Positions 1-37,841 of a DNA stretch of 37,841 nt are shown here, one piece after another. Source of the stretch: an uncultured Acidobacteriota bacterium. GTDB lineage: Bacteria > Acidobacteriota > UBA6911 > CAINFC01. The notes beneath the pieces were generated by a model that saw only the letters and a program-made list of their open reading frames with translations, had not been told where the DNA came from and did not search any database. Every line of letters starts with the position of its first letter. The stretch's first letter is position 1. A program made the translations under genes and the position numbers. The stretch spans positions 1 through 37,841 of the forward strand of contig CAINFC010000238.1 of assembly GCA_903847975.1 (NCBI GenBank). Reading direction: 5' to 3'.

Positions 1-1
1 C

Positions 2-223
2 TTTTCGCTGTTTGCCGCTCTGGGTGGAGTACTGGCCGCCTCTCTATTCAAGGACCGGACGATGTCGCCTGCCTATCCCCAGCCGGGCTACGTCCCTCCG
101 GCCCCCGTCCCGCCTCCTCCGGTCCCCATGCCGCCCCTGCCGGATCTCCCCTCTGCCGGGCCCGAGCCGGAAGAACCGGGAGGCTCCGCTTCGCCGGCCC
201 GAAACCCGGAGGAAGACCGGTAG
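2..223 (+). CDS. C-terminal end of a Pro-rich membrane protein (partial)
   Basis: The reading frame is open from base 2 to the TAG at 221-223 and enters from outside the window, so only the last 73 residues are visible. They begin with a hydrophobic stretch (FSLFAALGGVLAASLF) that looks like a membrane helix, followed by a short charged turn and a tail very rich in Pro (PPAPVPPPPVPMPPLP), ending in an acidic segment. No catalytic motif is visible and I do not recognise the family. The gene runs convergently into the GH31 gene, whose stop lies 5 bases away. Overlapping frames on the same strand give Arg/Ser/Pro-rich translations typical of shadow frames, which supports this one. Confidence 0.6.
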   Translation, partial: FSLFAALGGVLAASLFKDRTMSPAYPQPGYVPPAPVPPPPVPMPPLPDLPSAGPEPEEPGGSASPARNPEEDR

Positions 224-228
224 CCGCT

Positions 229-2019
229 TTACCAGCGGATCCGGTAGTTTCCAGACACCGGATTTTTCCGGGTAATGATCAATCGCGCCTGTTCCGGAAT
301 GTAGTCCCAGTCTTTTCCTGCTGCCAGGGACTGGCCATCGCAGGTTACGGCCGCCGGAGGGGAGGGGACCAGAATTCTTAATCGATGAGGTTTCCCGCTG
401 CCCTGCAGGCGGATTTCCAGCGGATTGCCTTCGGAGACCTCTACCTCGAGCAAACCGCTGCCGTCGGCATGTACCACCCTGGCGCTGCTTTTTCCGCGGG
501 GATAAATGTTCAGGGTCAGGTACCCGGACCAGCTTTCCTCGCCGATGCCGGAATAGGAACGGGAAATATTCATGGGGAGAATGGCACCGTCCCTTACAAA
601 TACAGGGTATTCGGCCAGCGGGAAAGTCCGCCTCATGGGCTTCCCTCCTTCCAGGAGCCTGCGGTCATCGAAAAGATAGCGCCAGTTCCCTTCCGGTAAA
701 TCCAGGGTCCACTCCTGCCTCGAATCGTAAATCGGGCTGACCCATAATTCCGGCCCGAAATAATAGGCAAACGAGCTCCTGGAAACCGGCCGCATGAACG
801 GCCCGGCGCCCTGGTGGGCCTCCGCCACGGCGGTGTAAATGTAAGGCAGCAGTTCGGTATGCAGCCATGAGAAGCGGCGTATGATTTCCCTTTCTTCGGG
901 GCTGCGGCGACTCATCCGTCGCTCCCCGTGGCCGCCATTCAAAAACAGTCCGCAGAAGGCGGAAAACTGCGCCCAGCGGATATAAAGGTCGGCGGGAATG
1001 GGCTCTTTACCGTGGTATCCGCCGATATCCGATCCGATCACCGCGTATCCCAGCCGGGCGCTGTCCAGGATGCAGCGGATGGCCCTTTGCAGCCCGTGAT
1101 CCCCGTCCTCCCAGGAGTGCCGATTGTCTCCCACCCATGCTACCGGCGCGGCATCCACGGGAGCGAACCCCTCGGGATGAGCCCACGGCAGGGGGCTGTC
1201 GATAGAGCGGGCCAGGGTTACGAACTCCGGGTTGACGGAACGTCCGAACCGGTACTCTTCACGGTAGTAGTGGTCCATGTAGGTGCGGGTGGTCCACCAT
1301 CCCTGCGAGGTTGACTGAAAAGGCAAGGGAATGCCGGCCCAGCGGGAGGAAAAGAAGGTGCAGGTTCCGTCCAGCTTCCATCCGTCAATTCCCCACTCCA
1401 GGAGGGGCTTCTGCAGCCCCTGCCACCATTCCCTCGCTCTGGGGTTGCTGTAGTCGAGAAGAGCACCTTCCCCTTTCCACCAGCGCAGCGGCGTCTCCGG
1501 TCCTACCAGGAAGCCGCTGTCCCCTGCCTGCCTATACCAGTCAGCGGAATCCCGGATCCTGGTATCTTTGCTGAAGCGGTCCACCATGCTGGTCATCCAG
1601 AGAACCACCCGAATCCCCTTTTTTTCCAGGTCCTGAAAGAATCCCTGCGGGTCGGGAAACCGGCTGGTATCCACCTGGAAATCGTTATACCGATCGGACC
1701 AAGGGCTGTCAATCAGGATGGTCCGCACCGGAAAATCGAGGCGCCGGTAGTCTTCAAGCAGCTCGAGGGTGGAGGCGGCGGTGTTCCGGTCATCCTCCCA
1801 GACCCAGCATTCCAGGGCCCAGGGAGGGGTTAGCGGCGGTCTCCCCTGACCGAACGAGCGGATGGGAAATCCCCAGAACGGATAAAGAAAAAGGCTGAGG
1901 GCCAGAAAGGCAGCCAGGCCGGCAACCCATGCCAAGCGCCGCAGGAGGCGGAAAAGGCGCGCCCCCCGGCCGGGTCGCGAATTCTGCTTGCCAGGAATAG
2001 CGATCCTCGGTGCAATCAT
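229..2019 (-). CDS. Membrane-anchored glycoside hydrolase family 31
   Basis: Predicted alpha-glycosidase of the GH31 family (alpha-glucosidase/alpha-xylosidase type), 596 residues, acting outside the cytoplasmic membrane. An N-terminal Arg-rich segment and one hydrophobic helix (about residues 29-50) form a signal anchor. The (beta/alpha)8 barrel follows. GWKLDG (about 213-218) holds the likely nucleophile D217, VGDN (about 296-299) the likely acid/base D298, and GSDIGGY is the family signature after it. A beta-sandwich follows the barrel. I start at ATG 2019 because the longer frame would run into the preceding gene and only adds a non-conserved stretch. It is last in an operon with the PilZ and LamG-like genes, 8 bases after the latter. 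No strong Shine-Dalgarno is seen. Substrate cannot be told from sequence; the short lipophilic N-terminus suggests periplasmic action on imported oligosaccharides. Confidence 0.88.
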   Translation of the reverse strand: MIAPRIAIPGKQNSRPGRGARLFRLLRRLAWVAGLAAFLALSLFLYPFWGFPIRSFGQGRPPLTPPWALECWVWEDDRNTAASTLELLEDYRRLDFPVRTILIDSPWSDRYNDFQVDTSRFPDPQGFFQDLEKKGIRVVLWMTSMVDRFSKDTRIRDSADWYRQAGDSGFLVGPETPLRWWKGEGALLDYSNPRAREWWQGLQKPLLEWGIDGWKLDGTCTFFSSRWAGIPLPFQSTSQGWWTTRTYMDHYYREEYRFGRSVNPEFVTLARSIDSPLPWAHPEGFAPVDAAPVAWVGDNRHSWEDGDHGLQRAIRCILDSARLGYAVIGSDIGGYHGKEPIPADLYIRWAQFSAFCGLFLNGGHGERRMSRRSPEEREIIRRFSWLHTELLPYIYTAVAEAHQGAGPFMRPVSRSSFAYYFGPELWVSPIYDSRQEWTLDLPEGNWRYLFDDRRLLEGGKPMRRTFPLAEYPVFVRDGAILPMNISRSYSGIGEESWSGYLTLNIYPRGKSSARVVHADGSGLLEVEVSEGNPLEIRLQGSGKPHRLRILVPSPPAAVTCDGQSLAAGKDWDYIPEQARLIITRKNPVSGNYRIRW

Positions 2020-2027
2020 GCGGCCGC

Positions 2028-3095
2028 TCAATGGCTGGTCGCCGGCAGCAGGCGAATAAATTTTCCCTGCAGTTCCATGGTCATTCCCCAACCGAACGGT
2101 TCGGTCACCTGGAGAGCCGCTGTGATTTCGTGTCTCCCGGGGCTGATTTTGCGGCGAACCTGCTGGGCACCCGGCTGGATCCATCCGCGCTCCGCTTCGT
2201 TGGCCAGCCCCTGGAACCGGTTTGTGCCGGTAAAGAGAATTTCCTGATCCAGAGCCAGGGTAAGTTCGTCGCTGAACCCGAAGCGCAGTGTGATCTCCGT
2301 GGGCCTCTCCGCTTCAAAGCGCCGAACCAGCCTCGCCGGCACCTTGGCGGGAAGCAGATACCGGTTGAGATTGAGCACGCCGTTCGGCTCGCAGAAAAGG
2401 GCGCCGTAGCCTTTCATGCCCCACTCCCGGATCAGGCCCGCAGGCAGCTTCGGCTTCGGACCGGTCGGGCTCAATGGGCGGGGATCCCCCATTCTCAGGT
2501 TGCGGAAAAAGGCCGGCTTGTAGCTCCAGAGGCCCACCCGCCCGCTCCGCTTTTCGTGGGCCAGGGGGCCCAGCCGGACCGGCCTCTGGTCCCCAACCTG
2601 CACCGATAACCCGGAGCCGGATACATCCACCCGAAAGGCGAACCACTTCTGTTTGGAAAGTGCGGCAGTCGCCTGGTACGCGGGACCGCAAAAGATCTGC
2701 CAGGTATTGCTGCCCAGGAACACCGGATCATATTGAACCGCATCCCGCTTGCCGCCCAGATGAGGTGCCGCATAGGCCAGTTCAAAATCATTGGCGCCTG
2801 CGGCGCGGAAAACGAGGCCCGGATAGCAATCTTCTTCCGCCAGGATCTCCGCCTCGAGGCTGAGATTCTCCGCCTGCAGGTCGCGAGCCAGGGCGAGGCC
2901 GTCCAGAATCATGGCACTGCCGCCGTCGCGTTGCACCAGCTCTCCCTTCTGGCAGAAAAGCTCCCAGCGGTCCAGGGAATCGAGGGCCACCGGCCTGCCG
3001 GGCGGGGCTGCCTTGGGCTGCGAAAAGGAGGGTTTGGAAGACCATGCCGCAGCCGCCATCCCGACCGCTCCGGCAATCCATTTCCTACGCTGCAT
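2028..3095 (-). CDS. Secreted LamG/DUF1080-like protein
   Basis: A 355-residue exported protein. The N-terminus (MQRRKWIAGAVGMAAAAW) has twin Arg followed by an Ala-rich hydrophobic core, so a Tat-type signal is possible, with cleavage near residue 25. Residues about 35-203 look like a concanavalin A-like jelly roll of the LamG/DUF1080 (3-keto-disaccharide hydrolase-like) kind: alternating beta strands, GLVFRAAG, and the late VGLWSYKPAFFRNLRMG segment typical of the fold end. The remaining 150 residues look like a second beta-rich domain. No catalytic residue can be assigned. The PilZ stop lies 3 bases upstream and GAGGT just before the ATG may act as ribosome site; the GH31 gene follows at 8 bases. 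A carbohydrate-binding or glycan-processing partner of that GH31 is the simplest reading. Confidence 0.7.
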   Translation of the reverse strand: MQRRKWIAGAVGMAAAAWSSKPSFSQPKAAPPGRPVALDSLDRWELFCQKGELVQRDGGSAMILDGLALARDLQAENLSLEAEILAEEDCYPGLVFRAAGANDFELAYAAPHLGGKRDAVQYDPVFLGSNTWQIFCGPAYQATAALSKQKWFAFRVDVSGSGLSVQVGDQRPVRLGPLAHEKRSGRVGLWSYKPAFFRNLRMGDPRPLSPTGPKPKLPAGLIREWGMKGYGALFCEPNGVLNLNRYLLPAKVPARLVRRFEAERPTEITLRFGFSDELTLALDQEILFTGTNRFQGLANEAERGWIQPGAQQVRRKISPGRHEITAALQVTEPFGWGMTMELQGKFIRLLPATSH

Positions 3096-3098
3096 ACC

Positions 3099-3410
3099 TC
3101 AATGAATCACCCAGGCATCGTGGATCACATCGAACTCAATTCCAAGCTTAAAGTAGTCCGCATTCCTATGATCGCGAATGATCATCCGGACCTTGGCCGG
3201 ACTCTCGAACTTCTTGAAGGCCCGTATCTGGATTGTGCTGCCGATCTGAAGAATATTGCGGGTCAGGACCAGAGCTCCGGTCTTGCTGACATCCTCGGTA
3301 TAGGTTTCTTCCTCAAAGTAGTTCCCGGAAGCATCCAAACCTACCAGCTGAACCGGAACGCGCAAGGAAACCCTTTTTTCCTTTCTCCTGATTCTCCAGT
3401 ATTGCTCCAT
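3099..3410 (-). CDS. PilZ domain protein, probable c-di-GMP receptor
   Basis: A 103-residue single-domain PilZ protein. Both parts of the c-di-GMP signature are visible: the RxxxR motif as R9-K-E-K-R13, and the D/NxSxxG motif as D40-V-S-K-T-G45. The rest is short beta strands ending in KLGIEFD, as usual for the fold. It lacks any signal peptide, membrane helix or output domain, so it should bind c-di-GMP in the cytoplasm and act through a partner. It is the first gene of a run with a secreted LamG-like protein (3 bases away) and a GH31 glycosidase, which suggests second-messenger control of polysaccharide handling, though the partner is unknown. No convincing promoter was found in the 148 bases upstream. 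Confidence 0.85.
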   Translation of the reverse strand: MEQYWRIRRKEKRVSLRVPVQLVGLDASGNYFEEETYTEDVSKTGALVLTRNILQIGSTIQIRAFKKFESPAKVRMIIRDHRNADYFKLGIEFDVIHDAWVIH

Positions 3411-3518
3411 GGTCCGGTAATATTGTGAAAAGGGGGTTCCTGGTGCCTTACCTGTCGTTCCTCATATTCCTATGGATTGTATCAAAGGAGTGCCCTCCTT
3501 GCGTGGCTGGCAGAGCGT

Positions 3519-3546
3519 AAAAAAGCGCAATTCGCATTTTTGCGCT
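3519..3546 (-). terminator. Intrinsic terminator after the glgC-propeller operon
   Basis: Read on the minus strand, AGCGCAA (3546-3540) pairs perfectly with TTGCGCT (3530-3524) around a 9-base loop and is followed by a run of six T (3524-3519). It begins 12 bases past the stop of the propeller gene at 3559, the expected place. A second small hairpin, AAGGAG-tgcc-CTCCTT at 3485-3500, lies in the same spacer without a T run. Confidence 0.85.
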
Positions 3547-3558
3547 ATCTATTGGGAG

Positions 3559-5958
3559 TCATTTCCCGGAGGGAGCCTGCCTGGAACCCGATCCCTCCGC
3601 GGACGGTCTGGCCGGCCCGCTGTAAGGAGCCGCTCCCGGAAGGTTTTTCCCCTTCAGGCTGACCGACAGGAGTCGTGGATCGCTGGTCCGGGGAGCCTCG
3701 ATAATTCCATGGTAGCGCCCCATCCAGTAATCCTCCAGCCAGCCTACGGCGGGGGTAACCGTTCTCCCGCCGCTTCCTCCGTCGTAACGAAGAGCGGATC
3801 GGGATTCCCACATCGACTCCGATTCGCGGGGAGAGATTCCTTTTGTTCCGCCCTGGTAGGGAACATAACCGGGCTCCGGGGCCAGGTCGCTGCGATGGGA
3901 ATTGGTGTAGCTATGGTTCACCGTGTCCAGGGACCATTCCCGCAAGTGAGCGACGGCGCGCTCGGCCTCGCAATCGTTGCCGGTCAGACCGCCATATACG
4001 AAGTTGAAAAAAGAAACATGCTGCATGCGCATGACTTCCCAGCTGCGCTCCAGGCTGCGCAGGTAAATGGAAAGATATTCTGGCGAACGGGTGTACCGCA
4101 GGAGTGCATAGTAGCAGCGGAAGGCAAGCTCGTCATCCCAGGGGACCACCGATTCGGGAGGGAAAGTCAGCTTTTGCCGCCAGGTGAAAGAGGGGTACCC
4201 CCAGCGGACCAGCTGGTCGAATCCATGCTGGAATTTGGCATCCCCGGTCAGCGCCAGAGCGGTCTGCATGTACGTCTGCGCTTCCATCCCGTTCAAACCG
4301 CGGGCGGAAAAACCGTAAGGCTTGAGGAGGTAATCCGGGTCCCAACGCCCCCAGCGGGTCGGTTTGCCGTCCATGTCGCGAAGGACCCAATGGTTGTCGA
4401 TCACGTGGGAGGCGATCCGGGCAATATGCTCCCGGGCCCGCTCTTTTTCCGCGCCCTGGGCAACCAGGTCGTAGAAAAGCGACACCGAATAGATATGGCC
4501 ATTGACCTCATCGCTGGAGGTATCGCCCTTCCAGAGCCAAAGACCATCCGGGGAGCTATACCATTTGGCGGGCAGGCCGCCGGAGCCCCGCTCCGAGCGG
4601 TGCCCCTTGTCTCCCGGGACCGACCAGATGGCCCGGGCCACAAAGCCGCTCATGGGTGTAATGTCATCGAGCCAGACCATTGCCTGAAAAGCGTTACGGG
4701 CTTCCTCCCGGTCCTGCTCCCGGCCGGTAACCGCATATTTGAAGGACATCGCCGCAAGGTAGTGGGCGGTGTGACCTCCGTCGTTATCGCTGATTTCCCG
4801 GAGCCAGCTTTGGCTGCCGGCATCCCAGTAGAGCTTGTGAACAAAGCCCAGACGTTTGTAGCCGCGCGCTTCCAGGTCCTGCTCAAAATAGGACGCCTTT
4901 TTAACGAGCGTATAGGGCTCGTAGCGAATGATGCCCAGGCCGCCGCTGGTGGCGATGTAAATGTTGGCACCTTCGGTGGCAATGCCATAGACATAATCGC
5001 CGGGAAGCCAGTGCTGGGCACCAAAAAAATGCCATTCGCGCTCGGTCTTGCGGATGGCGCCGCGCGAAGTTCCGATCCACAGGTCGTTGTCCATTCCCTG
5101 CGCCAGGCAGGTCAGATCCTCGAAGGGCAGCCCGTCCTTCCCCTGAAGCCCGGTGGCGGCCATGCCTCGCAGTACCCCGAGACCGCGGTCGGTAGCCAGA
5201 TACAGCCGGCTTCCCTGGGCGTGCATGGCTCGAATCTTCGCGGAGGGCAACGATCCCCAGTCCATCGGGTCTTCCACGAAAACCGGGCCGTCGAGGGCAC
5301 CGATCCCGCGGGGTCCCATGACATATAGGGTTCCGCTGTAGGAGGCAATCTCCTGAATCGGCCCGATCCGGATGGGATCGGCCAGGACCTGGGTTCCGTC
5401 CTCCATCTGGAAAGTGGAATCGCTGCTCAGGTATCCTTTTTCCGGCTTGATGCTCCGGAATCCCGTCTGGACAAAGCGGAACAGTTCGTCCCTGGTTGCC
5501 CCGTACACTTCCCCCCAGTGGAGGCACAAGGATACGAAAGGCCTGGAGTCGACCGCATGCCAGGCTTCCTGTCCCGGAAGAAGGCGATGCACGCCCGATT
5601 CCGCCAGAGCCCAAAGCGCTCCCCCTCCCGCCCAGATCTTGCGAACCTTGGCCGGGCTTCCCGCAAGAGGGCGCAGCGCGCCTTTTTCCAGCACGAAAAG
5701 ACCGGCCGCCTGAACCGCATACAGGCGCCCCTCGAGGCAGGCCACCGAGGTCAGGGCAGCCGGGGTGGCCACTTTCTCCCCGACTTCCTGCAGGTAAACC
5801 TCATCGGGAACGGGTTTCCAGTATACTTTCCCTTCCGGCAGCACCGGGGGCGGCACGGCAAAAGCAAACCGGGCCCAGGCCCAGAGCGCCGCGCTGACCA
5901 GCAGGATAACTTTTTGACGCAGGGGTGATTTCTTTCCGAGAGGATACGAATGGCTCAT
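3559..5958 (-). CDS. Secreted beta-propeller plus helical-domain protein of unknown function
   Basis: A 799-residue exported protein. A signal peptide spans about residues 12-35. Residues about 65-345 form a beta-propeller with Reg_prop-type blades (LYLATDRGLGVLR, LWIGTSRGAIRK, IYIATSGGLGIIR), the repeat found in sensor kinases of Bacteroidota and Acidobacteriota. Here no kinase follows. Residues about 350-760 are helix-rich with many Trp, Tyr and acidic residues (DNDGGHTAHYLAAMSF, GLNGMEAQTYMQTALAL), which recalls (alpha/alpha)6-barrel carbohydrate enzymes, but I cannot assign a family or catalytic residue. The C-terminus is a disordered Ser/Gly/Pro tail. Its ATG overlaps the glgC stop as ATGA, so the two are translationally coupled, and a terminator follows. 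A role in extracellular glycan sensing or processing is a guess from fold and context. Confidence 0.75.
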   Translation of the reverse strand: MSHSYPLGKKSPLRQKVILLVSAALWAWARFAFAVPPPVLPEGKVYWKPVPDEVYLQEVGEKVATPAALTSVACLEGRLYAVQAAGLFVLEKGALRPLAGSPAKVRKIWAGGGALWALAESGVHRLLPGQEAWHAVDSRPFVSLCLHWGEVYGATRDELFRFVQTGFRSIKPEKGYLSSDSTFQMEDGTQVLADPIRIGPIQEIASYSGTLYVMGPRGIGALDGPVFVEDPMDWGSLPSAKIRAMHAQGSRLYLATDRGLGVLRGMAATGLQGKDGLPFEDLTCLAQGMDNDLWIGTSRGAIRKTEREWHFFGAQHWLPGDYVYGIATEGANIYIATSGGLGIIRYEPYTLVKKASYFEQDLEARGYKRLGFVHKLYWDAGSQSWLREISDNDGGHTAHYLAAMSFKYAVTGREQDREEARNAFQAMVWLDDITPMSGFVARAIWSVPGDKGHRSERGSGGLPAKWYSSPDGLWLWKGDTSSDEVNGHIYSVSLFYDLVAQGAEKERAREHIARIASHVIDNHWVLRDMDGKPTRWGRWDPDYLLKPYGFSARGLNGMEAQTYMQTALALTGDAKFQHGFDQLVRWGYPSFTWRQKLTFPPESVVPWDDELAFRCYYALLRYTRSPEYLSIYLRSLERSWEVMRMQHVSFFNFVYGGLTGNDCEAERAVAHLREWSLDTVNHSYTNSHRSDLAPEPGYVPYQGGTKGISPRESESMWESRSALRYDGGSGGRTVTPAVGWLEDYWMGRYHGIIEAPRTSDPRLLSVSLKGKNLPGAAPYSGPARPSAEGSGSRQAPSGK

Positions 5959-7253
5959 AGCGTTGTGTTGTCCGGAATCATGACGCCTTTTGGAATGACA
6001 ATGATCCCGTCCCGGATGTAGAAAAGATCATGGTCCATGTCACCGTGCTTCCCTTCCGGGGAAATGACACAGTTTTTGCCTATCCGCGTGTTTTTGTCGA
6101 TAATGGCTTTGCGGATGCGGGTGCCCGCCCCGATGCCCAGGGGGATCGGCTGCCCGAGGTCCGGCCTCTCCTCCTCAAAATAGTCGGCCCCCATGATGAT
6201 GGAATCTTCCACTACCGCTCCCCTCCCGACCACGGAGCGATTCCCGAGAAGGCTGTGCCGGATCACCGATTTCTGGATGTAGCAACCGGCGCACATCACC
6301 ACCTTGTTCAGCGAACTGGACTCCACGGTGGTGGGAGGAAGGTTGCGGGGACGGGTATGAATAGGCTCGCGGGCGTCAAAGAAATTGAACTTCGGATTTC
6401 TTTCGCAAAGGTCCAGATTGGCCTGATAAAAAGCCTTAATCGTTCCGATGTCTTCCCAGTAGCCCTGGAAAATATAGGCGTGGACACGGTGCTTCTGAAT
6501 GGAAAGAGGAATGATATCCTTTCCGAAATCCATCATCTCCGGATTCTGGTTCAGCACCTGGTGCAGTACTTCCCGGTTAAAGATGTAAATGCCCATGGAC
6601 GCCAGAAACAGCTCCTGTCCGGGTCGCTGCCCCAGGCTTTTAAGCGTGACGGAATCCAGCTTCAGGCGGTCCAGCAGGTGTTTTTCCTTGGGCTTTTCCA
6701 CGAATTTCTGAATGCGCATGTCGGAACTGATCTGCATGATCCCGAATCCGCTGGCCGGCTCACGGGTCACAGGAGTGGTACTGACGGTTATCTCCGAGCC
6801 GAACAGGAGGTGCTGGGCGATCAGATGCCGAAAGTTCATGCGGTAGAGCTGGTCCCCGGACAGAATAACCACCAGGTCGTGCGTTTCGTTGTCAAAGTGG
6901 CTGAGGTTCTGCCGGACGGCATCCGCGGTTCCCTGATACCAGCCCGAGTAGTTCTGGGATTGGGTGGCGGCCATAATCTCCACAAAACCGTTGGAAAACT
7001 CATCGAACTTGTAGGTCCGCTGGATGTGCCTGTGCAGCGACATGCTGTTGAACTGGGTCAGCAGATAAATCTTGCGCAGGTCCGAGTTCAGGCAGTTGCT
7101 GATCGGGATATCCACCAGCCGGTACTTACCACCCAGTGGTACAGCAGGCTTGGCCCGATCCTTGGTCAGGGGAAACAGGCGCGTTCCTGCCCCTCCTCCC
7201 ATAATCACAGCAACAGCACGTTTTCGCATCGCGGGACTTGTACTTGTGACCAT
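5955..7253 (-). CDS. glgC: Glucose-1-phosphate adenylyltransferase
   Basis: Makes ADP-glucose from ATP and glucose 1-phosphate, the committed step of bacterial glycogen synthesis. The 432-residue length is normal. The N-terminal nucleotidyltransferase domain has the GGGAGTRLFPLT loop (about 19-30), then KPAVPLGGKYRLVDIPISN, the catalytic-region LSGDQLYRMN, FVEKPKE and YWEDIGTI. The C-terminal part has hexapeptide left-handed helix repeats and ends in IPKGVMIPDNTTL. The wording of several motifs (TQFNSMSLHRH, WYQGTADAVRQ) is closer to cyanobacterial and plant enzymes than to the enterobacterial type. ATG 7253 is chosen because AAGGAAG lies 5 bases upstream; the internal Met at residue 9 has no such site. 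No glgA, glgB or glgP is nearby; instead the gene is coupled to a secreted propeller protein. Confidence 0.95.
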   Translation of the reverse strand: MVTSTSPAMRKRAVAVIMGGGAGTRLFPLTKDRAKPAVPLGGKYRLVDIPISNCLNSDLRKIYLLTQFNSMSLHRHIQRTYKFDEFSNGFVEIMAATQSQNYSGWYQGTADAVRQNLSHFDNETHDLVVILSGDQLYRMNFRHLIAQHLLFGSEITVSTTPVTREPASGFGIMQISSDMRIQKFVEKPKEKHLLDRLKLDSVTLKSLGQRPGQELFLASMGIYIFNREVLHQVLNQNPEMMDFGKDIIPLSIQKHRVHAYIFQGYWEDIGTIKAFYQANLDLCERNPKFNFFDAREPIHTRPRNLPPTTVESSSLNKVVMCAGCYIQKSVIRHSLLGNRSVVGRGAVVEDSIIMGADYFEEERPDLGQPIPLGIGAGTRIRKAIIDKNTRIGKNCVISPEGKHGDMDHDLFYIRDGIIVIPKGVMIPDNTTL

Positions 7254-7401
7254 AGATACTTCCTTTTTATTTCGCTCTGCAAGAATATTACCTTATTTCC
7301 CCGGACAGCAAGAAAAGATTTGCCTTCCGGAATTGCAGCCCATGAAAAGAGCCCATAAAAAGGACACCTGTTTTCCGGATTTTCTTCCCGGTCTTCCTTT
7401 T

Positions 7402-7432
7402 CTTCCTGTGAACCTTCTCTTTGCACAGGAAG
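7402..7432. repeat. Dispersed inverted repeat, copy 1
   Basis: CTTCCTGTG (7402-7410) and CACAGGAAG (7424-7432) are perfect 9-base arms around a 13-base loop, in the 261-base spacer between the enoyl-CoA hydratase and glgC genes. The right flank continues as gCGGGAAGgTC. The same arms and the same right flank recur at 30646-30688, so this is a dispersed element and not a chance hairpin. There is no T run on either side, so simple intrinsic termination is not supported. The rest of the spacer shows only a possible minus-strand -10 (TAATAT, 7290-7285) for glgC without a good -35. Confidence 0.7.
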
Positions 7433-7514
7433 GCGGGAAGGTCAGGAAGCGGAGAGGAGGCCGTCAGGGCCTATCGGAGGCGGAGCGGAGCGGAGAGCCG
7501 CCGGGCTGCATTTC

Positions 7515-8318
7515 TCAAGGCAGATAGGGCTGGGGGCCGGTGTTCTCCACGAAACGCCGCAGACCCTCTTCCAGGGCCGGGCGTGTAGCCAGGTCGCAGA
7601 AGATTTCGATCTCCCTCGCCAGCTCTTCCCGGGGCAGTGTCTTGATAAACCGCTTGGCTTCCGCCCGCGTCCCGGCATCGAACTTGACCTGCTGGGCTGC
7701 CATACTGCGGGCTACGGCCAGGGCCTGACCTTCGGCGACCAGCTGGGACACCATTCCGATCGCCTGGGCGCGAGCCGCATTCATGCTTCGGCCGGTAAGC
7801 AGCAGATCCCGAACCAGGGCGTTGCCCAGATCCCTCTTCAAGCGCGGAATCCCCCCGAATCCGGGAATCAGCCCCAACCGCAGCTCCGGAAAGCAGAAGC
7901 GCGCCGTTTTGTCGGCGACAATCAGATCGCAGGCCAGAGCCAGCTCGAAACCGCCCCCGAAGGTGACGCCCTGCACTGCGGCGACCGTCATCAGGGGTGT
8001 CATGTCTATGGAGTTGATGACTCCATGTATTCTTTCCAGGAACTGCCGGATGCCCGAACGCCTTTCCTCCCGGGTCAATCCCTGAATGCCGCGCCAGAGC
8101 TCGCGGAGATCGGCTCCTGCCGAAAAGCCGGAACTCAGGCGGCTGTAGAGGATCAGCGCCGAGCAGCTGGCGGCCAGGTCGGGCAGGGCTCGGACGAAAT
8201 GCTCCAGCTCGGAAAGCATGGTGGTGCCGATTTCGTTGCACGGCAGATGGTGCAGACCGAGCTCGACGATTCCGCCCTGCAGTTCCCACGAAAGCGTTTG
8301 TCCCTGCCAGCCGTTCAT
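7515..8318 (-). CDS. Enoyl-CoA hydratase/isomerase family protein
   Basis: Crotonase-superfamily enzyme of 267 residues, cytoplasmic, probably hydrating or isomerising a 2-enoyl-CoA. The oxyanion-hole region FSAGADL (about 65-71) and GVTFGGGFELALACD (about 117-131) are present, and both general acid/base Glu of true hydratases are kept: E125 in GGGFE and E145 in FPE, 20 residues apart as in the rat enzyme (E144/E164). LGLIPGFGG follows. The ATG overlaps the stop of the acyl-CoA synthetase gene (ATGA at 8318-8315). It closes the five-gene reductase operon, so its substrate is likely a long-chain or unusual acyl-CoA handled by that operon; general beta-oxidation is the alternative, but no dehydrogenase or thiolase is present here. 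Confidence 0.88.
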   Translation of the reverse strand: MNGWQGQTLSWELQGGIVELGLHHLPCNEIGTTMLSELEHFVRALPDLAASCSALILYSRLSSGFSAGADLRELWRGIQGLTREERRSGIRQFLERIHGVINSIDMTPLMTVAAVQGVTFGGGFELALACDLIVADKTARFCFPELRLGLIPGFGGIPRLKRDLGNALVRDLLLTGRSMNAARAQAIGMVSQLVAEGQALAVARSMAAQQVKFDAGTRAEAKRFIKTLPREELAREIEIFCDLATRPALEEGLRRFVENTGPQPYLP

Positions 8319-10009
8319 AAAGCCTCTTTTCTCGCCCCGGCCGGGGGTCGGGAAGCGGAATACATTTCCTCTACCAGGGCCGCCCAGCGACGGAGAATCG
8401 AATCACGCTTCAGCTTTCCGTTGGCTGTCAGCAGACCGTTTTCTATGGTGAAAGATTCCGGCAGGCACCGGAAGGCTCGAATTCGCCTGTAATGCGGCAG
8501 GGATTCATTCAGTTTCGCCAGGGCGCTCTCCACGCTGCTTTCCTCCATCTCCCCCGTCAGGAGGACCGTGATAAAACTCCTCCCGTGCCCCACCAGCAAG
8601 GCCTGCCTGGCTCCGGGAATGGTTTTGAGCAGGGATTCCTCCAGGGGCTCCGGGGCAATGTTGTGCCCGGAGCTCAGGATCAGCAGGTTTTTGATGCGGC
8701 CGATAATCTGCCAGTTTCCACCCTCATCCACGGTCCCCTGGTCACCGGTGCGGAACCAGCCATCCAGAAAAGAGGCGGCCGTTTCCGCGGGCCGGCCCCA
8801 ATAGCCGGAAAAAATATGCGGCCCCCGGACCAGGATCTCATCCTGCGGACCGAGCTTCATCTCCGTTCCCTGAATAGCCGGCCCGGCCATGCCCGGAATC
8901 ACATGATCCGGATGGTCCATGGTACAGATGGCGGTCGTCTCCGTAAGACCGTAAACCTGCAGCACCCGTATGCCCATCCCCATGAAAAACTGCTGGGTCT
9001 CCAGAGCCAGAGGAGCGGATCCGCAGATCAGGGCGCGCAGGCCACCGCCCATTTTTTTACGGACTGCCTTGAAAATCAGCTGATCGGCAAGCACCTTCCA
9101 GAGCAGGTCACCCATCCGGGCGCGACCTTCTCTCTCCCGGGCCAGGGCAGTGAGTGCTTTCCGGAAGATGGCCAGGCCAAGGCCGCCGCGCTTTTGCACC
9201 GCTTCTTCCATGCCTTTCCGGACGCGCTCCAGGAGCACGGGGACATTCAAAAAATAATCGGGCGAAATCCGCGGAAGATCATCGGTAATGCGATTTAGAT
9301 CGGTGCACAGGCTGAGCCGGCTGCCCCGCAGAAGACTGGTGAGCATCAGGATCCAGGAGCCGGCAAAATTACAGGGCAGATAGTGGTAGACACGGTCCGG
9401 CCGGCTTCCCGATCCTCGCATCAGGGTGCTCAGCCGGTCGTCGGTACAGAAAAGCATGTGATCCAGGTTGGCAACGGTCAGAACCACTCCTTTGGCCTCA
9501 CCCGAGGTCCCGGAGGTGTAGATGATCGTGACTCCATCCGCACCCGGACGCCGGATCGTCCTGCCAAACCCGGCCGCAGCCGGCGGGGCACCGGAACCGG
9601 AGCTTTGAAAGGCCTCATCCAGCAGGATGGCATTGGATATATCGTCCAGGAAACCCGCCAGGCTCTGGCGCATGGCCTGGTCCTGGCAAAAAACCAGAGC
9701 GGGCCGGCAGTCCCGAATCATGGCGGCCAGCTCCGCAGGGGCCTGGCGCGCATACAGGGGAACAAAAAGAGCCCCGTGGGCCATGACCGCCAGGTTGACC
9801 GCCGTCCAGCGCAGGCTGTTGGGTGCAATCAGCACGCAGCGATCCCCCGGTTGGATCCCCTTCTCTTCCAGGATCAGACGGACCGAACGGACCAGCTCCA
9901 GGAGCTGCTTCCCCGACGCGGATCGTAGCTCTCCCTCCCGGACTTCCTCCTGAAATATACGGTCCGGTTCTTCCTCCAGGCGTTGCAGTATTTTTTCAAT
10001 GAAATTCAT
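8315..10009 (-). CDS. AMP-forming acyl-CoA synthetase
   Basis: ANL-superfamily ligase of 564 residues that activates a carboxylic acid, probably a fatty acid, with ATP and CoA. The P-loop motif TIIYTSGTSGEAKGVV (about 161-176) is complete. QVYGLTET (A5 region), GWFRTGDQG and GRIKNLLILSSGHNIAPEPLE (A7-A8 region) follow in order, and the C-terminal LTANGKLKRD carries the A10 catalytic Lys region. The shape matches long-chain acyl-CoA synthetases rather than acetyl-CoA synthetases. GGGGGA lies just before the ATG. It sits 34 bases after the pyruvyl transferase-like gene and overlaps the enoyl-CoA hydratase gene by 4 bases. It probably feeds acyl-CoA to the two reductases encoded first in the operon. 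Confidence 0.92.
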   Translation of the reverse strand: MNFIEKILQRLEEEPDRIFQEEVREGELRSASGKQLLELVRSVRLILEEKGIQPGDRCVLIAPNSLRWTAVNLAVMAHGALFVPLYARQAPAELAAMIRDCRPALVFCQDQAMRQSLAGFLDDISNAILLDEAFQSSGSGAPPAAAGFGRTIRRPGADGVTIIYTSGTSGEAKGVVLTVANLDHMLFCTDDRLSTLMRGSGSRPDRVYHYLPCNFAGSWILMLTSLLRGSRLSLCTDLNRITDDLPRISPDYFLNVPVLLERVRKGMEEAVQKRGGLGLAIFRKALTALAREREGRARMGDLLWKVLADQLIFKAVRKKMGGGLRALICGSAPLALETQQFFMGMGIRVLQVYGLTETTAICTMDHPDHVIPGMAGPAIQGTEMKLGPQDEILVRGPHIFSGYWGRPAETAASFLDGWFRTGDQGTVDEGGNWQIIGRIKNLLILSSGHNIAPEPLEESLLKTIPGARQALLVGHGRSFITVLLTGEMEESSVESALAKLNESLPHYRRIRAFRCLPESFTIENGLLTANGKLKRDSILRRWAALVEEMYSASRPPAGARKEAL

Positions 10010-10043
10010 GGTTCCCCCGATCTACCTCTTTTGGGCCGGGCGA

Positions 10044-11456
<1,413 letters not shown>

Positions 11457-11460
11457 TCCG

Positions 11461-12591
11461 CTACCCTTCCTTTTTCTGCGGCCACGGCACGTGCGGAAAT
11501 TGAAAATTGTTTTCCAGGCTGAATTGCAACAGAGGGTAACAATATTCCGTGAACGGCTTCGGGGCATGCCCCAGTTCGGCTACCACCCGGCGATTGTCGA
11601 AGACGGTGTTCCAGGTGAGATACGGCATGAAAACCTTCATGAGCGAAGCAAGCCGGCTGATTCCCAGCGACCTTCGCGCAGCCAGAAAATCGACCAGGGA
11701 AACGAACGGTTTTTCCGTGGAGGGTAGAAACAAGGGAGGGCGCCGGTTTTGTTTCTGCGCCAGAACCCCGGTCAGCTGCCGATAGGTCGGGGACTCGGCA
11801 CCCGAAGAAAGGTGAAACAACCGGACTCCGGGGGTGCGGTCCAGATGAAGCCGGGCGATGGCCTCTGCGACGAAATCCACGTTGACGATATCCACCCGGT
11901 CGTCGGGGCGCAAGGGCAGGAAAGGCAGCCGGGCCAGGAATACAAAGGCCCGCACCATGTCGAACTGAGTGGTCCGGCCGTGTCGGCTGTCCCCCAGAAC
12001 AATGCTGGGACGGAAAATATTGATCGGAATTCCGGCCAGCAGCTCCTGAATCATATGCTCGCAGTATTTCTTGGTCCGGGCGTAGGGATCGTAATCCGAG
12101 CGCTCCCAGTCGACCGCTTCCGCTTCCTGCACGACCTGGTCCTGGCGCTGCCCGGCCACCGCAACGGTGCTTACATGGCTAAAGCGCTCCAGTCCGTGAT
12201 CCTGGCGGGCTCTCATGGCTAGCTGGACCATTTCCAGCGTGCCGCGCAGATTGATATTCAGGCAGGACTTTTCCGAGCGGCGGTTGAGCGAAGCGGCGCA
12301 ATGAATGACCGAGCCGGTGGTGCGCACCAGTTCCCGATAGGCCTCTTCTTCCAGGCCGAAGCGGGAGGAGGTCAGATCCCCGAGGAAAGTGTGGACCCGG
12401 GTTTCCATCCAGTGGCGAAAAAGAGGAAAATCCACGTGCAGCTGCCAGGCGTGCCAGAGACGCTCCCAGGCCTCCTGGCGGTTACGGGCCCGGACCAGAA
12501 GATTCAGATTTCCTTCCGGGGAAAAGGTAAGCAGGTTCACTGCGGCGTGCGCGCCGATATACCCGGTAGATCCGGTCAGGAAGATGTTCAT
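11461..12591 (-). CDS. NAD(P)-dependent SDR, fatty acyl-CoA reductase-like
   Basis: Extended short-chain dehydrogenase of 376 residues with the male-sterility/NAD_binding_4 look of fatty acyl-CoA and thioester reductases. The nucleotide loop is GSTGYIGAH (7-15), followed by [12 protein letters not shown] (substrate-side Asp), VIHCAASLN, and the active-site pair Y170-A-R-T-K174 (YxxxK). [10 protein letters not shown] and a late [13 protein letters not shown] stretch fit this group. ATG 12591 overlaps the stop of the upstream reductase (ATGA), so the two are translationally coupled and may act in series or as a complex. The longer frame would add 58 residues that only repeat upstream coding sequence in another frame, so I reject it. 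NAD epimerase activity on a sugar nucleotide is the main alternative. Confidence 0.8.
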
Positions 12592-14966
12592 AACGGGGAA
12601 GGACCCTCCGAGGGCGTCCGGGCCGGGGACGGCAAAGACTCGCCGCCGGGCTCCGCATCCAGCCGGAAGGATCGGTTGCGCCTGTGCTCCAGCGGGCGCT
12701 GCTCGATGAGCGGGTAGCACCATTTGCGCAGCGCCGGCACGTGAATGTTGATCCAGTAATCCCACCAGTCAAAACCGTAAACGTCATACAGAAAGGCCTG
12801 GCGCTCTTCGGCAGGGAGGGCTGCCGACAGGAATTCCACGTGGTCCGACTCGAAGATATGCTGGTTGTGCAGAATGAAGGGCTCGTAAAGCTCCACGATC
12901 GCCTCAACCCTTTCCAGTCCCCTTTCCTTGCGGATCAGGCTTTTCTGAAGGGAGGGCACCGCCTGGCTGAGATGGCGGACCGACCGTATCAGGGCCTTCT
13001 GGCGGGGTACGGACAGGACCTGGTAGCGGGTTTTGGAGACGGAAATGGTATCGAATCGGGCGCGCAGCCAATACTCCAGCCCTTCCTGGGCCCGGTAATG
13101 CTTGCGGTGCGCCAGCCCGGTCAGCTCGATCGAGCGTCGCATGTTGCAGGGGTTTTTGGCCGAGGAGGCCAGTTGGTACACCCTCTGGTGGCACCGGGTC
13201 ACCAGCGCCGCGGCGATCAGAGTCATCCCGCGGCACACCAGGTCGACGGGAACCATGTCGAGGCATTTGTTTTCGTCGGAAGGCAGCTGCCGGAAATAGG
13301 TCCCCAGCAGGTAGGAAAGAGGGGCTGAGGTGTTGACGCCTTCGTTCCAGCCGGAGAAGGGCTGCCCGGTGGAAGTTTCCACTATGCTGGGCCGGACGAC
13401 GGCAATGGGCAGATCCGGTGCTCTTTCGGCGATCAGGGACTCCGCCAGGCTTTTAGTATAGGTATAAATATTGGGCCACCCCCAGTGCTGGGCACGCTGC
13501 AAGCCCAGATCGACCAGCTTTTGGCGGAACCAGCGCTGCCGCCCTTTTCGCAGCTGCACCTCCAGAGCAGAACCCTCGAGGGCAGCTTCTCCGGTCTTGC
13601 GCTCCTTAAGCTGCTCGATAATCTCCCGGGTGGCAGCTTCCCCGTCGGCCTGCCCTTCGAGATCGGTGATCCGGGAATAGACATCCTTCAGCTCCTGCTC
13701 TACATCGAATTCCGGCATGACCTTCGGGGTGTAGTTCCGTTCGGATATCTCGGCAATGCGCCCGTTCTTCATCCCGGCCACAAAACAGGTAGACAAATGC
13801 ATAAGACCCGCGCGGCGGCAGCGGCGAAGGAATTCGACCGCCCGCAGAGGCGCTTCCACATTGGCCGACAGGGCACTGCGCAAATCGGGATTAAAATCGG
13901 TCAGACCCGAACTGTTCACGATCAGGTCCAGATCCCGGATCAGCGTCTGCTGCCGGTCTTCCGAGAGGCCCAGGTCCTCCCGGGTAAGGTCCCCTTCCAG
14001 AATTTCGATCTTCTGCTGAAGGAAGGCCGGGAGCGATTCGCCGTATTTCTCAAAAAGGGAATCGAAAACCGGCGATTCCTCCACCATTTTTTCAAAGCGC
14101 CGCAGTGCGGAAGCGGACCGCTGCCTGCGGATGAGCAGATAGATTTTCCCGATTTCCGGAAGATCCTCAAGAAGCTGGACCAGCCACACTTTTCCGATAA
14201 ATCCGGTGACCCCGATGAGCAGAATATTTTTACCTGCCAGGTTTCCCTTGACGGAAAAAGGATCGGGCGAGCCGCCGGCCGAAAAATCGACGGCCGGGTA
14301 AGAAATCAGACCCGTGTCGCGCCGGGCAGGGATGCTGCACTCCAGCAGCTCAGGAAGCTCGAAAGGAAAGCCCAGATCCCGGTGGAGTTCTTCGTCCGTC
14401 AGGCGCCCGTCCGGCTTTCGCCGGCGGATCCGCGCAAACAGTCCGCGCGGACGCACGACAGGCCCAACCAGGCGACCGGTGGCCAGACCGTCACGGAAGT
14501 CCAGGCGGTTGGCCAGAAGTTCCTTGACACCCAGATGCACAGCCAGAGGACGCATGACATGCTCCAGGCCCTGGCTGACCAGAACAATCCTTTCCCCCAG
14601 GCTCAGCCGCTGTTTCAGGCACTCGATCCCCTGGGCCCGGAGGTGAGGCTGCATATTATATTGGAAATATTCCTCCCCGAGAAGATCGAGCCGGTCCCGG
14701 CTGATTCCCCGGAGCAGCAGATGCAGCAGGCGGGTGGCAAAAGACCGGCTGCCGGCATAAAGCAGCGGTCGGAAGAGAGCAGACACAAAGAGCAGACCTC
14801 GACGGATCCACCGTTCCGTAAAGCTTTGCGCGTTCCAGGTGAAAAAAGCAACCGGGCGGACTGCACTCAGGTTCAGCAGGCTGCCCTCCACCCTCCAGTA
14901 GACAGGCTTACCCGAGGCGCCCTGGGATACGCCCTGAGGTTCCGAATGAGAAAGCCGGTGGTTCAA
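12588..14966 (-). CDS. Fatty acyl-CoA reductase with degenerate N-terminal HAD domain
   Basis: A 792-residue fusion. Residues about 20-215 resemble a HAD-IB phosphatase: [11 protein letters not shown] (22-32) lines up with the usual FDVEGTLL motif, but the nucleophile Asp is replaced by Arg25, and no motif-IV acidic pair is evident; only the motif-II-like [18 protein letters not shown] (129-146) is well kept. Residues about 246-600 are an NAD_binding_4 reductase: GVTGFIG (252-258), [19 protein letters not shown], and Y501-T-Y-T-K505 as YxxxK. The C-terminal 190 residues resemble the sterile-type extension. The predicted reaction is NADPH reduction of acyl-CoA to aldehyde or alcohol. The start is TTG 14966: AGGGG lies 7 bases upstream and an in-frame TAA lies a few codons further upstream. 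It leads the operon; the spacer before it (14967-15067) has a TTGACT (15047-15042) but no clear -10. Confidence 0.82.
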
Positions 14967-15067
14967 CTTAATACCCCTGTTTTAGCCGAGCATGCCTTTA
15001 CTGAAAACGCATAAAAATAACATTCCGGGACGGGGATATCAAGTCAAAAGCGAAGGAGACACAAAAA

Positions 15068-15691
15068 TCAAATGGACGTCCCGCCCTGTTTTCGAAGCTG
15101 TGGGTATAGCTTCCGGACGCATTCCGGACAAATGCTGTGAGTAAAATCAGCCTCGGAATGCTCTTTGATATAGGTTTCGATGCGGGTCCAATAGCCCTTG
15201 TCGTCCCGGATCTTCTTGCAGTTGGCGCAGATGGGCAGGAGCCCTCGCAGCACTTTGGTCTCATACAGGATGCTTTCCAGGTGGATTAACAGCTTCTGGC
15301 GCTCGATCGCGTAAGGGATCGCTCGAGCCAGCAGCCTGGCATCCATATCTCCCTTGACCAGATAGTCCTGAGCTCCCTTCTTGACGGCTTCCAGGGCCAG
15401 GGTTTCATCTTCGATCCCGGTCATCAGGACTACGGGAATGGAAGGGAAAGAAGCCTGCAACCGTACAAAGGAATCCAAGCCATAGCTGTCCGGGAGGCTG
15501 AGGTCAAGCAGAACCACATCGATACCGCCCTGATTCAACCGCTCCACCGCCGAGGAAAGCTGGCCCACCTGATCGATATGGAATCGGCCCGGTTGCTTTT
15601 CCGTCAACAGCGATGTCAATAGCAGGGCATCCTCTGCATTGGCCTCCACAATCAAAACCTGAATGGCCCGGCTGGCCGAATCATCGTTCAT
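15068..15691 (-). CDS. Response regulator with C-terminal four-Cys domain
   Basis: A 207-residue REC-domain protein. The phosphoacceptor is D63 in LLDLSLPD, with T91 (LMTG) and K113 (LVKG) in place. The usual acidic pair after strand 1 is changed: IVEAN instead of IVEDD or IVEDN, so one Mg-binding acid is Ala17. After a linker helix, residues 152-197 carry LPICANCKKIRDDKGYW and a second CPEC, giving Cys at 155, 158, 188 and 191, a probable zinc site. This short C-terminal module recurs at the ends of sensor and response proteins in Acidobacteriota and Deltaproteobacteria, and its function is unknown to me. GGAGG lies 10 bases before the ATG. No cognate kinase is adjacent. It has no DNA-binding domain. 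Confidence 0.9.
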   Translation of the reverse strand: MNDDSASRAIQVLIVEANAEDALLLTSLLTEKQPGRFHIDQVGQLSSAVERLNQGGIDVVLLDLSLPDSYGLDSFVRLQASFPSIPVVLMTGIEDETLALEAVKKGAQDYLVKGDMDARLLARAIPYAIERQKLLIHLESILYETKVLRGLLPICANCKKIRDDKGYWTRIETYIKEHSEADFTHSICPECVRKLYPQLRKQGGTSI

Positions 15692-15884
15692 AGCTTCGCG
15701 GCCTCCTCGTTGAAGAACAATACATTCCCGCGCCTCCCGGCTGCCGGATACGAAAAGCAGCCTTTTTCTTTTTGGATGGCCACCGGAATGGTTGCTTCCG
15801 ACTCAATCTTACCACTATCATCCTCCTTTTTCTTCCCCCTGATGGCAATAATTCCTTGGCTGGATAGGCTTTACCGTTAACTTC

Positions 15885-15913
15885 TTGACTACAAACCATT
15901 GATCGGATACATT
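15885..15913 (+). promoter_or_regulatory. Sigma70-type promoter for the radical SAM gene
   Basis: TTGACT (15885-15890), a 17-base spacer and TACATT (15908-15913) match the -35/-10 pattern with ideal spacing. The expected transcript start is near 15920, which is also the first base of a short ORF, so the message may be leaderless. Confidence 0.6.
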
Positions 15914-15919
15914 TTGCCG

Positions 15920-15976
15920 ATGCCGACAACCACCGTCAAGGAAGCCGATCCCGACCCGGTCCTAACCCGACTATGA
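15920..15976 (+). CDS. Possible 18-residue leader ORF coupled to the radical SAM gene
   Basis: ATG at 15920 opens an 18-codon frame (MPTTTVKEADPDPVLTRL) that ends at TGA 15974-15976, overlapping the ATG of the radical SAM gene at 15973. The radical SAM gene itself has no Shine-Dalgarno at a normal distance; AAGGAAG lies about 27 bases upstream, inside this ORF. With the -10 ending at 15913 the ORF may start at the 5' end of the message. A role in translational coupling is plausible, but nothing proves that it is translated. Confidence 0.35.
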   Translation: MPTTTVKEADPDPVLTRL

Positions 15977-17343
15977 TGAAAATCTCATTCCTGCAGATCA
16001 AGGATCCTGTCGATGTGGACTATCACGCACCGCTCAGTTTCGGATACCTAAAGTCATACCTGGACGCTTTCCATTCCGGACAACTTTCGCTCTGTATGGA
16101 GACCCGGCTGGAAGAAGCCCTGCAATCGGAGCCGGATGTACTGGGAATTTCCTGTTACAGCCAGGACTTCCTGGACGCAATCGCCGCCTGCAGGAAAGCA
16201 AAGGAGGCCGGTGTCCCCTGGGTTGTTCTCGGCGGAATGCACATAACCGCATACCCGGAAATGCTTCCGGATTCTGCCGATGTGGGGGTCATCGGAGAAG
16301 GAGAAGAAACTTTCAGCGAACTCCTGAAGCATATTTCCTCCGGGACCGGCAGGACAGGAGAACTGAGCAGGATTCAAGGGATCGTTTTTCGGGAGGACAA
16401 CGGACGGATTCAAATCACCCCGGCCAGATCTGTCCTCTACGATCTGGACCGGCTCCCGGTACCCGATCGGAAATTCATCCAGCAGGAACCAGGACAGATC
16501 CCCCACCTGTTCACCTCCCGCGGTTGCCCCTACCGGTGCTCCTTCTGTTCTTCCGCTCACCTTTCGCCGCACTTCCGGCTCCACGGCGCCTCTCGAATCC
16601 GGGAGGAGATCCGATTGATTCGAGCGGAATTTCCCGAAACGCGCAGCCTGTTTATCTGGGATAATCTTTTTATCGCCAATCGAAGGCGCCTTGCCGAGCT
16701 TTTCCAGCTCCTCCGGGAAGAGCCCTTCTTCCAGGACCTCTCCCTGGCCGTAGCTGTGCGGGCCGAACTGGTGGATGAGGAACTTTGCCTTCTTTTGAAG
16801 CAGCTCCATGTTACCCACGCCGGCCTGGGCATGGAATCCGGCACCGATAAGATTCTGAAAATGCTGAAGGCCCCCAACTCGAGCGTGGCGCGAAACCAGG
16901 CGGCATTGGATCAGCTGCACCGGCATGGCATTCAGTCCATTTGCAGCTTCATTGTCGGCCACTTTGATGAAACCGAATCCGATGTTCTGGCCACCTATAA
17001 TTTTCTGCTGGAGAATTACGGCCAGGGGAAAATAAGCGGCCACGACATGAATATTCTGACTCCTCTGCCCAAAACTCCTCTCTGGGATTGGGCCCGGAAG
17101 CATGGGTACGTAACCGAGGACAACTTCGCCTGGAACCGGCTGCGCTATGCCGCGGTGCGGTCCAACAATCTGAACGGGGACATCCGGCAGTGGGCGGAAG
17201 GAAGGGCGCGCAATCAGAGCATCTACCTGAACGGGCACCATATCCCGCTGGAGCGCATGTACGAGATTATTTCCTTATGCGAGGGAAAGATCGATTCGCG
17301 GGATTTCTCCCTGGTGGATTCTGCGGGAATGGCCCGCGGGTAA
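15973..17343 (+). CDS. B12-binding-domain radical SAM protein
   Basis: A 456-residue radical SAM enzyme with an N-terminal cobalamin-binding-like domain. Residues about 1-125 form the Rossmann-like part (PDVLGISCYSQDF, WVVLGGMHITAYPEMLPD, VGVIGEGEETF), the arrangement seen in methyltransferases and related enzymes, although the classic DxHxxG motif is not evident, so B12 binding itself is uncertain. The 4Fe-4S site is C185-P-Y-R-C189-S-F-C192 (CxxxCxxC), preceded by TSRG. LGMESGTDKILKML and the C-terminal half complete the Elp3/MiaB-like barrel. Two Met codons stand in tandem at the start, and a short upstream ORF overlaps it. It diverges from the response regulator and converges with the GT-C-like gene, so no partner identifies the substrate. 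Confidence 0.85.
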   Translation: MMKISFLQIKDPVDVDYHAPLSFGYLKSYLDAFHSGQLSLCMETRLEEALQSEPDVLGISCYSQDFLDAIAACRKAKEAGVPWVVLGGMHITAYPEMLPDSADVGVIGEGEETFSELLKHISSGTGRTGELSRIQGIVFREDNGRIQITPARSVLYDLDRLPVPDRKFIQQEPGQIPHLFTSRGCPYRCSFCSSAHLSPHFRLHGASRIREEIRLIRAEFPETRSLFIWDNLFIANRRRLAELFQLLREEPFFQDLSLAVAVRAELVDEELCLLLKQLHVTHAGLGMESGTDKILKMLKAPNSSVARNQAALDQLHRHGIQSICSFIVGHFDETESDVLATYNFLLENYGQGKISGHDMNILTPLPKTPLWDWARKHGYVTEDNFAWNRLRYAAVRSNNLNGDIRQWAEGRARNQSIYLNGHHIPLERMYEIISLCEGKIDSRDFSLVDSAGMARG

Positions 17344-17352
17344 TCACCTCGG

Positions 17353-19002
17353 TCAGGGACGGTGCCAGCGCACGGCTGGCTCGGAAAGAGGCGAAATTCG
17401 CAGCCGGTCGCTGTAGGTGATCCAGCCTTGCGGGGAATCGTACCTCAGGCGAACGTCGAAATCGTCCGGGCTGCGGTTGCGCAGTCGGCCGCGGGGCGGA
17501 AGCTCCCAAAACCCTCTGCCGGTGAGGAACAGGTACCGCCCTTCCCGATATGGGCCCGCTTCCCACTCGATCCACCCTTCGGAAGCGTCAAAGCGCAAAT
17601 TCAGAGATAACCTCCGGTCCTCCAGCCTGGACTTCCAGTCGGCGTATTTCAACCGGGCCTCCTCCTCCCCGCGTTTCATGGCGCCGGCAGCGGGATCGTA
17701 CACCCAAAGAGGCGCCCTCTCTTCCAGGATCGGCAGGAGATCGCTTTCGTCGAGACAGGCAGGCCCGGCCATGAAATCGGGCGATTCCTCTTTTTTCATT
17801 TGGAAGAGTTCGTGCACATACCAGTAATTCCTGGACAGCCGGGGGCTCAGCCAGATCGTCTCCTGGCCGGAACTAGACCAGAGGAACCTGCCCTGGACAT
17901 CGAATTCGGCATGCAGCGGCGCCCAGCGCTTCCGCGTCTGATCGAACTTGTGGCCGGCGCCGAAACCCGCCAGCAGGAACAAGGCGGCGGCAAGCCAATG
18001 GGACTTCGGGAAAAGAAGGGAAAGCCGGCTCAGACCGACACACAAGGCAGCCACAGCGGCCCACCATACACCAAAGAAATACCGGTCCACTTCTCCGATG
18101 ATGCCGGCTATGGGAAGAAGCGGGGCGTAAAGGGCTCCCGCCGTCAGGACGACCGCTGGAATATGTTGGGGAAAACGCAGAACCAGAATAACCAGAAAGG
18201 AAAGAAAAAGCAGCAGGACGGGAATCGCAAGGGTTCCGAAGAAATACTCCCAGGTGGAGAGGAGCAACGACAGGGCCCTGGCGTAATCGATTTCCAAACC
18301 CATGCCTCCCAGGATAGAGCCCAACATGAAAAAACGCCAGGGAACATACAGTGCCAAAACAGTTAAGACCGGCACGAGGCGGCGCCCTTTTTCATGAAAA
18401 CTGCCGGAATTCAGAAAAGGCAAAAGAACCACAAGCGGCACATAGATTTCCTTGTAACTGACCGCCAGGAAATAAAAGAATGCGGCCAGGATGGATTCCT
18501 GGTACCGCTTCCGGACCACAGACTCCTGGTAGAAATAAATCGCTAAAAGTGCGAACAACAATCCCTCCAGGTAGTGGCGGCACATCAGCTGATGACTGAC
18601 AATGGCTACGGGAGACCCTAAAATCCACAGCGCGCCTCCCAGCCAGGCCCAGCAAGGCTCTACCCAGCGGTATAAAAGGAGGACGGTGGCCAGGCTAGCC
18701 AGCCAAATCCCCAGCAGCTGGTGCCAATAAAAGAAGCGCGGCTCGAGGCCGAACAGCATGGAATCCAGAAGAAAAGACACGGCCAGCATCGGATTGATGT
18801 TAAACGATTCGAACCGCCAGAGGGAGGCCGGATTAAAAAAATAATCGGCGATTCTGTACCCGTTCGCGTAATTCAGAACCGCCGGGTCGTCATAGCGCCA
18901 GAAACCGGTCCATGCATCCCCGTGGCCTGCATAAATCAAAGCGGCCAGGCCCAGGCTAAGAAAGCAGCCACCCGCTGCGTGCCGTACCTTCCGGGAAATC
19001 AT
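17353..19002 (-). CDS. Polytopic membrane protein, GT-C glycosyltransferase-like
   Basis: A 549-residue integral membrane protein with about eleven hydrophobic segments in the first 350 residues and a soluble C-terminal domain of about 200 residues. The first loop carries FWRYDDPAVLNY, with D38-D39 in the place where GT-C glycosyltransferases (lipid-phosphate-sugar users such as PMT/ArnT relatives) have their acidic pair. SYKEIYVPLVVLLPFL and a Tyr/Phe-rich middle are also typical. I do not recognise a more specific family. Its ATG lies directly after the stop of the secreted glycosidase-like gene upstream, so the two are cotranscribed. A role in transferring a sugar outside the membrane is an inference from topology and the acidic pair. 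Confidence 0.55.
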   Translation of the reverse strand: MISRKVRHAAGGCFLSLGLAALIYAGHGDAWTGFWRYDDPAVLNYANGYRIADYFFNPASLWRFESFNINPMLAVSFLLDSMLFGLEPRFFYWHQLLGIWLASLATVLLLYRWVEPCWAWLGGALWILGSPVAIVSHQLMCRHYLEGLLFALLAIYFYQESVVRKRYQESILAAFFYFLAVSYKEIYVPLVVLLPFLNSGSFHEKGRRLVPVLTVLALYVPWRFFMLGSILGGMGLEIDYARALSLLLSTWEYFFGTLAIPVLLLFLSFLVILVLRFPQHIPAVVLTAGALYAPLLPIAGIIGEVDRYFFGVWWAAVAALCVGLSRLSLLFPKSHWLAAALFLLAGFGAGHKFDQTRKRWAPLHAEFDVQGRFLWSSSGQETIWLSPRLSRNYWYVHELFQMKKEESPDFMAGPACLDESDLLPILEERAPLWVYDPAAGAMKRGEEEARLKYADWKSRLEDRRLSLNLRFDASEGWIEWEAGPYREGRYLFLTGRGFWELPPRGRLRNRSPDDFDVRLRYDSPQGWITYSDRLRISPLSEPAVRWHRP

Positions 19003-21033
19003 CTACTCTACGACCAGAATTCCATGGACTTCCAACCGGGGAACCACTGCCGACAGAGTCCCATCCTTCCAGGACCAGCGCACCGTGTCGCCTTGCGGCT
19101 CCCAGCGAACATGCCCCGGTTTCCGGCCGACCCTCAGCCTGACCGTAACCGGACCTGTGGGGGGAACGAAATCGGTAAAATGATACCGTTCCGGAATCGG
19201 CATGTTGGCCCGGTTGAGAAGATGAAGGGTCAGCGGCCCCGTCGGAGCCCGCCGCAGCGAGATATCCACGGTTGGCGGGCCGTCCACCCGGACAGCCGGA
19301 TCGGGAAACAGTTCCTGCATGACCTGTCCCCAGAGACTCCGGAGTGCCGGGTGGTGACCGTAGTAGAAATGAGCCGACAGAGGCCCGAAGGCGGCAGCAA
19401 TTTTCCCTTCCCCCTCCGGCTTGACGGATAGGGCTACGTCCCCCGTTTTCCGCTGATCCCGTGTCGGATAGCGCCAGGCCAGGGCCCGGGCTCCCTGCAG
19501 TTCGACCTTCTGCCACTCGCCCTCAGCGTTGACCACTCCTCCCGGTGCGGCCAGCTCGGCATTTTGCTTCGAGGGTGAGCCCTGCAGGGCGACGCCGAGA
19601 ACGTCGGGAAACAGCCGCGCCGATTTTTCCCCAGCCAGGAAGAGCGAGCCTCCCTGGCGCACGTAGCCCAGCAGCTTTTGCCGAAAGCCATCCTCCAGCC
19701 TCTGGGCGTTGGGAACGACGACAACCGGGTATTCCGCAAGGCGATCCCGGATCTGGTGCTCCGCCAGGACATCCACCGAATAGTGCAGTTCCAGAAGGGC
19801 ATGAACCGCTCCCTGCAGCTCGTCGTATTCCCTTCCCGGGCTGTGCAGAGCATCGGACAGTTCCATGAGCGAATCGGTCGACAGCAGCACTGCAACCTGG
19901 GGAATGCTCGTGCTTTTATGGCTCCACTTCTGCCGTTCCCGGCAAAAGCGGCCCACCTCGCTCAACTGGTCGATTATGCCGGGAGCGAGGTATCCGCTGC
20001 GCGTCGGAGTGTGGTAAACCTGGAACCCCCCGCCCTGCATGAGGACGACGGCGGCCTCCTGCTGCAGGTGCACCGTCGGCTTCAGGCTCCAGCCGCTGAT
20101 CCGGCTTTTGTCAAATCCCCAGGCCATCAGGTCCCACGGCATGCCTGTGGATGCCAGGTAGCGGGCGTCCAGCCGCGCCCGGTCCACCGAATTGGATGCG
20201 GAATAGTCACCGGATAAAAAATCCAGCCGCGCCACTACCGGCTTCGGAGCCAGGGTGGTGTACATCCAGTTGCTGGTCAGCTGCGCCTCCGGCCGCCAGG
20301 AGTGCAATGCATCCACCCAGTGCGCCAGGTAGCGCTCGAAAGCCTGCCGGTGAAACTGCTTCCACTCCTGCCAGTGCGGATCCTCTTTCCGGCGCGGCGC
20401 CTCCTGGAAGCCGGTGGCCCGCTTCCAGGAATCCAGCGCCGCCGCGGAATAATCCCACTTGGCGGCCCAGCACTCCCCGTCCACCCAGGCGCCGTCCAGA
20501 TCATAGGACGAAATCGCTTCCTTCAACTGGGGAATCAGCAACCGGTCCACATAGGGTCCGAACACGCTGGTAATATCCTTGTCTTTCTTCCCTTCGGCAT
20601 CGACCCGGGCCCATTCGGGATGCTCCTCCAGCGCCTTGGTGTCCCACACCCCGGAATAGTGGATATACAGCCCAATTCCTTTTTCCCGCGTGGCTTTGCG
20701 CCAATAGGCCAGGCTGTCCCGGACGATCCCCGGCGATGGCCAGCCCACCTTGCTGGGATAGCCGGTATATCCGGCATGTCCCTTGCAATCGTACTGCACA
20801 TAATCCGGCCGGACGCGATCCAGAAAAGTGCGAAGCATTTCCTCGGTAATCGCCGCTCCAAGTTCCGTATCCTTGTCGTTGGGGTGAAGGTCCAGATGCA
20901 CTCCCCAGAACGAATCCTTGCGAGGCAGCGGCTTCCGGATGGTTTCCGCCGCTGCCGGGATGGCCATATATCCCAATAAAAACAGAACCGCCGCTCCTTG
21001 GTAAATCCGTTGGGAACTAGATTGGTATCGCAT
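19003..21033 (-). CDS. Secreted glycosidase-like protein with GATase-like domain
   Basis: A 676-residue exported protein. The signal peptide (MRYQSSSQRIYQGAAVLFLL...AIPAAAE) spans residues 1-30. Residues about 40-330 look like a TIM barrel: WGVHLDLHPND, YVQYDCKGHAGYTGYPS, GIGLYIHYSGVWD, and YDLDGAWVDGECWA (177-190) in which D185 or E187 sit where related fucosidase- and galactosidase-like enzymes place a catalytic acid. Residues from about 400 onward contain YPVVVVPNAQRLEDGFRQ and YVRQGGSLFLAGE, typical of the beta-galactosidase trimerisation (GATase-like) domain; the end is beta-rich. I start at ATG 21033 with CAGGA 8 bases upstream; the longer frame adds 48 residues without a signal and leads into the divergent gene's region. 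Substrate unknown. The GT-C-like gene follows immediately. Confidence 0.72.
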   Translation of the reverse strand: MRYQSSSQRIYQGAAVLFLLGYMAIPAAAETIRKPLPRKDSFWGVHLDLHPNDKDTELGAAITEEMLRTFLDRVRPDYVQYDCKGHAGYTGYPSKVGWPSPGIVRDSLAYWRKATREKGIGLYIHYSGVWDTKALEEHPEWARVDAEGKKDKDITSVFGPYVDRLLIPQLKEAISSYDLDGAWVDGECWAAKWDYSAAALDSWKRATGFQEAPRRKEDPHWQEWKQFHRQAFERYLAHWVDALHSWRPEAQLTSNWMYTTLAPKPVVARLDFLSGDYSASNSVDRARLDARYLASTGMPWDLMAWGFDKSRISGWSLKPTVHLQQEAAVVLMQGGGFQVYHTPTRSGYLAPGIIDQLSEVGRFCRERQKWSHKSTSIPQVAVLLSTDSLMELSDALHSPGREYDELQGAVHALLELHYSVDVLAEHQIRDRLAEYPVVVVPNAQRLEDGFRQKLLGYVRQGGSLFLAGEKSARLFPDVLGVALQGSPSKQNAELAAPGGVVNAEGEWQKVELQGARALAWRYPTRDQRKTGDVALSVKPEGEGKIAAAFGPLSAHFYYGHHPALRSLWGQVMQELFPDPAVRVDGPPTVDISLRRAPTGPLTLHLLNRANMPIPERYHFTDFVPPTGPVTVRLRVGRKPGHVRWEPQGDTVRWSWKDGTLSAVVPRLEVHGILVVE

Positions 21034-21144
21034 ATTCCTTTTCCTGTCGCTGTAACCCGCTCTGCCGGCAATAACCCGCCATTCTCCTTCAGCCATCCCC
21101 TTGCATCTTGACGGCGCATGGGGAATCATTTTGGCTGCTTTGCC

Positions 21145-21153
21145 ATTGTAGCA
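21145..21153 (-). promoter_or_regulatory. Candidate extended -10 for the secreted glycosidase-like gene
   Basis: On the minus strand TGCTACAAT (21153-21145) fits an extended -10 (TGnTATAAT) in the 179-base divergent spacer. The expected -35 position (GTCCAT) is poor, so confidence is low. No convincing plus-strand promoter for the GH172 gene was found in the same spacer. Confidence 0.35.
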
Positions 21154-21212
21154 TGTTTGTTTTTCACATGGACTCATTTCACCCAGAGGAAAATGGAAAG
21201 AAAGGAACTGCG

Positions 21213-22379
21213 ATGAAAAAATGCGCCTTGTTACTCACCGCCATCCTGCTGGTGTCCTCGCTTTCTGCGGTCCAATTGCTGTTCGCCCAAAGTGAGGATT
21301 CCAAATTCAACGGATTGCATATGAACCTTGGAAATCTCTCCCGCCTTTCCAAGGCCAAAACCCGCTCCATCAGCCCGGAAAATTTCACCGGAGAAAAGGG
21401 GAAGGCGGGAATGGCTGTGGAAGGCACCGGATCCAAGGCGGCCCGCGACCTGGGGCAGGGCTGGAAAATATCCCCCTCGGTCCGCATCCAGCCCAAGCAG
21501 GTGTTCACTCTGGCGGAAATCCAGGGTAGCGGCGCGATTCAGCACATCTGGATGACCCCCACCGGCCGCTGGCGATTTTCCATCCTGCGCATGTACTGGG
21601 ACGGAGAAACGACTCCATCCGTGGAAGTGCCGGTCGGAGACTTCTTTGCCGCCGGGTGGGGCAAGTACGCCCAGATTTCCTCTCTCGCGGTCTGCGTCAA
21701 TCCCGGCAGCGCCTTTAACAGCTACTGGGAAATGCCCTTCCGCAAATCGGCCCGGATCACCATGGAAAACATCGACGAAGAGCCCATGACGCTCTACTAC
21801 CAGATCGATTACGCGCTTACCGTGCTGGAACCGGATGTCGCCTACTTCCACGCCCAGTTCCGCCGGACCAATCCGCTGCCGCTGAAGACCGATTACCTGA
21901 TCCTCGACGGGGTCAAAGGCTGGGGTCATTATGTCGGGACCTATCTGGCCTGGGGCGTAAACAACAACGGCTGGTGGGGCGAAGGGGAAATCAAGTTCTT
22001 CATGGACGGCGACACCAAGTTTCCGACGATCTGCGGCACCGGCACGGAAGACTATTTTTGCGGCTCCTACAACTTTGAAAACAAGGAGACCCGGCGCTAC
22101 CAGGAATTTACTACTCCTTACACCGGCCTGGCCCAGGTCATTCGTCCGGACGGACTATACGAATCGCAGCAGCGGTTCGGACTTTACCGCTGGCACATTA
22201 CCGACCCCATCCGGTTCGAAAAGGACCTGAAGGTCACCATCCAGGCTCTGGGCTGGAGATCCGGAGGGCGCTATCTGCCGCTGCAGGATGACATTTCCTC
22301 TGTGGCCTTCTGGTATCAGTCGGAGCCGCACGCCGCATTTCCCAGGCTGCCGGACAAGGACTACCTGGAAATTCAGTAA
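21213..22379 (+). CDS. Secreted GH172 (DUF2961) family protein
   Basis: A 388-residue exported protein of the DUF2961 family, now glycoside hydrolase family 172, whose characterised members act on arabinofuranosides and difructose dianhydride I. A signal peptide covers residues 1-25. The first jelly-roll part includes IQHIWMTPTGRWRFSILRMYWDGE and VPVGDFFAAGWG; the second holds WWGEGEIKFFMDGD (about 254-267) and GTGTEDYFCGSY (275-286), whose Glu residues (E257/E259 and E279) match the conserved catalytic region. ATG 21213 is preceded by AGGA at 6 bases; the longer frame has no ribosome site and buries the signal peptide. It is divergent from the other glycosidase-like gene and convergent, with 8 bases between, to the nitrilase-family gene. 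The exact substrate is not predictable. Confidence 0.88.
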   Translation: MKKCALLLTAILLVSSLSAVQLLFAQSEDSKFNGLHMNLGNLSRLSKAKTRSISPENFTGEKGKAGMAVEGTGSKAARDLGQGWKISPSVRIQPKQVFTLAEIQGSGAIQHIWMTPTGRWRFSILRMYWDGETTPSVEVPVGDFFAAGWGKYAQISSLAVCVNPGSAFNSYWEMPFRKSARITMENIDEEPMTLYYQIDYALTVLEPDVAYFHAQFRRTNPLPLKTDYLILDGVKGWGHYVGTYLAWGVNNNGWWGEGEIKFFMDGDTKFPTICGTGTEDYFCGSYNFENKETRRYQEFTTPYTGLAQVIRPDGLYESQQRFGLYRWHITDPIRFEKDLKVTIQALGWRSGGRYLPLQDDISSVAFWYQSEPHAAFPRLPDKDYLEIQ

Positions 22380-22387
22380 AGGGCCTG

Positions 22388-23254
22388 TTACTCGGGCTTC
22401 AGGCCGGCCCGGGCCTTCACTTCGGCAATCATGGCCGGCCAGTATTTAGCCAGAAACGGCGGCTGTTTCAGGCTGTCTTCCAGGTAGGAGCGGTCGGCGC
22501 GAGACAGGTCCAGCACCGCGGTGATCATCTCCTCCTGGTAGAAGCCGGCTTCTGCCAGGGGAATGCCTCCGGGCTCCCGCAGGAAGGATGCCCCGCTGGA
22601 AGTCTGCTTTCCGTCCGGAGACTGGCCCACCGTGTTGGCCACGCAGTGAAAGATGCGGGTGTTGGGCCCCACCGGTTGCTGAGCGCGGCCGGCGGTCCGT
22701 TTCCAGCAGACCGCTTCGATTTCGTCGGAGCTGCAGGAGGGATGAAACAGGATCTGAGCACCAGCCATGGCGGGCAGGCGGTAAAGCTCCGGGTGCCGGC
22801 CGTCGCGACAGATAACCAGAGTACACAGGATCCCGTCGATCTCGAAGAGCGAGAGCTTGTCCCCTCCACGGCAGTAGCGGACCTCATCCCTGCCGGCCAT
22901 GTTCACCTTGGCATACTCGTGAACGATCCGCCCATCTGGATCGATGACATGGGCCAGATTCAATAAGCGGTCTGCCGTCGGCTGCAGGCTGCCGACAATT
23001 GCCCAGATGCGGTGCTCCCGGGCCGCATGGCAAACCTGCTGCAGGGCATCCTGGATCCGCGCCGCTTCCAGCGTTACCGCATAAGGAAAATAATAGCTGG
23101 TCAGGCAGGCTTCCGGGAACAGTACGACCCGGCTTCCCTCGCGGGCAGCCATTTCCAGATAACGAAGCGTACTGGCCAGATTCCTCTCCAGCGATGTCGC
23201 CCAGTGCAGCTGCACGCAGGAAACCTGGAGGACCTTGGATTCCGATGAAGTCAT
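22388..23254 (-). CDS. Nitrilase-family carbon-nitrogen hydrolase
   Basis: A 288-residue cytoplasmic amidase of the nitrilase superfamily. The catalytic triad is complete: E48 in LFPEA, K116 in YAKVN, and C149 in VICRDGRHPE. The family usually cleaves amides or carbamoyl groups (N-carbamoyl amines, omega-amides, deaminated glutathione). The segment AQILFHPSCSSDEIE after the Cys fits the superfamily fold. GGAG lies 8 bases before the ATG. It is the last gene of a minus-strand run and follows the Hyi-like isomerase gene by 45 bases, sharing its promoter. The substrate cannot be told from sequence. Confidence 0.88.
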   Translation of the reverse strand: MTSSESKVLQVSCVQLHWATSLERNLASTLRYLEMAAREGSRVVLFPEACLTSYYFPYAVTLEAARIQDALQQVCHAAREHRIWAIVGSLQPTADRLLNLAHVIDPDGRIVHEYAKVNMAGRDEVRYCRGGDKLSLFEIDGILCTLVICRDGRHPELYRLPAMAGAQILFHPSCSSDEIEAVCWKRTAGRAQQPVGPNTRIFHCVANTVGQSPDGKQTSSGASFLREPGGIPLAEAGFYQEEMITAVLDLSRADRSYLEDSLKQPPFLAKYWPAMIAEVKARAGLKPE

Positions 23255-23299
23255 AATCTTTTCTCCGCGCCCCCCTGAGGCAGGAGCAGCATGCCCCGT

Positions 23300-24217
23300 T
23301 TATACATCGCAGATATCGATGGACTGCCGCAGCGAGGCCAGTAGATCCTCGCGCCGCGGGACGAATTCCTGACCTACAAACCCTTTGTAACCCGTCTCGA
23401 CGATGGCTTTCATAACCGCCGGGTAGAAGATCTCCTGGCTTTCGTCAATTTCGTTGCGCCCGGGATTCCCTCCGGTGTGAAAGTGACCGATCCAGGAAAT
23501 GTTTTCCCGGATGTTGCGGATCAGGTCGCCTTCCATGATTTGCATATGGTAGATGTCATAGAGCAGCTTGAGCCGCTCCGACCCGACGCGGCGGCAGACC
23601 TCCGCCCCCCAGGAGGTGTGATCCGCCATGTAATCTTTGTGGTTCACTTTGCTGTTGAGCAGTTCCAGGATGACGGTCACCCGGTTTTTCTCGGCAATCG
23701 GCACCAGCTTTTTCAATCCCTGGACACAATTTTCCAGGCCTTCCTCATTGCTCATTCCCCTGCGGTTGCCGGAGAAGGTAATGATGTTGGGAAAGCCGTT
23801 GGCGGCAACTTCCGGAATCGCCTTTTCGAACCTGTCCAGCAAGTCCTGGTGATGCTCCACCCGGTTCCATCCGTAATCGATCCGGTCCGGACCGTTGCAC
23901 ATGGCGCAAATCAAGCCCGCCTTGCGCACCGCTTCCCAGCGATTGGCTGCCAGCAGCTCCACGGATTCCAGGCCGATGCGGGCGCACTCGCGGCAAAAAT
24001 CCTCAAAGCTCATGATGGCGGCTTTGTCCTTGCCGGGGTCGAACAGTCTGGCATAGCACCAGGCGGAGACGGAGTGGCGAATATTTCCTTTCCGCCTGGT
24101 CGGCGGAGACGGCTGCCAGGAGCTTGCGGCACCTCCCGACAGGAATTCCCCCCGGATCATGGCACCACCGCCGATCATGGCACCCAAAGCCCTGCGCCTC
24201 CTGATTGGGTCGTTCAT
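23300..24217 (-). CDS. Hydroxypyruvate isomerase-like sugar isomerase/epimerase, Tat-type leader
   Basis: A 305-residue TIM-barrel protein of the xylose isomerase-like (AP endonuclease 2) superfamily, nearest in pattern to hydroxypyruvate isomerase. Probable metal ligands are E185 (ILELLN), D221 (LLYDIYHMQ), H247 (IGHFHTGGNPGRNE) and E284 (VGQEF). The N-terminus MNDPIRRRRALGAMIGGGAM resembles a Tat signal with an Arg cluster, which is common for such proteins in Acidobacteriota, so it may work outside the cytoplasm. ATG 24217 has GGAGG about 10 bases upstream and a consensus promoter behind that; the longer frame runs through both. The nitrilase-family gene follows. The true substrate may be an unusual sugar rather than hydroxypyruvate. 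Confidence 0.8.
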   Translation of the reverse strand: MNDPIRRRRALGAMIGGGAMIRGEFLSGGAASSWQPSPPTRRKGNIRHSVSAWCYARLFDPGKDKAAIMSFEDFCRECARIGLESVELLAANRWEAVRKAGLICAMCNGPDRIDYGWNRVEHHQDLLDRFEKAIPEVAANGFPNIITFSGNRRGMSNEEGLENCVQGLKKLVPIAEKNRVTVILELLNSKVNHKDYMADHTSWGAEVCRRVGSERLKLLYDIYHMQIMEGDLIRNIRENISWIGHFHTGGNPGRNEIDESQEIFYPAVMKAIVETGYKGFVGQEFVPRREDLLASLRQSIDICDV

Positions 24218-24262
24218 TTTTGCTTTCCCTCCTGAAAAATAAAGCAATTCCTTTTTAACGGG

Positions 24263-24292
24263 AATATAATTCCGAACGAAGAGCACTGTCAA
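24263..24292 (-). promoter_or_regulatory. Sigma70-type promoter for the isomerase-nitrilase genes
   Basis: On the minus strand TTGACA (24292-24287), an 18-base spacer and TATATT (24268-24263) precede the isomerase start at 24217; TTATAT with a 17-base spacer is an equally good -10. The -35 is a perfect match. It suggests that these two genes are expressed separately from the iorB-led genes upstream. Confidence 0.7.
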
Positions 24293-24301
24293 ATGAGATA
24301 A

Positions 24302-25000
24302 TTATTCCCTGTTTCGGGAGGCCGCCCGATCGCTGCCCGCCAGCAGGTCGCTTACCCGGACCAGCGTAAAGCCCCGCCGGCGAAGGCCGGACACAATTTC
24401 CGGAAGCGCCTCCGCGGTGTGCCATCCGCGGCCGTTGACATGAAAAACAATAACCGAACCGCCTTTGGCCTGGCGGACCACGTAATCGGCCAGCTCCCTG
24501 GCGTCAATCCCGGGGTCCGGATCTCCGGAAGCCAAGTCATACTGAATTGTGGTCAGGCCGAGCTGCGCCGCCACCCCGACCAGGCGCGTGTCCCATTCGC
24601 CAAAAGGCGGACGGAAAAGGGGTGCCCGGCCGGCCCCCAACGCAGCCAGCAGTCTCTCTGTCGCCTCCAGCTCCTTCCTAATATCCGGATCAACCATTGC
24701 CGTCAGGTGAGGGTGAGAAAAGCTGTGGTTCCCCAGCTCGAAAAGAGCCTCCTGCGCCAGCTCCCTGGCCTTGGCAGGCTCCGATTGCATCCACTTGCCG
24801 CTCAGGAAAAAAGTGGCCGGGGTGCGTGACGTTTTCAGAAACAGGACAATCTCCTCATCCCATCCTCCGCCGGACCTGGTGGGACAGGCATCAAAGGTCA
24901 AAGCCACCTCTTTCCCCGCCCGATCGCCATGAAAAAACGGGGACGGCTGGGCCAGCGCCGATCCGAAACAAAGGAGGAACAAAAAAACCGGTCCCTTCAT
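24302..25000 (-). CDS. Secreted polysaccharide deacetylase (CE4/NodB domain)
   Basis: A 232-residue exported protein with a signal peptide (MKGPVFLFLLCFGSALA) and a single NodB-homology domain, expected to remove N- or O-acetyl groups from envelope or extracellular glycans. Motif 1 is TFDACPT: the catalytic-base D37 is present but the neighbouring metal-binding Asp of the usual TFDD is Ala38. Motif 2 is H92-S-F-S-H96, motif 3 RPPFGEWD, and the late VIVFHVNG supplies the motif-5 His. Loss of one metal ligand leaves activity uncertain; several CE4 members with TFDA exist. The ATG follows the stop of the PLC-like gene as TAGCATG, so translation is coupled. No promoter of its own is seen. Confidence 0.88.
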   Translation of the reverse strand: MKGPVFLFLLCFGSALAQPSPFFHGDRAGKEVALTFDACPTRSGGGWDEEIVLFLKTSRTPATFFLSGKWMQSEPAKARELAQEALFELGNHSFSHPHLTAMVDPDIRKELEATERLLAALGAGRAPLFRPPFGEWDTRLVGVAAQLGLTTIQYDLASGDPDPGIDARELADYVVRQAKGGSVIVFHVNGRGWHTAEALPEIVSGLRRRGFTLVRVSDLLAGSDRAASRNRE

Positions 25001-25001
25001 G

Positions 25002-25937
25002 CTACGGCAACCGGAGGGCCTTCCCGCCGGACTTTCCCTCCTGCCGCCGAAGGAACTGCCCCAGTCCCGGGTGGTCGTCGCTGTTTAGAAAATCAACCCC
25101 GGACTCCCAGAGCTCCCGCCATACGGTTTCCCTTTCCGGGGAAGTTTTATCGGGAGTGGCCCAGAAGCGAACCCATCTTCCCCTGGAGTGCGACTGCCGG
25201 ATGATATCCTGCAACCGCCTCCGCTCCTCCGCCGGGATGGGGCCTGCGCCCCGCCACTTGAAGTTTTTCTCCCAGGTATCGCTGATCATGGGGATCAGAT
25301 CGGCGGAGTCGGAGGAAGTCAAATCGGTCAGCCGGCCGTCCATGCCGGCATAGCGGATTTTTTCGGCCTTCATCAGCTCGTAGGGTCGATTCCCCGAGAC
25401 GATCACCTGGACGGCTCCCTCCTTTTTCCCTTGCGGGCCGTAGAACGTCAGGATATCGGCGTAGGATTTCAAAACCTTCCGAAGCGCCTGGTAGGTGGGA
25501 ACCGCGTCGGTCTTGATGTCGATGAGCAGCAGTTGCACAGGCCCGCCGCGGAGGACACGGCCCTGGTTCTCCCGGACGAGCTTGCGCAAGGGCTCGAGAT
25601 ACATGCCTTCCAGGGTGCGGTCCGGTCTCACGTCCTTGGCGTCATGGCTCACCAGGAGCTTTCCCTTCACCAGGTGGATGTCCGCCTCGACCCCGGTGAA
25701 CCCGTGATCCAGCGCATCCCACAGAGGGCGGGCGTGCATATAATCGTTATGGGAATGAGCGTTGCCCAGAGGCCGGGGAGCGGGAGTCTGCCCGAGGGCT
25801 GGCAAACCGTGGACGGCAACCCCGAACAATATGGAGAAAACCGCCCACGCCATCCTCCGGGGATGAATCCACCGGGAAACGCAGCCACTTGTTTTCGGCA
25901 GGAGAGCAGGAATCAGACTTTTGAGTGTGGATTTCAT
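25002..25937 (-). CDS. PLC/glycerophosphodiesterase-like secreted protein
   Basis: A 311-residue TIM-barrel phosphodiesterase-like protein, probably exported: a basic N-terminus and a hydrophobic stretch at about 29-48 end near ALGQ. The catalytic pattern of the PLC/GDPD superfamily is visible as H61-S-H63-N-D65 (HSHNDY), then GVEADIH with E84 and D86, and VSHDA with H98. The HSHNDY wording resembles the Aim6-like branch. It should act on a phosphodiester such as a glycerophosphodiester or phosphoinositide, but the natural substrate of this branch is not established. It lies 4 bases after the ADP-forming synthetase gene and is coupled to the deacetylase gene that follows. Confidence 0.78.
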   Translation of the reverse strand: MKSTLKSLIPALLPKTSGCVSRWIHPRRMAWAVFSILFGVAVHGLPALGQTPAPRPLGNAHSHNDYMHARPLWDALDHGFTGVEADIHLVKGKLLVSHDAKDVRPDRTLEGMYLEPLRKLVRENQGRVLRGGPVQLLLIDIKTDAVPTYQALRKVLKSYADILTFYGPQGKKEGAVQVIVSGNRPYELMKAEKIRYAGMDGRLTDLTSSDSADLIPMISDTWEKNFKWRGAGPIPAEERRRLQDIIRQSHSRGRWVRFWATPDKTSPERETVWRELWESGVDFLNSDDHPGLGQFLRRQEGKSGGKALRLP

Positions 25938-25941
25938 AAGC

Positions 25942-28197
25942 TCACTTTGGGATTAAATGTTTCAGGAAAAACTGGTGAAACAGCCGTATGGCCCGGTCCG
26001 CGATTCGAAATACGGGTATGCCGTTCTCCCGAAGAAGCTGCGCCAGCGGATCGTACACCGGGCCGCCGTCGATCACGATCACCCACGGCTTGACCGATTC
26101 GTGCCAAAGCCGGATCAGCCGGGAAGCAAGGGAGTCCGTGGCGGCCATATTCTCCGTGTGCCCGTCTCCGGCTGGAAGGGTCTGCAAAGCGGCGGTCAGA
26201 GGGGTGCACCCGACGACAACCGCGTCCAGCAGGGGATCGTCCAGCAGGGCTCGAACGGCTTCGGAAAAAATCTCATCGTTGGCCATCGGCGTCAGGTCCA
26301 GGGGATTGTGGATATCCGCAAGCTGGCTGATTCCCGAGGAGGAGAACAGGCGGTTCAGCCTGCCGATCGTCGCCGGGTGGAAGGGTCCGAATTCGAATCC
26401 CCCCAGCCGGTCGGCAAAGGTAACGCATTCAAAACCAGCATTGGAAACCGCCCCCAGCTTCCAGCCGTTGACCGGTCGGTGGCGAAGCAGAGCGAAGACC
26501 TGTACCAGATCTTCGAAATCCTCGATGGAATCGACCACCACCACGCCGGCCTGAATGGCCAGCCGCTCGGTGACCACGTAATCTCCGGCAATAGAGGCGG
26601 TATGGCTGGCGGTCGCTTTGGCCCCGGATGCCGTGCGGCCGGCACGATAGATAATGACCGAACGGCCCTGCAGGGAAAGCTCGGCAGCGCTTTTCAGGAA
26701 GCGTATGCCGTCGAGCTTTTTGAACCCCTCGATGTAGGCCGCGACCACCTCTATTCCGGGGTCCTCCTTGAAATACTCCAGGTAGTCGCCGAAGGTCAGA
26801 TCCGTCTGGTTTCCGCAGGTGATGCAGTACATCGGATTCAAACCCGCCAGCTTTCCCAGGCGCGAAATGGCAAAGGCACCGCTTTGGGCAATCAGCGCCA
26901 GCGGAGCCGGATGAGTCCGGCCTCGCGGCAGCTTGTATTCGGGAATAAAGAAAGTATCGTAGCACCCGGGGATGGATCGGATTCCGAGGCAGTTTCCCCC
27001 GTTGATCACCGGTCCCTGCCATTCGCTCTGACGGCTCTCCTTCAGGGATTCCAGCATTCGCGCCGTAAGGGAGCCGCCCCCTTCCTTTTCCTCCAGGCCC
27101 CCGGGAATGACGATCATGCTTTCCGCCTTGCGGAGCCGGATGACTTCCTCAACCACCTGGGGAGTCTGGGAAGCGGAAACGCAATCGATAAACAGGTCGT
27201 AACGATCGGGCAGATCGGCAATCGACCGATCGCAGGGGCAGCCGTCGATCCGGCCGCCTTCCGGCTTGACGATATGAATCCGTTCCGGATCAAAGCCTTC
27301 CCGAAGAAGGTTCCGGAGGATCATCCTTCCAACATTATTCTCCCGGGATGAGACGCCTATGATAGCCACCGACTGCGGTTGGAGCAGGGCAGCAATCTTT
27401 TTCAGAGGGCGGGGGGCAGGCATGCCGGCAACAGGCCCATGCCCTTTTTTCAGGATGACATCCAGAGCCAGCGGCCCCTGCCGGGTGAGAACCAGCGGAT
27501 TGATCTCCAGTTCCAGAATGCACTCCGGAACCAGGCGCTCCGCCACCTCCAGGAAGCGGCGAACCAGGGCCGCCAGGACCCGTACCTGAATGCGCGGCTT
27601 CTGCCCGCGCAGGCTTCCGGTCATCAGCTGTCCGACCGCTGTCTCCTGCAAAGCCTTGTGAAGACAATCCTCTGTAGGGGCCAGCCAGGGGGAGAACAGG
27701 GCCAGATCGCGCCCCGGCTTCAGGTTTTCGGAAAGGAATTCGGCATAAATGCCTCCCAGGCCGAAGGTGACTACCGGGCCGAAATCTTCCGTCCAGCGCA
27801 TGCCAAGCAGCAGCTCGTAGCCCAGGCCCTGCGGATAAGGGATGAACTCTTCGATCAGGAACCCGTCCACCCTACCGCTCGAAAAGCGGTAGGCCATGCC
27901 TTCCAGCGTTGCCAGGATGGTGAACGGGTCATTGGGGATGATCTCCACACCGCCCACATCGCTCTTGTGGAATATTTCGGCGGAAACCACTTTGACGACA
28001 ACCTTATCCCCCGGATAGTCGGGCACGCCTCTCGGGGAAAGCGCTTCCTGGCGGTCCAGGAAAGAAAACCGCGGAACGGCAAATCCCATCGCCTCCAGCA
28101 CGCCCAGCCCTTCGGTTTCCAGAAGAGCGTCACGGCCGCCGGAGGCGTCAAGGATCTCGAGGATCCTGGGAAAATCAATGCCTGCATCCGATTTCAT
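25942..28197 (-). CDS. ADP-forming acyl-CoA synthetase, beta-alpha fusion
   Basis: A 751-residue acetate--CoA ligase (ADP-forming) that makes ATP from acyl-CoA. Domain order is ATP-grasp (beta) first, about residues 10-250, with KVVSAEIFHKSDVGGV carrying the second His (H77) and LELEINPLVL closing the domain. Next come the CoA-binding Rossmann domain (about 265-390, VAIIGVSSRENNVG) and the ligase-CoA domains (GNCLG, AQSGAF), with the phosphohistidine H532 in ATASHTASIAGDY. Most fused bacterial forms (Pat-like) are alpha-beta, so the order is unusual. ATG 28197 overlaps the iorB stop (ATGA); the longer frame runs back through iorB. With iorB it points to 2-oxoacid oxidation from amino acids yielding acyl-CoA and then ATP. 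Confidence 0.88.
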   Translation of the reverse strand: MKSDAGIDFPRILEILDASGGRDALLETEGLGVLEAMGFAVPRFSFLDRQEALSPRGVPDYPGDKVVVKVVSAEIFHKSDVGGVEIIPNDPFTILATLEGMAYRFSSGRVDGFLIEEFIPYPQGLGYELLLGMRWTEDFGPVVTFGLGGIYAEFLSENLKPGRDLALFSPWLAPTEDCLHKALQETAVGQLMTGSLRGQKPRIQVRVLAALVRRFLEVAERLVPECILELEINPLVLTRQGPLALDVILKKGHGPVAGMPAPRPLKKIAALLQPQSVAIIGVSSRENNVGRMILRNLLREGFDPERIHIVKPEGGRIDGCPCDRSIADLPDRYDLFIDCVSASQTPQVVEEVIRLRKAESMIVIPGGLEEKEGGGSLTARMLESLKESRQSEWQGPVINGGNCLGIRSIPGCYDTFFIPEYKLPRGRTHPAPLALIAQSGAFAISRLGKLAGLNPMYCITCGNQTDLTFGDYLEYFKEDPGIEVVAAYIEGFKKLDGIRFLKSAAELSLQGRSVIIYRAGRTASGAKATASHTASIAGDYVVTERLAIQAGVVVVDSIEDFEDLVQVFALLRHRPVNGWKLGAVSNAGFECVTFADRLGGFEFGPFHPATIGRLNRLFSSSGISQLADIHNPLDLTPMANDEIFSEAVRALLDDPLLDAVVVGCTPLTAALQTLPAGDGHTENMAATDSLASRLIRLWHESVKPWVIVIDGGPVYDPLAQLLRENGIPVFRIADRAIRLFHQFFLKHLIPK

Positions 28198-28766
28198 TGT
28201 TGCCAGTTGCGCCCGGCGCGAAAAGCGGAGATGTTGATCTCCACGACACGCGTCCCTTTGGTGAGGAAAACCGCCCGGATCGTTTTTTCCAGCACTTCCG
28301 GAGAGATCGGAATCCGGTTGGATGCGGCTCCGACCATAACCATGTTCACCGCCAGGGCCGAACCCTGCTCCCGCGCCAGACGGTCGGCATCCACCAGCAG
28401 AGCCCCGGGAACCGACTGCAGCGTCCGGTGGACGTCTTCGAGCGGCGGATAGTCGGGAATGTTCCGCACCGGATTCATGGCTGAAATCAGCCTGCCGTCC
28501 GGCGACAGGTATTCCAAATATCGCAGGCTTTCCAGCGGCTCCATGCCCAGAATCAGATCGGCGCATCCCCTGGAAACCGTGTCTCCCCCGATCGGATCGG
28601 ACGAAAGCCGAAGGTGGGACAGCACCGCACCGCCGCGCTGCGACATGCCGTGAACCTCGGACTGCTTCACCTGGATGTTCTGGTCCAGCGCCGCGGCGGC
28701 AATGACGGCGGAAATGGATAAAACCCCCTGCCCGCCTACTCCCGCAATGACAATGTCAAATTTCAT
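28194..28766 (-). CDS. iorB: Indolepyruvate ferredoxin oxidoreductase beta subunit
   Basis: A 190-residue protein with the pyruvate/ketoisovalerate oxidoreductase gamma-type fold of IorB. The motifs IVIAGVGGQGVLS (about 5-17) and VHGMSQRGGAVLSHLRL (about 38-54) are characteristic. The enzyme oxidises aryl 2-oxoacids from aromatic amino acids to aryl-acetyl-CoA and reduces ferredoxin. The partner IorA, which holds the thiamine diphosphate and iron-sulfur sites, is not in this operon or window. The gene begins a minus-strand run behind a consensus promoter and is coupled to the ADP-forming synthetase, a logical next step for the acyl-CoA product. The Shine-Dalgarno (AGAAAGA) is weak. Confidence 0.9.
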   Translation of the reverse strand: MKFDIVIAGVGGQGVLSISAVIAAAALDQNIQVKQSEVHGMSQRGGAVLSHLRLSSDPIGGDTVSRGCADLILGMEPLESLRYLEYLSPDGRLISAMNPVRNIPDYPPLEDVHRTLQSVPGALLVDADRLAREQGSALAVNMVMVGAASNRIPISPEVLEKTIRAVFLTKGTRVVEINISAFRAGRNWQQ

Positions 28767-28808
28767 AATGGTTCTTTCTCATATCGGACTGTGATCCTAA
28801 AGACTACC

Positions 28809-28837
28809 AGATTATGCAACCGGGAAATGATTGTCAA
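28809..28837 (-). promoter_or_regulatory. Sigma70-type promoter for the iorB operon
   Basis: On the minus strand TTGACA (28837-28832), a 17-base spacer and TAATCT (28814-28809) stand about 43 bases before the iorB ATG. The -35 is perfect and the spacing ideal. Confidence 0.75.
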
Positions 28838-28862
28838 GCTCTTCATGGCGCCCCTCTGAATA

Positions 28863-28871
28863 TGGTATTGT
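28863..28871 (+). promoter_or_regulatory. Candidate extended -10 for the APC permease gene
   Basis: TGGTATTGT (28863-28871) fits an extended -10; the -35 position holds only a weak match (TTCATG, 28842-28847, 18-base spacer). It would give a leader of about 45 bases. The divergent iorB promoter lies just upstream, so the two could share control. Confidence 0.35.
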
Positions 28872-28921
28872 TGCCGGAACCAACAAAGAGCGGATGGAAC
28901 TGAAACCGGAATGGAGTGAGG

Positions 28922-30595
28922 ATGGATTCCAATTTATTTGCCACAAAATCGATCGAGAAACTGGTGGGCGACGTAGAGCACGGCAGCAAAGCGCTGCGGC
29001 GCTCCCTGAGCGCCTTTGATCTGACTCTGCTGGGAATCGGCGCCATCATCGGCACCGGAATTTTCGTGCTCACCGGGACGGCGGCCGCCAACCAGGCCGG
29101 ACCCGCCATCGTGATTTCCTACCTGGCGGCCGGATTGGCCTGCGCTTTCGCCGGACTCTGCTACGCGGAATTTGCGGCCATGATCCCCATTGCCGGCAGC
29201 GCCTACACCTATGCATACGCCACGCTGGGCGAGGTGTTTGCCTGGATGATCGGCTGGGATCTGATCCTCGAGTACGCCGTTGGCTCCATGACGGTGGCCA
29301 TCGGCTGGAGCGGATATTTCCAGAGGATTCTGGCGGGATTCGGGCTGCCCCTGCCGGCCTGGATGAGTGCGGCTCCTACAGCGGCCCCCGGAGCAGTGGT
29401 GAACCTGCCGGCCGTCATCATCGTCCTGATTATCACGGTTATCCTGGTGATCGGAATTCGGGAAAGCGCGCGGTTTAACGCCATCATGGTAGCCATCAAG
29501 TTTGTGGCCATCCTTTTTTTCATTTCGGTCGGCTGCTTTTACGTCAAGCCGGAGAACTGGTCCCCCTTTGCTCCCTATGGCTGGCCGGGGATCATGGCTG
29601 CGGGAGCGGTGGTCTTTTTTGCCTATATCGGCTTTGATGCCGTATCGACCACAGCGGAGGAGGCTAAAAATCCGCAGCGGGATCTTCCGATCGGGATCAT
29701 CGCTTCCCTGCTGATCTGCACCGCCCTCTACCTGGCCGTGTCCGCCATCCTCACCGGGATCGTGCCGGTAGTCGGTCTGAAAACCAACGTTCAGTTCCTC
29801 AACGCGCCGGTCGCTTACGTCCTCGCCGTGATCCACCAGGACTGGGCGGCCGGCCTGGTTTCCGCGGGTGCCGTGGCGGGCATCACCAGCGTCCTGCTGG
29901 TGATGCTGCTGAGCCAGCCCCGGATTTTCTTCTCCATGAGCCGGGATCAGCTGCTGCCGGCCGGGGTAAGCAAGGTTCATCCACGCTTCGGAACCCCCTA
30001 TATCACCACCATTATTACCGGGCTGGTCGTGGCGACCTTTGCCGGTCTGCTGCGCATTGATGTCGTCGGGGAAATGACCAGCATTGGTACGCTTTTTGCG
30101 TTCGTTGTGGTCTGCCTGGCAGTCATTGTCCTGAGGATCAAGCGCCCCGATGCCCACCGGCCTTTCAAGGTTTCCGGGGGCTTTCTGTTCCCGGTCCTGG
30201 GGACCCTTTCCTGCATCTATCTTATGGCCAGTCTCCCGGTGATCACCTGGGTTCGGTTCCTGGTCTGGCTCGATCTGGGTATGCTGATCTACTGGTTCTA
30301 CGGCAGGACCCACAGTCCGCTGATCAATCCGGAAGAAAACCGTACCCGGACCATCGGGCAGTCGTTCGCCAATTTCGTACAGTTCCTGGGGTCGCTGGTA
30401 GTTTTCAACGGCTTCTGCATGACCATGCTCGGGTATTTGACCGAATGGGAAATTACCACGGAAAATTCGGCGAAGTGGCATGAGATTTACGTTACCCCTC
30501 AAACCGCGGACACTTTCGGCCTGATGATTCTGGGTTCGGGAATAGCCCTCTTTGCTGTCGGCTGGGGGCTCAGGAAACTTACGGCTATGAAATAA
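28922..30595 (+). CDS. APC-family amino-acid permease
   Basis: A 557-residue polytopic transporter of the amino acid-polyamine-organocation superfamily, closest in pattern to the cationic amino acid transporter (CAT/YfnA) branch. The first helix carries the substrate-binding GIGAIIGTGIFVLTG, followed by AGPAIVISYLAAGLACAFAGLCYAEFAAMIP and ISMSRD-like SMSRDQLLP between later helices. About 12-14 helices are visible, with a long hydrophilic stretch near residue 470. ATG 28922 is chosen because GGAG stands 5 bases upstream, while the GTG at 28916 would overlap that site. It diverges from the iorB operon and could import amino acids that feed it; that link is inferred. Confidence 0.9.
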   Translation: MDSNLFATKSIEKLVGDVEHGSKALRRSLSAFDLTLLGIGAIIGTGIFVLTGTAAANQAGPAIVISYLAAGLACAFAGLCYAEFAAMIPIAGSAYTYAYATLGEVFAWMIGWDLILEYAVGSMTVAIGWSGYFQRILAGFGLPLPAWMSAAPTAAPGAVVNLPAVIIVLIITVILVIGIRESARFNAIMVAIKFVAILFFISVGCFYVKPENWSPFAPYGWPGIMAAGAVVFFAYIGFDAVSTTAEEAKNPQRDLPIGIIASLLICTALYLAVSAILTGIVPVVGLKTNVQFLNAPVAYVLAVIHQDWAAGLVSAGAVAGITSVLLVMLLSQPRIFFSMSRDQLLPAGVSKVHPRFGTPYITTIITGLVVATFAGLLRIDVVGEMTSIGTLFAFVVVCLAVIVLRIKRPDAHRPFKVSGGFLFPVLGTLSCIYLMASLPVITWVRFLVWLDLGMLIYWFYGRTHSPLINPEENRTRTIGQSFANFVQFLGSLVVFNGFCMTMLGYLTEWEITTENSAKWHEIYVTPQTADTFGLMILGSGIALFAVGWGLRKLTAMK

Positions 30596-30645
30596 AATCC
30601 CCGGGGGAAAGGGGCCTTTCGCAGGCTTCCGCAAATTCTCTTCAC

Positions 30646-30677
30646 CTTCCTGTGTGAGCTGGCTTTTTCACAGGAAG
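30646..30677. repeat. Dispersed inverted repeat, copy 2
   Basis: CTTCCTGTG (30646-30654) and CACAGGAAG (30669-30677) are perfect arms around a 14-base loop, followed by aCGGGAAGaTC. Arms and right flank match copy 1 at 7402-7432; the loops differ in sequence, so pairing is conserved while the loop is not. Both copies lie just beyond the 3' end of a gene (50 bases after the permease here, about 80 bases after the enoyl-CoA hydratase at copy 1). Confidence 0.7.
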
Positions 30678-30779
30678 ACGGGAAGATCGGGAGGGAACCG
30701 GAATGAAGCTGCCATGAGACACACAGGCTTTCTACGGGCAAAGACTCGCGGAATTTCGCCCTATTTTTAGGGCAACTAC

Positions 30780-30808
30780 TTGACACCTGCCTGTTCCGAT
30801 TTTATTAT
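30780..30808 (+). promoter_or_regulatory. Sigma70-type promoter for groESL
   Basis: TTGACA (30780-30785), a 17-base spacer and TATTAT (30803-30808) form a near-perfect housekeeping promoter about 95 bases before the groES ATG. No CIRCE element follows it, so HrcA control is not supported by sequence; the long AT-rich leader could carry another control. Confidence 0.8.
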
Positions 30809-30903
30809 TTCACCCGCAAACGCACTTTTAGTGTTCGATTGTCATATTTTTTAAGGGTTTTTCAAGCAGATGTAACCGCAACATAAAAGGGAGGTTTTGT
30901 TCA

Positions 30904-31194
30904 ATGAATATCAGACCTTTACATGACCGATTAATCGTAAAACGGGAGGCCGAGCAGGAAGTAAAAAAGGGCGGAATCATTATTCCGGATACCGCCAAGG
31001 AGAAGCCGCAACAGGGTGAAGTGATTGCCGTCGGCCTCGGCAAAATCGCCGAGGACGGCAACCGGGTAACCCCCGAGGTCAAGGTCGGGGACAAAGTCCT
31101 TTTCGGAAAATACGCAGGTACGGAATATAAAACCGAAGACGGTGAAGAGCTGATCATTCTTCGGGAAGACGACATTCTGGCGATTATCCAATAG
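30904..31194 (+). CDS. groES: Co-chaperonin GroES
   Basis: The 96-residue lid of the GroEL folding chamber. The start [14 protein letters not shown], the mobile loop [20 protein letters not shown] (with the IIIP motif that contacts GroEL), [13 protein letters not shown] and the end DDILAIIQ are all canonical, and the length is normal. AAGGGAGG lies 9 bases before the ATG. It is followed by groEL after 30 bases and is transcribed from the promoter at 30780. Confidence 0.97.
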
Positions 31195-32853
<1,659 letters not shown>

Positions 32854-32879
32854 TTCGATCGAAAAACCCTACATACGAA

Positions 32880-32915
32880 GGGGCGCCGCCGGTTTTCACC
32901 GCGGCGCCCCTTTTT
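32880..32915 (+). terminator. Intrinsic terminator after groEL
   Basis: GGGGCGCCGC (32880-32889) pairs perfectly with GCGGCGCCCC (32901-32910) around an 11-base loop, followed by five T (32911-32915), 26 bases past the groEL stop. The PIG-L start lies only 10 bases further, so that gene needs readthrough or a promoter not seen here. Confidence 0.93.
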
Positions 32916-32924
32916 CATGCTGCC

Positions 32925-33707
32925 ATGAAAGAGTATCTCGCCATTCTGCGGAACGCTCCCCGCCCCCTGGACCTATCTTTGTTCCCGCCACCGCCCGGTC
33001 TGCGCCTCTGGATTGTGGCCCCGCATCCGGATGATTTCGATGCCATCGGGCTCACCCTGCACTTTTTCTTCCGGAACGGTGCGGAGCTTTTCCTGGATGT
33101 GCTCAGCGGCAGCAGCAGCGGCGTGGAAGACGGCTTCGCCGCAGACTGCCGCACGGGGACCAAGGAGCGGATCCGGGAAAAGGAGCAGGAGGACAGCGTG
33201 ACCTTTTTCGGTCTCCCTCTGGATCGCCTCCAATTTCTGCGCTTCCCGGAGGATGAACAGGGCGATTTGCAGGAAGGCTCTACGCAGAGCGCCGCTTTGG
33301 AGCAGCGCCTGCATACCTTGCGCCCCCATCTTCTGTTTCTCCCGCACGGGAATGATACCAATGCCGGTCACCGTCGGACCTGGAGGATGATATCCCGTCT
33401 GAAGGCCGGGCAGCAGGATCCATTCCTGATCCTGCTGATCCGGGATCCGAAAACGATCCGCGGTCGCACCGACGCGTTTTTTCCTTTCGGAGAGAAGGAA
33501 GCAGAATGGAAAGGGCAGCTGCTGCGCTGCCATCGCTCGCAGCAGTCGAGGAACCTGCGCCAGCGGGGCCATGGCTTCGACGAGCGGATCCTGCGGCTCA
33601 ACCGATCGCTGGCCCTGGAACTTGGCGTCCCTGCCGTCCATATCGAGTCTTTTGAACTGCCGGCCGGCTCCGCGTTTCACGAATCATCTGAAACGATGCC
33701 CCGGTAG
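32925..33707 (+). CDS. PIG-L family deacetylase
   Basis: A 260-residue zinc-dependent N-acetylglucosaminyl deacetylase-like protein (PIG-L/LmbE family, as in MshB and BshB), probably cytoplasmic. The zinc motif is VAPHPDDFDAIG (the usual HPDDE with Phe in the fifth place), and the second half of the site is LPHGNDTNAGHRRTW, with the His of the NAGH segment as a likely ligand. Substrates in the family are GlcNAc-linked lipids, thiols or antibiotics; none is predictable here. I start at ATG 32925 (MKEYLAILRNAP); the longer frame begins inside groEL and reads through the terminator hairpin. No Shine-Dalgarno is visible, so the start remains uncertain. A repeat-rich spacer follows. Confidence 0.8.
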   Translation: MKEYLAILRNAPRPLDLSLFPPPPGLRLWIVAPHPDDFDAIGLTLHFFFRNGAELFLDVLSGSSSGVEDGFAADCRTGTKERIREKEQEDSVTFFGLPLDRLQFLRFPEDEQGDLQEGSTQSAALEQRLHTLRPHLLFLPHGNDTNAGHRRTWRMISRLKAGQQDPFLILLIRDPKTIRGRTDAFFPFGEKEAEWKGQLLRCHRSQQSRNLRQRGHGFDERILRLNRSLALELGVPAVHIESFELPAGSAFHESSETMPR

Positions 33708-33719
33708 GATTTGCCGCAC

Positions 33720-33815
33720 GGGGCGGAATTGCGGATATCGTACCGTTGCCCTCCGCCATGGCCTTGGAGACCCCGCGTAAGCCGACACAGCACTGTTATT
33801 CCGAAGCGAAGTCCC
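33720..33815 (+). repeat. Receptor-flanking direct repeat, copy A
   Basis: From CGGATATCGTACCGTTG (33732-33748) to AGTCCC (33810-33815), this sequence matches copy B at 37754-37838 with about 70 identical columns of 85 by hand alignment and one single-base gap. Similarity extends upstream through the GGCGGAAT part. Both copies have the same orientation and lie on either side of the receptor gene. The TTATTCCGAAGCGAAG part resembles the very common intergenic repeat ATTCCGAGCGAAGCGAGG of Acidobacteriota and other bacteria. Confidence 0.75.
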
Positions 33816-33826
33816 GCAACGATCTT

Positions 33827-33929
33827 ACAAACGAAATCTGTATGGAGTTCATGCTTTTTGCGTGGCACAAGCGGATACCCGCTCGCAGCGCGTCCCCTGG
33901 GGGCGGAACTCCATACGATTATCTTTTGT
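33827..33929. repeat. Large imperfect inverted repeat
   Basis: Left arm 33827-33850 and right arm 33906-33929 are 24 bases each. The inner 11 bases pair perfectly (GTATGGAGTTC at 33840-33850 with GAACTCCATAC at 33906-33916); the outer 13 pair with one mismatch and a shifted base. The 55 bases between contain further GC-rich pairing (GCGGATACCCGC). It abuts repeat copy A, so the two may form one element. Confidence 0.7.
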
Positions 33930-34036
33930 GAGTCGGATCCGGATCGACTGGTAAGAATTCCCAGGAACCCCATCGCCTGGCGATGTGTGCCGAGGCCGAA
34001 GGAAAAAGAACTATCCGAAAATATCAAGATGCCGGC

Positions 34037-34066
34037 TTGACGAAGATTTCAGGACTGACATAATAT
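34037..34066 (+). promoter_or_regulatory. Sigma70-type promoter for the TonB-dependent receptor
   Basis: TTGACG (34037-34042), an 18-base spacer and TAATAT (34061-34066) precede the receptor start by about 48 bases. Both boxes are close to consensus, so the receptor is probably transcribed on its own. Confidence 0.72.
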
Positions 34067-34114
34067 CCTTTCACCGATTTGCTCTGATTCAATCTTAACC
34101 AAAGGGGGCTGGCT

Positions 34115-37100
34115 GTGAAGAAACTTTGCACTTCGCTAACCGTTCTGCTGCTGGTCATTCTGCTGCACCTCGACGGCAGCGTCGCACAAACCATCACCGG
34201 TACCATGCTTGGGACGATTCACGATCCAAGCGGATTGGCTGTTCCGGGAGCAGAGGTCCTGCTTCGATACACGGCCACACAGGCCGAGCGGAAAGCAGTA
34301 AGCAACGAACAGGGCGACTTTGTGTTTACCAGCCTTCAGCCTGGCGAGTATGAGCTGACTGTTACTTTGCCCGGTTTCAAGACTGCCGAGCGAAAAGCCA
34401 TACGGCTCTCGGCTTCGGAAACTCTTTCGCTGGGAAAGATCGCCCTGGAAGTTGGCGCGCCGGAGGAGAAGATTACTGTAACGGCCGAAGGAACCAGCGT
34501 GCAGACGGCCAGCTCGGAACGTTCCGGCTCCATCACCAGCAATCAGGTCGATCAGCTGCTGATCAAGGGGCGCAACGTGACTTCTCTGCTGGCTCTTCTC
34601 CCGGGGGTGGTCGACCTGGCCGACTCCGACAGCCCGGATCGCAATTTTAATATTTACGTGCAGGGAGGACGCCGCAATACGAACGCCTTCATGCTGGACG
34701 GCATGTCCCTCAACGCCATCGGCAACAACTTCAATGTTCTGGTGGGAGTCAGCCAGGACGCGGTGGCCGAGGTAAAAATCATGCTCAGCAACTACCAGGC
34801 GGAATACGGCCGCATGTCCGGCGCCAACATCCAGATCGTCACCAAATCCGGGACGCGCGATTTTCACGGTCTGTTCAGCTACTTCAAACGGCACGAGCAG
34901 TTCAATGCCAATAACTTCTTCAACAATCGCCTCGGCGTAGTAAAACCCCGCTACCGTTTCAATACCTGGAATTACAATATCGGCGGCCCGGTGACCATCC
35001 CGAAGTTATTCAATCAAAACCGGGACAAGCTGTTTTTCTTCTTTTCCCAGGAATACTGGCCCTTAAAGGTCAGTCTGCCCATCGGTCGCTTGACGGTCCC
35101 CACCGAGCTGGAGCGCACCGGGGATTTTTCCCAGTCTCTGGATGTCAACAGTAAGCTGATTGTCGTCAAGGACCCGACCACCGGCTTGGCTTTCCCCGGA
35201 AACCGCATCCCCTCCACCCGCCTCGACGCCAACGGGCAGGCTCTGCTGAAATTTTTCCCATTGCCGAATTTCAGCGACCGGAGCATCTCCGGAGGGCAGT
35301 ACAATTACATTTTTCAGACCGATAACAGCACCCCCCAGCGCACAGAAACCCTGAAGATCGATTACAACATCAACGCCAACAACCTTTTGTTCGGCAACTT
35401 CACGACCTATTCGGATGTGCAAACCGGAGCTATGAGTATTCCCTCCTCCGGCTCCACCAACTGGCCGCAGATGCGCAAAACCTTCAATAACCAGGGGAAA
35501 TCCTGGATCACACGGTACCAGCGAATCTTTTCTCCCACGCTGATCAACGAGCTGACGGTAGGTTATATCCATCGTCCGGCCGATGATCTGGTCGATGACA
35601 CCGAGCTGAAGCGCAATCTGCGGGAAACCGTCGGATACCGCCAAAACCAGTTCAATCCCACCAGCAATCCTCTGGGAGTGATTCCCAACGCCACTTTCGG
35701 AGGGGTGACCAGTCCCGCCAATTTGGCTATTGAAGGCCGCTTCCCTCTGGTCACCACCCATGATTCCTTCAGCCTGACCGACAATCTGACCAAAATCATA
35801 GGGGGGCACACCGTCAAAGGCGGCCTTTATATCGATCGTATCTGGCGCAACGCCTCGAATGCAGTCAATTTCAACGGCTCCTACGACTTCGGCCGTAATG
35901 CCAATAATCCTCTGGACACCGGCTATGCATACTCCAATGCCATTTTGGGTATTTTCAACAGCTACACGGAAGCGTCCCGACGCCCCTTTCTGCATTTCCG
36001 GCTCAGCAACGTCGAATGGTTCCTGCAGGACAGCTGGAAAGTAAATCGACGTTTGACTCTGGACCTGGGAATGCGCTTTGCTCTGATTTATCCCCTGTTT
36101 GAAGAGGACAACCTCGTTTCCGGCTTCGTACCCGAACGGTTCAATCCTGCCAAACAGGTTCGTCTGATCGAACCCAGGATGGTTGGAGGGAAACGGGTCG
36201 GCGTCAACCCGGTCAGCGGGGAGGTGTATCCTGCCGCCACCATCGGCTCCATCGCTCCAAATGTCGGAGACCCCGTAAACGGTATGGTGGTGACTTCCCA
36301 GGACAGCAGCTATCCACGGGCTCTGATTGACGACCGGGGTCTGCATTATGCTCCCCGAGTCGGTTTTGCCTGGGATGTCTTCGGCAATGCCAGGACGGCT
36401 CTCCGCGGCGGATTCGGAATGTTCTACAACCGGCAGAATCTGGATACGGTGTTGAACGGCTTCACCACCCAGGCTCCTCTGGTGCAGAATCCGGTCATCA
36501 CTTATGGAACCATGGCCACCATGCTTTCCAACACCGGCCTGCTTTCGCCGCAAAACGTGCTGGGAATCGACCGATCCGGAAAAATTCCCACGGTAATGAA
36601 CTTCAGCCTTTCGCTGCAGCAGAAGATCGGCTTTGGAACCGTGGTGGATGCAGGCTATTCCGGCTCTCTGGGCCGACATCTCCTCTGGCAGCGCAACCTG
36701 AATTCCATCCCCTTCGGCGCCAACTTCGATCCGAAAAACATGGACCCCACTTTATCCGCAACGGTGATGCCGCAGGCGTTTCTGCGCCCTATGATCGGCT
36801 ATAACAACATCAATATCCGCGAGTGGGCCTCCACCTCCAACTATCACTCCCTGCAAGTCAGCGCCAACCGGAGATTCGCCCGCGGCGTGCAGTTTGGCGC
36901 CTCCTGGACCTGGTCCAAATCCCTCAGCTACAACGACGACGACACCGGCAACGTCAGTAATCTGATCCCGGTACGGATATGGAATTATGGACTGACCACC
37001 TTCGACCGCACCCATGCCTTCAAAATCAACTGGGTTTGGGATATTCCCAAAGTGCCCGGTAACAACGTTCTGACCCGCTGGGTCCTGCACGACTGGCAGC

Positions 37101-37564
37101 TTTCCGGCATTGCCAGCTTCTCCAGCGGCGCCCCGCTGGGGGTTGGCTTTTCGACCACCACCGCGGTGGATATTACCGGATCTCCGACGGACGGAGCCAG
37201 GATTGACGTCGTCGGCAATCCGGTGTTACCTAAAAGCCAGCGCACCTTCAGTCAGAATTTCGACACCAAGGTCTTTCGATTGCCGGCCAAGGGAACTTAC
37301 GGAAACTCCGCCAAAACGGTGATCCGCGGTCCGGGCATCAACAACTGGGACGTGGCTATTTTCAAAAATATCCCCTTGCACGAACGCTTACGCTTACAAT
37401 TCCGTGCCGAGTTTTACAATTTTTTCAATCACACCCAGTTTTCCGCGCTGGATACCACTGCCCGGTTCGACCCCAGCGGGGCGCAGGTGAACAGCCGCCT
37501 GGGAGAATTCACCACCGCCAGGAATCCTCGCCAGATTCAGTTTGCTTTACGCCTGCAGTTCTGA
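34115..37564 (+). CDS. Oar-like TonB-dependent receptor
   Basis: A 1149-residue outer-membrane protein of the Oar/CarboxypepD_reg-TonB-receptor type that is expanded in Acidobacteriota. A signal peptide covers residues 1-24 (ends GSVAQ). Residues about 25-112 form the carboxypeptidase-regulatory-like beta-sandwich (GTIHDPSGLAVPGAEVLL, GDFVFTSLQPGEYELTV). ITVTAEG precedes the plug domain (LPGVVDLADSD, GGRRNTNAFMLDG, AEVKIMLSNYQAEYGRMSGA), and a long beta-barrel follows, ending with the aromatic C-terminus ALRLQF expected for BAM insertion. Such proteins probably import large oligosaccharides or peptides with energy from TonB-ExbBD. The start is GTG 34115 with GGGGG about 7 bases upstream. It has its own promoter, no SusD-like partner is adjacent, and direct repeats flank it. 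Confidence 0.93.
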   Translation: MKKLCTSLTVLLLVILLHLDGSVAQTITGTMLGTIHDPSGLAVPGAEVLLRYTATQAERKAVSNEQGDFVFTSLQPGEYELTVTLPGFKTAERKAIRLSASETLSLGKIALEVGAPEEKITVTAEGTSVQTASSERSGSITSNQVDQLLIKGRNVTSLLALLPGVVDLADSDSPDRNFNIYVQGGRRNTNAFMLDGMSLNAIGNNFNVLVGVSQDAVAEVKIMLSNYQAEYGRMSGANIQIVTKSGTRDFHGLFSYFKRHEQFNANNFFNNRLGVVKPRYRFNTWNYNIGGPVTIPKLFNQNRDKLFFFFSQEYWPLKVSLPIGRLTVPTELERTGDFSQSLDVNSKLIVVKDPTTGLAFPGNRIPSTRLDANGQALLKFFPLPNFSDRSISGGQYNYIFQTDNSTPQRTETLKIDYNINANNLLFGNFTTYSDVQTGAMSIPSSGSTNWPQMRKTFNNQGKSWITRYQRIFSPTLINELTVGYIHRPADDLVDDTELKRNLRETVGYRQNQFNPTSNPLGVIPNATFGGVTSPANLAIEGRFPLVTTHDSFSLTDNLTKIIGGHTVKGGLYIDRIWRNASNAVNFNGSYDFGRNANNPLDTGYAYSNAILGIFNSYTEASRRPFLHFRLSNVEWFLQDSWKVNRRLTLDLGMRFALIYPLFEEDNLVSGFVPERFNPAKQVRLIEPRMVGGKRVGVNPVSGEVYPAATIGSIAPNVGDPVNGMVVTSQDSSYPRALIDDRGLHYAPRVGFAWDVFGNARTALRGGFGMFYNRQNLDTVLNGFTTQAPLVQNPVITYGTMATMLSNTGLLSPQNVLGIDRSGKIPTVMNFSLSLQQKIGFGTVVDAGYSGSLGRHLLWQRNLNSIPFGANFDPKNMDPTLSATVMPQAFLRPMIGYNNINIREWASTSNYHSLQVSANRRFARGVQFGASWTWSKSLSYNDDDTGNVSNLIPVRIWNYGLTTFDRTHAFKINWVWDIPKVPGNNVLTRWVLHDWQLSGIASFSSGAPLGVGFSTTTAVDITGSPTDGARIDVVGNPVLPKSQRTFSQNFDTKVFRLPAKGTYGNSAKTVIRGPGINNWDVAIFKNIPLHERLRLQFRAEFYNFFNHTQFSALDTTARFDPSGAQVNSRLGEFTTARNPRQIQFALRLQF

Positions 37565-37589
37565 GTCCGGACCTGTCTGAACGTCCCTA

Positions 37590-37622
37590 CCCGGGGCTGG
37601 CGCGTTACGCGCCGGCCCCGGG
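37590..37622 (+). terminator. Strong GC hairpin after the receptor gene
   Basis: CCCGGGGCTGGCGCG (37590-37604) pairs with CGCGCCGGCCCCGGG (37608-37622) over 15 positions, one of them a G-T pair, with a 3-base loop. It starts 26 bases past the receptor stop. There is no T run after it, so termination is likely but not of the textbook intrinsic type; it could also protect the 3' end. Confidence 0.55.
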
Positions 37623-37741
37623 GTGTGTTACGGAACTTCTTCCTGGTTCCTTCTCGCGACGGCCTCCCACAGATTGCCCCGCTAATAATTCTGCCTTGTT
37701 TTGTTCTGCTGTCCCACACGGGACTTGCGTGTGTGCTGCTC

Positions 37742-37838
37742 GGTACGGAATATCGGATATCGTACCGTTGTACTCCGGCTTTGCCTTGTCAGGCCCCGCG
37801 TAAACCGGCACAGGACTGTGATTCCGAGGCATAGTCCC
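37742..37838 (+). repeat. Receptor-flanking direct repeat, copy B
   Basis: The aligned core 37754-37838 matches copy A (33732-33815) in the same orientation. Its left end is palindromic: CGGTACG (37741-37747) and CGTACCG (37761-37767) pair around an AT-rich centre; in copy A the left arm has decayed. The window ends just after, so the full length is unknown. The short open frame across it is not considered a gene. The remaining bases 37623-37740 show nothing I can name. Confidence 0.75.
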
Positions 37839-37841
37839 ATC

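What the first reader, a model, noticed from the sequence alone, without database searches (positions are those of the whole stretch)
7515..14966. Five-gene fatty acyl reductase operon with a pyruvyl transferase: possible new lipid or glycolipid pathway
The sequence shows five minus-strand genes with 4-base overlaps or short gaps: degenerate-HAD acyl-CoA reductase, a second reductase-like SDR, a PF04230 pyruvyl transferase-like protein, an AMP-forming acyl-CoA synthetase and an enoyl-CoA hydratase with both catalytic Glu. Family knowledge: acyl-CoA reductases give fatty aldehydes or alcohols, used in wax esters, ether lipids (the myxobacterial elb locus includes a reductase-like multidomain enzyme) and glycolipids; Acidobacteriota are known for ether-bound lipids. 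Inference: the operon activates and reduces a fatty acid and puts it on a sugar- or pyruvate-bearing product. The combination with a pyruvyl transferase is not one I know.
Basis: partly seen in the sequence, partly recalled or inferred. Interest (0 to 1): 0.65.

Follow-up and report, generated by a model that had tools for sequence, protein, structure and literature searches.

The report
Nine-gene acidobacterial fatty-alcohol lipid pathway
Five linked genes in this soil-type bacterium are half of an undescribed nine-gene set, kept together across many Acidobacteriota, that looks built to turn a fatty acid into an alcohol and join it to a three-carbon unit to make an unusual membrane lipid, possibly an ether lipid.

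Summary
In detail: five intact minus-strand genes (7515-14966, gaps -4, +4, +34, -4) encode a degenerate-HAD/fatty acyl reductase, a thioester-reductase-like SDR, a PF04230 pyruvyltransferase-like protein, an acyl-AMP ligase and a crotonase with both catalytic Glu. They are half of a larger unit. In dozens of genomes the cluster runs HADFAR-SDR-PPT-ACS1-ECH-(KASIII)-ACP-ACS2-DAGK, sometimes with a PlsC acyltransferase; a Latescibacterota chromosome holds all nine genes in order within 11.2 kb. The window's genome keeps ACP-ACS2-DAGK-PlsC on another contig. In 147 genomes of one class, the pyruvyltransferase (19) and ACS2 (20) co-occur with one exception. So this is very probably a lipid pathway. 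I found no description of it. Best mechanism, mostly inferred: ACS2/ACP/HADFAR make a fatty alcohol; PPT joins it to PEP-derived pyruvate; ACS1, ECH and SDR turn that unit into an alkylglycerol; DAGK and PlsC finish a phospholipid. Against equating it with tetraether lipids: the Tes radical-SAM enzyme is near universal in Terriglobia, a large probable Solibacter-family group lacks the cluster, and a Ger/PlsA-type protein co-occurs rather than being replaced. The product is unproven; a pyruvate-ketal lipid remains possible.

The parts
12588..14966 (-). HADFAR: N-terminal degenerate HAD-IB-like domain plus fatty acyl(-CoA/-ACP) reductase (NAD_binding_4) with FAR C-terminal 'Sterile' region; TGFIGK and YTYTK active-site motifs intact
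   Evidence: Pfam; closest solved structure fatty acyl-CoA reductase 7eoz, E=5e-50; conservation of motifs in 72 orthologues
11461..12591 (-). SDR: stand-alone thioester-reductase-type NAD(P)-dependent reductase ([13 protein letters not shown])
   Evidence: Pfam NAD_binding_4; TIGR01746 thioester reductase, below its cut-off; closest solved structures MxaA, PKS and CAR reductase domains; ATGA overlap with HADFAR
10044..11456 (-). PPT: PF04230 pyruvyltransferase-like protein, 470 aa, predicted GT-B fold; R177, R347, H349 and R369 (numbering of the 471-residue query of A1/A2) invariant and equated by motif with the CsaB PEP-site residues
   Evidence: Pfam, TIGR03609 57.7 bits, alignments A1/A2, AlphaFold2 model pLDDT 93.7, Foldseek GT-B hits, CsaB residues from PMC10435577
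8315..10009 (-). ACS1: AMP-forming acyl-CoA/acyl-ACP ligase with intact P-loop and C-terminal lysine motifs
   Evidence: Pfam AMP-binding and AMP-binding_C_3, nearest NCBIfam FadD11, motif conservation in 79 orthologues
7515..8318 (-). ECH: crotonase/enoyl-CoA hydratase with both catalytic Glu (E125, E145); 4-base overlap with ACS1
   Evidence: Pfam ECH_1, conservation in 69 orthologues, orthologue present even where unlinked

Best explanation
The five genes are the first half of a nine-gene lipid pathway (HADFAR, SDR, PPT, ACS1, ECH; ACP, ACS2, DAGK, PlsC). Shown: the gene set, its order, its co-inheritance, and intact catalytic motifs. Inferred: ACS2 loads a fatty acid on the dedicated ACP and HADFAR reduces it to a fatty alcohol (ROH). 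PPT transfers an enolpyruvyl unit from PEP to ROH, giving 2-alkoxyacrylate. ACS1 makes its CoA (or ACP) thioester. ECH adds water across the double bond, as methacrylyl-CoA hydratase does to a 2-substituted acryloyl-CoA, giving 3-hydroxy-2-alkoxypropanoyl thioester. SDR reduces the thioester to the primary alcohol, yielding a 2-O-alkylglycerol. DAGK phosphorylates it and PlsC acylates it to an ether phosphatidic acid. The outer claim (a fatty alcohol is made and built into a polar, probably alkyl-ether, lipid with DAGK and PlsC as finishing enzymes) is firmer than the inner claim that PEP supplies the glycerol carbons (about 0.2).
For: Conserved order and strand in about 80 loci. All nine genes in order between 6495 and 17639 of a Latescibacterota locus (L081), largest gap 24 bp. 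The window genome carries the other four genes together, at 57-70% identity, on C160. In one class PPT+ 19/147 and ACS2+ 20/147 with one discordant genome, 87% complete and of a genus otherwise positive (Fisher 5e-23, not phylogeny-corrected). ECH is retained even when unlinked. All ligase, ACP serine, kinase, acyltransferase, reductase and crotonase motifs are conserved. CsaB PEP-binding residues have invariant counterparts by motif. The SDR resembles MxaA/CAR reductases. PF04230 enzymes are proposed to act on hydroxyls of alkyl chains in chitinimine biosynthesis (PMC13291983). The same kinds of part (FAR, ACS, ACP, acyltransferase, SDR, HAD) occur in the Elb ether-lipid system (PMC9131029). 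This scheme is the only one considered that gives each of the nine genes a step.
Against: No product is known. The enol-ether step has no precedent in PF04230 that I know; its characterised members form ketals. The predicted fold is generic GT-B, and no pyruvyltransferase is in the top 50 structural hits. Tes is present in 382/399 Terriglobia whether or not the cluster is, and 7 of 17 Tes-negative genomes carry the cluster marker, so neighbouring Tes genes prove nothing. A large family without a match (f66) is probably that of Solibacter, a proven tetraether producer. A Ger/PlsA-type DUF2229 protein occurs in the window genome and is commoner, not rarer, in cluster-bearing genomes (18/35 vs 6/45). 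PlsC is linked in only 9 fetched loci; many Terriglobia have VKOR and an esterase there instead. Amphipathicity of the PPT N-terminal helix is unexceptional.
Confidence: 0.45

Rival explanations
1. Pyruvate-ketal lipid: the pathway makes a fatty alcohol-based lipid with two free hydroxyls (for example an alkylglycerol or a 1,3-diol chain built with ECH/KASIII help), and PPT caps the diol with a cyclic pyruvate ketal, giving an anionic lipid.
For: Characterised PF04230 enzymes form ketals (PMC6801904); ChtnH is proposed to ketalise two hydroxyls of a long alkyl chain in a specialised lipid (PMC13291983); PEP-site residues conserved.
Against: Leaves the second acyl-AMP ligase, the thioester reductase and the hydratase without a clear role; PPT lies in the middle of the acyl-processing genes and is always retained.
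Confidence: 0.25
2. Dissociated Elb-type alkyl-ether pathway with PPT and ECH in accessory roles: ether bond formed by the FAR/ACS/ACP/acyltransferase set through the still unknown ElbD chemistry.
For: Elb parts (FAR1-like, ACS, ACP, AGPAT, NAD-epimerase-like SDR, HAD; PMC9131029) have same-type counterparts here; elbD-like clusters flanked by dehydratases occur in Acidobacteriota (PMC9426513).
Against: No multidomain ElbD; PPT and ECH are as strictly conserved as the reductases and so hardly accessory; the HAD domain here has lost its nucleophile whereas ElbB is a stand-alone HAD-family protein.
Confidence: 0.2
3. Pyruvylated glycolipid or fatty alcohol/wax ester pathway.
For: Pyruvylated glycolipids exist in mycobacteria (PMC6801904); FAR enzymes supply wax-ester alcohols.
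Against: No glycosyltransferase in the conserved same-strand unit; no wax synthase among the scanned neighbours; lipid kinase and PlsC point to phospholipid.
Confidence: 0.1

Closest known systems
Myxobacterial elb ether-lipid operon (ElbB, ElbD, ElbE; M. xanthus)
   Same: FAR-like, acyl-AMP ligase, ACP, AGPAT/PlsC, NAD-epimerase-like SDR and HAD-family parts
   Different: Here all parts are separate genes, HAD is fused to FAR and degenerate, and PPT, ECH, a second ligase and a lipid kinase are added; sequence relation to ElbD not tested
Ger/PlsA glycerol ester reductase (anaerobic alkyl-ether/plasmalogen route)
   Same: Would lead to the same class of product (glycerol alkyl ethers)
   Different: Different chemistry and families; no PlsA-type gene in the cluster; a DUF2229 protein occurs elsewhere in the same genome
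CsaB/Pvg1p/WcfO ketal-pyruvyltransferases (PF04230)
   Same: PPT passes the Pfam cut-off; counterparts of the CsaB PEP-site residues are invariant
   Different: Far below the CsaB equivalog cut-off (57.7 vs 213 bits); lipid rather than wall-polymer neighbourhood
ChtnH pyruvyl transferase of chitinimine biosynthesis (PMC13291983)
   Same: Pyruvyl transferase proposed to act on hydroxyls of a long alkyl chain in a specialised lipid
   Different: Works with PUFA-synthase/NRPS machinery; no FAR, ECH or lipid kinase partnership described in the passages read
Tes/Mss membrane-spanning lipid synthases
   Same: A Tes-like radical SAM gene lies upstream in 8 fetched loci; one matches 7tol at E=1.7e-60
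   Different: Tes is near universal in Terriglobia and independent of the cluster

Membership tests
Elb ether-lipid system | Single multidomain ElbD (FAR-ACS-ACP-AT) | tested here: not met
   Four separate genes at two loci in this genome
Elb ether-lipid system | FAR, ACS, ACP, PlsC, SDR and HAD-type proteins present as a set | tested here: met
   Pfam; ACP-ACS2-DAGK-PlsC on C160; HAD degenerate
Elb ether-lipid system | Sequence homology to ElbD/ElbE themselves | not tested
   No ElbD or ElbE sequence was at hand
Elb ether-lipid system | Product is an alkyl/vinyl ether lipid | not testable with these tools
   Needs lipidomics or genetics
PF04230 pyruvyltransferase | Pfam gathering score | tested here: met
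   36.4 vs 25.3 bits
PF04230 pyruvyltransferase | PEP-site residues (CsaB R148, R306, H308, K328) | tested here: inconclusive
   By motif and spacing they equate with R177, R347, H349, R369, invariant in A2 including 26-35% identical paralogues; K328 appears as Arg, and CsaB K328R is active; but no CsaB sequence was at hand for a direct alignment
CsaB equivalog (TIGR03609) | Curated cut-off 213 bits | tested here: not met
   57.7 bits
Fatty acyl reductase (FAR) | NAD_binding_4 with YxxxK plus FAR C-terminal domain | tested here: met
   NAD_binding_4 176 bits; Sterile 34.1 vs 35.4 cut-off (just under); Y501/K505 conserved; 7eoz E=5e-50 over both parts
Enoyl-CoA hydratase (crotonase) | Both catalytic Glu | tested here: met
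   E125 and E145 at least 95% conserved
Ger/PlsA ether pathway | DUF2229 activase-type protein encoded in the operon | tested here: not met
   None of the five operon proteins is of this kind; one DUF2229 protein is elsewhere in the genome, C309
Pyruvylated glycolipid loci | Glycosyltransferase in the conserved unit | tested here: not met
   None among same-strand conserved genes

The most novel reading that the evidence does not exclude
A new route to glycerol ether lipids in which the glycerol backbone is not taken from glycerol-3-phosphate or DHAP but built from phosphoenolpyruvate: enolpyruvyl transfer to a fatty alcohol, thioester activation, hydration and double reduction give 2-O-alkylglycerol, which is then phosphorylated and acylated.
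Probability: 0.2. Interest if true: 0.88.

Novelty: new variant of a known kind. Interest (0 to 1): 0.62.

Why it matters
How Acidobacteria form ether bonds in their membrane lipids is described as still unclear (PMC11868695), and such lipids underlie widely used palaeoclimate proxies. The marker of this set is present in 119 of 399 sampled Terriglobia genomes and its nine genes are now named, so a lipid comparison and a few enzyme assays can settle what it makes. If the PEP route is right, it would be a previously unknown way to build a glycerolipid backbone.

Tried and rejected
(1) Equating the cluster with tetraether/membrane-spanning lipids: a Tes-like gene beside 8 loci looked promising, but Tes is in 382/399 Terriglobia, so adjacency is not informative. 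(2) Complementarity with Ger/PlsA: the reverse was found, 18/35 vs 6/45. (3) A membrane-binding N-terminal helix in PPT as evidence for a lipid substrate: its hydrophobic moment is unexceptional, 32% of other windows in the protein score as high. (4) A PDB sequence match for PPT: none up to E=10; fold search gave only generic GT-B and similar enzymes in the top 50. (5) HADFAR model too weak to interpret, pLDDT 69. (7) Origin of the window copy: the PPT tree does not resolve it (long branch, polytomy). (8) Promoter and terminator scan of the region: promoter count at the level of shuffles; terminator-like sites exceed shuffles but lie mostly inside genes.

Full report
WHAT IS THERE. The five reported genes are real and intact: HADFAR 14966-12588, SDR 12591-11461, PPT 11456-10044, ACS1 10009-8315 and ECH 8318-7515, all minus strand, with gaps of -4, +4, +34 and -4 bases. 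Pfam assigns NAD_binding_4+HAD (+Sterile just under cut-off), NAD_binding_4, PS_pyruv_trans, AMP-binding and ECH_1. Upstream lies a response regulator gene (15691-15068) and downstream glgC (7253-5955); neither is conserved with the operon in other genomes. The window is the whole of contig C238 of an 8.13 Mb genome. Matched relatives show that the phylum is Acidobacteriota.

A LARGER UNIT. The PPT orthologue was found in 11 other genomes among 396 of the phylum at 62-69% identity, and 306 matching stretches turned up in a scan of 84,980 species genomes. Among the 80 fetched, all but one are Acidobacteriota records, many from soil, peat or groundwater, and one is a Latescibacterota chromosome. 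Neighbourhood clustering over 92 loci shows one order on one strand: HADFAR-SDR-PPT-ACS1-ECH-ACP-ACS2-DAGK. This is followed by a small unknown protein, VKOR and an esterase in many Terriglobia, or by a PlsC acyltransferase in others; a KASIII gene lies between ECH and ACP in one subgroup (families). In L081 (Latescibacterota) all nine genes HADFAR to PlsC lie in order between 6495 and 17639, largest gap 24 bp.

The window's genome has the second half elsewhere: ACP (70%), ACS2 (66%), DAGK (57%) and PlsC (61%) in a row on contig C160. The operon lies well inside contig C238, so this separation is not simply a contig break.

In 147 genomes of the Blastocatellia-like class, PPT is found in 19 and the ACS2 orthologue in 20. 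All 19 PPT+ genomes have ACS2; the one discordant genome is 87% complete and belongs to a genus otherwise positive (Fisher 5e-23, not corrected for phylogeny). Concordance holds when the genes lie on different contigs (G157, G388). ECH orthologues (63-67%) are present in all seven genomes tested, including those where ECH is not next to ACS1. This shared inheritance across unlinked loci is the strongest evidence that the proteins serve one pathway.

ENZYMES. Conservation over 10-91 orthologues keeps every catalytic motif: FAR TGFIGK and YxxxK; SDR TGxTGYxG and YxxxK; both ligases' P-loop and C-terminal lysine motifs; the ACP serine; DAGK GGDGT; PlsC HX4D and EGxR; ECH E125 and E145. HADFAR matches the solved fatty acyl-CoA reductase 7eoz over both parts at E=5e-50. 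SDR is nearest to thioester reductases (MxaA, PKS and CAR domains). PPT has a confident GT-B model (pLDDT 93.7; GT-B hits). R177, R347, H349 and R369 are invariant even against 26-35% identical paralogues; by motif and spacing they correspond to CsaB R148, R306, H308 and K328, the PEP-site residues of PMC10435577. No CsaB sequence was at hand for a direct alignment, so that equation is inference.

HOW IT MOST LIKELY WORKS. Shown: gene set, order, co-inheritance, intact active sites. Inferred: ACS2 and the dedicated ACP present a fatty acyl chain, and HADFAR reduces it to a fatty alcohol. PPT condenses the alcohol with PEP to an enolpyruvyl ether (2-alkoxyacrylate), ACS1 activates the new carboxylate, ECH hydrates the 2-substituted acryloyl thioester (methacrylyl-CoA hydratase is the precedent, from general knowledge), and SDR reduces the thioester to the alcohol (MxaA-type reductases reach alcohols, from general knowledge). 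The product, 2-O-alkylglycerol, is a plausible substrate for a DAGK-family kinase and then PlsC. This is the only scheme I found that gives all nine genes a step. The main rival is a pyruvate ketal on a lipid diol; a pyruvyl transferase is proposed to do this on an alkyl chain (PMC13291983).

LIMITS. Nothing here shows a product. Distribution does not support equating the cluster with tetraether lipids: Tes is almost universal in Terriglobia (382/399) while the cluster marker is in 119/399. The large family f66, probably Bryobacteraceae from its 9.5 Mb near-complete genomes (names are hidden), has no genome among the 119 matches, although its likely member Solibacter makes brGDGTs and is thought to use PlsA-like enzymes and Tes (PMC10087280). 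L095, titled Ca. Sulfopaludibacter, does carry the cluster. A DUF2229 (Ger/PlsA-type) protein exists in the window's genome and is commoner in cluster-bearing genomes, so the cluster does not stand in for that route.

KNOWN OR NEW. The nearest known kind is the myxobacterial elb system, whose ElbD unites FAR, ACS, ACP and acyltransferase beside an SDR and a HAD protein (PMC9131029); elbD-like clusters are reported in sponge Acidobacteriota (PMC9426513). The present set has those kinds of part as separate proteins and adds PPT, ECH, a second ligase and a lipid kinase. Literature searches found no description of it, but most subscription papers are not held.

Noticed in passing
G000:C148:28484-30073 (L010 8484-10073) and L010 9991-10917: A second PF04230-type protein in the same genome (35-36% identical to PPT) lies head to head with a patatin-like phospholipase gene: another lipid-linked pyruvyltransferase setting.
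   Followed up: partly
L012 4734-13425 (G000:C198 about 50.7-59.4 kb): Cluster with two ketoacyl synthases, a radical SAM protein, a thioester-reductase-like SDR, a GT4 glycosyltransferase and a methyltransferase: an uncharacterised type II fatty acid/polyketide-like locus in the same genome.
   Followed up: no
G000:C56:32200-33630 (L132 9137-10798) and Terriglobia genomes: A homologue of the Tes-like tetraether synthase is in the window's genome, and Tes-like genes are in 382 of 399 Terriglobia: near-universal membrane-spanning lipid potential in that class.
   Followed up: partly
G000:C309:5175-5831: DUF2229 (Ger/PlsA-type) protein in the window's genome; in 80 genomes it is positively associated with the nine-gene cluster (18/35 vs 6/45), for no known reason.
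   Followed up: partly
window 15973-17343: B12-binding radical SAM protein on the plus strand, 1 kb upstream of the operon and divergent from it; not conserved beside the operon elsewhere.
   Followed up: no
L025 14355-15797: Myo-inositol-1-phosphate synthase gene directly upstream of the cluster and on the same strand in one Acidobacteriaceae MAG, hinting at an inositol head group there.
   Followed up: no
L025 2623-3533 and orthologues in 32-40 loci: VKOR-family protein and a 142-aa protein without any Pfam match inserted between DAGK and the esterase in many Terriglobia versions of the cluster.
   Followed up: no
window 17353-19002 and 28934-30634: Two long open frames (549 and 566 aa) with no Pfam match; the second overlaps a long plus-strand ORF (28916-30595), so one of the two may be spurious.
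   Followed up: no
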